Below the pieces are notes generated by a model. It was not told the DNA's origin. It was given only the letters and a program-made list of their open reading frames with translations, and ran no database searches. Of a stretch of 64,000 nucleotides of DNA, positions 1 to 64,000 are shown piece by piece. The stretch's first letter is position 1; each line of letters starts with the position of its first letter. Source of the DNA: Eledone cirrhosa (Eukaryota > Mollusca > Cephalopoda > Octopoda > Eledonidae); contig OZ024744.1 of the NCBI GenBank assembly GCA_964016885.1, forward strand, positions 68,600,278 through 68,664,277. The letters run 5' to 3'. The position numbers and the translations under genes are program-made.

Positions 1-588
1 ATGTCACGTACTTAGCTCAACATGAACTGTCTCTCCTCGCCCTATGTTTCACTCTCTGATTATGTAAGAAATTATTATTATAAGCGATAGAACGACAGAA
101 AGTACAGAACGCCGGGTTAGATATCTGATGTATTTTTATTTTTCAGTATAGAAATCATACTTGTGGAGGAGGTTGACGATGATTTTCATGCATTCAATCT
201 AAATAACAAAAATAATAGTACCAGTTATATACCACAACCTGTGCCGGATTTACCATTGTGATTAAGTGTGCTTAAGCACAGGGCCCCATTGACTAGGAGA
301 AGAGGCATCTTCCTGCCAGAATATTTTTTTTACCTCCTTCTGGGACCAAGTAAGGGGCTTGATAATTTACTAGATCAGCGCCTCATTTGTCCTAAATCCA
401 TTACTGACCATAAGCTATTCAATTGAATGTACGTCTTCTGCAAATATGTAGTTCTAGCTTATGAAAGAAATGCATAGTACTGAATTAATCGAATTGGATA
501 TAAACCTGAAATTGAAACTGTCCGTGAAGCCGAGTCAACAAATCAAGAAGTTTAAAACACTAGAATTGTTTTCAACCCGCTGACGTGT
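1..588. other. No recognisable feature
   Basis: AT-rich single-copy-looking DNA. I see no long open frame, no SINE body and no tandem repeat in it. Confidence 0.5.
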
Positions 589-654
589 ATGTGTATATGT
601 GTCTGTGTTTGTGTATGTGCATATGCATACATTTATATGTATGAGTATATAAAT

Positions 655-960
655 ATTAACGCGCAAACAGACATACATCCACACAAACATACATACACAC
701 AAACACATACTTACATTCCTACAAACACACATTCACACAAACGCACACATACATTCACACACACATATACATACATTCACACAAACACACACAACACACA
801 CACAAACACATACATACATTCACACATACATACACACAAACACATACATACATTCACACAAGCACATACATTCACACAAACATACATTTTCACAAACACA
901 GGCACACACATTTACACAAGCACACACAACACATACAACACATACAGTCATACACAGCGT
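655..960. repeat. CA-rich microsatellite (ACACAY/CATA)n
   Basis: Imperfect array of acaca and cataca units. Open frames across it on both strands are low-complexity (H, T, Y on plus; C, V on minus) and are not genes. Confidence 0.9.
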
Positions 961-1119
961 AGCCAATGGAACACCAACCACTATTTTGCTATAGTTTTTT
1001 CACTATCCCCTTTCTTCCTTTTACACACACATACATTCACACAACACACATTGTGTGACGGACGGAAGTCGCTCAAATTTATATATAGACATATAGGCAT
1101 TTTTAGTCAGCAGATGAGT

Positions 1120-1320
1120 AGTAGATCGGCGGAATCGGATGAAAGGCATTGCAACATTTCGTTACTGACTTCTACGTTCTGGCTCAAATACCGCCCAGCT
1201 TAAATTTGCCTTTCATCCTTCTTGGATCGATAAATCAAAATACCAGTAAAATATTAGGGTTGATCTAATCAACATTCCGAAACATTGCTAGCCTTGTGCC
1301 TAAATTAGAAATAATTTTTA
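1120..1320 (+). mobile_element. tRNA-derived SINE, diverged copy
   Basis: The plus strand contains a B-box-like 'ctggctcaaat', then 'tttgcctttcatcc', 'gatcgataaa', 'taccagtaa' and the 3' 'ttgtgcc' motif. An upstream 'gcaacatttcgt' stretch resembles the second octopus SINE head type. It is heavily diverged and so an old insertion. The head derives from a tRNA; it is not a functional tRNA gene. Confidence 0.65.
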
Positions 1321-1384
1321 CTCAGTAGAAATGATGATGATTCTAGAAATAATTTCTTTTATTGGCAACAAGGGCCAATAAAAA

Positions 1385-1540
1385 AAATAGTTTTTGCATT
1401 TGGCACAAAGCCAGCAATTTGAAAGTCGATTAAATAGACCCCGGTGCATTATTGGTATTTTATTTCATCGACCCCGCAAGGAAAAAAGGAAAAACCTCAG
1501 CGGAATTTGAACGCAGAACGTAACTATAATAGTTATTTCT
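1385..1540 (-). mobile_element. tRNA-derived SINE, diverged, truncated
   Basis: Reverse-orientation copy showing 'ggcacaaagccagcaattt', a 'tcgattaaat' insert, 'tttatttcatcgacc' and 'cggaatttgaacgcag'. The 5' head is lost. Confidence 0.7.
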
Positions 1541-1739
1541 TTATTGATCACTAGGGCCGAAACATAGTGGATACCCCCCCCCCAAAAAAAAGGGTTAGTA
1601 GAGATTAAAATATAACGTGTAAAAAATTTTAACAACTAACGTTTAACAGCAAATTAATAATAACAAAATTTCCCCAATAAAACGGAGTACAAGCCAAGGG
1701 TTAACTTAGGAATTACACAGATCTTAAAACACCCTAATG

Positions 1740-1972
1740 TCTGATGGTGGTGGTGGTGGTGGTGATAGAAGTACTTTTGTGTTTGGCCGTGCTTTCTGTT
1801 ATGGGTGTTCAATATGATAGAACTTGACAGTGGCGGGAAATCAAGTTCATGCATACCTCCCGTTGCACGTGGTTATTGGTTTTGGTTTTGGTTTTGGTTT
1901 TGGTTGTTGTTGTTGTTGTTGTAGTCATCACTGTTGTTATTGCTGGTATTGTTACTGTAGCTACTGCTGCTC

Positions 1973-2011
<39 letters not shown>

Positions 2012-2025
2012 CTGTTGCTGCTATT
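1740..2025. repeat. Compound microsatellites
   Basis: (GGT)n at about 1742-1763, then (TTTTGG)n at about 1877-1903, (TTG)n at about 1903-1923 and (CTG)n at about 1974-2005. The trinucleotide units keep several frames open (poly-V, poly-C, poly-A, poly-S), which explains overlapping ORFs on both strands. Confidence 0.85.
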
Positions 2026-2367
2026 GATGGTTGTGTCTGTATTGGTGATGGTGACATGGTGACATAGTGACATGGTGATGCCGGTTGACAGCTGGCTGTT
2101 CTGACTTGCTTACAGCTCGCTGGTTAAATCACCAGATGAAATTTTGTCGTCAACCATCATATTTTGCAAACAACTGAGGGGTGCACTTGGAAAACAAACA
2201 CAGATTTAGTCGTAAGAGCTACAGATGGAGGAAAACTGACCAGCTCACAAAAGTACTGGTTAGTTCAATTATAAAACAATATCAAATGTTCAACAAAATA
2301 GGCTAGATAACAATGGTATAACAGACGTACGAGAGATATTTGAATACGTGTCGAGAAAAGAACGACC

Positions 2368-2368
<1 letters not shown>

Positions 2369-2451
<83 letters not shown>
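2369..2451. repeat. (AGT)n trinucleotide repeat, about 27 units
   Basis: Nearly pure agt repeat. It translates as poly-S on plus and poly-L on minus. It sits directly upstream of, and in frame with, the LINE remnant at 2455-2780. Confidence 0.95.
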
Positions 2452-2454
2452 ATA

Positions 2455-2842
2455 TCATCATGAAAAATGGAACAGATCGGACATGTAGCCTTATAGATAT
2501 TTCCGTACCAGCTGAGAAGAATACATCTATAAAAACAATAGAAAAACTGTCAAAATACAAAGACCTGGAAATAGAAATCAACAGGATATGGAGGAGGCCC
2601 ACAAATACTATCCCTGAGCATTAGGATTAATACCTTAATCCTCAGGCCTGCACCCTAGAGTCCTTCCCTGCAAGATCAGCAAATATGAGCTACAGAAGAT
2701 CAGGCTACTAGGAACAGCACACATTCTCAGACGAGTTATCTCTCTACAATGAAAACATCTATTGCCCTAGATTCAAAGCCTGAACCTGGCAACAGAGAAA
2801 CAGAACTGAACTAAACTAAATAACACAACAATGATAATAATA
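2455..2842 (+). pseudogene. LINE ORF2 C-terminal remnant
   Basis: Plus-strand frames read RTCSLIDISVPAEKN, then KLSKYKDLEIEINRIW, then after frame changes KYELQKIRLLGTAHILRR. These blocks, in this order, are the conserved extreme C-terminus of many animal non-LTR retrotransposon polyproteins (a 'lIDvavP...KyqdLe.E...mW...LGTahIlR' pattern, from my knowledge of the family). The stop after PTNTIPEH and later frame changes make it a dead fragment. Everything upstream is missing and replaced by an (AGT)n tract. The 3' half is repeated in inverted orientation at 2885-3110. Confidence 0.65.
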
Positions 2843-2884
2843 ATTATAATTATGATTATAATAATGATTTCTTTATAATTATTA

Positions 2885-3110
2885 ATATCATTGTTGTGTT
2901 ATTGTAGTTTAGCTCAGTTCTGTTTCTCTATTGCCGCGTTCACGCCTTGAATCTAGGGCAATAGATGTTTTCATTGTAGAGAGAGAACTTGTCTGAGAAT
3001 GTGTGCGGTTCCTAGTAGCCCAATCTTCTGTTGCTAATATTGCAGATCTTTCAGGGAAGGACGCTAGGGTGCAGGCCTGAGGATTTGGGTATTAATCCTA
3101 ATGTTCACAA
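2885..3110 (-). pseudogene. Inverted copy of the LINE 3' tail
   Basis: Reverse complement of about 2630-2842, sharing for example 'ggcctgcaccctagagt' against 'gctagggtgcaggcctg' and 'gcaatagatgttttcattg'. Minus-strand translation gives IGLLGTAHILRQVLSLQ, matching the plus-strand copy. The two arms face each other across about 40 bp of AT-rich DNA. Confidence 0.75.
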
Positions 3111-3218
3111 AGGGTTTACAAAAAAAACGCATTAAGGACAGCACAGGACGGTACAGGACGGTACAAATATGGGTTTCTGCGTGTACAAAAAGAAAACAAC
3201 AACAACAATAATAATAAT

Positions 3219-3418
3219 GATTTCTAGTATAGGCTCAAAGCCAGTAATTTGGGGGAGGAGAAGTCGATTTAATCGACCCCAGTACATTACTGGTGCTTTA
3301 TTTTATCGACCACGTAAGTATGAAAGGCAAAGTTAACCTCGGCGGGATTTGAACACAGACCGTAAAGGGACGTAATTCTGTGCTGTAAAGCATGGCGTCC
3401 AACTCTCTACCGATACTA
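3219..3418 (-). mobile_element. tRNA-derived SINE
   Basis: Almost full-length reverse copy: 'ggctcaaagccagtaattt', 'cattactggtgctttatt', 'cgaccacgtaagtatgaaa', 'cctcggcgggatttgaac', 'gcatggcgtccaactct', 'taccgatact'. It carries the extra 'aagtcgatttaatcgac' segment seen in several copies here. Confidence 0.85.
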
Positions 3419-4010
3419 ATAATAATATAAGCTGCAAAAGCAACCTCAGTAAATAATGAAGTTACATGAATTGAATTTCAAGACGTAAAATAAATGTCTG
3501 TTTAAAATTAAACAATTGTACATTCATTGTGCTATATACCACGTGGAAGTGATAAATAGTTTTCAGAAATTGTACCAATATTGTATCAGAAACCAAAATC
3601 TTTAAAAATAACTTTTTTTTTTTTTTCAACGGTCTCTTGGGATTCTGAAGATAAACAGAGAACAGAGGGGCAATAGAGAAAGATAGATGGATAGCTAAAG
3701 CATTTTTTTTTCAGATAGATATATAACCAAATAGTATGATATAAGGGATATAGAGGGATAGAAGTTAATACACACCCGCAGTCCATACATACATAGAGGA
3801 AGTGTTAGTGAGTGAGAGAAGAAAGTAGGATGAAGAGGGGAATAGAAAGGAAGGAAGTCTAAAATACACTGTAAGCATTATATAACATAATTTAGTACAC
3901 GTATACTTGTATTGATGCATAACATATTATATACAGTCAAACATATAAACATGCCCACATTCACATACATCATATATATATTTTTTCTTTCTCTATCTTT
4001 AACTCCCTTA

Positions 4011-4012
4011 GG

Positions 4013-4046
<34 letters not shown>

Positions 4047-4047
4047 G

Positions 4048-4127
<80 letters not shown>

Positions 4128-4223
4128 TATATACACATATGTATATACACATATATATATAGAATAAGAAAATGCGAAGTCGTCTCAGATGTTAAAGCCC
4201 TTTATTGATTTATACACACACAA

Positions 4224-4280
<57 letters not shown>

Positions 4281-4310
4281 CAGACACACAGATGTGTGTG
4301 TGTGTGTGTT
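4011..4310. repeat. (TA)n tracts with flanking (CA)n/(TG)n
   Basis: (TA)n at about 4011-4165, then acac, tata and tgtg blocks at 4207-4310. The 'gatgttaaagccctttattg' segment between them looks like the edge of a dispersed repeat. Confidence 0.9.
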
Positions 4311-4319
4311 TATAACAGA

Positions 4320-4810
4320 CAAGAAAAGTGATATCTCAAAAATAACAATATAAAGTCAGAATAAAACATATATTGATTTTATGAGTTTGAGAAATAGAAA
4401 AATGTAATTTGACGTTTCGCGCGTAAGTCCGTCATCGGAAACTAGAGATGGAGAGAAAATAATAAAAAATATGAAAAAAAAAATTGAAAGAAAATTAACC
4501 GATAGGTACACGAATATTTCCTATATAGTCGCCATATTTAAATTAACCGGCAGTAAGAATGGAAAAGAAAATATTTTTTGATGTCTACAGAGAGGAGACT
4601 GGAAAAAATATGGTGCACGTATGTGTATTACGTATGTGTATTATGTATGTGTATTATGTATGTGTATTATGTATGTGTATGCGTCAAAATTGAATGTCCA
4701 TATATAAACACTATCCAGTACAATTCTACCATCCCCTTTTTACACGTCGTTACTTACGAAACATTGGAAAATTTGAAATTTGAACGTATAGTCGCCATAG
4801 TGAATATATC
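4320..4810 (-). mobile_element. Penelope-like non-coding arm with degenerate hammerhead
   Basis: On the minus strand, 4411-4438 reads CCGATGA, a short stem II, then GAAACGTC. This is the hammerhead layout with U4 changed to C, so probably inactive. PLE terminal repeats commonly carry such motifs. About 4748-4818 recurs in inverted orientation at about 9143-9212 ('tagtcgccatagtgaatat' against 'attcactatggcgactata'), which makes this the outer left arm of the PLE-1 locus. A short 'gtatgtgtattat' tandem lies at 4615-4680. Confidence 0.55.
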
Positions 4811-4844
4811 AATAATAATTGATAACTATGAATAATAGTTGAAT

Positions 4845-5075
4845 TATATATATCTATATATATATATATATATAAATGAAAGGTATAGAAAACATTGTAG
4901 CAAAAAGCCAACAGTATTCCATATATATATAATATTAAAGATACTATTTATAGTTATGTATATACTAAACTATAAACAACTATAAACAGGGAAGGTGAGT
5001 AATTTATTACTACCTTATTACCAGTAAGAGAAATAGCTCAATGTAAGACATCAGGTGTTTTACAGAGCAGTAATA
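4845..5075. other. AT-rich DNA inside the PLE-1 left flank
   Basis: Contains a short (TA)n and 'aactataaacaactataaac' repeats. No gene seen. Confidence 0.5.
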
Positions 5076-5078
5076 TAG

Positions 5079-5563
5079 ATTACACAAGTATCAAAGTTAT
5101 GTTTAAAACATTTAATCGCTGACAATTGTTTCTTCCAAACTTAAGCTTGGGTTCCTCGGAGCATTATTAATGTTTGTACATATAATTAACCCACTATTCA
5201 ACTGAAGAATCATACAGATACATATATATTGATGTTGTGGACAACAGTTTCATGTTTACAGGGTGGAATGGATGCGACATATATTATACGAGAATTGTAC
5301 AATAATTCAAATTAAGATTAAGATTAAAATTAAAATTAAAATTAAAATAAAAATTAAAATAAAAATAAAAAATAAAAATAAAAATAAAAATAAAAATAAA
5401 AATAAAAATAAAAATAAAAATAAAAATAAAAATAAAAATAAAAATAAAAATAAAAATAAAAATAAAAATAAAAATAAAAATAAAAATAAAAATAAAAATT
5501 AAAAGCAAAGGGTGGAATATATACGACAGATAATACAAGAGAATAGTCTAATAATTAAATTAA
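5079..5563. repeat. PLE-1 left inverted arm, with internal (AAAAAT)n expansion
   Basis: Reverse complement of 8396-8714: 'gattacacaagta', 'caattgtttcttccaaac', 'ggtggaatggatgcgacat', 'gagaatagtctaataatta'. Nearly pure aaaaat hexamer units from about 5340 to 5500 interrupt the left arm. The right arm holds only about 25 bp of related 'aattttaattttaat' at this point, so the expansion is arm-specific. Minus-strand 5128-5159 is a hammerhead-like motif: CCGAGGA (U4 changed to C), a 6-bp stem II with a ttaa loop, then GAAAC. Confidence 0.85.
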
Positions 5564-5589
5564 ATAGTCTAATTAAATAGTCTAATAAT

Positions 5590-7485
5590 TATATGACCTA
5601 ATAAATCTAGTTAAGAACATTAAATACAAAAAGCATCGTAATAGAAACAACACCTTCTTAAACAAACTTAACTCCACTATTAAAGGATTCAATACAAATA
5701 ATAAAATTATAGTACATGCAGATAAAACTAATAATATATATAGCCTATATTATGATATATATAGAAAATTTATATATAAAGAACTACATAGGAAAACTAC
5801 TATTAAAAACATAGAAGATATTAATTTGGAAGGCCGTAGTATAGTGTGTAAATTGGGACTTCAGAGACATACACAGCCATACACCCCTAACCCCCTAAGA
5901 TTCTCTCTGAAGGACCATAAGGAAGAGTTCATTAGTAACCCTTTGATAAGACTAATCTGCCCTTCCAAATCTGACATTGGTATTATCAGTAAGAAAATTT
6001 TAGATAAAATTATCCACAGATTAAGCACAAAATATATCTTACCAGTGGGGAAATACAGGTTAAGTTATTGAATGGTTTAAGGATATTAAAGAGAACAAAA
6101 ATAAAAAATTTATACAGTTTGATATCAATTCATACTACACCTCTATTTCCCCTATCCTATTAAATAAGGCACTTATTAATGGCCATGAACAATAGTGACG
6201 TGACTAGATCCCAGATTGACGTCATACTTGCAGCCCGAAAAACCATAATTACACTGAAGATCAATTATGGACCCGCAAGGATACGCATAACAACTTTGAC
6301 ATAACTATGGGATCTAGTGACTCGGCGCAGGCCACTGATGTGGTCGGCCTATATCTACTAAATGAAATCCATAAAGAACTACCATACCTCAACGGTGGTT
6401 TATACCGCGATGATGCACTACTCCTTATAGACTATAAAAATTTAATATAGAAAGTACTAGGAAACTATTACATAAAATTTTCAAAAACTTCAACTTAAGT
6501 ATCACCATAGACAAAAACATTAAAAATGTTAACTTCCTTGATGCTACCCTTTACCTAGACTCTAAAATAAACCTTTCATAAACCTAACGAAAAACTAATT
6601 TATGTAGATACCAAGTCTAACCACCCTAAATCCATATTAAATTCAATCACTAAAGGAATATCTAATAGAATCTCTAATCTATCTTATAACGAAACCATAT
6701 TTAACAACAATTCACAGTACTATAATCAGGCATTAGCTAAATCAGTCCATAATAATAGGATTGAATTCCTACCTATAAAATCACATAGTTACAACATTAT
6801 TTCTCTCAATATGGCCATGAGGAAAAATAATAATAAGAATAATAGCCACTCTTGCTCCAATACGGAGGGTAGTATCAAACTTAACTCGCACCAAAGTAGA
6901 CACCAAAATTATATTATAAACAGAAATACCTCAATATATATTATAAAAAACAAAAATAGAAGAACTAATACATTTTTCAATCCCCCTTTCAATCTAAACA
7001 TCTCTACCAACTTACCTAAGGTTTTCTTCTCAATCCTAGAAAAAGATTTCCCATCTGGCCACAAATACCATAATCTTATAAATAAAAATACCATTAAAAT
7101 CTCTTACTCTACCACACCTAACATAGCATACCATATAGCTAGTAGTAATAAAAGAAAGATTAATACTTATTTTCAACAAATTAAAACACAGCAGAAGGTA
7201 AACTTTCAGAACAACATAATAACTATAAACCCTAATAGAAATAGTAATAATAGAAATAACACTTATGAAATCAATAACATTAGGAACGACAACCATCATA
7301 GCCCTAATACTAACCCTAGCAACCAGACTTCTACACAACATAATAACCGGCAAGATAACATCCAAAATAAATGCAACTGTAGATCAAATAGAACTTGCCC
7401 TTTAGGTAACAACTGCTTAATCAAAGACATCATTTACTCCTGCACAGTCAAGACTAACGACTCTTCTTTAAATATTAAATATTAA
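5590..7485 (+). pseudogene. PLE-1: Penelope-like reverse transcriptase, degraded
   Basis: Plus-strand frames, joined by several frameshifts and stops, cover most of a PLE reverse transcriptase. In order: an N-terminal 'VHADKTNNIY' block (about 5715), 'LRFSLKDHKEEF' and 'CPSKSDIGIISKKILDKI' (about 5895-6010), motif A 'FIQFDINSYYTSISP' (about 6115), motif B 'GSSDSAQATDVVGLY' (about 6310), motif C 'GGLYRDDALLLI' with the catalytic Asp pair intact (about 6395), 'VNFLDATLYLD' (about 6530), and the linker 'KVFFSILEKDFPSGHKYHN' (about 7018). A Cys-rich 'CNCRSNRTCPLGNNC' knuckle that normally precedes the GIY-YIG endonuclease is present at about 7372-7416. The endonuclease itself is missing: the frame stops shortly after and runs into AT-rich tandem repeats. 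PLEs are retroelements that use a GIY-YIG nuclease to prime insertion. This copy is non-functional because of frameshifts and the missing nuclease. Confidence 0.85.
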
Positions 7486-7980
7486 ATGTAACAATGAATT
7501 ATATATACATTTATAATTAAATGTATAAATTAATAACATTGTATATAAAGGATTAATTTATTAACATAAGGAATTTATCTAACTTAAATGTAATATGTAA
7601 AAATGAATTATATATATATACATTTATAATTAAATTAATAACATTGTATATAAAGGATTAATGTATTTACTCAAGGGATGTATCTAATTTATCATGCAAA
7701 CAGCTATACGTTATTCCATATTTTACCAAATATTGGGTAGACAACAATCTAATGAAACCTTTAATATATTATGCGAGAGTAGATTGTATTTGAAATTAAA
7801 TATAAATATATAACATTTTGTATAAGGGATTCAATTGTGGCACTATATAATATTGGGTAGACAACAATCTAATGAAACCTTTAATATATTATGAGAGAAT
7901 AGACTGTATTTAAAATTAAATATAAATACATAACTTTTTTATATAAGGGATTCAATTGAGGCACTACATAATGTCTATTA
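7485..7980. repeat. AT-rich tandem repeats replacing the PLE-1 endonuclease
   Basis: Two roughly 105-bp diverged units (about 7485-7690), then two 120-bp units starting at 7731 and 7851, each opening 'tattgggtagacaacaatct'. No GIY-YIG codons are visible. The array lies just where the endonuclease domain should begin. Confidence 0.8.
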
Positions 7981-8395
7981 GAGCAAGGAATTTAATTATT
8001 ATAATGAGCTAGTTACCTCCCCTTACGCATTAGTTCCCCTTAATTCCATATCCACTTCCGGATATTAAACCGTTGAAAATACTCGCAGTAGAACAACTCT
8101 AATCCATAAATATGGATAAAATAACACCAAGTTACAATCCATTACTATAACAAACATTCAATACAAATATAACTTAACATATGTAATGGATGTGAAATCT
8201 GTAACTTTTATATTCTACACATATACAAATTTGAACTATACAGAAACTATCCTCGCGTTGCACCCACCATAATACACTAACATATTCGCTTAAAGCGCTT
8301 GTATTTCATGTAATACCTTGCCATACAGTACTCATATATGCATGATATATTTGCTTGTTCCATTCCTTTATATATCACTAACGCATGTACTATCG

Positions 8396-8880
<485 letters not shown>

Positions 8881-8954
8881 AATGATAGGCTGTGAATTAG
8901 AAGTTATATACATACATAGTTGAATAATTCCACTATGTATGTATAAACTCATAA

Positions 8955-9146
8955 GGGCGGTGGATTGGCAGTATCGGTAGTGGGACCGACGCCATGCTTT
9001 GACGCATAGAGTTACGGCCCTTGCCATTATGAGTTCAAATCCCGCCGAGGTTAACTTTGCCTTTTATCCGTACGGGGTCGATAAAATTAAGTACCAGTAA
9101 TACACTGATATAATTGCTGGTCTTGTGCCAAAATTAGAAACAATTA
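8955..9146 (+). mobile_element. tRNA-derived SINE, near full length
   Basis: Starts 'gcggtggattggcagtatc' and has 'gagttcaaatcccgccgagg', 'cgataaaattaagtaccag' and 'cttgtgccaaaattagaaac'. It separates the PLE-1 right inner arm from the outer inverted segment at 9143-9212. Confidence 0.9.
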
Positions 9147-9224
9147 TTGATATATTCACTATGGCGACTATATATTCAAATTTCAAATTTTCCAATTTTT
9201 CGTAAGTAACATATATAGAGAGAT

Positions 9225-9402
9225 ATATCGACATTTCGTTGGTCTTTCCAATTGCGAATACTATCTATCGTTCGCAACTCCAGGTAGAAGGAGCAACGGG
9301 AAATAAAGTGTCTTGCTCAAGAACATAACGTATCGCCCGATCTAGGAATCTCTTGAATTTCGGCCAAGCGCTTTAACCACTACGCTAAATAGCAGCTGAT
9401 AA
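9225..9402 (-). mobile_element. tRNA-headed SINE, second family
   Basis: Reverse copy with 'ggtctttccaattgcgaata', 'aactccaggtagaaggag', 'aaataaagtgtcttgctca' and a tRNA-like 3' block (ggccaagcgctttaaccact). Three more reverse copies lie at 18745, 23383 and 23715. Confidence 0.75.
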
Positions 9403-9587
9403 CATTTTCTGATAATAGTTTTAGCGACTTGAGCCGTAAGGAAAGAAATCTTACGATTCATTAAAGGGTTTGGATGATTTGAAACGGTTTAAATTCAAAT
9501 ACACAGTCGCTACAATAATAACAGCGTTATATATGAAATGTTCAGGAAGGTATTGCAATGTTATTTAGCGAATGTGCAATGTAATTC

Positions 9588-9732
9588 TTTCTACTTTAGG
9601 CCCAATGACAGCAATTTGAAGGATGAAAGGCAAAGCTAAACTCGGCAGGATTTAAACTCAGATCCTAAAGGGGTGTTACCCTATGTCCTAAAGAATGTTG
9701 TTCGACGCTCTACCGATACTGCCAATCCACCG
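9588..9732 (-). mobile_element. tRNA-derived SINE, internally deleted
   Basis: Reverse copy: 'ctactttaggcccaatgac', then a jump directly into 'ggatgaaaggcaaagct', so the central 'tttattttatcgacc' part is missing. It ends 'taccgatactgccaatcca'. Confidence 0.8.
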
Positions 9733-10017
9733 AATGTATAACGTAATGTCTCTCCAATATTTCAGTAAGAAGTTCTGCGAACGTCTAGAGTGTTTTTACA
9801 ATGTAATGTTGACTGACACAAGAGTGAGTACTTAATACCGAAGTAGAGCTTCATCATATTGTTTACTAGACCACCGGTGACCCATTGGGTAATGTTCACT
9901 TCAAAATATATATTTTTAAATCATGTTCACTTAAAAATAATTTTTAAATAATTAAAATATACACAGACATGTATATAATGTGAAATGAAACTGGAAGGTC
10001 CATACATATATATATAC

Positions 10018-10019
<2 letters not shown>

Positions 10020-10057
<38 letters not shown>

Positions 10058-10309
10058 GTGTGTGTTTGTATAGATATATATATGTATGTGTATGTGTATA
10101 TATATATATATATATATGTGGGAGTCTGTGATCTATATATACTGGTCATATACACGCATATACACACACATACACACACACACATATATATATATATACA
10201 CACACTTATATATAACAACACCACCAGCTCTGTCTCTCTCTTCCATTCTCCTTATCTGTCTCCTCTCCCTCTCTCTATGTCTCTCTTTTAATCAACTCTC
10301 TCACAACTA

Positions 10310-10358
<49 letters not shown>

Positions 10359-10361
10359 CTA

Positions 10362-10450
<89 letters not shown>
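10020..10450. repeat. (TA)n/(TG)n/(CA)n and (TC)n microsatellites
   Basis: TA and TG blocks at 10020-10205, then a long (TC)n at about 10311-10450 broken by 'acacaactacta'. The 123-residue SL-rich frame is repeat translation. Confidence 0.95.
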
Positions 10451-10453
<3 letters not shown>

Positions 10454-10729
10454 ATGAAGGTACCCAGAAAAACCCCATATTTCGGGAACCCGTTCTCTGA
10501 TTTACATGAAACTTGTTTTATTCCATTTGTATTCCCATTTCAGGGTCAACTGCCGTTCAAACTATTTTCCCATTATGGACCCTTTTGGCTTACAGACAAG
10601 GAAGCAATCGTAGAGTGTTAGTAATATATAGATTAATCTTGTTAGTATTTAGTTTCACCTGTGTATTCGCGGGATAGTCCAGGAAGATTAATGGGGAGGA
10701 GAGAGTAAAGGCCTCACAGATCTGCTCAA

Positions 10730-11680
10730 AGGTATCCAACTATCTCAAAAGATCCGACTGGATTTACCTAATGCGCCAGTGTGGATATGCTCAAACTGCA
10801 TCAGGTCAACCAGATCGTATCTAGATATGGTTTTTTAGGGAAGTAGATAATGCTAGAGTAGGCTATCCACTATCCAAATCTTACAGAGATCGGAGTAGTG
10901 AATTAGTTAAGCGGGCGTTGATGCGACAGTCGTCAACAACAAATGGTGGTTCACCTTTAAAAGGGTGGTTAGAGTAGAATCGATAAGATGTAATAAAGGT
11001 GTAGACTTAGAGTAGAAGGAATAGGAGTTAAAAAGCTAGAGGGTACGAAAGCTGTTTCAAGAATCGTGACAAAACAAAAATCCAGTCTTTGGTGGACACT
11101 AATGTGTATATATTACTCTATCCCAAAGAGATGTGTGCCGCCTTTCAGTGCGCAACTATTCAGATGCAGTGCCGGGATGGTTCGCGAGATCGACTACAGT
11201 GCCTACCCTAACGTACATTTCATCTACCCGCTGTCCATGGCCAAAGAAGTTGTGTAAAGGACGCGATTGAAATGATTGAGGACAAGCGCTTTCTACTTCA
11301 GTGAAGCCCAGATTAAAGTTTTCAAATTTCACTCTATGAGAGTAACGAGCATGATCCGAGTGAAAGAGCCTGTATATTGGAGGTGGAAATCTGGAGGGAG
11401 AACTTGCCCAGCGGTCACGGGGACCTTGGCTTTTTGTGAGAATTCCCCGTGAATGACCCACGGAGATTTTCCCCAACTTGGGAATTTCCTTTGAAGTCTT
11501 TTTATTTTCTTAATGTTTTTTGCTTTCTCTTATCATTTTTACACACACTCAAAAAAACACATTGTATCGCCGAGTGCCATCTTGTACCCTCTTGTGCAAT
11601 CCCATGTCATCATGTGCCGTCCTTTATCTTTTCTTCAAGTCAGCTCTGTATGTCTAATAAAGAAACCATTTATATGATAA
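10730..11680 (+). pseudogene. LINE remnant related to the 33-39 kb element
   Basis: Plus-strand DNA at about 10745-10990 resembles 35810-36120 of the LINE further right: 'tctagatatgg' against 'cctagatagggtt', then 'gtcaacaacaaatggtggt' against 'gtcaacaacagatggtggt', with the same order of short W-rich blocks. There is no reverse transcriptase core, so most of ORF2 is gone. A 3' UTR-like tail ends 'tctaataaagaaacc' (11657), comparable to 'ctaataaagaaattt' at 38835. Many stops are present. Confidence 0.5.
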
Positions 11681-11864
11681 TATGATATTAATCAGAGTCG
11701 TAATAAGTATTAGAGTAAAGATTAGTTAGAAAATTAACATGTTACTGCAGGTGTCCATACAAACATGTTCGTGTTTATACAAGTACTTATCAATAAAAAA
11801 GACGTTTTGCAAACATATATGTTAACCTATATACACATTAACGTGTACCCACATATCGATACAA

Positions 11865-12370
<506 letters not shown>

Positions 12371-12599
12371 TTTACACATGGTTTTATATATATGCATATT
12401 ATATCTATACACATATATGCACATATATCCACAAATATATTTTTATATAAAAACCTATACATACATGCGTGTACATAGCCAAGCCATTCATCTACAATCC
12501 ATCATATTGGTACACACACACACACACACATAGATATCCTACTTTAATTAATCATCTGGATAGTGTAGATCACTTGTCCAATTCTTTTACAGACTATTC

Positions 12600-13690
12600 C
12601 ATCTATCCAATTTCGGAAGTCTCTGACAAATAATCGTCTACCAGGCTGGAGCAATGCCTTTCATTGGTTCAGGGTATTTACATGTTGAGAGATTTTCATC
12701 GAGAGTTAACCGTAGCTGTGAGCTGATCATTATTCCTGCAAAAGATCGGTTGTTTGGAGAGTAGTAGGAGAGTTTAGAAAGAAAACGTGTCTAAACGCTT
12801 CTACTATTGAGCCGAAGCTCTTTAATCGAAACTCATAATCTTCTATTGAGAATCGGCTGAAAAGTTCATAGGCTGACTATGAAGAAGTGATGCTAGGGCT
12901 GTGAAATCTTGCATGCATCAATGCATCGATGCATCAATTTCAACGCTTCGTATTAATAACTGCATTCTTTCTTTCCTAGGCCTAGGTTGAAAGATAAACC
13001 TCATTTGGTAATACCATGAGAGTATCTTGGTCAGCCGATGAACTTTTCAGTCGACCCTCGTAATGTGAGTTGCAGTGTCTCTTTCGTTGGACCCATGATA
13101 CGTTATATCACCGAGATATGCAGCAGCTCCTTCTACACCACTCAGTATTGTCCATGATTTACTGAAAAATTGCTGGTATTATTCGAAGGGTGAGTGCTGT
13201 AATGAAATGGAGCAGGATGCATATGAATTGTTAGCAGGTGTCTGGATTCTTCCGAAACTTCAACGTGTAGGTATGCGTCTAAGAGATCCAACTTAGCCAC
13301 TAACATCCATCGTGATGAAAATATCGTTAGGTAGTGACGCTCGACACTGATACTCGTCCAGGGCGTCGTTTAGACTGGTGGAGTAATCAGCACAGATACT
13401 TACCGTTCCGTTTGGCTTATTGAAGATCACGATTGGTGCTGCCCATACAGAGTAGTTTACCGGTTGCCGAACTCCAGTTTCCACTAATTGTTTCATTTCA
13501 GCTTCAATGGTTGGCGAAGCCGCGGGTGATACTAGCCTTTTTAGTTCGAATTTTTGGCTGGTTTTGGGATGCATGTGCAAAACTGCCTTGCTTCTGATGC
13601 ATCTGAGACCATCATCGAACACAACATCATATTTCTTCCGAAAACTGCTGAAAATATCATCCTTAAGTTTTATTGTGCTCGTCACTTTTA
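12600..13690 (-). pseudogene. Ty3/Gypsy reverse transcriptase remnant
   Basis: The minus-strand frame 13293-13685 (130 codons) contains, in order, 'FELKRLVSPAASPTIEAEM', 'LVETGVRQPVNYSVWAAPIV', 'KPNGTVSICADYS' and 'LPNDIFITMDVSG', the fingers region of a Ty3/Gypsy pol. It continues after a frame break with 'LLDAYLHVEVSEESRHLLTI' (motif A region, about 13230-13290) and 'AAYLGDITYHGSNE' (about 13085-13125), where the catalytic YLDD pair reads YLGD. Downstream (12600-13050) only scattered matches remain. Gag and protease lie upstream on the same strand. It is dead: frameshifts, stops and a mutated catalytic Asp. Confidence 0.8.
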
Positions 13691-13699
13691 ATATCTGGT

Positions 13700-14110
13700 T
13701 TAGTGTAGATATACACAGTTGGTTAATCGTCGGTATATTTGAGAGCTGTGGGAGTTCAATCCTGTGGATACCAATGAAGTACTGCTCATAATAGTTAAGG
13801 TAATCTTTACCCCGACTATCACGACCACCAACTTCAATATCATAATTGAATTAACTAAGAAACTGCAACTTACCTCTTGATGCACTCATGGCCGCCACTA
13901 TATTTGGTGTGTACTTGGGTGAACCTATAGGGTTCCATCCATGAGTTGATACAATTGTGATGTCTAATGATGTATCAAACTGTAATGTAATCGTTTCTCC
14001 GTTCATTCATATTTTCACATACTTTTCTTGTGCTTTGAAAGTATCACCAATCGTTGCAAGCACCATATTATGCCCAGGAAATAACGCCACCGACTACTGC
14101 CCGGTGTCCA
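13700..14110 (-). pseudogene. Ty3/Gypsy protease and linker remnant
   Basis: Minus-strand translation of about 13880-14020 gives 'ITLQFDTSLDITIVS' followed by 'IGSPKYTPNI'. The D-T-S triplet in a hydrophobic setting, followed by a polar-IVS stretch, is the active-site pattern of a retrotransposon aspartic protease. It lies between gag and RT, as expected. 13700-13880 reads on towards RT ('YEQYFIGIHRIELPQLSNI') with frame breaks. Confidence 0.6.
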
Positions 14111-14399
14111 ATTTCCAATTTTTATTCTGTCCAACTTCCTTGGTCAGCGCTGGTTTTCCTTCTGCCTATGTCATTTCTAAACTAAACACTTTGTGGTTAT
14201 TGTAGGAATACAACCTAGCATAATGCGATTCACAGCACTGCCAGCAGACCGATGGTGGGTTTGATTCATTAGCGCCCGTTAGAGATTGAAACTAGTTGGA
14301 AGTTATCTTGGGTAGGATGGGAGGCGCTCTAACATAGCTGTCTCACACTCGTGGTTTAGAAAGTTTTGGCACTAATGTTAGATTGTTTGCAGCGTCATG

Positions 14400-14545
14400 C
14401 CTGGAGATTGTTCAATTTTTCTCAATCATTTAGTTCGTACAGCACTTTTGGTATGCGACTGTAAGCCGCAAATAAAATTCAAGCATTTAAACTGGTCTTC
14501 TATCGTGGTAGATAACTTGAATTGTTCGCATTCATGATTCTTCTT
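14400..14545 (-). pseudogene. Ty3/Gypsy gag, 3' segment
   Basis: Minus-strand 'TTIEDQFKCLNFICGLQSH' matches the conserved 'EDQFKCL.FvCGLQS' block of gag from this Gypsy group. The remainder of gag lies at 15000-15300, separated by an inserted LINE fragment. Confidence 0.6.
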
Positions 14546-14900
14546 AGTCGTAGGTTCCTCCGCGACTTTCGGCGTATCGGGCAATAAGTACTCGCCAACG
14601 GTCACGATCAGCGTCGGGTTTTTCGCGCTCGTGACAAGTGATGACATCAGGTCTCTTGGAATGCCCGCTGCTGCCAGGCGGAGTCCAGTTCATCGCTGTT
14701 TTTTAGTGTCGTTTGTTGGACTGGTGCAGAATATGGCCAGCCAGGTGGCACTGGCGCTAAGCGACCACCCTCTGCAGCGTCCACGACTTGGTGGAATGTG
14801 TTTAGCCATCTCTCTATGTTTGCCGTGCTCCTCCAGATTTCGCTCGCATAAAGTACTGTCGGCAGCACGATGCTCTTGTGTAGCCACAGTTTAATCCCGG
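14545..14900 (-). pseudogene. RTE-like LINE C-terminal fragment nested in gag
   Basis: Minus-strand frames read 'LWLHKSIVLPTVLYASEIW', 'ANIERWLNTFHQ' and later 'KPDADRDRWRVLIARYAES'. These are the pattern of an RTE-type LINE after the RT core (the 'lptLLYgsEtW ... l..Fh.r' and 'DR..Wr.li' blocks). The Gypsy gag frame is found on both sides, so the fragment inserted into, or was recombined into, the Gypsy copy. A frame change in its middle shows decay. Confidence 0.55.
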
Positions 14901-14999
14901 TGCTGATGCATGAAGATGACCAGATTCAAGATTGACTTTACCTATATGAGTGATGTAGCTTTCACCTTACTGTTTAACTAATTTTATGCACCGATATCG

Positions 15000-15300
15000 A
15001 ATATTGAACAACGATGAGCGCTCGCCAAATAATTTTGGCAGGTGTTGTACGGTCTGATCATTGACAGAATAAAATTGTAATATTGTGTATTCTGTTGGGC
15101 CAAATTTCCTCAAGTATGGAGATTTATTGCCATGACTCGCCATGCCTCTTCCTTCTACTTCAGTTCGATGTTAAAAATATCTTCGAATTGTTTGAGCCAT
15201 GTGTCGAAAATCCTACCTGTATCAGGATCATAATGAAACTCCGTTATATAGTTTGTAAATGTGACGATGGCCGCTGAATCAGTGACTTGGCTGGATGAGT
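15000..15300 (-). pseudogene. Ty3/Gypsy gag, 5' segment
   Basis: The minus strand reads 'YITEFHYDPDTGRIFDTWLK', 'QFEDIFNIEL', then 'NLAQQNTQYYNFIL'. This is a typical gag capsid N-terminus of the Gypsy group that has the 'EF..DP..G.tF..Wy.ryed.F' pattern. Two stops interrupt it. Confidence 0.65.
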
Positions 15301-17940
15301 GAAATGTTGTTTACTTGATCAATGTTTCGATCAGTGGTAATGAGTTGCTTCTAACTGAGACTCTTCTTGTTGTAAAATTACCTTTAGTTCTCCAGCAGTT
15401 ATTGCCATATTGAGTGAGTTTCCCATTGCCAATTTGTTTTATCTTGCAGCTGAAACCGTTAGTAATGAGGATAGGAGTATGCAAATCTTTATAGCAACAT
15501 AGTAATGTGTAACATTGAGTTGAGGAAACGATTCCCTACAACATATGGTTACTCTATTCCTAATCTGAACTGGCAACATGGCAATAAATCTCCATACTTG
15601 TTGGCTGAGCGGCTGATTGCCTGCTGACATTGACCAATTAGCTAATAGTTCGTTTGCACAACACATTATGTGGCCAATTATCGAAGAAAATATAATTCTG
15701 GAATTAATTTTCTCTATTCTTTCTTTATTCTCAGGAATTTGACCTTCCCGATGCCTCCTGCTTTTAGATGCTTACTATAGATCCAGCTCCGTGAATCAAC
15801 TTGAAATGGAACCACTTTCTTTCTGATTCAACGTCTTGGTTGCAGCGTCGAGTTAAATATAGTTGATGTAGATAACGACTTCAGTGGACGGCGTCTTCAA
15901 GTCAAAGGTGTCCATCAGAATACTAAAATCTATAGAACGTTCTTCAAGGATTGGTGTGAGGAATTATGTTGGGGGTATTTGATTAATATCTCCTTTCCAC
16001 TTACGTAAACCCACCTGGACAGTGTTTTCGGTGATCAAGTCGATAATTTATGACAAGTACTGGAACACAAGAGTTATTTACTCTATTTATAATCTGAACT
16101 AGCACCACAGCAATATAACCTTCATCCTGATTAACTGACCGGTTGATCGCCTGCTGACATTGATCAATCAGGTAATGGAACGTCTGCACACAACATCACG
16201 TGGTCAATTATCGAGGAAAAGAATATTCTGGACTTTTTTCTCTGTACTTTCTTTATCAAGAATCTGACCTTCCTGACAATGTATCCTATTAATGTATCAG
16301 TAATATTTTCACTTCTAATTCTCCAGCTTTAGTGTTAATTTAATGTTATCCTACCAGGTCTACTGGTGATCGGCATTGCAGATATATCTTGAAGAAGATA
16401 GCTTAACCGCGTTACAACTGAAAATGCCATAACGGAGAGAAGTGTTGATATAGAAATGAAAGAATTTTTTTAGCAATTGAAGTCCTGATCTCAGTGTTAT
16501 GCGGGGTTAGAGTATATTCCTTCTAAAGGTTCTAGAACTGTGTCGATTCGTGTATTTTATCACTAAACACATTGTTTCGGGTGTTTTCATTTAATGTGGA
16601 GCACGACGGATGACTTATATTTGTTAATTGGCCAAAATGTTAGGTTCTACATTCTTGATTTCTTGATGTAATTCTGATTCTACACTTTTCTATTAACTCT
16701 AGTACGAAGATTTTCCTCGGAAAGGTAATTTTATAAGTCAGAATTTTAACTATGGAAAATAGGAAGAATCATACAGACGTAGGTAGACAAATTTGGTTGA
16801 CCACGTTAGACATTAAAACTTATTTCAACACTACTAATCAACTAATTCTGTTATCTTTAGGTACATCTCCATTGCTCAACTATCATTCGCTGATCCACAT
16901 AGCACGCTAAGCTTCGTCATCTGAGAGAAATTACTTTTCGTACGCAGTACATCAGTATTATTGTATATGTTATGGGAAGTCTATTGTTGTAAAGAAAGAA
17001 GTTATAAGCCCTGCTGTTCGCCGAACTTATCTAATGTGTGTTTCCCTTTTTGAAGACGGGGAGGTGTAATTTTCAGGATATATATCTGCTATTTCTAATA
17101 GATCCAGTGGTTAAATAATTATTTCCTTTTTAGTTATGCTGATAGTAGTGGTTTTCTTAGCTTGGTCATAACGGTGAGGTTGATGCTTCTGTTTTACTTC
17201 TCGTCAACCTTACTGCAGCAGATATATCGTAAAATGTAATCCACTATGAACATTTTAACTTGTTTTCGGGTATAGTGTATCTAGGAATACATTATCCAAA
17301 CTGTCTTTCTTTCCTCATGGCAGTTAGGTTTGGTTTTAATGAATATTTGGTTTGCCACTTCGAATGACAATGTAAAAATGCCTAGACGGCTGGTTGAATA
17401 TTAAACAATAAAGTAGAATAAAGAGACACGGATCTAAATTAGTTTTGTTTATAGAGATCAACTGGTTTGAGGCAGATAATTATTTCCCAGGATTTAATGA
17501 ATTCCACCAGAAACAGAGAGGAAACAACAAGTATTCATTTATTAGAAACAGAAAAGTGGATCCATTTTGTGTACAAAAGCAACAAATCTTTTCTAATTAG
17601 TTTATCAAATCTGAGGAAATATTTTCACTAATATTTTCCTAACCTTACCTGCTATTAATATCAGGTTGAATTATTGCATATATGATGGTGATGGGATTAA
17701 TGATAGTAGTGTAGTTGTATTGCTGTGGAGGTTTCAGTATTATGAGGTTGGTGGTTAAGTTTGTATTTTTGTTACTAAGTGACTAGCTTAGCGATAAACT
17801 CTCTTTTAATATCTAATGAATAGAAGTAAACATACACACACACGTTCACCAGGTCCGAATACAGAGGAGCTGAACTCCCACTGTCGCTATTATGAATTTC
17901 TGTTTAACCTCAGATCAACTTTGATACGAGAAATCTGGTT
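15300..17940. other. Unrecognised region, possible Gypsy leader plus unique DNA
   Basis: No long frame. 15545-15745 and 16073-16270 are diverged direct copies 529 bp apart, sharing for example 'gcctgctgacattga' and 'caattatcga'. 15577-15600 is an exact 24-nt inverted copy of 15111-15134, which lies within the gag remnant. From about 16300 to 17940 I see nothing specific. Confidence 0.4.
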
Positions 17941-17960
17941 TATCAAATCTGTGATTATAT

Positions 17961-18155
17961 CAGACCTGTCAACTCTCCCCGTCCGCCGGGGAGATCTCCC
18001 ACCTACTTTGGGTAGGTGAGATACGTCTTCGCTTAAGAAAATGGTATAGCTTTCATTATGTAAAATCTCCCTATTTTGCCTCATTTCTCCCTGTTTTAGG
18101 GTACATTTCTTTTCATGCTACTCCCCGTCTGGGGTTTTAGAGGTTGGCAAGTCTG
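17961..18155. mobile_element. hAT-like MITE, copy 1
   Basis: Terminal inverted repeats CAGACCTGTCAACTCT and AGAGGTTGGCAAGTCTG (two mismatches). The body 'tatagctttcattatgtaaa' is shared with the copy at 43837-44033. No ORF. I saw no clear 8-bp target duplication for this copy. Confidence 0.7.
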
Positions 18156-18479
18156 CAATATTTTCACTCATCATATTTTCTTGATATATAACAAAAAGGT
18201 TTTTCCCTCTCTACTAGTTGATGATAACTAGCAGCCAAATTTTCTACTCTATCATCTTATAAAAAGAATGGACATATTACACTATGTAATGCTGGTTATA
18301 TATAAAAGGAACAAGTAAACGAACCAGTCGTCAGATCAAACTGAAGAAACTGTTTTTACTTCTGCTGATACTTTCTGCCGGTTGCAACTCATCGTATAAG
18401 CGTCACCACTTTTCTAGTGACAGGCGGTGATATTGGAACTTAAATCACACAGAGCCGTATCAGACACCACTAAGCATCT

Positions 18480-18625
18480 TGTCCAAGTCTTTACCAATTC
18501 CACCAATTCAGGATAGTTACGCTATTGACCCGAAAGAGATGAAAAGCGAAGTTGACCAAGGTGGATTTGAACTCAGGGCGAAGTAAGCTGGAATATTAAT
18601 CGGATTCCATAACGACTGCCTATTT
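18480..18625 (-). mobile_element. Diverged tRNA-derived SINE
   Basis: Reverse-strand 'gacccgaaagagatgaaaag', 'cgaagttgaccaaggtgg' and 'atttgaactcagggcg'. This matches the middle and head of the SINE type seen at 1120. Confidence 0.55.
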
Positions 18626-18744
18626 ACAAGATGTCTGTAATCTATATTGTTTGTTTTTATCTATTATATAAATATATATATATAAACAGTCGATCGACAA
18701 GATCCCAGACCCCATTCGCTTAAAGAGTGAGGTGGAACTCGTCA

Positions 18745-18935
18745 AATCGGACCGAGGAATCAATGTTTCCATTGGCCTTTCCAATTGCTAATACTATCTA
18801 CCTGTCGCAAATCCAGGCAAAAAGAACAATGTGAAATAAAGTGCGTTGCTGAAGGACATAACGCATCATCCGTCCGGGAATCGAACTCAAAACCACACGA
18901 TTGCAAATCCAATTCTCTAAACACTCAGCCAAGCG
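18745..18935 (-). mobile_element. tRNA-headed SINE, second family
   Basis: Reverse copy: 'aatcggaccgaggaatcaat', 'cctttccaattgctaatact', 'gtgaaataaagtgcgttgct', 'gggaatcgaactcaaaacc', ending 'cactcagccaagcgc'. A (TA)n tract follows. Confidence 0.8.
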
Positions 18936-18939
18936 CATT

Positions 18940-18987
18940 CAAATATATATATATAATATATATATATATGTACTGTATATATATGTA

Positions 18988-19045
<58 letters not shown>

Positions 19046-19050
19046 TATAT

Positions 19051-19088
<38 letters not shown>

Positions 19089-19102
19089 TACATATATATA
19101 CA

Positions 19103-19158
<56 letters not shown>
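18940..19158. repeat. (TA)n microsatellite
   Basis: TA tract broken by 'tactgtata' and 'tacagtaca' units, directly after the SINE end. Confidence 0.95.
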
Positions 19159-19159
<1 letters not shown>

Positions 19160-19439
19160 AGAGTATATATTCATGCATACATGAAAATAAAATTGATGGT
19201 CATGGCTACAATAGCAATTGATAATATCGCAATATCGCAGGAGGTTTAAAAATAGATCAATTCAATGAAAAAACAACAACACTTGAATCTTTCCTGTAAC
19301 ATGGAATACATCTGCAGTTTTATATGATGTCATTCCAGTGTTTGGTGATTGAATGAGGGGAAATTTACATGAATCTATTTAATCTAGAATTGAACGAACA
19401 CTAATATTTACAGTTTTAAAATAAAGTGTATGTATAAAT

Positions 19440-19617
19440 AACTGTTTCTACTTTAGGCACAAGGCCAGCAATTACCCAGTACATTACTGGTACTTTATTT
19501 TATCGACCCCGTAAGGATGAAAGGCAAAGTTAACCTCGGGGCGGGATTTGAACTCAGACTGTAAAGGGACGTAACTATGCTGGAAAGCATGGCGTCCAAC
19601 CCTCTACCGATACTACC
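19440..19617 (-). mobile_element. tRNA-derived SINE
   Basis: Nearly complete reverse copy: 'ggcacaaggccagcaattac', 'atcgaccccgtaaggatgaa', 'gggatttgaactcagac', ending 'accctctaccgatactacc'. Confidence 0.9.
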
Positions 19618-19754
19618 ATGTATAAATAACGAACATCTTAGACTCGGTTACACTCTAGTTTTGTGTCCTCGTTTTCTATATCAGTTTACGTAAGAAGAAG
19701 TTATATATATACATCCATCTTGGAATACATAAATAAAGTTCAATGGAAACAAAT

Positions 19755-19756
19755 CA

Positions 19757-19794
<38 letters not shown>

Positions 19795-22110
19795 TACACA
19801 CACATATAAGCACCTGATACACACATAGATGTTCACACACATACACTCATATATAAAGCACATAATACACACATAGATGTTCACACACACACACACACAC
19901 ATATAAGCACATAATACACACATAGATGTTCACACACATACACACATACACATATAAGAACATAATACACACATAGATGTTCAAACACACACATATAGGC
20001 ACATAATACACACATAGATGTTCACACACACACACATATACACACACATATAAGCACATAATACACACATAGATGTTCACACACACACACACAAAGCATA
20101 TAATACACACATAGATGTTCACACACACACATGTAAGCACATAATACACACATAGATGTTCACACACATACACACACACATATAAGCACATAATACACAC
20201 ATAGCTGTTCACACACACACACATACACACGTATAAGCACATAATACACACATAGATGTTCACACACACACACACACATATAAGCACATAATACACACAT
20301 AGATGTTCACACACACACATATAAGCACATAATACACACATAGATGTTCACACACACACACATACACACACATATAAGCACATAATACACACATAGATGT
20401 TCACACACATACACACATACACATATAAGCACATAATACACACATAGATGTTCACACACATACACACATACACATATAAGCACATAATACACACATAGAT
20501 GTTCACACACACACACACACACACATATAAGCACATAATACACACCTAGATGTTCACACACACACACACATATAAGCACATAATACACACATAGATGTTC
20601 ACACACAGACACACACACACATATAAGCACATAATACACACATAGATGTTCACACACAGACACACACACATATAAGCACATAATACACACATAGCTGTTC
20701 ACACACACACACACACATATAAGCACATAATACACACAGAGATGTTCACACACACACACATGTATAAAGCACATAATACACTCATAGATGTTCACACACA
20801 CACATACACACACATATAAGCATATAGTACACACATAGATTTCACACACATACACACATACATATATAAGCACATAATACACACATAGATGTTCATACAC
20901 ACATATAAGCACATAATACACACATAGATGTTCACACACACATATAAGCACATAATACACTCATAGATGTTCACACACACACATACACACACATATAAGC
21001 ACATAATACACACATAGATGTTCACACACATACACACACACATATAAGCACATAATAGACAAATAGATGTTCACACACATACATACACACACATATAAGC
21101 ACATAATACACACATAGATGTTCACACACACACACACACACATATAAAGCACATAATACACACATAGATGCTCACACACACACACACACACATATAAACA
21201 CATAATACACACATAGATGTTCACACACACACACACACACACACATATAAGCACATAATACACACATAGATGTTCACACACACACACACACACACATATA
21301 TAAGCACACAATACACACATAGATGTTCACACACATACACACAGACACACACATACACATATAAGCACATAATACACACATAGATGTTCACACACACACA
21401 CACACACATATAAAGCACATAATACACACATAGATGCTCACACACACACACATATAAACACATAATACACACATAGATGTTCACACACACACACATACAC
21501 ACACATATAAGCACATAATACACACATAGATGTTCACACACACACACACACATATATAAGCACACAATACACACATAGATGTTCACACACATACACACAG
21601 ACACACACATACACATATAAGCACATAATACACACATAGATGTTCACACACACACACACACACACATATATAAGCACACAGTACACACATAGATGTTCAC
21701 ACACATACACACAGACACACACATACACATATAAGCACATAATACACACATAGATGTTCACACACACACACACACATATAAGCACATAATACACACATAG
21801 ATGTTCACACACACACACACACACACATACATACATACACATATAGATGTTCACACACACACACACACATATAAGCACATAATACACACATAGATGTTCA
21901 CACACACACACACACACACATACATACATACATACACATATAGATGTTCACACATACACACACACACACATATAAGCACATAATACACACATAGATGTTC
22001 ACACACACACACACATATAAGCACATAATAAACACATAGATGTTCACACACATACACACACACATATAAAGCACATAATACACACATGGATGTTAACACA
22101 CATACATACA
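19755..22110. repeat. CA-rich minisatellite, unit about 40-60 bp
   Basis: About 2.3 kb of tandem units, each built as 'ataagcacataatacacaca', 'tagatgttcacac' and a (CA)n stretch of variable length. Roughly 45 units. The constant part is highly conserved while the (CA)n spacer varies. All minus-strand frames (C, V, Y, I, M-rich, up to 217 residues) are translations of the repeat and are not proteins. Confidence 0.95.
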
Positions 22111-23105
22111 TAATACACACATGGATATTCACACACACACACATATAAAGCACATAATACACACATGGATGTTCACACACATACATACATACACACATAC
22201 ACACATACACATATAGACGCATAATACGCACATGGATATTCACACACATACACACATAATACACACATGGATATTCACACACATACATTGCACATATACA
22301 CATACACACATACACCCATACATACATAGACACACATACACATACACACATACACACATGCACACATAAATACACAGACACACATACACACATACACACA
22401 TACACACATACGTACACAGACACACATACACACATACACACATACACACATACATACACAGACACACATACACACATATCACATATACACATACATACAC
22501 AGACACACATACACATACACACATAATACATACATGGATGTTCACACATATACATACACACATACACGCATATACACATACACACATATACACATACACA
22601 CAAGATACATACATTGATAGTCACACACATATATACACACATAGACACACACATACACACATATACAAATAGACAACACATACAGAAACACACATACACA
22701 TATACACATAAACTACACACATGGATACTCTCACACATGCATACATACACATACACATATACACACAATCATCCACATACACACACATAATATACACTTG
22801 GATACTCACATTCATTCATACACACATACACACACATACACACACATACACACACACACATGGATAATCACACACATACACAAACACACACATGGATACT
22901 CCCACTCATACACGCACGCACATACACTCATACATACACATACATACATACACACGTACACACACATACACATATACACACAAATACACACACGTGGATA
23001 GTCACACACACACACACAGACACAATTCAAACATGGATACTCACATATATAAACACACACACACACACACACACACATACATACACACACACATATATAC
23101 AGACA
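22110..23105. repeat. Degenerate CA-rich array
   Basis: The minisatellite unit decays into longer 'acatggatattcacacacat' units and then acacat/acatac mixtures. The 305-residue minus-strand frame spans it but is repeat translation. Confidence 0.9.
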
Positions 23106-23382
23106 CTCTAAGATGCTTTATCGATTTTGAGAAAGCTATTGATATTATTGAAATCACAGCTGTGATTGAAGCAGTTATTGATCTGGGAATACATTAAACT
23201 TACATACAATTTATCAAGAGACTCTAATGCCAGAGAACATCTTTTATATCAAGTGTAAAGATCGATATCGGAATTAAAAAGATCAATATTAAAAGATGAC
23301 TAAGAATAGGGGACATAATATTACTCAAACCCTTTAACTCTAAACTGGAAGGAAATTTTATAAAGGTTAGAATTGATCGACT

Positions 23383-23578
23383 TTCGTCATATCGGACCGA
23401 GGAAACAATGTTTCCGTTGGTCTTTCCAATTGCTAATACTATCTATCGGTCGCAACTCCAGGGAGAAGGAACAATGTGAAATAAAGTGTCTTGCTCAAGG
23501 ACATAGCGCATCGCCTGTTCTAGGAATCGAACTGACAACCTTACGATTGCGAATCTAGTTCTCTTACTAATCAGCCAT
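23383..23578 (-). mobile_element. tRNA-headed SINE, second family
   Basis: Reverse copy with 'cggaccgaggaaacaatgtt', 'atctatcggtcgcaactcca' and 'taggaatcgaactgacaac'. Confidence 0.8.
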
Positions 23579-23589
23579 ACATACATTTA

Positions 23590-23604
23590 CATACATGCAT
23601 ACAT

Positions 23605-23651
<47 letters not shown>

Positions 23652-23712
23652 TACATACATACATATATGTATATATACATACACACGCATGTATATATAC
23701 ACACATATATTT
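23590..23712. repeat. Microsatellite (CATA/CA/TA)n
   Basis: Mixed simple repeat between two SINE copies. Confidence 0.9.
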
Positions 23713-23714
23713 CG

Positions 23715-23897
23715 ATCGACTATCGTCAAATTGGTCTTTCCAATTGCTAATACTATCTACCGGTCGCACCTCCAGGTAGAAGCAGCAACGTGAAATAAAG
23801 TGTCTTGCTCAAGGACATAACGCATCGCCTGTTCCAGGAATCGAACTGACAGCCTCACGATTGCGAATCCAATTCTCTAACCAATCAGCCACATGCC
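23715..23897 (-). mobile_element. tRNA-headed SINE, second family
   Basis: Reverse copy: 'gatcgactatcgtcaaattg', 'ctatctaccggtcgcacct', 'ggaatcgaactgacagcct', ending 'ctaaccaatcagccacatgc'. With the previous copy it forms a same-orientation pair separated by a microsatellite. Confidence 0.8.
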
Positions 23898-24054
23898 TTC
23901 TATATAAAGGTTAGCTGGAATGAAAAGGGAATATAAATGGTAAATAGATTAGTTTTAAATAAACTGAATAGTGAATGCATTTAATAAAGTGGGATTGAGC
24001 ATCTATATATAAATTTCTGCGATTCTGTCACAACACGTAAAGAGAGAGGAGTAG

Positions 24055-24556
24055 TTTGACTACCTCATACTACTTCCTCTCTCTTTACGTCTGCTACCTG
24101 TTATCACTACTCCATACTACTCCCCCCGCTGGATGTCTGCTGTCTGTTATCACTACCTCATACTACTCTCCTCTCTTTACGTCTGTTACCTGTTATCACT
24201 ACCTCATACTACTCCCCTCTCTTTACGTCTGCTGTCTGTTATCACTACCTCATACTACTCCCCTCTCTTTACGTCTGCTGTCTGTTATCACTACCTCATA
24301 CTACTCCCCTCTCTTTACGTCTGTTACATGTTATCACTACCTCATACTACTCTCCTCTCTTTACGTCTGCTGTCTGTTATCACTACCTCATACTACTCCC
24401 CTCTCTTTACGTCTTCTGCCTGTTATCACTACCTCATACTACTCCTCTCTCTTTACGTCTTCTGCCTGTTATCACTACCTCATACTACTCCCCTCTCTTT
24501 ACGTCTTCTGCCTGTTATCACTACCTCATACTACTCCTCTCTATTTACGTCTGTTG
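24055..24556. repeat. 46-bp minisatellite, about 10-11 units
   Basis: The unit contains 'ctctctttacgtctgctgtc' and 'tgttatcactacctcatact'. The period is close to 46 bp and the units are very similar, so expansion is recent. 46 is not a multiple of 3, so the translations (SLYVCYLLSLPHTTP-like) rotate through frames while staying open. Confidence 0.9.
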
Positions 24557-24715
24557 CCCGTGCGAATGTATGTGCGTGTAAAAGTAAGGCAGGGGTGGTG
24601 AACGCCTCCTCCCTCAAATGATAGCAAAATAGCGGCTGGCGTTTCCATTTATTATGCTGTGTATGTGTGTATGTGTTTATGTGAATGTATGAATGTGTTT
24701 GTGTATTTTTTGTCA

Positions 24716-24852
24716 TTCTTCTTCTTCTTCTTCTTCTTCTTCTTCTTCTTCTTCTTCTTCTTCTTCTTCTTCTTCTTCTTCTTCTTCTTCTTCTTCTTCT
24801 TCTTCTTCTTCTTCTTCTTCTTCTTCTTCTTCTTCTTCTTCTTCTTCTTCTT
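24716..24852. repeat. (TTC)n trinucleotide tract, about 45 units
   Basis: Pure ttc run. It gives poly-F, poly-L or poly-S on plus and poly-E or poly-R on minus, the source of several overlapping frames. Long GAA/TTC tracts can form triplex DNA. Confidence 0.95.
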
Positions 24853-25080
24853 TTTTGGAGGGCCGTGGGGCCAGAGTCCTCAGAATCACACTCGAACGGA
24901 TCCTGCCAGAAGCACAGGATTTCATGGATTTTATCTAAACATCTTGATCGTGGTTTACCTGTGGGGCGGGAGGAGGTGGGGTACCTGTCGGTTACCTTTA
25001 CCCCTAAGATCTCTCCAGCCACCGATTCCTTCATTAAACATTCTAACGACAAGTCTGTTGTACCTGAGCTGTGATCTCTC
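24853..25080 (-). other. Short unrecognised open frame
   Basis: Minus strand 24853-25082 is open for about 76 codons outside the TTC tract, with phrases such as 'RSRCLDKIHEILCFWQDPF'. The base composition is more gene-like than its neighbours. I do not recognise it. It could be an exon or an old TE fragment; no splice signals were resolved. Confidence 0.2.
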
Positions 25081-25304
25081 AATTATCAGATAAAGTAAGT
25101 TATTTAAAGTATCATAGCTTTCATATATTTTGTGAGCTTTGTAGGTAGTATACTTGGCTTTGAATAGTTTTGTTAATTTTTTTAGAAAGATAGTCTGATA
25201 TGCTGAAAGGAAAACATTTGCTTTCAGCTTCTGAAATATAGTTTTGAAAGATATTCATATAAGTATGTATAGTTTTGAAGTTTCGATCTGTATATATATA
25301 TATA

Positions 25305-25660
25305 TACAATAAATCTAATCTAAGTTTTTCAAATGTTAATAATAACATTCGATTCGTTTGCAATCATGCAAACAAGCCTCATTTTTAAAACCATGTCAGT
25401 AGAATGAACCCTTCATTCTTGCACTTGTGTTGGCATGTAAATAGAACTGCAGACACTAATGTTTCTGGGTATCACCCTTCATTAGTGCAGCTCACTATTC
25501 ACCTGCCAACTATCAGAGCTAGTGAAAATATATGTTATTTTCTAAAATATACAGTGTTTGACATCATTTTATAATGAGGCTTGTTTGTATAATTGCAAAC
25601 GAATCGAATGTTATTATTAATATTTGAAAAACTCAGATTACATTTATTGTATTCAGCCAG
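25305..25660. repeat. Foldback repeat with about 80-bp arms
   Basis: 25305-25393 and 25572-25655 are inverted copies ('gattcgtttgcaat' against 'attgcaaacgaatcg'; 'ttattattaatatttgaaaa'), with about 180 bp between. The same arm recurs as a tight palindrome at 63372-63477. Non-coding. Confidence 0.8.
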
Positions 25661-25709
25661 GTAGAGCGAAAACTTTTTAAAAAATTATATATATATATAT
25701 ATATATATA

Positions 25710-26240
25710 TTGTTATACTTGGGGAGGGTCATATTTGTGTAATATTGCCAGAATTAATAACAGAACACACTCACTGTTTGGTTGGTTTTCGCTTCTCGCT
25801 GTCTTTTATATCTGTAATCTAGCTTACTCGGTCCTCAATGTTGCCATTGACTGACCGACGGTCAAAAATAATACAGATACAATATAGACACAAACATATA
25901 TATAGTTTATCATAAATCTTTCGTTGCACATCTGCAACATCGTCAGTGGTGTTATATTTTCCTCCTGTTGTGTTGTGTTGTATGTCTACGCCATTTTTAT
26001 TCAGTCTGTCTATATATTTATTTATTTGCTTGTTTGTTTATTTTATTTTGTCTTCTTTGCGCATGCGTTTGCGTGTGTGTATAGTGTTATGTTTGCTGTG
26101 TGATGGGTGACTAGTGTGTGTTTGTGTGCTTGTTGTTATTGTGCTTGTGTATGTATTTATTTATTTATCTTATTTTATTTACTTATTTATATACTCTTAG
26201 GTCAGTGTTGTTTGTTTGGGTGTTGTTGTTATTCCGGATG
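25710..26240 (-). mobile_element. Penelope-type arm with hammerhead core, copy 1
   Basis: Shares blocks in inverted orientation with 45835-46172 and partly with 49205-49440: 'tacttggggagggt', 'gaccgttggtcagtcaatg', 'cgcaaacgcatgcgca'. The minus-strand hammerhead core lies at 25920-25946: CTGACGA, one extra T, a 5-bp stem II (GTTGC/GCAAC), GAA. Stem III is weak here. The following segment 26195-26235 ('ggtcagtgttgtttgtttgg') recurs at 49158-49195. Confidence 0.7.
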
Positions 26241-26430
26241 AAAAAACGGGTCAGTACTATACGAACATGCTAGACAACAATATGACGGTAACATAGACAA
26301 CATAGAAATTAGAATAATATCTAAACATAGAAATGACCCAGCAGATAGGCAAATCAGAGAGGCCAGTGAAATAGAAATTAGAAGACCAAAGCTAAACAGA
26401 AAGAATGAATAGAAGTTGTAACCAAGATAA
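26240..26430 (+). pseudogene. Short Penelope/GIY-YIG-like coding remnant
   Basis: Plus strand reads 'EHARQQYDGNIDNIEIRI', then 'HRNDPADRQIREASEIEIRR' and 'PKLNRKNE' followed by a stop. A basic block followed by 'R..REA..I....LN' is typical of the tail of a GIY-YIG endonuclease. It follows a reversed hammerhead arm, as in the other PLE loci. Too short for certainty. Confidence 0.4.
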
Positions 26431-26542
26431 TATTGGGGAGCCAGCTTATAGGTATAGTCACAATGAGATTTGTAACTAAGATAAGTTACAAATCTCATTG
26501 TGACTATAAGCTACCGCCCAACATTATCTTGGTTACAACTCT
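26416..26542. repeat. Inverted repeat, about 60-bp arms
   Basis: 'gttgtaaccaagataatatt' at about 26416 pairs with 'aacattatcttggttacaac' at about 26520. The inner arms 'cacaatgagatttgtaact' and 'agttacaaatctcattgtg' are separated by 6 bp. A strong cruciform candidate. Confidence 0.85.
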
Positions 26543-26827
26543 CATCGGCGCCTTTGGCTCTTCAAGGAGTTACCTCCCTCGAAACCCATCTCAATATAAT
26601 AAAATAATTTTCCTACAAGAAGCCATCTTGTTATGCAATAGGCGGCATTGTTTATTTTCAGCCTCGACAGATATGTAATGTTTGTTTATACCATACACTT
26701 GAGTTCTCCAGTGCCAAGGGACCCCATCTAGGGAGCTGCTAATCTGAGGATTCTTTACTGACACGTAACCCTCTTATTTTATTTTTATTTCTACTTTATA
26801 TATATTAAAAATTTCATTATCTCATAT

Positions 26828-27008
26828 TGGATTGGCAGTATCGGTAGAGGGTCTGACGCCATGCTTAGACGCATAGAGTGGTGGCCCTTGCAATTCTGAG
26901 TTCAAATCCCGCCGAGGTTAACTTTGCCTTTCATCCTTACGGGGTCGATAAAATAACGTACCAGTAATGCACTGAGTAATTTCTGGCCTTGTGCCAAAAA
27001 GTAGATAC
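26828..27008 (+). mobile_element. tRNA-derived SINE, full length
   Basis: 'ggattggcagtatcggtaga' to 'ccttgtgccaaaaagtagat', then directly into (TA)n. Confidence 0.9.
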
Positions 27009-27015
27009 ATTTATC

Positions 27016-27176
<161 letters not shown>

Positions 27177-27446
27177 GAAAAGAATGAAACGAAATTTCAT
27201 TTCTCACTCTTAGTACGGCTGATACTTAAATGTAAGTATGTATGTATACGTACATACATATATGTATACAGACGTACAGTAGTATGTATATATATACATA
27301 CATGCACACATATATATATGTACGTATGGGTTTACTGAACATTTATTATAATGTTCGGTTTGTTTATAAACAAACAAACAGCCCGAATTACGATGTACAG
27401 TGTTCAGGCAACCATCGTCGCCTTTTTGTTCAACACTAACACAGGA

Positions 27447-27489
27447 ACGATGAACTAGTTTCAAGCTTATTAGCTATCGTCAGCATCGT
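27447..27489 (-). ncRNA. Hammerhead ribozyme motif, type I, short stem III
   Basis: Minus strand: stem I ACGATG/CATCGT (6 bp), core CTGACGA, T-flanked stem II AGCT/AGCT with loop AATA, GAA, then AC-TA-GT as a 2-bp stem III, and U before the predicted cleavage site. All conserved core positions are present. Confidence 0.7.
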
Positions 27490-27771
27490 ATACCTTCCTG
27501 CCAGATGATTGAACGTCTGAAAGTATATACTTTCCTTATGCATATTAACGGCTATATACATATATGGATGTACGTATACATACATACTTACATTTAAGTA
27601 TCAGCCGTACTAAGAGTGAGAAATGAAATTCCGTTTCATTCTTTTCCATTTATCGTTTCCGGTGCGCCCGGCCGACTAACTCATTCGATATGCAAATTAG
27701 GTTGCTCAGCCGTTAATATGCATAAGGAAAGTATATACTTTCAGACGTTCAATCATCTGACAGGAAGGTAT

Positions 27772-27814
27772 ACGATGCTGACGATAGCTAATAAGCTTGA
27801 AACTAGTACATCGT
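27772..27814 (+). ncRNA. Hammerhead ribozyme motif, type I, short stem III
   Basis: Same layout as the minus-strand copy: ACGATG, CTGACGA, T, AGCT-AATA-AGCT, T, GAA, AC-TA-GT, A, CATCGT. Predicted cleavage after 27808. Such very short stem III forms are known in Penelope elements and animal retrozymes and usually work best as dimers. Confidence 0.75.
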
Positions 27815-28002
27815 TCCTGTGTCAGTGTTGAACAAAAAGGCGAGGATGGTTGCCTGAACACTGTACGGCGTAATTCGGGCTGTATAATAAATGTTCTGTA
27901 AACCCATACGTACATATATATATATATGTGTGCATGTATGTATATATATACATACTACTGTACGTCTGTATACATATATGTATGTACGTATACATACATA
28001 CT

Positions 28003-28034
<32 letters not shown>

Positions 28035-28322
28035 CTGACTGCTCATGAAATTCACCCAGATTATGCTGATCGGATAACTACCATATGGCTTGCTGTTTTC
28101 CAACCTTCGGTTTGCTTTCCCTTCTGTTGTTTACTTGTCTCACTCGCTTTACGCGTTTCACTTGTCCCAATAGCTTATTTTAGTTATTGCTCGCACCAAC
28201 CTGAGGTATCTGATTTTTAATGCGATGAAATACCAATGATGGTTGGCAAAATCACTGATGAGGGACTAATTTTATAATATGTAATCCATGTGCAACCATG
28301 CAGTATTCTTCTTCCCCTTGTT

Positions 28323-28438
<116 letters not shown>

Positions 28439-28441
28439 TAA

Positions 28442-29399
28442 TCTATAAAGCTCAGTGTGTGGTCATGCTCCTTTCTTATAGAAATCGACGATATAGAATT
28501 TCTTCAATTGAAATTTACAATTCAGTATTCGAAATAGCTTCGATTGCGTCTTAGCACAGATAATTTTTTCAATTTCACCCACAATTACGCAAAAAATAGA
28601 TAAAACTCGATATTTTACGATTTTTCTCTGTCATTTAAACTGCTAAACTCTTTCCACTACTATTCAAAATCTATACAACTTCATACACACTGCTACTTTC
28701 TCTTTCCAAGCTTGATGGTGATACTGTCCGTTTTACTCTCTCATATCATCTGCTTACCTCTAACTACAACCCACACATTTTGCTACTTTCTCTTTTATAC
28801 AGATACATTTATTCAACAACAAGCGATAAATCTTTTTTAAAACCTCTTTTCCAAACGCATACAAACACACACTCACTTCAACAACAACAACAACAATCTG
28901 CCTTTTATAGATAATGATAAACAATAATATCCTCTATGAGGTCACTAAACCTGCTAGAAACAGCAGCTAACTCTCCCCCATACCACACCCCTCCCTAATG
29001 TCTTAAATTTAGAAAACACATATCCTCTATGAGGTCACTAAACCTGCTAGAAACAACAGCTAACTCTCCCTCATATCACAACCCTCCCTACTGTCTTAAA
29101 TTTAGAAAACACACAGACAACCATGCAGAACAGCTCCATCGCAGCTCTGTTGTTCGGCTGGCATCGTCTACGCGCGTGTTGCGCAAGTACTGTGAAACAA
29201 TAAATTTCAACACTTTTTTGCACAGAGATAATATCCATAGGCGAAACTTCAATTGTCACTGCTGGCGCAGTTCCTGCTTCCAGGTCTGCAATTCATTCAT
29301 CCAGTGCCTGGCAGGCAAAAAAGTGCTGCCATAAAATGGGTGGTGCAACCTAACTTTGGTAACTTAATGACCCCGAGCAACGCCGGGCTTTAATGCTAG
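28442..29399 (+). mobile_element. Non-autonomous Helitron, 958 bp
   Basis: The 5' end is TC ('tctataaagctcagtgtgtg') preceded by A. The 3' end has a GC-rich hairpin (about 29371-29387, cccg...cggg), 8 nt, then CTAG followed by T. A-T host flanks, a 5' TC and a 3' hairpin plus CTRR are the Helitron signature. No Rep/helicase ORF, so non-autonomous. A 93-bp direct duplication inside (28931 and 29024, 'cctctatgaggtcactaaac') and short tandem 'caacaacaa' are internal. The same 3' hairpin occurs at 63482-63510. Confidence 0.8.
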
Positions 29400-29690
29400 T
29401 ATATATATATATTTATATATTCTGAAAATTAGGAGTGCCTGTATTTGTATCGTTCTGTATCACTATGTATTTTTCTTTAAGTATAGTTCTTTCAAAGAAC
29501 CCCCTTTCGTTAAATACATCAGCCAATGACCTCCACCCATCCCAATAACCACCTTTCCCTACCGCCATAACATATATAAATACCACCATAACACATTGAC
29601 AGTCGGCTTCCCTGATGATTTCCTTCGAATGAAACAGTTCTAGTCCTGTAGAAGCCATTTCTATATTAAATAAATAAATATATATATATG
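29400..29690 (+). mobile_element. Penelope-type non-coding fragment with hammerhead
   Basis: Non-coding DNA ending in 'ctatattaaataaataaata' after the ribozyme motif at 29605-29656. Position and layout resemble the PLE arms elsewhere. It lies directly after the Helitron 3' end. Confidence 0.45.
29605..29656 (+). ncRNA. Hammerhead ribozyme motif with 4-bp stem III
   Basis: Stem I GGCTTC/GAAGCC (6 bp, with one unpaired C before the core), core CTGATGA, T-flanked stem II TTC/GAA with loop CTTC, GAA, stem III ACAG/CTGT with an 8-nt loop, then A at the cleavage position (29650). A longer stem III than the other copies. Confidence 0.65.
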
Positions 29691-29696
29691 CGTGTT

Positions 29697-29818
<122 letters not shown>

Positions 29819-30207
29819 TTAAACACTGAAAAAAAAGTCAAAGATAGTTTGTTAATTAGTTCATTATTTTACGATCGTTTCAGAGGGTTGATTGATCATA
29901 GTAGATCGATATATTGACTAGTAGTGTCTAGTCTCGAAATCCGTATATGTGTATATGTATATATGTTAGATGGCGCTACGCTATCAGTTTTCAAATTCAT
30001 ACCTGAAGGCTTTCAAAATAATTATTAATAAACATACCGCATGTCGCCGGATATACAATTTCACGTGTATCATATATACATATATTTATATATATATATA
30101 GTTAATTTTTGCTGCACCGGCAATATCTCTGTATAATCAGCTCCTGATTATTACTAGAATTCTATAAGAATCCAGCTTCTATAATTTTCGGCGGAAGAGG
30201 GCAGTAC

Positions 30208-30252
30208 GTAGCTCTGATGATTGCCAACAGCATGAAACAGTATGTTAGCTTC
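30208..30252 (+). ncRNA. Hammerhead ribozyme motif, repeat unit 1
   Basis: Stem I TAGCT/AGCTT gives 4 bp (AGCT/AGCT). Core CTGATGA 30214-30220, stem II TGC/GCA with T-T at its base and loop CAACA, GAA 30234-30236, stem III ACA/TGT with loop GTA, T30246 at the cleavage position. The T-T base of stem II replaces the usual G-C and may lower activity. Confidence 0.7.
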
Positions 30253-30521
30253 TCTGCTTTCTTTCGCCGAAAAGAAGTAAGTGACATAGTCACTACTTTA
30301 AAAATGATAGCGTAATGTCTTCAAAATGTTTTCAATTAAATATACGGTATATTGCCAAATATACTATATATACATTCATGTATACATCGCTATTTCAGAA
30401 CACCAATCCTAATACTTAATTTTTGCTGGACCGGCAATTGCTCTGTATAATCAGCTCCTGATTATTACTGGAATTCTATAAGAATCCAGCTTCTATAATT
30501 TTCGGCGGTAGAGGGCAGTAC

Positions 30522-30566
30522 GTAGCTCTGATGATTGCCAACAGCATGAAACAGTATGTTAGCTTC
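30522..30566 (+). ncRNA. Hammerhead ribozyme motif, repeat unit 2
   Basis: Identical to unit 1 through the whole motif. Predicted cleavage after 30560, exactly 314 nt from the unit 1 site, so self-cleavage would release a 314-nt monomer. Confidence 0.7.
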
Positions 30567-30835
30567 TCTGCTTTCTTTCGCCGAAAAGAAGTAAGTGACA
30601 TAGTCACTACTTTAAAAATGATAGCGTAATGTCTTCAAAATGTTTTCAATTAAATATACGGTATATTGCCAAATATACTATATATACATTCATGTATACA
30701 TCGCTATTTCAGAGCACCAATCCTAATACTTAACTTTTGCTGGACCGGCAATTGCTCTGTATAATCAGCTCCTGATTATTACTGGAATTCTATAAGAATC
30801 CAGCTTCTATAATTTTCGGCGGTAGAGGGCAGTAC

Positions 30836-30880
30836 GTAGCTCTGATGATTGCCAACAGCATGAAACAGACTGTTAGCTTC
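30836..30880 (+). ncRNA. Hammerhead ribozyme motif, repeat unit 3
   Basis: Same core and stems. The only change is in the stem III loop (GAC in place of GTA), which leaves ACA/TGT paired. Predicted cleavage after 30874. A loop change that keeps pairing fits structural constraint. Confidence 0.7.
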
Positions 30881-31021
30881 TCTGCCTTCTTTCGCTGAAA
30901 AGAAGTAAGTGACATAGTCACTACTTTAGAAATGATAGCGTAAGGTCTTCAAAATGTTTTTAATTAAACATACGGTATATTGCCAAATATACTATACATA
31001 CGTTCATGTATATAATAGCCT

Positions 31022-31198
31022 ATGTTTCTACTTTTGGCACAAGGACACCAATTATCCCAGTGCTTTATTTTATCGACCCCGTAAGATGAAAAGCAAAGTT
31101 AACCTCGGCAGGATTTGAACTCAGAACCTAAAAGGCCGTAACTCTATGCTGCAAAGCATGGCGTCCTACCCTCTACCGATAATGCCAATCCACCATAA
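31022..31198 (-). mobile_element. tRNA-derived SINE, small internal deletion
   Basis: 'tgtttctacttttggcacaa', 'tttattttatcgaccccgta', 'ggcaggatttgaactcaga', ending 'ctctaccgataatgccaatc'. Confidence 0.9.
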
Positions 31199-31592
31199 TA
31201 ATAATAAAAGGACGATTTGTTATATCTTCATTGCGTTTATTGATTGGTGAAGCGCCTTTCGCTATTGAGCAGCTGTGGGTTCGATCTGTATCGATCTGGC
31301 CCGACTCTGGATGAACCTACAATAACTGCACGTTACACACACACACACATATATATATATAAAAATATATATATTCATTTATTTATTGATTTATATATAT
31401 AATGCATGAGATAACGAAGTTTCATTTCATTTTTAAATATTTATATTCCATATCGAATGTTACATATCTTTCGCAGATGATCGACTCAAGGTCTTAATCA
31501 ATATGATAGACCTGAAACCAGTATCGATCTGCTCATCAAATGCATAGATTTAAATCAAAACATTACCACCTCACTGTCTGTCTATCTGTTTG

Positions 31593-31596
<4 letters not shown>

Positions 31597-31652
<56 letters not shown>

Positions 31653-31692
31653 CCTCTCCCCCTCCCTCTGTATATCTATGTATATCTATGTA

Positions 31693-31767
<75 letters not shown>

Positions 31768-31770
31768 ATA
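31597..31770. repeat. (TC)n, CCCT and (TATC)n microsatellites
   Basis: tc run, ccctctcc block, then about 20 tatc units. Confidence 0.95.
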
Positions 31771-31779
31771 TAGGTTGTA

Positions 31780-31881
31780 ATAGAATGAAACGAAATTTTA
31801 TTTCTCACTCTTAGTACGGCACTTAAATGTAAGTATGTATGTATACGTACATACATATATGTATACAGACGTAAAGTAGCA

Positions 31882-31979
<98 letters not shown>

Positions 31980-32300
31980 TACATACAGGTACACATATAT
32001 ATATGTACGTATCGGTTCAGCGGACGTTTATTATAACGCCCGCTTTGTCCGTTTGTAAAGAAACGGACAGTCTGATTTATGCCGTACGGTGTTAAGGCAA
32101 CCACGTCACCTTTTTGTTCAACACTGACACAGGAACGATGTACTAGTTTCAAGCTTCTTAGCTATCATCAGCACCGTATACCCTTCTGCCAGATGGTTGA
32201 ACGTTCGAAAGTATATACTTTCCTTATGAAAATAACGACTGAGCAGCCTAATTTGCATATCGAGTGAGTTCAGTCGGCCAGGCGCACCGAAAACGATAAG
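31780..32300 (-). mobile_element. Hammerhead-bearing repeat, copy C (about 520 bp)
   Basis: From 'gaatgaaacgaaattttatt' through a (TA)n insert (31885-31972), 'gacggacagtctgatttatg'-type sequence and the ribozyme (32135-32177) to 'cggccaggcgcaccgaaaac'. A second unit follows immediately in the same orientation (copy D), so the two form a tandem of about 520-bp period. Confidence 0.75.
32135..32177 (-). ncRNA. Hammerhead ribozyme motif
   Basis: Minus strand: stem I ACGGTG/CATCGT (one G-U pair), core CTGATGA, T-flanked stem II AGCT/AGCT with loop AAGA, GAA, AC-TA-GT, A. Core complete. Confidence 0.7.
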
Positions 32301-32713
<413 letters not shown>

Positions 32714-32851
32714 TACATCGTTCCTGTGTCAGTGTTGAACAAAAAGGTGACGTACGGCATAAATCAGGCTGTCCGTTTGTTTACAAACGGACAAAGCGGG
32801 CGTTATAATAAACGTCCGCTAAACTGATACGTACATATATATATGTGTACC

Positions 32852-32927
<76 letters not shown>

Positions 32928-32982
32928 TGCTACTGTACGTCTGTATACATATATGTATGTACGTATACATACATACTATCTA

Positions 32983-32985
<3 letters not shown>
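32714..32985 (+). mobile_element. Hammerhead-bearing repeat, copy E
   Basis: Plus-orientation copy starting 'tacatcgttcctgtgtcagt', i.e. within 2 nt of the predicted cleavage site, and running through 'gtccgtttgtttacaaacgg' and a (TA)n to 'tgtacgtatacatacatact'. Confidence 0.7.

Positions 32986-33052
<67 letters not shown>
32985..33052. repeat. (TA)n microsatellite
   Basis: Simple TA run after copy E. Confidence 0.95.
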
Positions 33053-33055
<3 letters not shown>

Positions 33056-33249
33056 GATTCTGTCTAACACGTGGGAAACGCGCTGGTGAGTAAATGTTTT
33101 AATTTCATTGGAAATTGCATGAACTGAATCTACATTCTTACACCATTTTGTAGATAAGCTGCCACCCTACACTTTGTAGGTGGTAGCAACCCCAAATAAT
33201 AAGCCCATCAGGGCGAAAAACGGAGAAATCCCACATAATTTTTACCGGA

Positions 33250-35317
33250 ACTTTGAATATAGCCAAAATGGCCAAATTCTTTGACCTCATCTCCACAGTA
33301 CTAGTACCAAGTGAAGGCTGCCTGTCTGCTGCTATCACCAACAACAACAACAACAGTAACAACAACAGCAACAAAAACAACAACCGTCAGCAACAAAAAC
33401 ATCAAATCTATCAGCCAACAATTAGACAGAGGTGGTGGAGAGACGGTAAAAGTGTCAAGCCAAGAACCAGTTCGCACCGCCTCATTGAAACACTTCGATA
33501 TGTTTAAAACACACCCCGACAACAACACCAGCACCACCAACACAAAAACTGTGAATGGCACAAACCAAAAGAACGCCATCAACAACAACAGTGACAACGT
33601 GAACAAGAAGAACAACAACGACAACAAAACCACAACCAACAACAACAACAACAACAACAACACCAACAACGGAAAAACGAAAACAACATCAACAATAAAA
33701 ACAATAATAACAACTAGAAGACCAATAACTGCAACAAGGAAGTAAACGACAAAATATCATTTGCGCAAACCGTAAAGAAAACGGTAAGCTACACTCCGGT
33801 AGATATTTCAAATGCAAATGAGCTTTTGAATAACGCCAGACAATATGTAACTTTTGTGGAGAACGGATCAACCCCCATAAACTCTCCCCCAGATTTGCGA
33901 AGAGAAGCTGCCTTGAAAACTGTGATTTTCAGGAGAAGCTCAAACAAAACACGAAAACCGAGATCAACTTTCACAAGGCGAAATTTAGTTGGCTTTAAAA
34001 AATGCCTTAAAAGACATTGCTTTTATTCAGAAGGGTAGACTCTACAGGAGTTTATCCATTCTAATGAAAGACCAAATGACGGCACATAAATATTCTGTGT
34101 CGCCAATTGTGTCACCGCTGTTCACCTTTTTCCCCACTTACATGGGGAAAAGAACACAGAAAATAAAAATCCAAACTATCACACCAAATATTGACATTTG
34201 GTGGGTACTATATGGATTTTTAAACCACGAAAAAGACTATATAATATCAGTAGCTAAGTCCTCCGGTGACCTGTTCAGCGGAACTAGCCTGGAAGTTCTG
34301 GTCCAAATGACACCAGAACGAATAGCTAGGATCCCGGAACGTGTGTTGCTGGATGGGCTTATATACATAAACATTTCGGTCGAGGGTAGGTGGCCCTCAT
34401 GTTACCACTGCTCAAGCAGGGGTCACCTCAGAGCTTCCTGTCCTCGGCTAACTAGCCTCAAAAAGGCACTACTGCCAACACCTGCAACACCAGCACAACA
34501 ATCACCACCACCACCACCACCACAACAACAACAACATAAAAAAAATAGTGACAACAAAACAAACGACAAACACAGTCCCACCCAACCCCTTCCCACCTAA
34601 AACAACTCCAGAAACACCTACACACATAACAGCTCACCAAAACGTACCCCTCCCCAACAACACGGATGAGGCCTCATCATCGTCACCCAGTGACGATGAG
34701 GGAGAGCCTTCCGACCAGTAAAAAGAAAAAAGAAAAGACATAACACAAACAAAAATGTAACAAACACACAAACACCAACACAAGCGACGCAAACAGCACA
34801 AACAAAAACACCCCCTCCTGAAATCAAAATACCTACTACAAAACGTAAACACACACAAGAACCACAGACAAAAAGCAACCCAACACAACAAAAATGTTAC
34901 ACCTACATAAATACTAACAATAAAACTTTAACAGACACCATATATCAAAACCCTTCGGTGGCTACCGAAGGGAAAACTTTTACACACTCTTCGGAGAATC
35001 CTAATCTTAAAATGATTAGGACCTCCATGGACACACATAAACAGTTAAAAGAAAAATTTCCTAACGACGTAGGTAAGCCCTGCGTCAAACCCTACAATCG
35101 AGTCCTGTTAAAATGTTTCTCCACCCCCACCCCATCCCACCAGACATCCCCTCCCCACCAAACATCTTTGTCCCCACCCTCCAGAGACCACCACCCCACC
35201 AAACAACCCCTCCAACACCCCCATGGAAATTGTGCAGCCTGGTCCCCAGGAGACGAAGAGGTGAGTGATTTCTTTTCCTCTTCTGTTAACTTTTCAGCAC
35301 CAACATGGCCAATATAA
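33250..35317 (+). pseudogene. LINE ORF1 (zinc-knuckle protein), broken
   Basis: ORF1 of the two-ORF LINE that continues to 38.85 kb. The N-terminal third (33311-33745) is N/T/K-rich low complexity. The middle (33989-34600, 203 codons after a frameshift) has a folded-looking segment with 'GLIYINISVEGRWPSCYHC' and a CCHC zinc knuckle C-x2-C-x4-H-x4-C (CYHCSSRGHLRASC) at about 34398-34440. The last part (34958-35317) is basic then P/H/T-rich. ORF1 proteins of such LINEs bind the element RNA. At least two frameshifts separate these blocks. The final frame ends at 35317 and overlaps the ORF2 start. Confidence 0.75.
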
Positions 35318-38300
35318 GAGTTGGATGTGTGAATGTACGCGGCCTGGGGATGCCCTGGAAACAGGGCAAACTCTTAAACGACCTCAGGTCGCACAGCATG
35401 GATGTAGTAGCCATTTGTGAGTCCAGGATCCACAGCGAGCTACAACTGGCCCCCATCTTTGACGAGTTTGAGATCTTCGCATCTCTCTGTCAGCCGGGTG
35501 GTAGGGGTGGGGTTGCCGTTTTGCTGCGGAAACACCTGGACCTCGTAACACAGACGGTACATTTGGACCCGGAGGGTCGACTGGTGGTCCTAGACGTTGA
35601 CGGTAGTGAAGGTGGAGCCTTCAGGCTGGTGGCCGCATATGCCCCATCCGGAACACCGCGGCCAGACATCTTCAAACGTCTAGAAACTTTCTGGGAACGT
35701 CCCGCTCCTTGCTTTTAGTGGGGGACTGGAATGGAATCCTAGATGCATGTCCCGATAGAGGGGTGTAACAGCCTCAAACAGTTAATCGGCCGACTTGACC
35801 AGGCCGATAGATATCGACTAGATTTTCCGACTGTGCCACTGTGGGCGTGGACTAATCGTAGCGAACATCTAGATCGTACCTAGATAGGGTTCTAGTTAGA
35901 AAGAAGGATAGGAACATGTTAAGCTGTCCACAAATGTTCATGGTTGCCTATTGAGATAACAAATTAGTGACCTGCTTAGTCAACCTTGACAAAACCCATA
36001 GACAGGGACCCGGCTACTGGAAGATGAACATGCAAAGCCTACAGTAGACGGATTAGCACTTTAGTTAAGCAGCACTTTGTCAACAACAGATGGTGGTACT
36101 CTCTCAAGAGGGCAGTTAGATAGGTTTTAGTAAAGAATTAGTGTTAGATAGAAATAAGACCGAAAAGGAACTGGTAGATAAAGTAGAAGAGGCACTTAGG
36201 AGTGGCAACGTAGCCAGCGTGCTAGCGACGAAAACGGCCTTGGACCAGTTCTTCGACGCAAAGCATGAAGGCTGCGTTGTCAGAAGCAAAATACGTGCTC
36301 TGGGAAACGAGGGAGCCAAAGCTATTAGCTGGGCCCGAGTGACGGAGGCGAAAAGTGGCAACAAGTCAACGATTCGGTCTTTGAAGGACCAAGACGGACG
36401 CGTGATACGTGAGCCGAAGTAAATGTGCGCGGCCTTTCAGCGGCACTTCGCTCAACTGTTCGGGCAGGGCGGCGCGCCGAGAGGGGCTATGGATTTCGGT
36501 TCATGCCACGACGGCCTACCGCGACTCTCGGACAGCGAGGCGAAGTTCTGCGAAAGGCCGATTTCAGCCGCTGAGATAGGAGACGTGCTGAGCCAATGCG
36601 GCAAACGCAAATCTCCAGGTCTCGACGGTCTACCCTACGAATTTTACGTAGTAATGCCGGTCTCCTGGAAGCGGTCTACTGCAATTGACAGCAGAACGGG
36701 AGAATTCCCAGTTCTGTGACCAAGGGCGTAATCACGTTAGTCAGGAAGGACGAGAACAAGGGGGGTGACATAAGCAACTTCCGGCCCATAACTCTGCTCA
36801 ACACAGTGTTACAGATTTTGGCCAAGGTGTTGGCAAAGAGGCTGGCGCTTGTCGTCGAGAACCTGGTGGGAGAAGCACAGACATGCGCAATCCCGACCAG
36901 GTCCATACACGACAACCTCCACCTCATGCGATACATCATAGAGAGGGTAGGGTGTAAACCCGACTTCGGTGGGGCCCTGATCAACTTGGATCAGTCTAAG
37001 GCTTTCGATAGGGTTGACCATCGTTACCTGGATGCGGTGCTCGAGTCGGCAGGTTTCGGTCCCGTCTTCAGGGGCTGGATTGCTGCAATGCACAACAGCA
37101 ACATCCGCTCAAGGGTCAAGGTGAACGGCTACCTCTCGGAGCCGTTCCATATCACACGATCCATCCGACAGGGATGCCCTCTCTCCTCCCTTCTGTACGT
37201 ACTGACTCTCGAGCCACTACTGCGGAAGCTGGAGCTATTGGAGGGCACCCTTTGGAACCGGGACTGCGAAAAGCGGCGTCGGCCTACGACGACGTAGCAG
37301 TAATGGTGTCGAGCACCTCGCAAATCGGGGAGATCGGTACCTTACTGGAGGAATACGAAAGGTTCACAGGACGAAGCTGAACCGGGACAAATCCGTCGGT
37401 TTGCAACTCGGAACGTGGAGAGGCAAACCGATGCCTTCCGCTGGACGGAAGGACCGGTAAAGCTGTTCGGGGTCTGGTTTGGTCATGACCTCCAGGTGGA
37501 GAAGAACTGGAACGAGGTGACGGCCAAGGTGTTTGCGCTCACCCAGAAGTGGGCCGAGTGCAAACTCTCCTTGAACGGTAGAGCGGAGGTGGCGAACACT
37601 TTTATAGCTCCCGTCATCTACTACCGCTTGACCGTTGTGCCTTGTCCAGCCAAAACGCTCACCAAAATGGAGCGCGCGCACTTCCAATTCCTTTGGAAGG
37701 AACGGGCTCCTTTGGTGAGAAGATCCATCTGCTGTCAACACCCTTCAAACGGAGGGCTGGGGTGCCGTGGCTGACGATGCGCAAACACGCGCTCAGGCTG
37801 CGGCACCTCCACGTATTCATCACCAGACAACCGGTGTGGGCCCCGTTTGTGAGGCGAGCCTTCCCACGACTCGTCTCGCTGACCGAGTTGCAGACCTGGG
37901 TCAAGCAAATACCGAGGAAAATGGGCGACTGGCATATCGAATGTGCTCAGGTGCACACAGTCCTCTGGCGATCAGTGGAGACTCCACTTCGACATTCTAT
38001 AGAGGGTTGGTCCGCAGCAAGTGCGACGACACGCTCGGAGAAATTCTAGGTGTAGAGGAGGACGAACTGGCCAGTCTGTTCGGTAGGACCTTCCGCCCAG
38101 GACCAATGGACAACTTCCAAAAGTCCCTGGCCTGGCAGTGCTACCGAGGAACCCTACCAGTTCGAGACTAGCTCTACAGACACGGGCGCCCGGGTAGGGA
38201 CCCTTCGAAAAAGATCTGTCCGAGATGCGTGCGCCCGAGGAAACCGTCGAACACGCATTTGTACACTTCCCGGGCGTTACCGACCTGTGGGGCTATGTAG

Positions 38301-38580
38301 AACGACTATTGTCGCGGGTGGGACCAATCCAGTTGACCACCGAGTCCATTGTCATGATCAAACCGCCACCTTCCTTCAAAAACGAGAGAGAGAGGCGGTT
38401 TTCCTATGTGTTATGGCTATGGTGAAAGAGGTTATATGGTGGGCAAGGTTAAAAGGGCTGATGTCAGACACCTTTCTCTCCGACGAGCAACTTATTCGTT
38501 TTTCTTTTGGAAGAAGAATCAGGATGGAGAGAGGTGCTGAACCCCAGCAAATTTTATAAAAGGTGGGTGAATGTGTCAAA
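35305..38580 (+). pseudogene. LINE ORF2 (endonuclease plus RT), Tx1/L1-like, broken
   Basis: It starts ATG at 35305 with 'MANIRVGCVNVRGLG', the N-terminus of an APE endonuclease. 'DVVAICESRI' gives the catalytic Glu, and 'VGDWNGILDACPDR' (about 35725) the D-x-N motif after a frameshift. A decayed stretch (35770-36140) follows, then 'CGKRKSPGLDGLPYEFY' (about 36600). The RT core (36716-37297) reads 'ISNFRPITLLNTVLQILAKV', 'LINLDQSKAFDRVDHRYLD' (motif A), 'IRQGCPLSSLLYVLTLEPLL' (motif B). Motif C is degraded: after a frameshift it reads 'SAYDDVAVMVSS' (about 37278), one residue shifted from the usual YADD. The C-terminal region (37415-38560) includes 'CPRCV' and 'ETVEHAFVHFPGVTDLW', a Cys/His finger typical of this group. 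At least five frame breaks, so inactive, yet nearly full length. Clade call is from memory of motif patterns. Confidence 0.8.
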
Positions 38581-38848
38581 GATGGCCCGAGTGGTTGAAC
38601 CTTCTCTCTATATAAGCCTGTAAGTTGAGGAAAAAGAGGAAGGGACTACTCACTCTTGGTGCTCCTCGAGATGAGGGTTGTACATTTTTTCGGGGTGTGT
38701 ACAACCCCTGTGTAACACCTCCCCCCTATTGGGGATTTCAATTGTTATTTGTTATTGTATTAATAGATTTATTTTCATATACCTGTATGTAAACTCCACA
38801 CTTGTATTTGTCCCCTTCTTTTGTGAGCTTGTGGCTAATAAAGAAATT

Positions 38849-38851
<3 letters not shown>
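38580..38851 (+). other. LINE 3' UTR and end
   Basis: 'tctatataagcctgtaag' to 'gtggctaataaagaaatttc'. A short inverted 'ttgtacatttt...gtgtacaacccctg' pair may form a 3' hairpin. It ends in aataaa-like sequence and then (TC)n, with no long poly(A). Confidence 0.6.

Positions 38852-38935
<84 letters not shown>
38852..38935. repeat. (TC)n then (TA)n
   Basis: Microsatellite between the LINE 3' end and the PLE-2 left arm. Confidence 0.95.
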
Positions 38936-38937
<2 letters not shown>

Positions 38938-40128
38938 AAGTTAAATAAAAGTCAAATGATTAAAATTTAGCTTCGTTTATTACTGCTATATATATTTCAG
39001 TGACAACCATCTTTGGCTGTGACCTCTTCAGGCAGTTTGAATTAGTATGGTATGGACAAGTACATATGTTGTTTAGGTGTATGATATTGTCAATACTCTG
39101 ATATGCCCAGTTCCTTGTTGGGTTGTTATTTCACTGAGGAACTGGAGTCATATGAATTCAAACAAACGAATTTCAGTTATTAGAACATTCCTCATTCTAA
39201 GTGTTGTTATTGTTGGAGTTAGCTTAAAAATTGATAAAATGGTAGAAGGGACAAGGTGTTAAAGGAACAAAATAACAAAAAAAGTGTCAAACTTTCCATT
39301 GGTCAGTTCTGAGAGCATTCCTCAGTTAGAAGTCTATAGAATTCTTTCTGGGGTGAGGCTCCCTGTAGTGCTTTTGCCTGCTATTGTTCAGTACATTTGA
39401 CCTCTACCATTATTTTGGTAGTGTTGTTGGTGTTGTGGTCAGCTTATATCTTGCTGCTGCTAACAATTTAGAAGTATCCAGTGTGTTTTTTCTTCATCCC
39501 ACCCGCCACCATCATAGAAATATAAGGCATCATAGAAATATAAGGCAATAAATGAAGAAAACAGAAAATAAATAAATAATATAATAAAATAATTAATATA
39601 ATTTTAATTTATATAATTTGAAAATAAATAAATAAATAGAGAATAAAGAATAAAGAATAAAGAATAAATGAAAAATGTGGTGAAAAAGTAATGAAAATGG
39701 ATATGGAGAAGTGAGAAATAATGTAGGATAAAGTGTGTGTGTGCTATAACCAATCTCAAGGTCAGAATATGTTGGATAGATTGGTATGAGACAAGATGTT
39801 AAGATGAGATAATCCAACTAAATGAGTTTGTGTTATAATCAATCTCAACTTTAAAATAAATATAAGGTGATACAGTGAAGAGGGCAGAAAACAAATAACA
39901 AATTAATAAAGAGAAATCAAGATTTAAGATTGGAACTTGAAAATCAGAAATCTAGTAAATTAAAAGTGTTTGTGTTATATAGATATTGGCCAAATTATAA
40001 ATGGCTGTGTCCGATTCTATCTCTAGGCTATCATGGTGTCTGCTCAGCTTGGGTTGTTCCCTATGGCTTGAGGGGAGTTCACAACCTAGGGTGTTGTTAC
40101 TGCCCATATAGCTTGAGAGAGGTCTGGC
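38936..40128. repeat. PLE-2 left inverted arm, about 1.2 kb
   Basis: Reverse complement of 41092-42445 along its whole length. Outer end 'gttaaataaaagtcaaatga'; middle 'ggttgttatttcactgagga'; inner end 'acaacctagggtgttgttac'. The inner end includes an inverted copy of the last codons of the endonuclease ORF. A minus-strand hammerhead lies near the outer end (38982-39036). Confidence 0.9.
38982..39036 (-). ncRNA. Hammerhead ribozyme motif in the PLE-2 left arm
   Basis: Minus strand: stem I ACTGC/GCAGT (5 bp), core CTGAAGA, long stem II (gtcacagcc/ggttgtcac, loop aaagat, one mismatch), GAA, AU-only stem III, A before GCAGT. Core intact. Confidence 0.7.
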
Positions 40129-41134
40129 CGAGAGGTGTTTTCATGTTCTCAGGCGTGACGCTAACCACCCCAGGACGGACGACCCCAACCGCAGGACACG
40201 TGGGGGGGGGAGACCACTCCACGATGGATTTCCCGGGGCGGACAACGACCACCCCCACAAATTCGGGCCGCGAGGATAACAAAAAGCATAGAGCTCAAAG
40301 GGCAATTAACAGTGTGGAAACCACCAGCAACCCAACAAATCTCCAACAAATCACGAAGCCCCGACCCACACATATAGGAGGAGACACCGAAAAATCACGT
40401 GGTACAACCCACCCTACTCAGCGGCCCTAAAGAAAAGCTTGGCCCGATTATTCTTTGGAGCACTTGACAAATGCTTCCCGAGGGACCACATATACCACAG
40501 GATCTTCAACAGACACACTGTGAAGCTTTCGTATTCCACCACGAGAAATTTGGCCCAACACATAGCTAGCATCAACAGAAGTAGGCTTAAAAACCACACA
40601 CAACCAGAAGATGGCAATACAAACACTCAGCAGAACCATGTGAAAAGAGGGAAGGGGGGGCCCAGAGCCCACCCAAGAAACCCAAACAGACCCGAGGACC
40701 CCCTACCGAGCCTGGGGGAGGACCAACATGTAACACACAACGGGAACCCTAATCTAGGCACGCAGAGGCCGACCACCCTCTGCAACTGCAGAAACCCCGA
40801 ATCATGTCCCCTTGGTAATGAATGCCTCATGAAGAACCTAGTGTACGGTTGTAGGGTTAAAACCCCCAACTCCGAACACCTCTACATAGGAGCCACATCA
40901 ACGAGCTTTAAAGACCGCTGGTACAACCATCGCCATTCATTCAAGAAGGAGGCCAAAAGGAAAAGCACAGCTCTCTCCGACCTGATCTGGAAGCTTAAGC
41001 TGGACAGGACCCCATACTCTCTGGCCTGGTACATAATCAGGAAAGTACCACCCGATAAAGGGGGATCTTGCATATGCAAACTATGCCTAAATGAGACCCT
41101 CCCTCAAGCTATATGGGCAGTAACAACACCCTAG
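40128..41134 (+). pseudogene. PLE-2: GIY-YIG endonuclease domain of a Penelope-like element
   Basis: Only the C-terminal part of the PLE protein is left. After a P/T-rich decayed stretch, a frame reads 'KITWYNPPYSAALKKSLARL' (about 40391-40450), then 'FFGALDKCFPRDHIYHRIFN' and 'NLAQHIASINR' (the linker after RT). It goes on to a Cys knuckle 'CNCRNPESCPLGNECL' (about 40780-40827) and a complete-looking GIY-YIG nuclease: 'HLYIGATSTSFKDRWYNH', 'TALSDLIWKLKLDRTPYSLA', then 'CICKLCLNETLPQ', ending at 41134. This nuclease frame is open for 231 codons from 40439, unusual among the broken elements here. There is no RT. In PLEs this nuclease nicks DNA for target-primed insertion. The last about 14 codons lie in the right inverted arm. 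Confidence 0.85.
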
Positions 41135-42445
41135 GTTGTGAACTCCCCTCAAGCCATAGGGAACAACCCAGGCTGAGCAGACACCATGATAGCCTAGAGA
41201 TAGAATCGGACACAGCCATTATAATTTGGCCAACATCTATATAACACAAACACTTTTAATTTACTAGATTTCTGATTTTCAAGTTCCAATCTTAAATCTT
41301 GATTTCTCTTTATTAATTTGTTATTTGTTTTCTGCCCTCTTCACTGTATCACCTTATATTTATTTTAAAGTTGAGATTGATTATAACACAAACACATTTA
41401 GTTGGATTATCTCATCTTAACATCTTGTCTCATACCAATCTATCCAACACATTCTGACCTTGAGATTGGTTATAGCACACACACTTTATCCTACATTATT
41501 TCTCACTTCTCCATATTCATTTTCATTACTTTTTCACCAATTTTTCATTTATTCGTTATTCTTTATTCTCTATTTATTTATTTTCAAATTATACAAATTA
41601 TATTAATTATTTTATTATATTATTTATTTATTTTCAAATCCCGCCGAGGTTGACTTTGCCTTTCATCCTTACGGGGTCGATAAAATAAAGTACCAGTAAT
41701 GCACTGGTAATTGCTGGCCTTGTGACTAAAGTAGAAACAATTATTTATTTATTTTCTGTTTTCTTCATTTATTGCCTTATATTTCTTCATATACATGGAA
41801 GAACCTCCCACCACCACCACGACCACTATGATGGTGGCGGGAGGGATGAAGAAAAAACACACTGGATACTTCTAAATTGTTAGCAGCAGCAAGATATAAG
41901 CTGACCACAACACCAACAACACTACCAAAATAATGGTAGAGGTCAAATGTACTGAACAATAGCAGGCAAAAACACTACAGGGAGCCTCACCCCAAAAATA
42001 ATTCTATAGACTTCTGACTGAGGAATGTTCTCAGAACTGACCAATGGGAAGTTTGACACTTTTTTTGTTATTTTGTTCCTTTAACACCTTGTCCCTTCTA
42101 CCATTTTATCAATTTTTAAGCTAACTCCAACAATAACAACACTTAGAATGAGGAATGTTCTAATAACTGACCAATGAGAAGAGAAGAGGACCTTTGACAC
42201 TGAAATTCGTTTGTTTGAATTCATATGACTCCAGTTCCTCAGTGAAATAACAACCCAACAAGGAACTGGGCATATCAGAGTATTGACAATATTATACACC
42301 TAAACAACATATGTACTTGTCTATACCATACTAATTCAAACTGCCTGAAGGGGTCACAGCCAAAGATGGCTGTCACTGAAATATATATAGCAGTAATAAA
42401 CGAAGCTAAATTTTAATCATTTGACTTTTATTTAACTTTATTTTA
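41092..42445. repeat. PLE-2 right inverted arm, with a SINE insertion
   Basis: Mirror of the left arm, about 1.3 kb, longer because of the SINE at 41635-41741. The plus-strand hammerhead at 42340-42394 has stem I ACTGC/GCAGT and the same stem II as the left arm, but its core reads CTGAAGG (A9 changed to G), so it is probably weaker or dead. Confidence 0.9.
41635..41741 (+). mobile_element. 5'-truncated SINE inside the PLE-2 right arm
   Basis: Begins mid-element at 'caaatcccgccgaggttgac' and ends 'aaagtagaaacaa'. It is flanked on both sides by 'ttatttattta'-type sequence that is continuous in the left arm, so it inserted after the two arms were made. Confidence 0.9.
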
Positions 42446-42540
42446 CACTACTCCGGAGTAACCAAACCAACCTGCGCACCTCGTCGAGTGCTCCAGCCTG
42501 CATACTGAGGTGTTGGTATACAACCAACATAAACTCAAAA

Positions 42541-42606
<66 letters not shown>
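42541..42606. repeat. (TA)n microsatellite
   Basis: TA run directly before a hammerhead-bearing fragment. Confidence 0.95.
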
Positions 42607-42608
<2 letters not shown>

Positions 42609-42779
42609 CAAAAGATGGTTAAAAGAGTTCCATGTATTTTATTATGCGCATTTCAAAAACAAATATCATCATGGGATGATATTTGCGTTCTCATCAGATA
42701 AAATAGGGAGACATGATATGAAGCTTAAAAAAACACTTGCGAGCAGTGAAGTGTTAAATCAACATATGAAAAATAAAAT

Positions 42780-42780
<1 letters not shown>
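42607..42780 (-). mobile_element. Penelope-type arm fragment around a hammerhead
   Basis: Non-coding sequence between two TA tracts holding the motif above. It may be the 3' flank of the minus-strand PLE remnant at 43292-43760 (same strand, downstream), with the middle of that element missing; this is inference. Confidence 0.45.
42635..42705 (-). ncRNA. Hammerhead ribozyme motif with long stem II
   Basis: Minus strand: stem I TATTTTAT/ATAAAATA (8 bp, perfect), core CTGATGA (42691-42697), stem II of about 16 positions with 10 consecutive pairs (aaatatcatc/gatgatattt) closed by a CCAT loop, GAA, 2-bp stem III AT/AT with loop GCGC, then A. Every conserved core base is present. Confidence 0.75.
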
Positions 42781-42784
<4 letters not shown>

Positions 42785-42841
<57 letters not shown>

Positions 42842-42870
42842 ATTATATATATATAAATATATATATGTAT
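42785..42870. repeat. (TA)n/(TG)n microsatellite
   Basis: Simple repeat. Confidence 0.95.
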
Positions 42871-43207
42871 ATATATACGAGTGTATTGTTTGTGTGTGTA
42901 TACTTGCATAAAATAATACTAGCATACACAAAAGTACAATATTGGATAGTTGAATAAATTATATAATACTAAAATGTTCTCGTTGTATGTTTATTTATAT
43001 GTGACTTCTTCTTAGCGGAAACAATTGATTCTACAGGAAATGGTTTTTGATTCCTGCTTTCTCAGATAGGCGCTTTTGAATAAAACAACTTGCATTCAGT
43101 TTCATATACTACGACTCATGCAAGTAAAAGATATATTTTTATTACATAAATCAATAGAGAAGTTGGCATTATGAGCAGCCACTATAGACACACATTCATA
43201 TAGACGT

Positions 43208-43210
43208 GTT

Positions 43211-43266
<56 letters not shown>

Positions 43267-43292
43267 CATATATTTATATATATATATATATC
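43208..43292. repeat. (CA)n then (TA)n
   Basis: Abuts and truncates the PLE remnant to its right. Confidence 0.9.
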
Positions 43293-43770
43293 AAGAATCC
43301 TTTTACTAAGTCTACCTAAATCGGACTTCGTAGGGTTAATAAGCCGAATAGAGGGGTTGTTCGGAAAATTGGATTTGTGATCCTTCAGGGTAAAGTGGGG
43401 ATAAATAGGGTCCAGAGGTTCCGTTCGGTCCAGGATGTTGAGATCAGAGGTGATTTTAAACCCAGCATCGTTGATTTAATTAATGACGTTCCGGTTAGTT
43501 TTACGGTAATCCTTAGTTACAGCATTATGTAGCAGTTGTTGGTAAGTACTGCGCTCCACTTGATATAGGTTGCCAGTTTTGTCGGAATGGACGTGCACGG
43601 CATTAGAATTCTTAATAGAACGAATTCTATTCTTCAGGTCCTGCTGGAAGGATTTGCTCCTATTCCGAAATTTGATACTCCGTATGAATTCCAAGACATC
43701 ATTTTCGAAGGGTTACACACAAAATGAGTGTTACCACGGATACTTTACAAAAGAGATACTGTAACAACAG
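43292..43770 (-). pseudogene. Penelope-like RT, N-terminal fragment (PLE-5)
   Basis: The minus strand reads 'DVLEFIRSIKFRNRSKSF', 'HVHSDKTGNLYQVERSTYQQ' (43476-43694 frame). After a stop or frame break it reads 'ITSDLNILDRTEPLDPIYP', 'FTLKDHKSNFPNNPSIRLI' and 'NPTKSDLGRLSKRIL' (43292-43440). This parallels PLE-3 (53680-54110) block for block but is clearly diverged, so it is another PLE family. RT motifs A-C and the nuclease are missing, cut off by (TA)n at 43292. Confidence 0.8.
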
Positions 43771-43836
43771 ATTCGAGCTGCTAGAAATAGCAGCCAACAG
43801 CGTATGTGTCCGTGGTTATGTTTATGTCACTTAACA

Positions 43837-44033
43837 CAGACCTGTCAATTCTTCCCGTCGGAGGGGAGATCTCCCTCCCACTTTGGGGTGGGTGACAGAG
43901 GTCTTCTCTTGTGAAAATGGGTATAGCTTTCATTATGTAAAATCTCCCTCATTTCGGCTCACTTCTCCCCGTTTTGGGTCACCTTTTTTCAGGGTACTCC
44001 CTGTTTGGGTTTTCAGAGGTTGGCAGGTGTCCG
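43837..44033. mobile_element. hAT-like MITE, copy 2, with target duplication
   Basis: Starts CAGACCTGTCAATTCT and ends 'agaggttggcaggtgtccg'. The 7-bp repeat 'cttaaca' flanks it on both sides (43830-43836 and 44034-44040), fitting the 8-bp hAT duplication with one change. Same family as 17961-18155. Confidence 0.75.
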
Positions 44034-44239
44034 CTTAACATGGTGGTTCGATGAAAAAAAAATAATAATAATAATAAATAAATAAAAATAATAAATATCA
44101 ATAAGATAAGTAGCAAACTTGAAAAAAAACAAAAAACATTAATTTGGTTGAAAAAATCGACTACAATAAAATTGGTTCTAATAAAATAATAAACGAATAA
44201 TGTACGGTTGCATTTTTGATTATTTAGAAACATAACCAA

Positions 44240-44355
44240 TAATTTTGGAGGAGAAAGTCGATTAAATCGACCCTTGTGCATTACTGGTACTTTATTTTAT
44301 TGACCCCCGAAACGATGAAAGGCAAAGTTAATCATGGTGAGATTTGAACGTATAA
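44240..44355 (-). mobile_element. tRNA-derived SINE fragment
   Basis: 'cattactggtactttatttt', 'gaaacgatgaaaggcaaagt', 'gagatttgaacgtataac'. Head lost. Confidence 0.75.
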
Positions 44356-44419
44356 CACAATAGAACAATAGTGAAATATACAAATACTGAAATATGATAA
44401 TATTATATATGGTCTATAC

Positions 44420-44777
44420 CAGGGGTGTGCAACATATTCTATTGGCGGGCCACTTTTGAACATTGGAACAACTATTAGGGCCAATCACTGTCAAAATTAT
44501 GTAATTTAATGAAAACCGGTGAATCGAGTCATAAATACATTGTGAATACATTTTTAAGCATTAAAGACAAATAACATGGAACTGGGAAATTATAACACAC
44601 ATAACCATCCCAGTAAAGCCCTTTAGTATAGATCAACTAACAGAAAATTGTATTACGGTTACGAAAAAAATTCTAAGTGAGTCTACAAGGTAAAAATTAA
44701 AAACGGTCATCACGGACCACTCTAACATGTCTGCCGGGCTGGATTGTGGCCCACGGACCGCCTGTTGCACGCCCCTG
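44420..44777. mobile_element. hAT-type MITE, 358 bp
   Basis: Terminal inverted repeats CAGGGGTGTGCAAC and GTTGCACGCCCCTG, a classic hAT MITE end pair in animals, with 'ggcgggccac' and 'gtggcccacggac' as subterminal partners. No ORF. Flanks 'gtctatac' and 'gtataaag' are only loosely alike, so the target duplication is eroded. Confidence 0.85.
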
Positions 44778-44779
44778 GT

Positions 44780-45570
44780 ATAAAGAATTCAAAGTTTGAA
44801 AGCCACCACAATGTGGTTTGGACGGACAAATAAAGACCCGTCGTTTCTTACGACTTAATTATTTATCCGTCCAATTCGCATTGTCGTAGCTTTCAAACTT
44901 CGAATTTATAATAGTATTAATTTTTTAAAATTTTAAATGAAATGTTTCTTTTGAATATTAAATTTCTTATAAATAAAATATTTTACATACTTTTCAACAA
45001 CGATTTGAAATATGTTAGTATCAATTTTCGACTTTTACCAAGTATTGTAAGTATGGAAGGATATCTGTAACACAACGAAATTCATGTTTGTATATATACA
45101 TTGAAGAGTTTTATCTGTTTTCTGGTTACTATTCTTAAAGGCTAATAGTTAGCATGTATCTGTATATCATACTTGTACACACTACATAAATATAACATAG
45201 TTAGACACACTATATAAAGATAATCGCTGTCTCCCTCTCATATATTTACACACTGTTCTTGCTTTCCAACCGCGCCTTGCCATCCTCTTTTTAATGGTAT
45301 TCTAATCGTATTTACGCACCATCTTTTTCAAAATATTCAATGCAGATTTCTTTTTAAAATGATGCCAAACGCAATCGCCCTCTAAAATTACTATCATTCT
45401 CATTCAGCAGAGCAGCGATGAAGCCAATGTATTATCTATCCAGCAACGCCAAGTAATATTTATATGCCAGAGATGAAAAAACACTTTGATTTGAATCCAC
45501 AGGTCTGATGCGACAGATCGATATTGGAGTCAAATCTATCACATAGTTAAAGACCCAGAGAGCCAATCAT
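44780..45570. other. No recognisable gene
   Basis: A short inverted pair ('gtttgaaagc' at about 44795 and 'gctttcaaacttcga' at about 44889), then AT-rich DNA. Nothing else supported. Confidence 0.4.
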
Positions 45571-45679
45571 CCGTGAAACAATTAACGTTTGATATGCAAT
45601 ATAAATATCTTAAAGTGAAACAACCTTATCTCATACATAATATATATATATATGCGTGTATATGTGTGTATATATATGA

Positions 45680-45683
45680 GCTC

Positions 45684-45733
<50 letters not shown>
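45680..45733. repeat. (TA)n microsatellite
   Basis: Simple repeat. Confidence 0.9.
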
Positions 45734-45740
<7 letters not shown>

Positions 45741-45834
45741 CAAGTACAATTACAACTAACACATATAAACACACACTAGTAAACAAAGATAGAATACAAA
45801 AACCTAAACACATACACCGAACATTATACACATA

Positions 45835-46172
45835 CGCAAACGCATGCGCAGAGACGGAGACAAAAATAAATAAATAAATTAATTAAATTAAAATGGCGTA
45901 ATCATTACAATACAATAGGAGGGAACATGATAATAGTACCACTAATGACGTTGCAGATGTGCAACGAAAGAACTTTGTTTTACTATATATATATTTATAT
46001 CTGTATTTTTAACCGTTGGTCAGTCAATGATAAACATTGATTGTCAAATAAATTAACTGTAGAGATATAAAAGATACAGAAGCGAAAACCAACCAAATAG
46101 TGAGTCTGTTCTGTTATTATTTCTGGTAATATTATTACAACAATATAACCCTCCCCAAGTATAACAATATTA
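45835..46172 (+). mobile_element. Penelope-type arm with degenerate hammerhead, copy 2
   Basis: Inverted relative to 25710-26060: 'acgcaaacgcatgcgcag', 'gcagatgtgcaacgaaaga', 'gttggtcagtcaatgataaa', 'ctccccaagtataacaata'. The core at 45942-45968 reads CTAATGAC...GCAACGAA, so G5 is lost and it is probably inactive. Confidence 0.7.
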
Positions 46173-46213
46173 GTTTCGACACACCATTTCATATCAAAAG
46201 CCTTGCAAAACAA

Positions 46214-46269
<56 letters not shown>

Positions 46270-46272
<3 letters not shown>

Positions 46273-46555
46273 GGAATAGAATGAAACGAAATTTCATTTC
46301 TCACTCTTAGTACGGCACTTACTTAAATGTAAGTATGTATGTATACGTACATACATATATGTATACAGACGTACAGTAGTAGGTATATGTATACATACAT
46401 GCACACATATATATATATATGTACGTATCGGTTTACCGAACATTTATTATAATGCTCGGTTTGTTTGTTTGTAAACAAAAAAAACAGCCCGAATTACGCC
46501 GTACAGTGTTTAGGCAACCACGTCACATTTTTGTTCAGCAGTGACACAGGAACGA
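46270..46555 (-). mobile_element. Hammerhead-bearing repeat, copy F, truncated
   Basis: 'tagaatgaaacgaaatttca' to 'gacacaggaacgat', where it stops just short of the ribozyme core and enters (TA)n. Same family as 27180 and 31780. Confidence 0.7.
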
Positions 46556-46596
46556 TATATATATATACATATATATATATATATTTATATATATAC

Positions 46597-47100
46597 TAGC
46601 TGAGGTACCTGGCTTCGCCCAGGAGAATAGTTAAGAGAAGACGGATAAAAGAGAAAACGACTGTATTGGGTGTGTTGTCTGGTATGAGGTGAGACAGTAA
46701 TGTGTGTGTGTATGAGAGAGACATAAACAAAACAATCATAACACTTCCTTATTAGGCTGAGGGAGTAAAATACCGATTAAATGGTAGCATTGGCCTTGGA
46801 TTTTAAATGTTATGAAATACCAAAGTCAGTATGATCTTTTTCAGTTCCAAAGGATGTCATCTGAAACACTGTAATATACCGCATAACATTGCTTCTGAAG
46901 TGTTTAGCCTCGTTAGTACGGACTGTAGTATACGGATAAAAGCTAGAGGGTAGATTAATTTCAAATAGTATCAATTTTTCTTTGTTCTTTAAAATCAAAG
47001 ACTGTAAAACTACTTTATAAAAGCTAACACAATATTGTTAAACTTTCCTATAGATTAAAGTACCGATAGTTTAAGCCATTTCTAGACTTTCGTGGGACCT
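46597..47100 (-). mobile_element. Possible Helitron, 3' end only (minus strand)
   Basis: On the minus strand a hairpin (cctgg/ccagg) is followed by 'tacctcag' and CTAG, then T. This is the Helitron 3' signature. The 5' end was not located; the right limit is a guess. Confidence 0.45.
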
Positions 47101-47262
47101 TACTCTCTCTCTCTGAATATCGAACACTTTAATTGTATCTCTCTCTGTATAACGGCATATCTCTCTCTTTCAGCCTCTCCCTCTGTGTCTCTCGCTCTTT
47201 AGATGTGTGTGTATGTATTTGCGTGTGTGTGCATCTGCGTGTGCGTGTATGCGTGTGTTTTT

Positions 47263-47264
<2 letters not shown>

Positions 47265-47308
<44 letters not shown>
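47265..47308. repeat. (TA)n microsatellite
   Basis: Simple repeat. Confidence 0.9.
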
Positions 47309-47309
<1 letters not shown>

Positions 47310-47344
47310 GGCGAGTTGTGTGGTTGCATTTAAGTATAATGAAA

Positions 47345-47523
47345 AGTAAAAGTTACGGGGGAAAGAGAGGAGATGGAACCAGATGGACCATAACGCACCA
47401 ATGTAGAGTGGGTAATCGGAACAAGTATGACCCCGACGGCAGAGCTCAAGCCCTTTCGACGCCTAATCCAGAATTAGCCGTCGAAACGGCTTGAGCTCTG
47501 CCGTCGGGGTCATACTTGTTCCT
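47345..47523. repeat. Palindromic repeat, copy 1
   Basis: 'accagatggaccataacgca', then inverted arms of about 43 bp ('gaccccgacggcagagctca' against 'tgagctctgccgtcggggtc') around a 17-nt loop 'cctaatccagaattagc'. Confidence 0.85.
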
Positions 47524-47549
47524 ATATATATATATATATATATATATAT

Positions 47550-47714
47550 AACGAAGGAAATGTGGTAAGGAACCAGGTGGACCATAACGCACCAAAGTAC
47601 TCAATACTTGGGGTAGTAGAGTGGGTAATAGGAACCAGTAAGACCCCGACAGCTGAGCTCAAGCCGTTTCGACGTCGAAACGGCTTGAGCTCAGCTGTCG
47701 GGGTCTTACTGGTT

Positions 47715-47722
<8 letters not shown>
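47550..47722. repeat. Palindromic repeat, copy 2, perfect 92-bp palindrome
   Basis: Leader 'aaccaggtggaccataacgc', then 47628-47719 is a perfect palindrome with no spacer, centred on 'gacgtc'. Arms include 'ctgagctcaagccgtttcg'. Frames through it read the same on both strands. Confidence 0.9.

Positions 47723-47800
<78 letters not shown>
47716..47800. repeat. (TA)n microsatellite
   Basis: Follows the palindrome. Confidence 0.95.
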
Positions 47801-47801
<1 letters not shown>

Positions 47802-47913
47802 GTTTGTATATGTATAATAGAGCCAAAACAATGCAGGTATGGACATAGAATAAAGAATGCAAATGCAAAAGATATTGTTGACAATTATTCTTTTACCTTA
47901 GATTTATTTAAAT

Positions 47914-47951
47914 GTCCTTAATTTTCGAGATAATATCTCTTCTTCGGAGGG
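47914..47951 (-). repeat. Degenerate hammerhead-like motif
   Basis: Minus strand CCGAAGA, stem II GAGA/TCTC, GAAA, with stem I CCT/AGG. U4 changed to C. Probably an inactive relic of a Penelope arm. Confidence 0.5.
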
Positions 47952-48254
47952 AAATAAAGCGGTTAAACCAGTGTTCTAAATAGCTTGCCAAGTCATGCTG
48001 ACAGGAAATGGTATAGAGTATCTGTTCTCTAATGTTAAAGAGTTAAGGTTAGGTGGATAAAGAGTAGTCTCCCTTTAAAAAGTTTTTTTTTGTACATGCC
48101 TGTTTAAGTGTGTGGGAGAATGCATGAAGGTGTAAGTATGTGAGTGTGTGTGTGTGAGAGAGAAAAAGTGGAGGTGTAAGTGTGTGTGTGTGTGCGTGCG
48201 TGTGTGTGTGTGTGTTGGGGGTGTGTGTGTAAATATGGGGATAGATGCTATATC

Positions 48255-49085
48255 AAGTTATAAATTGGGTGTTGAGTTCTAGTCTATTATTGATAGGTGG
48301 TTGTGTTTTGTCTATAATTAGTGCTTCCTTAATTCTAAGATTGCCGAGGTTTCTTTCCTTAGTTTCTATCCTAACTGTTATGGTTTTGTCGGTGTTTTTG
48401 CATTTAACTAGGTGTTTCTTAAATGAGGAAGCGTTAGTATTGAGGTGGTCTTTTATTCTTATGTGGAGTGGTCTGGTGGTGCTACCTACGTAGAAGTTGC
48501 TGCATTTGTCACACTCTAGTCTGTATACGACGTAAGCCTGGTGGCATAGGTCTGTGTCGTTGATGGGGCAGTTGGCTAGCCTGCAGCAGTTATCATGTCT
48601 GGTGGAGTGTCTTTTGGTTAGCTGTCCGCGTAGAGAAGGACCTGAGTGGGCCAGTTGGATATCTAGTCCCTCTCGTCTGATAGCTCTGCGGATGGCTGTT
48701 GTTGTTTCGTCACTGAAGTGTGGGAGCTTCAGGAGGCAAGTGTTAGTGCCTCGGGTGTGGTGTCCTCTGTTCTTTCTGGCACGGTTTGTGGTGGATCTCG
48801 TGGTGGATGTTCAGTTTGAGTACTTCCAGGAAATGTGTGGTGTGTGTCTCGGTCTCTAGCGTCGGTGCATTTGTTCCGCATACGTGTTAGTTCGTTCCTT
48901 ATGTATCCGAACTTAGCGCCGGCTGGGAGGGCCGATCTGAAATGTACGAACATGCTGGCGGCTTTTTTATAGAAGCAGATGTGGATGTTACCTTCCTCTG
49001 TTACCCTGAGTTGGAAGTCCAGTAGGGATAGGGATCCGCGGTCATCGAGGTGTTCATGCTGAACTTTATATTGGCGTCCATGCTG
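48255..49085 (-). pseudogene. PLE-4: Penelope-like C-terminus with a distinct GIY-YIG nuclease
   Basis: Minus strand, from high to low coordinate: 'HLDDRGSLSLLDFQLRVTEE', 'ICFYKKAASMFVHFRSALPA', 'GYIRNELTRMRNKCTD' (end of the RT region), a frame break near 48730, then 'RREGLDIQLAHSGPSLRGQL' and a Cys-rich 'CCRLANCPINDTDLC'. The GIY-YIG core follows: 'AYVVYRLECDKCSNFYVGST' and 'RPLHIRIKDHLNTNASSF', ending 'LELNTQFIT' and stop at about 48258. The YVG.T.R.L..R..dH core differs from the YIGATST type in PLE-2 and PLE-3, so a different PLE lineage is present. RT motifs A-C are gone. An inverted arm with a plus-strand hammerhead core lies just upstream (49205-49440). Confidence 0.8.
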
Positions 49086-49139
49086 GCATGTTTTTTTTTA
49101 TATTGGCGTCGATGCGTCCATGTTTTTTTATATATGTGA

Positions 49140-49440
49140 ATTTATTTATATTTCTCTTAGGTCAGAATTGTTTGTTTGGGTGTTGTTGTTATTCCATTCA
49201 TTTTTTTCTGTACACACACACAAACGCATGCGCAGAAAAGAAGACAAAAATAAATAAATAAATAAACAGATTAAATAAAGATAGCGTAAATATACAATAC
49301 AACAGTAGGAATATAATAGCACCACTGACGATGTTGCAGATGTGCAACGAAAGAACTTTGTAAGACTATATATATGCGTTTATATCTATATTATATCTGT
49401 AATTTTGACCGTTGGTCAGTCAATGGTAAACATTGAGGAC
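49140..49440 (+). mobile_element. Penelope-type arm with hammerhead core, copy 3
   Basis: Shares 'acgcatgcgcag', 'gatgttgcagatgtgcaacg' and 'gttggtcagtcaatggtaaa' with 25710-26060 and 45835-46040. Core at 49325-49351: CTGACGA, T, GTTGC-AGATGT-GCAAC, GAA. Possible stem III AG/CT with loop AA. It is on the strand opposite the PLE-4 coding remnant. Confidence 0.7.
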
Positions 49441-49675
49441 CGAATGAATTAACTCACAGGTTCAAAACCCATTTAGGCCAAACTTTTGTGCCTCGAAATC
49501 ATGAAACGCCCCCCTACCCTATTTTTCCATTTTTCAATATACTACTGATTTTGATATCAGTCGATTACTAAAAAATTGATTAACAATATTCCAAAGATAC
49601 CATTGCAGGCAGCTGAGAGTATAAATACATTCCTTGAAAGGAAATACATAAATGTTCTTTTTTATAAATAAGGAA

Positions 49676-50105
49676 GGCGCATGGCTTGGTGGTTAGAGCA
49701 TTGGTCTTGCAATTGAAAGGTTGTGAGTTCAATTCTCGGACCGGGTGATGTGTTGTTTCCTTGAGCAAGACACTTTATTTCACATTGCTCCAGTTTACTC
49801 AGCTGTAGAAATGAGATGATAGAACTGGGGTCCCTATCATTCCACTGCAAAGTGGTCGTGGAGGTGCCACGGCAAAAAAAGCACCTAGCCCACATTGTAA
49901 AAGTGGACATGTAAAAAAGCGCCACAGAAAAAAGCACCCAGCACTCACTGTAAATGAGGTTGGTGTTAGGAAGGGCATCCAGCTGTAGAAATCAAACCAG
50001 AATCAGTTCCTGTATGAGCAAGACAAGGTCAGCTGACCGGACACTGCCCACAACATGACAACCCGTCTAACCCATGCTAGCGTGGAAGAAGACGTAAAAC
50101 GGTGC
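49676..50105 (+). mobile_element. Long tRNA-headed SINE
   Basis: tRNA-like head 'gcatggcttggtggttagag' and 'ggttgtgagttcaattctcg', then 'ttgagcaagacactttattt', 'aaagtggtcgtggaggtgcc' and a tail 'taacccatgctagcgtggaa'. This tail is a hallmark of a widespread cephalopod SINE. About 430 bp. Confidence 0.8.
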
Positions 50106-50509
50106 TGCTGAAGGACCAGTTGAGACCAGACGATACCAGCTATTATGAACAAGAGCAACTCTGTCTATCCAAAGAGTGGTCTTATCTGGAAGAAAGTGGC
50201 AATTATATCATTTCAAAGCTTTCCAATTTTCTCTTTATTGAAACGGACAGAATAAATGTTGATATCTAACTTGATGTCCCCTCCGCTTTGTGAGCTTAGA
50301 GACAATGGAAGAGGATTTTCATGACTATATAAGAGGGTATATTTATTAGTAAATGGTAAAATATATACAACAAATGAGTAAGTGAATTGGTGTAGATGGT
50401 TTCCAGTCCAGTCAGACTGCAACTACAAATAAAAAAATTGTTAGTTTGCTTTGTAACAATAGCATATCTAAGTTTTTGGATAAATCAACTTACTTTAACT
50501 TTGACCTCA

Positions 50510-51565
50510 TTTCAATGGAACCCTTGAACTTCAAGGAGTCTAGCTAACTTTTTGACGTGAGGCTGAATTTTCGTAAGATGTAGCCAGTGATCTCCACGTG
50601 AAATTACATTGCAGCGGTTGCGAGACTTACTGTGTAGTCTGCAAACAGCACCAAACCTCCTCTCGACTAAGTATGAGCTTGGAAAAGGCAGAGCAAATCT
50701 CTTAGCCTCTGCTTGTAGGAGTGGAAATCGACGCTGAATGTCCTCTTGTATTAAAAAAAAGGGGTTCACCTATTTTGGGAAATCTAATTTTGATCATGTC
50801 ATCTGCTTGAAGTTCAATGAATTCTTCCTGAAATTTGACGTCCAAATCATCGACGTTAGCTATGAAGGGATCTGCTACCCATATTGGGATGTCCATCTGC
50901 AAAAGGTCGACAAACCGTTCTCTTATGTTGCCTTGTAGTGCACGGAGGTGCGCAGTATAAATTTGGAGTTGGTCATCGCTTACAATGTTTTGAACATTGG
51001 CGACACTAGGAAAATTATAGAATTCACGTCAACAAAGATTCCTTTCGATGACATTCAATTTGGCCAGGAATGTTTTCACAGCATTCCTTGCTTTAAGCAA
51101 GATGATCTTCTTCCCCTGGAAAGCCATAATGACACTATTGCATTTGTCAAAGATGTTAGCGAGGTAGGCGCAGTCTTGCCTCACATCGAGTGTTTTCTTG
51201 TACAGTTCTGTGTTGCGTCCTCGAAGAAACTCAATGATAGAGTCGAACAGTTCAAAGAAGTGAGTAAGGCACTTGCTCTTTGAAAGCCACCTCACTTCAT
51301 TATGAAAGAGCAACTTGACGAATTCTTCGCACAGTTGCCGAAAAATTCGTTCATCGAGGGAATGGCGTTTGATAAAATTGATGACATCAATGGCCACCTG
51401 CAAGGACTTGCTTAGCGGCTCACTGAGTTTCTTCGCAGCCAAGTGTTGTCGATGAATGACACAATGAACAGCAAATACAGATAGATTTTTTTCTCTTCAG
51501 AAGAGTGACGAAACCTTTATGTTGGCCGACCATTGCTCTTGTGTCGCCCGTAGCACATGATACAA
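50510..51565 (-). pseudogene. hAT-superfamily transposase remnant (ZBED/SCAND3-like)
   Basis: Minus strand, N to C: 'GDTRAMVGQHKGFVTLLK' (about 51500-51560), then in frame 51029-51442 'AAKKLSEPLSKSLQVAIDV', 'FRQLCEEFVKLLFHNEVRWL', 'SKSKCLTHFFELFDSIIEFL', 'YLANIFDKCNSVIMAFQGK'. After frame breaks come 'VDDLDVKFQEEFIELQAD' (about 50800-50850) and the dimerisation region 'FALPFPSSYLVERRFGAVCR' (about 50640-50700) to the stop at about 50513. These blocks match hAT transposases of the kind domesticated in vertebrates as SCAND3/ZBED5-like genes. The N-terminal BED finger and catalytic start are missing, cut by a minisatellite at 51565. Dead copy. Confidence 0.85.
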
Positions 51566-51995
51566 TGTGTGTTGTATGTAGTCCTAGATGTATGTATTAC
51601 CTGCTTGTGTGTTGTATGTGATCCTAGATGTGTGTATTACCTGCTTATGTGTTGTATGTAGTCCTAGATGTATCTATTGCCTACTTATGTATTGCATGTG
51701 GTCCTAGCTGTATGTATTACCTGCTTGTGTCGTCCTAGATGTGTGTATTACCTGCTTATATGCTGTATGTAGTCCTAGATGTATGTATTACCTGCTTATA
51801 TATTGCATGTGGTCCCAGCTACATGTATTACCTGCTTGTGTGTTGCATGTGGTTCTAGATGTGTGTATTACCTGCTTATGTGTTGTATATGGTCTTAGAT
51901 GTGTGTATTACCTGCTTATGTGTTGTATGTGGTGCTAGATGTGTGTATTATCTGATTATGTGTTGAATGTGGTTCTAGATGTGTGTGCTACCCGT
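51565..51995. repeat. About 40-bp minisatellite
   Basis: About 10 units built on 'gatgtgtgtattacctgctt' and 'atgtgttgtatgtggtccta'. It begins inside the transposase remnant. Confidence 0.9.
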
Positions 51996-51999
51996 TTCT

Positions 52000-52440
52000 G
52001 TGTTTTTTCTTTTCTTTTTTTGTTTGTAATATTATTTATACAATAGGGAATGAAATAGATCTACATAGTGTTATCTCGTTACGGTTGAGTCAATAATTTC
52101 AGACATGAAATACATTGTTATCGGTGAAGGAAAGACATGATTCTAATTGGCTGCGCTCAAAGTGTCCTTGACCCAGTTTACTGTGGGTTTTTTCCATTTT
52201 TAGGATCTCAATTGCTGGTTAATGTCTAAACACGCCTGCACACCTGCTTACAGCTGCGGTCAGACCATAGTTATGCTGTCTGCATGCTCATTCAAATGCA
52301 TTCACACTGGCTGTCTCAGAGACAAACAAATATGGCTTATAAAATTTACCAAAGTAAAGAGTCTTCCAGTGCCCCTAGCACCTCCCTGACGCCTCCTTGC
52401 TCCAAAACGCCGCCCTGGAGTTGCAAAACGCCCCCTGGGG
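52000..52440. other. No recognisable feature
   Basis: Mixed composition, no long frame. Nothing supported. Confidence 0.4.
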
Positions 52441-52449
52441 TACATTTAT

Positions 52450-52740
52450 GTATGTATGTATGTATGTATCTTTGTAGAGATGCGTGGACCTGTAGGTAAT
52501 AGTCGCATATTTGTAAGAGTGTATATGAGCCAGTGTGAGTGTGTGTGTGTACGTGCACCCACTGTAGGATAAGGGCTTGTTTGTGTGTATATATATATAT
52601 GTATATATATATATATACATATGTATGTGTGTTTGCGAGCGAGTCTGTTTTTGTGCCTGTATATATGGACACGTGTGTGCATGTGCGTGTCTATGTATAT
52701 GTATGTACGTGTTTGCGTATACCAGTAGATATACACGTAT
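52450..52740 (+). repeat. Direct repeat, left copy, flanking PLE-3
   Basis: 'gtatgtatctttgtagagat', 'gtgcacccactgtaggataa', 'gagcgagtctgtttttgtgc', 'gcgtataccagtagat'. About 280 bp. Recurs at 57335-57607 in the same orientation. Confidence 0.85.
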
Positions 52741-52879
52741 GCATGTGTGTGCGCCTGTGTGCATCTGCGTGTGTGTGTGAGAGAGCTGATGTACGTGGGC
52801 ATCTAAGCAGGCGTCTGTGGACGCGTATGTCTATAGCTTTATGGGTTCTCTTTGGGTGCGTATGTATAGCGGGAGTATA

Positions 52880-52923
52880 TGCGTACGGATGTTGTTATTT
52901 ATATGATTGTGTGCGTGTGTGTA

Positions 52924-52954
<31 letters not shown>

Positions 52955-52985
52955 GTGTGTGTGTGTGTGAGTGCGCGCGTGGACG
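52880..52985. repeat. (TG)n/(TA)n microsatellite
   Basis: Simple repeat. Confidence 0.9.
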
Positions 52986-53369
52986 TGTGAACTACCAAAC
53001 CCAGCAGGGATTCATTGAAGTGTGGCAGGAAAAAGGACAGCTGATGGTCAGTTTGACAGTACCTGTTGGCCAAAATTTATGATGACGTAGAAGAACAACA
53101 GCCAATAGCAGGACGAGCGAAGAGGATGTTTTTTGACGCTAACACCCCAGTGAGAAAATTTGATCCGAAGTCATTAGAAGTGTCCGACGAACCTGCAGTA
53201 CCAGAATCAGACAGATCCACACAATGATCGTGTCTCGAGCTGTCTGGCGGCGAAACAATTGTAACACACAATAAATTGAGTTCAGATGCATCACTGATTT
53301 TTCGTTTCATATTATATCACACTCTGCTCTGTAAGAACATAGAGTGCTCAACCGGCATACCGCCTATGG

Positions 53370-53390
53370 AAGCTTCTTAGCTACCATCAG
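53370..53390 (-). repeat. Hammerhead 5' half upstream of PLE-3
   Basis: Minus strand CTGATGG, T, AGCT-AAGA-AGCT, T: the same stem II and loop as the ribozymes at 32135 and 32691. The GAA and stem III are missing and A9 is changed to G. Confidence 0.6.
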
Positions 53391-53433
53391 ACACACATAT
53401 ATATTACGCTCCTCCACAAGTAGAGCGCTTACA

Positions 53434-56254
53434 GCGATTCGCCATGGAAAAATTCAATTACTCTTCCTCTTTAAAGGACATCCTGATACCGTCTCACAAC
53501 ACGTACATGTGTTTACTGATACACCACACCAACTCTTTCGTTAGACGCATGAGATGGCGCGCATTTCACCAAGACAGAAGGACACAACAAGACGCACCCG
53601 ATAATCCTCAGGACCACCTAAGGCGGATCTTTAGATCTAGACGACACCCACCACATAACGCACAGCTGGAAGAATTTGAGACCCGTATCATCAACATAGT
53701 CCGAAACATCAAGTTCCGAAGGAGTAATACACGACATGCGGATTACCTCCGGAGTTTAAGCTCCACAATCAAAAGCATGGAAGAATGCCAGGATTTACTT
53801 GTGCCCTCGAACAAAACTGGTAATGTATACATGCTTGACCGTCTTACATACAACGACTGCATCGGGAAAGAGATTAGGAAAATTACAGGACCACAGGACA
53901 GGACAACTTAGATAACATTAATGCCACGACCAAAAAGAAATAATGACCGGGCTAGGAATAGATGATAGGGCCGAAATATATGTACCTAGAAAACCTTGGA
54001 TATCCATTAAGGATCATAAATTAGACTTTAGTACTAATCTACCGGTTAGGTTAATAACACCCTCCAAATCAGACATAGGTAGGACCAGCAAGAATATCAT
54101 AGACAGGATACTACCGGTACTTAGGAACAAAACTAGGCTTAGCTTATGGACCTCCACTAAGGAGGTAATTGGCTGGTTCTCGCTAATAGATAGCAAACAG
54201 CAGGTACATTTTATTCAATTAGACATAGCGAATTACTACGCGTCAGTATCTCCTGTAATAGTGAACAAGGCCCTCATGAGCGCCATGGTCAAGTCCAACC
54301 TCACTAGGGAGGAGGCTAGCCTCATAGTAGCAGCTAGAAAGACGCTAATTAGATTAGAAGACAAGTTATGGGAGAGGAGGGACAGACCCGACAGTTTCGA
54401 TATTACCATGGGGTCGAGCGACTCGGCGCAGGTGACCGATCTGGTGGGGATCTATGATAGAGGAGATATATCATCTATCTCCTCCATAGATTAGCGGAGG
54501 AAATCCTAGGAGTCGGCGGAGGAATATACATGGACGACGCACTTTTTACCTTCCGTTCCCTAAACCCCAGCCAGATGGAGCGTATGAGGAAGCGCATATC
54601 GCACTTTTTTAAGCAACACGGCTTATCCGTGGCGATAGATCCTAAGCACTAAGACGGTGAATTTCCTGGACGTTACCCTAGAAATGAATACGGGCATCCA
54701 CCGACCTTATCACAAGCCCAATGAGAACCTGCAATATGTGAACAGGCAATCGAACCACCCCAGGTCAGTCTTAGAAGCAATAGTTAAAGGGGTATCTAAA
54801 CGCGTATTCACCCTGTCGGCCAACGCAGACGTGTTCAAACAGCACGCCGAATATTATAATGAGGCACTGCGCAGGGCCGGTTACACAATTAGCATAGTGT
54901 ATACCACAGACAGGGAAGAGCCTAGCGCCGAGGCATGTGGATACATCAATAGCTGTGGCACTTCCATAGGTAGAAGAAATGACCCGGTACTAGCCTCCAA
55001 GAACACGAGTAGCAGTACAGTTCACCTTAAAGACACAGGACCGACAATAGGAGAGACGAAGACACACACGGGCGCTAGACCACCCAGTACACGTAGGCAA
55101 AAGCCCGGCACGCACACCACATGCGTCGCGGAAACTAGAACTAGGGACAGGGTAACGACAAGTACGACCGTGGCACCCGCTAAAGGGAACACCCGGCCTG
55201 GTAGCAGTGGTATAGCCCCGACAACAGCACCACATAGCATTAAAGAGACTAACAGTAGAGCCGACAATACAAAACGGAATACCTTAGTAAGTGATAGGCA
55301 TAACCATGACGCCCACATTAGACATACAGATAGAGGCAACATAGGGGACGTAATAATGGGCGGGCAAAACCCGAGACGGACATCAGACCCAAGACACACT
55401 CACACTACTACATACACACACACGAAAGAACAAGACTAGATCTAAGGCCGTTACATGGTTTAACGCGCCGTATTCTAAGCATGTATGCAGCAACGTGCCA
55501 GGGCTTTTTTTCCGAGCGTTAGACGAGTGCTTCCCGACGTCGAACAGATACCAAAAGATTTTCAACCACCACACGGTGAAGTTTTCCTTCTTCACAACAC
55601 CCAACATGGCCAACTACATGGCCAAAGCTAACGCGGCGAAGTAGGGGAACCTCGACCGTCAACCGCGGCGGAAGAATGACCGTCCATCGGAGCCCGAAGG
55701 GCCCCTCGAGGGCCGGTCTTCCAAAAACAACCCGGCCCACGCGGCGGTCGCCACGCTCGCGGAAAGCGATACAATCCAACACCGGGAGGGAACGAGTGGC
55801 GGAGGGGAGACCACCGTGCCGGTGGAACAACACCCTGAGATTCGGGAGAGGGCCCTAGCAGATCAAAGGCCAGGCGTCCGAAATGAACAAAAGAACGACC
55901 GAACAAGTAACTGAAGAGCGGGCCCCCCTGCAGGGAAGATCCCTGACGAAGGGCCTGGTATATAAATGTATGGTTAGCACGCACAATATGAAGCGCACCT
56001 ACATCGGCGCAACATCCACGACCTTGAAATCGCGGATGTATAACCGCACGAACTCTTTCATGGACCGCAGTAAGAGGCACTCTACCAGGCTAGCGGACCT
56101 GGTGTGGGACTTGAAAGACAATGGCACCCCGTACGCCCTTGACTGGAGTATCTTTCAGCACGCGAATGCATACTCGGCTGGAAGTAGAAAGTGTAGCCTA
56201 TGCCTATACGAGGCCATGGAAATAGTCAGACTGAGGATGATGCGGTCAACCTGA
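53434..56254 (+). pseudogene. PLE-3: nearly full-length Penelope-like element ORF, broken
   Basis: Order of blocks on the plus strand: N-terminal 'FETRIINIVRNIKFRRSNT' and 'LVPSNKTGNVYMLDRLTY' (53444-53911). After a frameshift, 'WISIKDHKLDFSTNLPVRLI', 'PSKSDIGRTSKNIIDRI', motif A 'FIQLDIANYYASVSP', motif B 'GSSDSAQVTDLVGIY' (53943-54494). After another, motif C 'GGIYMDDALFTF' (about 54515), where PLEs usually have YRDD, then 'NFLDVTLEMNTGIH' (54660) and 'ALRRAGYTISIVY'. The linker 'VPGLFFRALDECFPTSNRYQ' and 'TVKFSFFTTPNMANYMAKAN' (55490-55640) leads after decay to the GIY-YIG nuclease (55950-56254): 'TYIGATSTTLKSRMYNRTNS', 'TRLADLVWDLKDNGTPYALD', 'CSLCLYEAM'. The Cys knuckle before the nuclease has lost cysteines ('PLQGRSLTKGLVYKC'). 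Both Asp of motif C remain. Inactive because of at least four frame breaks. Confidence 0.85.
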
Positions 56255-56259
56255 AATCG

Positions 56260-56860
56260 GAAATAATCATGACGTGCAGACACCAGAGAAGGTACACACT
56301 CTCCGCATGGAATCCACTGGGAAGCCCAGGCTAAGGGCATGCGGTGGAGCGCACGCCGATCAGAGCGGCGAAACGGGTGCAAGGGATCAGACACCATACC
56401 CTGATTACAGTATATGCCCTCTGGGGTAAACTAAAATAACCTAAGATGCATACCCGACTGTGCACGTCACCTTAGGCAAGAACATCGCCTGAGCCGGGAC
56501 AGGTTGACCCGGATTCTACTGACTTTCAGTCAAATACCTTACACCTATAGGACAACATACCTCAACCACAGTGACATACTCCAATATGGCCGGGCTACAC
56601 ACCCCCATGCATGTGTACCTTTTCAATCGAGAATACATACTCTCCACGTGTTCCATTTTGGAACACATATTATTTGTTCCGTATACAGGCCCAAGTTTAC
56701 TCCCCATATGTACTATATCCCCATACTCCCCATATGTACTATATCCCCATACTCCCCATATGTACTATATCATACGCACACACGTCCCTTCTTTCTTCTC
56801 TCTTCTTTTTATATATCTCTATGTGACGTTATATGTATATTTTTAATATATTGTATATTT
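56260..56860. other. PLE-3 3' flank and small repeats
   Basis: A triplicated 'ccccatatgtactatat' block at about 56701-56770, and no gene. Confidence 0.45.
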
Positions 56861-56869
56861 CTTTTTTAT

Positions 56870-57139
56870 ATGTGTGTATATATGTATGCGTATATGTATA
56901 TATGTGTGTATATATAAATATATATATATATATAAGTATATGTGTATGTGTATGGATGTATGTATATTGTTATATTGTTTATATATGTGCATGTTTACTA
57001 TAAGATACATCCTTTAATGTATGGCGTTTATGTATATTTTAGTATATTTAGGTTTTCTTATATATGTGTATGTATGTGTGTGTATGTACATATGTGTGTG
57101 TGTATGTGTATATATATATATGTGTGTATATATATGTAT

Positions 57140-57200
<61 letters not shown>
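56870..57200. repeat. (TA)n/(TG)n/(CA)n microsatellites
   Basis: Mixed simple repeat. The overlapping Y, V, C-rich frames are not genes. Confidence 0.9.
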
Positions 57201-57201
<1 letters not shown>

Positions 57202-57334
57202 ATGGATGTATATGGTTATATTGTTTATATCTGTGCATGTGTATAACAAGATACATCTTTTCATGTATGACCCATTGTGTAGCTTTATATGACTTTGTGT
57301 GTATATCATATTTGTGTATAGACATATATATGTA

Positions 57335-57457
57335 TGTATGTATCTTTGTAGGCGTGCCTGTAGGTAATAGGCGCATATTTGTAAGAGTGTATATGAGCCA
57401 GTGTGTGTGTGTGTCCGTGCACCCACTGTAGGGTAAGGGCCTGTCTGTGTGTGTATA

Positions 57458-57489
<32 letters not shown>

Positions 57490-57607
57490 CATATATATGT
57501 GTTTGCGAGCGAGTCTGTTTTTGTGCCTGTATATACGGACACGTGTGTGTATGTGCGTGTGCGTGTCTATGTATATGTCTGTACGTGTTTGCGTATACCA
57601 GTAGATC
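57335..57607 (+). repeat. Direct repeat, right copy
   Basis: Same sequence as 52450-52740 ('gtgcacccactgtagggtaa', 'gagcgagtctgtttttgtgc', 'gcgtataccagtagat'). It ends where a SINE fragment begins. Confidence 0.85.
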
Positions 57608-57699
57608 GGCGGGGTTTGAACTCAGATCATATCATTAAGGGACGTAACTCTATGCTTCAAAGCATGGTGTCTGACTCTCTACTGATACTGCCAATCCAT
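57607..57699 (-). mobile_element. SINE head fragment
   Basis: 'cggcggggtttgaactcaga' to 'tactgatactgccaatccat', only the 5' half of the SINE. Confidence 0.85.
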
Positions 57700-58009
57700 A
57701 TATATATAATACTGTTAAGAGAGACGAACAAAGATATAGAGTTATATGTGTTCAAATGACAAGGGACAGAGACGGCCAGGGTAAAGAAAATAGTGACTGA
57801 AATAGTATGATTCACAGAATCCAATGAAAAAGATAAATTGAGAAAAACGAACCTACCATGATAACTATCATGTACCCGGACAGTTTATGGGTAGACTGTT
57901 TCGTAAAGTTCAGCGAGGAGAATTATTGGGGTGATGCTTCTCAACCCACGGCAATATTCACTTAACTACTATGTTTGGTAGAAAACTAAATAACACACAC
58001 ACACACGCA

Positions 58010-58049
58010 CCAATGGCAACACACACATGCACCAATGCACACACACACA

Positions 58050-58096
<47 letters not shown>

Positions 58097-58100
58097 GTAT
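58010..58100. repeat. (CA)n then (TA)n
   Basis: Simple repeat. Confidence 0.9.
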
Positions 58101-58308
58101 AATAATATAAGGAAGAATGGTTACTCCTTCATTATAATTATTGGTTGGTGACGCGCGTTTCGCTACTGATCAGCTTAAGGTTCGATCTGTATCGATCTAA
58201 CCCGACTCTGGAATCAAAAGCTCGTCGGACCTCTGTAGTAGTGATGACATTCTGTCATTGTATCATTGTCATTCGTCCTTGTATTATTATAGTGGATTGG
58301 CGGTGGGC

Positions 58309-58497
58309 GGTGGATTGGCAGTATCGGTAGAGGGTCGGACGCCATGCTTTGACGCATAGAGTTACGGCCCTTGCCATTCTGAGTTCAAAGCCCGCCAAGG
58401 TTAACTTTGCCTTTCATCCTCATGGGGTCGATGAAATAAAGTACCAGTAATGCACTGGGTAATTGCTGGCCTTGTGCCAAAAGTAGAAACAATTATT
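58309..58497 (+). mobile_element. tRNA-derived SINE, full length, tandem copy 1
   Basis: 'ggtggattggcagtatcggt' to 'gccaaaagtagaaacaatta'. A partial 'gtggattggcggtg' precedes it at 58291. Confidence 0.95.
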
Positions 58498-58499
58498 AT

Positions 58500-58688
58500 A
58501 GTGGATTGGCAGTATCGGTAGAGTGTCGGACGCCATGCTTTGAATCATAGAGTTACATACCTTTATGATCTGAGTTCAAATCCCGCCGAGGTTTAACATT
58601 GCCTTTCATCCTTACGGGGTCGATAAAATAAAGTACCAGTAATGTACTGGGTAATTGCTGGCCTTGTGCCAAAAGTAGAAACAATTAT
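58500..58688 (+). mobile_element. tRNA-derived SINE, full length, tandem copy 2
   Basis: Starts 'gtggattggcagtatcggta' 2-3 bp after the end of copy 1, same orientation, and differs at several head positions ('tgaatcatagagttacatac'), so it is a separate insertion and not a fresh duplication. The RTE 3' end abuts on its right. Confidence 0.95.
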
Positions 58689-58689
58689 T

Positions 58690-61600
58690 ATATTCTTGGT
58701 TGTCCATCGTAAACGATGATGACATCTTCTTTACTTTAGTTCCCGTCTGCCATGGGCACGAAGGTGGCTGTGGAAGCCGATCCTTGACTTGCAGGTCCAG
58801 GGACAGTGGAGGCAGGCGAAGAGACCGGAGTCGCTGGGGGCAGCTGTTGATGCCTTTCTCCTCCTTTCACGGGCCTCAGTGACCTCTGCCCGTCTCTTCT
58901 CTTCAAAAGAGTGTTTGGTGCGTCTAATAAGGGCTCGCCACTCAGTCCTGTCCTGAGCATACGACTCGAGTTGTTTTGGAGCGATTCCAGTGTTGTTGAT
59001 ACTGGACTTCACGCAGTCTTTGAACCTCTTGAGAGGCCTGCCCCGCTTTTGTTTCCCCGAACATAGTTCCCCATACATCAGTTGCTTCGGAAGCCTGTGA
59101 TTGTCCATCCGGATGACATGTCCCACCCATCGAAGTTGGTTCTTCAGTATCATAGCTTCGACACTGGTTGTCTCAGCTATGTCAAGAACTTCGAGGTTGG
59201 AGACCTTGTCCTGCCATTTGATGTTCATTATTGACAGCAGGCTTCGCATGTGGAATCGTTCCAGGTGCCTTCTGTACAGGGTCCATGTCTCACACCCGTA
59301 GAGGAGTCTGGTGAGAACAACGGTCCTGTACACCTTGAGCTTGGTGGACTACCTGATGTTGTACTGGTTCAGGACGCGTGTCCTCAGGCGGCCGAGGGCT
59401 TGACTGGTCTTGCAGATCCTGGCATTTATCTCCTTGTCGAGGCTTCCATCGCTGCTGATGACACTGCCGAGGTACTTTAAGTCGTCCACCGTCTTTAGTT
59501 GGGTGCCTCCGATGGAGATGGAAGAAGGCTGGGTGACGGAGGCAGGTACAGGCTGGAACAGGACCTCAGTCTTGCCAAGGCTAATTGTGAGACAGAAGAG
59601 ACAGGAGGCCTCCGCGAACTTTCTGACGATGACTTGGAGGTCAGACTCCCTGTGGGCCATGATGGCACAGTGGTCAGCAAAAAGTGCCTCCAGGACGATC
59701 CTCTGCACTGCCCTTGTCTTGGCCGTCAGGCGCCGCAGATCAAACAGGGAGCCATCCAGTCTGTATCGCTGATACACTCCGTGCTCGAGGTCCCTGATGG
59801 CATGATTGATCACGCAGGTGAAGAACAGGTTGAAGAGGACGGGAGCCAGCACGCATCCTTGCTTGACGCCGTTGGTGATTCTGAACGGCTCCGATGCCTC
59901 TCCGCCGAGCGCACCTGCCCGGTCATGTCGTCATGGAATTGCTGTATCAGGTTCACGAGCTTTGTCGGGCATCCAAACTTCGACAGGATCGACCAGAGGG
60001 CCTCCTGTTGACAGTGTCGAATGCCTTCGTCAAGTCTATGAAGACGGCAAAGAGGTCCATGTTCTGCTCGACACACTTCTCCTGCACCTGGCGTACAGAG
60101 AAGATCATGTCGATCGTGCTGCGGTTTGGGCGGAACCCACACTGCGCCTCAGGCAGGTTGTCCTCCGAGTTGTTGGCGATGAGGCGGTTGAGCATGACCC
60201 GAGCCAGGACCTTCCCAGCAATGGACAGGAGAGAAATGCCCCGATAGTTGCCACAGTCAGTTTTGCTGCCTTTGTTCTTAAAAAGCGAGAGAACTGTGGC
60301 ATCCCTGAAGTCTTTGGGCACCTCTACTTCCTCCCATATGCTGACGAGGAGGGCGTGGAAGGCCGACAGGGCAGCTAGACAGGCTGACTTGAAGATCTCG
60401 GCAGGAATCCCGTCCTTCACAGGGGCCTTTCCTGAGCTGGTCTGGTTCGATTAGTTTCGTGACTTCATCCAACGTGGGGGTGGCGGGAGTCGAGGCTGCC
60501 GACTACGGGCTTCTGTGGGACCTGGTCGAGGGCGGCAGGGTCGACAATGCAGGGCCTGTCGAGCAAGTTGCTGAAGTGCTCTCACCACCTCGAGTTGATG
60601 CTGCTCTTCTCCTTCAGCAGGATCGAGCCGTCAGCAGACAGCAGCGGTGTGATGACAGGCTTGGAGGGGGGGGGGTCCGTAAACGTCCCTGATGGTTCTG
60701 AAGAACATCTTGGAGTTCTTTGTGTCAGCGTATCTCTCGACTTCTTCGGCCTTCTTTTCCCACCTCTTGTCCTTCATTCTGCGTAGCGCTGCTTGGGTCT
60801 GCCTCTGGAGGTGCTTGAAGCGGTCGCGCTTCGAGGTGGAGAAGCTGTCATTCTGCCACTCAATGAAAGCCCTCCTCTTCTCGTCCAGGAGTTGTCTGAT
60901 GCGCTCATAGTTTTCATCAAACCATTCCTGGTGGACTCTCTTCCTCGGCCCGATGGTTGCCTTGGCTGACTCTGTCACCAGCGACCTGAACTAGTCCCAC
61001 TGTTAAGTTGGGGTCCTGTTTGTGGTCCATGGGCAGTCAGCCGGCCGTCCAGGTCTCCCGCGAACGCATCACGATGCTCTGGCTGGTTGAGTCGTGCGAC
61101 GTCGAAAGCTGGCCTACAGACTTTTGGAGTCTTGCGATGCGTCGTGGTGATGTGCAGTGACAGGATGGTCCTGACATGGCGATGGTCAGTCCAACACTCT
61201 GCACCACGCATGGCCCTGGGGATTCTGACGTCACGGATGACCTTTCTGTGGCATATGGCAAAGTCAATCAGATGCCACTGTTTGGATCTGGGGTGCATCC
61301 ATGTCGTCTTGAACTTGTCTGCCTGGCGGAACAGTGTGCTGGTGATGGTGAGGTCGTTCTCGGCGCAGAAACTCAACAGTATGAGGCCGTTAGAGTTCAG
61401 CTTCCCTGTGCCATGAGGTCCCAGCACGTCTCTCCAGTTGCTGCTATCAGACCCGACTCTTGCGTTGAAGTGCCCCAGTAGGATGAGTTTATCGCCTGGG
61501 GGTCGCCCTCCACGAGTGCGTTGAGTTCCCCGTAGAAAGCGGCCTTTTCTTTATCGCTGTTGGTGAGGGCGTACGCGCTGATGACTGTGACATGCCGATA

Positions 61601-62705
61601 TGGGGCGAGGGGGAAGCGGAGCTTCTTCAGCCGCTCACTCACAGGCGTTGAGAGGTCCGGGTAGCTGCTTGCAGACGTCTGTCCTCGTCCTTTGCATTGC
61701 TCTTCCAGAAGAAGGTGTAGCCTCCTTTCGGTTCTGCTACTGATCCTTCTTCGCCGAGTCTAGTCTCGCCGGGGGGCGGCTATGCCGACCCGGTAGCGAG
61801 CTAATTCCCTCGCTATGAGGGCAGTTCTTCTCTCTGGCCTCAAAGAGGTTTCCCTATCCATGCGCCAAGAATCAAGTTCTTCTTTCTATTATGTTGCTTT
61901 CGACCGCTTGGAAGGGTAAAACCGCCAGCCGCCGTAGACTGGCTGGCTTTGTATGGGACGAGCATTTGGTTAGGGCTCTTTTATCGCCCCTCCCCTCGTG
62001 GGTGAGCAGTGCTCCCCTGAAAAGGGCTGCTCAGTCGCCCGGTGGAACGCCTGATCTCCTCTGTCATCCCAGGGTCAGGAGGAGAACGCCTTGCGCATCC
62101 AGGCCGCCCACGTGTGGGTTTGAGACTGGAAACTCCCAGAGGTTACCACCACCTGTTACCTCCGCCTCTCGCCCATCGCCGCAGGGCTTTGGGAGTGCAC
62201 ACTAAAGAAGAAACCTGTGCGGAGAAAGGTTTATAGTGGGAGGGCAGTGCACAGTGACAGTCTCACTCACTCGGTCGCAGAAGCCAGAATACGGTGGTAC
62301 GGAGGACCGTCACGACCAGGGACTTCCTTGGCTGCAGTGGATGGCCACGACGTATGTAGTGCCTTGACGTGCCCTAACGCTCCACACCGCTTGTGGTCAC
62401 CGCCTTCGTGACCGTTGGGACGATGTTCTCCTCCACTCACTCCGCCGGGTCCAGTCTTCGCATGCAGGGGCAGGTATCCCCTATCTAACTCACGGGGGGG
62501 TTTCAGACCCTCCCGGCTACCCTCAACCTGGTTCGGCCCGCCAGCCAAAGCGGTTTACCAGGGTGTGGCCGCTGTAGCATGCTACAGCTTCTTGGGGCCA
62601 CAGGTGATAGCTGAGTGTCAGGTGGGATCCAATGCAGGACGAGCTGTCCTGAAAAGGCATAGCTATCACCCCCCTCCCCCTACAGAGGTACATGCCCCTC
62701 CCTGA
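58690..62705 (-). pseudogene. RTE-type LINE, nearly full length, broken
   Basis: Minus strand, from 5' to 3'. GC-rich 5' region (62705-61850). Endonuclease start 'RRTALIARELARYRVGIAA' (about 61790-61840), with the catalytic 'ETRLGEEGSV' in a shifted frame. 'HVTVISAYALTNSDKEKAAF' (61590). EN end 'KTTWMHPRSKQWHLIDFAI' and 'CWTDHRHV' (61190-61310). Linker 'KRVHQEWFDENYERI' (60930). RT 'KDGIPAEIFKSACLA', 'NYRGISLLSIAGKVLARVML', 'CGFRPNRSTIDMIFSVRQ', motif A 'FAVFIDLTKAFDTVNR' (about 60020). Motif C reads 'ALFADHCAIMAH' (about 59660) in place of FADD. 'LKYLGSVISSDGSL', then 'LLYGCETWTLYRRHLERFHM', 'QLRWVGHVIRMDNHRLPKQL', and a C-terminal 'CLHCPWTCKSRIGFHSHLRA' finger ending at 58731. One TAG (59349-59351) splits an otherwise continuous 58731-59852 frame. 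Strongly RTE-like by motif pattern. Confidence 0.9.
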
Positions 62706-63060
62706 CACCCCAAGCATATACACACGTATATACATACACATACATATGTACGTGTGTATATACATATTTACACATTTTTGGATGGCCGTTACCTCTTATT
62801 AGTTCTTCCGCCCTTTGTCAGGTTTTGTTTTTTGCCCCGCAGGGTGTCCAAAATCACCCTCCTCACCAAGTAAACTTAGTGGGGTTACCGGTTTAGTCGC
62901 CGACTACCCGACCATGAGACAGGTTGTACTGGTTTACATGTTACCAGTAGCACTCAAGAGTGACCTGACATTATTATATTACACTCTATCTAACTCTATC
63001 TACACCTCCATACTGACGTGAACCTAAACATCGAGTGCTCACCTGGGTGAACGTACAGTA
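62705..63060. other. Spacer with no recognised gene
   Basis: 'tacatacacatacatatgta' simple sequence, then mixed DNA. Nothing supported. Confidence 0.4.
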
Positions 63061-63089
63061 ACTTCGCATTACATTCCCTGGATATATAT

Positions 63090-63283
63090 ATATATAACGA
63101 AGGAAGTGTGGTAAGGAACCAGGTGGACCATAACGCACCAGAGTACTCAATACTTAGGGTAGTAGAGTGGGTAAGAGGAAAACGTTCAAGACCCCGACGG
63201 GAGAGCTCAAGCCGTTTCGAGTGCTATTTCTGAAATAACCGTCGAAACGGCTTGAGCTCTGCCGTCGGGGTCTTGAACATTTT

Positions 63284-63287
<4 letters not shown>
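63090..63287. repeat. Palindromic repeat, copy 3
   Basis: Same family as 47345 and 47550: 'aaccaggtggaccataacgc', then arms 'gttcaagaccccgacggg' and 'tgccgtcggggtcttgaac' around a 19-nt loop 'gtgctatttctgaaataac'. Confidence 0.85.

Positions 63288-63350
<63 letters not shown>
63285..63350. repeat. (TA)n microsatellite
   Basis: Simple repeat. Confidence 0.95.
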
Positions 63351-63354
<4 letters not shown>

Positions 63355-63371
63355 AACATTTCGCTCTACAT

Positions 63372-63477
63372 GGCTGAATATAATAAATGTAATCTGAGTT
63401 TTTCGAATATTAATAATAATTGCAAACGAATCGAATATTATTATTAATATTCGAAAAACTCAGATTACATTTATTAT
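63372..63477. repeat. Palindrome related to 25305-25660
   Basis: 'ataaatgtaatctgagtttt' against 'aaaactcagattacatttat', separated by about 50 bp with 'ttgcaaacgaatcgaatatt'. The same arm is found at 25305-25393. Confidence 0.85.
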
Positions 63478-64000
63478 ATACTAGCAGTAAAGCCCGGCGT
63501 TGCTCGGGCTGCTCAGTAGCTGTGTTAAAGTTACAATGTTAAGTTCCTTTCTTGGCTTAAAAACTGTAGAGTCTACAGTGTAGACTTTCATGTGGTACTT
63601 TTGATTAATATTCCCTCTACCAACAGTATGCCTTATGAAGTTAAGAAAACATAACCATAACTCGAATGTTAAAACAAAAGAGGATGCTGGGGATAAAAAC
63701 TGCACTGGTAATCTATTAACAAAAATCGAAAATGTAAACACTGCAACACTTGTCTCAGAGAAACACATCAGCGTAACCAAACTATCAGTTATTTTGAAAC
63801 AAAGAAATTGGATGGACATGAAAAAAAAAAAAAAAAAAATGCGTTATCTGTCTGTCGTTTAAAATCATTGCTTCTAAATGAAAATTTCATAAGGCTTTAT
63901 TCGAGATCAATGCTTTTTTTACAAAATATTTACTTCTTTTACGGTGTATTCAAATAGGCTTCATATCAAGGAAAAATATTGTTTTAAAATACTTTTTAAT
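63478..64000 (-). mobile_element. Helitron 3' end on minus strand, runs off the window
   Basis: Minus strand ends with hairpin GCCCGAGCAACGCCGGGC, 'tttactg', CTAG, then T. It shares the terminal hairpin with the Helitron at 28442-29399. The 5' end is beyond the window. The body has a poly(A) run (63820-63838) and no recognised ORF. Confidence 0.7.

What the first reader, a model, noticed from the sequence alone, without database searches (positions are those of the whole stretch)
29985..31010. Candidate retrozyme: 314-bp tandem units, one hammerhead each
Three head-to-tail units with an exact 314-bp period each carry a type I hammerhead: AGCT stem I, CTGATGA, stem II, GAA, ACA/TGT stem III, then a U before the cleavage position. 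Predicted cleavage sites at 30246, 30560 and 30874 would release 314-nt monomers. There is no ORF. The unit 3 change falls only in the stem III loop and keeps pairing. Size and layout fit retrozymes and ribozyme-bearing satellites of animals. I know of no named family with this sequence, but could not search.
Basis: partly seen in the sequence, partly recalled or inferred. Interest (0 to 1): 0.88.

Follow-up and report, generated by a model that had tools for sequence, protein, structure and literature searches.

The report
Hammerhead retrozyme with Penelope-type insertion ends
Three 314-letter repeats, each holding a self-cutting RNA motif, belong to a large family of tiny mobile elements in this animal genome, and the way the copies end suggests they are pasted in by the machinery of Penelope-type jumping genes, a link that had been suspected.

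Summary
The array is real: 2.9 head-to-tail units of 314 bp at 30098-31012, each with a type I hammerhead core at the stated cleavage sites (29985-30097 is at best an older, weakly similar piece). Genome-wide the unit is a dispersed family (4,827 places for one 27-bp segment). In 68 aligned ribozyme regions the core is conserved above the rest and two base pairs differ on both sides between subfamilies, so I take the hammerhead as genuine, although no Rfam hammerhead model reports the window copies. A 20-bp outer stem I belongs to it. The new point is the anatomy of insertions. Copies end at two 3' sites 27 bp apart; 34 of 61 records are head-to-head inverted pairs; in 23 of the 26 pairs with both ends readable, one arm carries the 27-bp 'tail' and the other does not; 35 of 43 tail-side flanks are AT-rich. 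These are published marks of Penelope-like retrotransposons, whose GIY-YIG endonuclease domain abounds in this genome. Best reading: a new animal retrozyme family, inserted by Penelope machinery from ribozyme-processed or multimeric RNA. Cleavage, circular RNA and the partner element remain untested.

The parts
30098..31012 (+). Tandem array of 2.9 retrozyme units, period 314 bp (30098-30384 partial, 30385-30698, 30699-31012)
   Evidence: Tandem Repeats Finder; identities
30184..30274 (+). Type I hammerhead region of unit 1; predicted cleavage after 30246
30498..30588 (+). Type I hammerhead region of unit 2; predicted cleavage after 30560. Outer stem I 30499-30518/30568-30587; inner stem I 30524-30527/30561-30564; core CTGATGA 30528-30534; stem II 30536-30538/30544-30546; GAA 30548-30550; stem III 30551-30553/30557-30559
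30812..30902 (+). Type I hammerhead region of unit 3; predicted cleavage after 30874; carries the family-type stem III loop
30388..30414 (+). 27-bp 'tail' between the two alternative 3' end sites, here internal between units 1 and 2
   Evidence: end mapping; 4,827 places genome-wide at <=2 mismatches
30702..30728 (+). 27-bp 'tail', internal between units 2 and 3
31012..31015 (+). 3' end of the array at the family's tail-less end site (site 1)
30098..30100 (+). 5' end of the array, at unit position 28, abutting AT-rich DNA; four other single-arm copies (L009, L057, L060, L061) start at the same position
29985..30080 (+). Possible older diverged fragment of the same or a related unit, directly upstream
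   Evidence: weak: score 32 v shuffled maximum 30

Best explanation
A non-autonomous retrozyme. Transcripts of the tandem units fold a type I hammerhead, cut once per 314 nt (perhaps best when two units pair as a double hammerhead), and give unit-length RNAs that are ligated into circles or remain as multimers (inferred from relatives, not shown here). A Penelope-like RT/GIY-YIG endonuclease, supplied in trans, cuts both strands of AT-rich target DNA and starts copying the RNA internally from both cut ends, at two start sites 27 nt apart; the two cDNA arms meet head to head, each truncated at its 5' end. Shown by sequence: conserved and covarying hammerhead, two 3' end sites, head-to-head pairs with mostly one tail per pair, AT-rich flanks, presence of PLE genes. 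Inferred: cleavage, circularisation, and that PLE machinery acts on this RNA.
For: Dispersed family (tail pattern 2377+2450 places, reversed control 0; ribozyme pattern 123+133 places at <=3 mismatches, control 0). Hammerhead: core intact in 49 of 68 copies, core 97.5% conserved v 93.7%; 94.4% of pair cells paired, against 92.9% in shuffles and 43-58% when slid; 28 cells with both-sided changes v 10.4 shuffled, 0/500; C-G 47/G-C 14 in outer stem I and U-A 50/C-G 11 in stem II. A sibling copy (L051) matches Rfam Hammerhead_HH9 in the right register, 20.0 bits, E 0.0046 for 101 bases (below gathering). Ends: two sites; one tail per pair in 23 of 26 readable pairs, random pairing P 1.7e-4. Tail followed by flank 43 and by the next unit 43 of 86; 35 of 43 flanks AT-rich v 16.7% background. 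Similar marks are described for PLEs: head-to-head inverted pLTRs, a 31-bp tail optionally on one of them (PMC3846280, passages), two internal RT start sites in an AC-rich stem loop, both strands cut and extended, AT-rich targets (PMC11167929). PLEs present: 150 GIY-YIG matches scored, all over cut-off, of 8,204 candidates; a 784-aa stop-to-stop RT+GIY-YIG frame between repeats that look like pLTRs, with a further inverted one.
Against: No Rfam hammerhead model reports the window copies, even in a 106-base search; U.U at the base of stem II and a 3-bp stem III. The nearest-neighbour minimum-energy monomer fold is not the hammerhead (median gap 7.2 kcal/mol). Two measures of covariation do not exceed shuffles (pairs with a both-sided change 5 v 4.9; further pair types 29 v 28.9), and the both-sided changes come mainly from one subfamily split. 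No PLE sharing the unit's sequence was found; the PLE inspected has no CTGANGA on its sense strand. In the anole PLE, hammerhead mutants did not affect insertion in vitro, so ribozyme action need not be part of insertion (PMC11167929). Arms of inverted pairs are hardly more alike (mean 91.7%, 11 comparisons) than arms of different loci (90.0%), though in 3 of 11 the arms match each other as well as or better than any other arm. TSDs could not be read in AT repeats. No copy began at the hammerhead cleavage site (0 of 24), but that sample was chosen for complete ribozymes.
Confidence: 0.76

Rival explanations
1. The unit is the solo pseudo-LTR of an autonomous Penelope-like element, dispersed without its ORF, rather than a circle-forming retrozyme.
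For: Tail, inversion and target preference are those of pLTRs (PMC3846280); PLE pLTRs carry hammerheads (PMC11167929); one unit copy lies about 0.7 kb downstream of a PLE fragment (L064).
Against: Of 86 tail occurrences in 61 records 43 run into the next unit; the other 43 flanks, as printed, show no recurring sequence by eye beyond AT repeats, whereas a pLTR would sometimes run on into an ORF. tblastn with the PLE protein found only weak matches (25-27% identity) in 3 of the 19 9.5-kb unit loci (L012, L018, L025). Codon positions after the ATG inside the ribozyme show no coding pattern (91/52/61 changes).
Confidence: 0.15
2. The ribozyme is a relic: the family spread in the past, the sequenced copies no longer cleave, and the hammerhead plays no present part.
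For: Monomer folds favour a non-hammerhead pairing; 19 of 68 copies have a damaged core; copies differ by about 10% in the ribozyme region.
Against: Core conserved above the rest; covarying pairs; neighbouring window units 96-98% alike; a dimer of the family-type copy L016 is predicted to fold nearly as a double hammerhead.
Confidence: 0.25
3. A foldback DNA transposon whose inverted arms happen to contain a hammerhead-like string.
For: 34 of 61 records have inverted arms.
Against: 27 of 61 have no inverted partner detected at the threshold used; arms are truncated at variable inner points, the two outer ends usually differ by a 27-bp tail, and multi-unit arms share a 314-bp period. No transposase was looked for.
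Confidence: 0.03
4. Ordinary satellite DNA with a chance hammerhead.
For: Tandem layout; Rfam silent on the window copies.
Against: Copies are mostly dispersed, of one to two units; conservation and covariation of the ribozyme.
Confidence: 0.02

Closest known systems
Animal non-LTR retrozymes (Cervera and de la Pena 2020, PMC7229834), for example mussel units of about 350-390 bp and axolotl Rtz_353 with HHR_Amex2
   Same: Type I hammerhead, tandem units of a few hundred bp, low GC, thousands of copies; U.U at the base of helix II as described for HHR_Amex2
   Different: No sequence comparison with those families was possible; the family-type stem III here is a near-palindromic ACAGACTGT; head-to-head pairs with a one-sided tail were not mentioned in the parts of that paper that I read (abstract, Results parts 1-2 of 3, Discussion)
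Penelope-like elements and their pseudo-LTRs (PMC3846280, PMC11167929)
   Same: Head-to-head inverted copies, optional tail of about 30 bp on one of them, AT-rich targets, hammerhead; the tail here holds an A/C-rich stretch
   Different: No RT/EN ORF in the unit; after the tail the sequence returns to the unit itself or stops, instead of entering an ORF
Newt and salamander hammerhead satellites (as told in PMC7229834)
   Same: Weak helix III; a dimeric ribozyme is possible
   Different: Not compared in sequence or insertion anatomy

Membership tests
Animal non-LTR retrozyme | Type I hammerhead in each unit | tested here: met
   sequence and covariation; activity not testable
Animal non-LTR retrozyme | Tandem units of about 150-450 bp | tested here: met
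   314 bp; arms over one unit long in many loci
Animal non-LTR retrozyme | GC under 50% | tested here: met
   35.0% for unit 2
Animal non-LTR retrozyme | No coding capacity | tested here: met
   no ORF of 50 aa inside the array; no codon-position pattern
Animal non-LTR retrozyme | Absence of LTR, PBS and PPT | not tested
   no specific search made
Animal non-LTR retrozyme | TSDs longer than 4 bp when present | tested here: inconclusive
   flanks are mostly AT repeats
Animal non-LTR retrozyme | Expressed as linear and circular RNA | not testable with these tools
   no RNA reads available
Rfam Hammerhead_1 (RF00163) | Score above gathering threshold | tested here: not met
   window copies:
Autonomous Penelope-like element | RT and GIY-YIG ORF in the element | tested here: not met
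Mobilised by Penelope machinery | Head-to-head inverted copies | tested here: met
   34 of 61 records
Mobilised by Penelope machinery | Tail of about 30 bp on one arm only | tested here: met
   23 of 26 readable pairs (8 of 34 unreadable); P 1.7e-4
Mobilised by Penelope machinery | Insertion in AT-rich DNA | tested here: met
   35 of 43 tail-side flanks v 16.7% background
Mobilised by Penelope machinery | Shared recognition sequence with a resident PLE | tested here: inconclusive
   none at E 1e-3 in the PLE parts of L064-L068, besides the retrozyme copy in L064; L064-L066 reach only about 1.5 kb from the GIY-YIG match

The most novel reading that the evidence does not exclude
Animal retrozymes are parasites of Penelope elements, and their insertion is two-headed: the enzyme copies the small ribozyme-made RNA from both cut strands at once, using one start site on one strand and the other, 27 nt away, on the other strand, so that nearly every event leaves exactly one tail. 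Arms longer than one unit would come from copying round a circle. This family would then be a genomic record of how Penelope integrates.
Probability: 0.48. Interest if true: 0.8.

Novelty: new member of a known kind. Interest (0 to 1): 0.6.

Why it matters
The enzyme that moves animal retrozymes has been an open question; PLEs were named a 'strong candidate' on shared hammerheads, tandem layout and co-occurrence (PMC7229834). A retrozyme family whose insertions carry the PLE end signature turns that into a testable claim, with thousands of natural insertions from which start-site use, strand asymmetry and template form can be read.

Tried and rejected
Rfam models: no hammerhead in the window at gathering, at E<=10 on 1.6 kb or on 106 bases; the miRNA, snoRNA and other matches there are below gathering and were ignored. 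A coding reading of the ATG inside the ribozyme (27 codons, my reading of the sequence) was rejected on codon positions. Linear, hammerhead-cut monomer as template: no 5' end at the cleavage site in 24 single-arm copies (table typed), but the sample is biased towards complete ribozymes, so this is undecided. Same-template test of the two arms: inconclusive. The PLE at L067/L068 as partner: no match to the unit at E 1e-3 and no sense-strand CTGANGA. A suspected autonomous partner at C2:60.58 Mb proved to be a tandem array with no frame over 115 aa. An exact 25-base piece of the tail was not found in viral contigs or genome contigs (those notes say that the window's own or very near genomes may be left out). 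Papers: nine searches; five of the lists were capped at 12-15 of 28-3,669 papers and at 8 of 10, and no listed title describes this family. By-eye pairing (21 tail/no tail, 3 tail/tail, 0 none/none of 24, with 7 of 31 pairs set aside; significance) was replaced by a fixed rule (23 NT, 2 TT, 1 NN of 26). Rule and eye differ: L012 (eye TT, rule NT), L053 (eye NT with a deleted tail, rule NN), L014 (eye NT, rule unreadable), L037 (eye unreadable, rule NT); L064, L072 and L073 were added later. Dropped as unreadable by the rule: 8 of 34 inverted records (L010, L014, L033, L049, L054, L056, L063, L073). On rereading, the odds were changed slightly (best explanation 0.78 to 0.76, novel case 0.50 to 0.48, solo-pLTR rival 0.13 to 0.15) because the flank test was two-way by construction and because the anole PLE inserts without ribozyme action in vitro.

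Full report
Observation. Tandem Repeats Finder gives one array here, 30098-31012, period 314, 2.9 copies, 97% matches, 0% indels. CTGATGA..GAAAC occurs three times in the array, and six times in the window against 0.16 expected. Predicted cleavage positions 30246, 30560 and 30874 are correct for the motif. No ORF of 50 aa lies inside the array; one of 54 aa overlaps its end.

Is the hammerhead real? No Rfam hammerhead model reports the window copies. The evidence therefore comes from relatives in the same genome. Two searches with the unit gave 68 and 90 matches, 40 candidates scored of 2,578 and 2,587. In 55 records (54 loci and the window) a 116-bp ribozyme query had 97 matches; 68 covered it almost completely, in 54 of the 55 records, and were aligned; 29 partial ones were dropped. 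In these 68, eleven core bases plus a permitted H17 are intact in 49; mean conservation is 97.5% in the core and 93.7% in the other 79 columns (permutation p 0.009). For a structure with a 20-bp outer stem I, a 4-bp inner stem I, a 3-bp stem II and a 3-bp stem III, 94.4% of cells pair, against 92.9% in shuffles and 43-58% when partners are slid by 1-3 columns. Cells with both-sided changes number 28 against 10.4 in shuffles and the covariation score is 0.108 against 0.086 (0 of 500 each); the number of pairs with such changes (5 v 4.9) and of further pair types (29 v 28.9) is not above shuffles. The signal is mainly two pairs, C-G/G-C (47/14) in outer stem I and U-A/C-G (50/11) in stem II, which separate two subfamilies; it is compensatory but represents few events. 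An independent model, Rfam Hammerhead_HH9, matches the sibling copy L051 in the right register below its gathering score (20.0 bits; E 0.0046 for 101 bases; E 1.2 when 26.9 kb were searched) and both arms of L038 more weakly (18.6 bits, E 3.4); in the other six of the eight loci given to no retrozyme copy drew a hammerhead match at E<=5. I conclude that it is a genuine type I hammerhead with a U.U at the base of stem II, as published for axolotl Amex2 (PMC7229834).

Monomer or dimer? Energy folding of the 91-93-nt region is far better than shuffles (z -3.1 to -6.8, six sequences), in good part through the long stem I, and the optimum pairs core bases with the stem III strand; the hammerhead lies a median 7.2 kcal/mol above the optimum in 68 copies. 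Of five sequences tried as dimers, only the family-type copy L016 has an optimum in the double-hammerhead arrangement, and that with one extra pair next to the cleavage site; the window units do not. Dimer action, known in newts and axolotl (PMC7229834), is therefore possible and untested.

How copies end. With the unit numbered from 30385, outward 3' ends mostly fall at about position 3 (after ..CATTCAT/GTATACAT) or 30 (after ..CCAATCCTAATA), 27 nt apart. Of 61 records (54 loci, L064 and six taken from the tail list) 34 are head-to-head inverted pairs and 27 show no inverted partner at the threshold used; at least one of the latter, L032, has a short inverted tail piece at its 5' end that the rule misses. 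With a fixed rule 26 of 34 pairs have both ends readable: 23 tail/no tail, 2 tail/tail, 1 none/none; random pairing gives 23 or more with P 1.7e-4. L064 (reached through GIY-YIG) and L072 (from the tail list, which presupposes a tail) are both tail/no tail; the other 24 readable pairs come from the unit searches. Of 86 tail occurrences (<=4 edits) in 61 records (here the window instead of L064), 43 run into the next unit and 43 into flank; 35 of those 43 flanks are at least 10/12 A+T in their first 12 bases, against 16.7% of background 12-mers. The tail pattern occurs at 4,827 places in the genome (<=2 mismatches; 0 for the reversed pattern); a 37-base ribozyme pattern at 256 (<=3 mismatches). 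Many copies therefore probably lack the ribozyme by 5' truncation, or have diverged or carry the one-base loop variants that the pattern misses.

What this resembles. [quoted passage not shown] A purified anole Penelope protein cuts and extends both strands, prefers AT-rich DNA and starts reverse transcription at two adjacent internal sites in an AC-rich stem loop; the tail lies between the two sites (PMC11167929, parts 1-2 of 4). That paper saw no difference in start site between strands in vitro; the one-tail-per-pair pattern here would need such a difference or a co-ordination in vivo. It also found that hammerhead mutants do not affect insertion and suggests that unprocessed RNA is the main substrate, so the ribozyme's part may lie before insertion. 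Metazoan retrozymes were proposed to be moved by LINEs or PLEs, PLEs a 'strong candidate' (PMC7229834: abstract, Results parts 1-2, Discussion; also PMC7761336, passages). The present genome holds PLEs: 150 GIY-YIG matches scored, all over cut-off, of 8,204 candidates, and a locus which I read as inverted pLTR, pLTR, a 784-aa stop-to-stop RT+GIY-YIG frame and pLTR. No PLE sharing sequence with the unit was found, so the partner is unknown.

Template form. Arms longer than one unit (for example L022, L041, L042, L044) require a multimeric or circular template. Five of 24 single-arm copies, the window array among them, begin at position 28, beside 3' site 2; this fits one full turn of a circle but also AT microhomology, and the sample was picked for complete units. 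I mark it as suggestive only.

Organism. The flanking SINE-like sequences look cephalopod to me (recalled, not tested). Giant squid is reported with 235 'hammerhead 1' loci (PMC6962438, passage); an Octopus vulgaris repeat annotation names Penelope families and its main text does not contain the words ribozyme or retrozyme (PMC13282606, passages). Nine paper searches listed no paper on this family by title; several lists were capped, and the library lacks most subscription papers, including the 2014 and 2017 papers on PLE hammerheads.

Verdict. A new family of a known kind (animal retrozyme), with structural evidence, new as far as I could search, that Penelope machinery inserts it.

Noticed in passing
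window 32146-32171 (-) and 32688-32713 (-): Second hammerhead-like family, CTGATGATAGCTAAGAAGCTTGAAAC, at 6,858 places genome-wide (<=1 mismatch, control 0); among the 100 places listed many are spaced about 470-560 bp in tandem, and a 4.9-kb piece (L075) is a tandem array with no frame over 115 aa. The 32688 copy sits between inverted arms 32457-32630/32751-32924, 97% complementary, and has a matching stem I strand; the tandem copies seem to lack one (by eye). Unexplained.
   Followed up: partly
window 29612-29635 (+): Another hammerhead-like core with flanking GGCTTC/GAAGCC arms, about 0.5 kb upstream of the array; possibly a Penelope fragment (guess).
   Followed up: no
L012:1847-1891 (+): Rfam Hammerhead_1 at 31.7 bits (gathering 34), E 2.6e-4, about 2.5 kb from the retrozyme copy in the same locus; Penelope-type minimal hammerhead by its look (recalled).
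   Followed up: no
L067, L068 (G000 C1:182873500-182884500): Apparently near-complete Penelope-like element: inverted repeat, direct repeats like pLTRs around a 784-aa stop-to-stop RT+GIY-YIG frame, ending in AT repeats.
   Followed up: partly
L045:386-993: One of the two tail/tail pairs; the flanks just outside its two tails are identical in inverted orientation, so this locus may have arisen by inverted duplication.
   Followed up: no
window 58310-58692: 192-bp tandem duplication of a SINE-like sequence whose reverse complement is also seen at about 31040-31200 (by eye).
   Followed up: no
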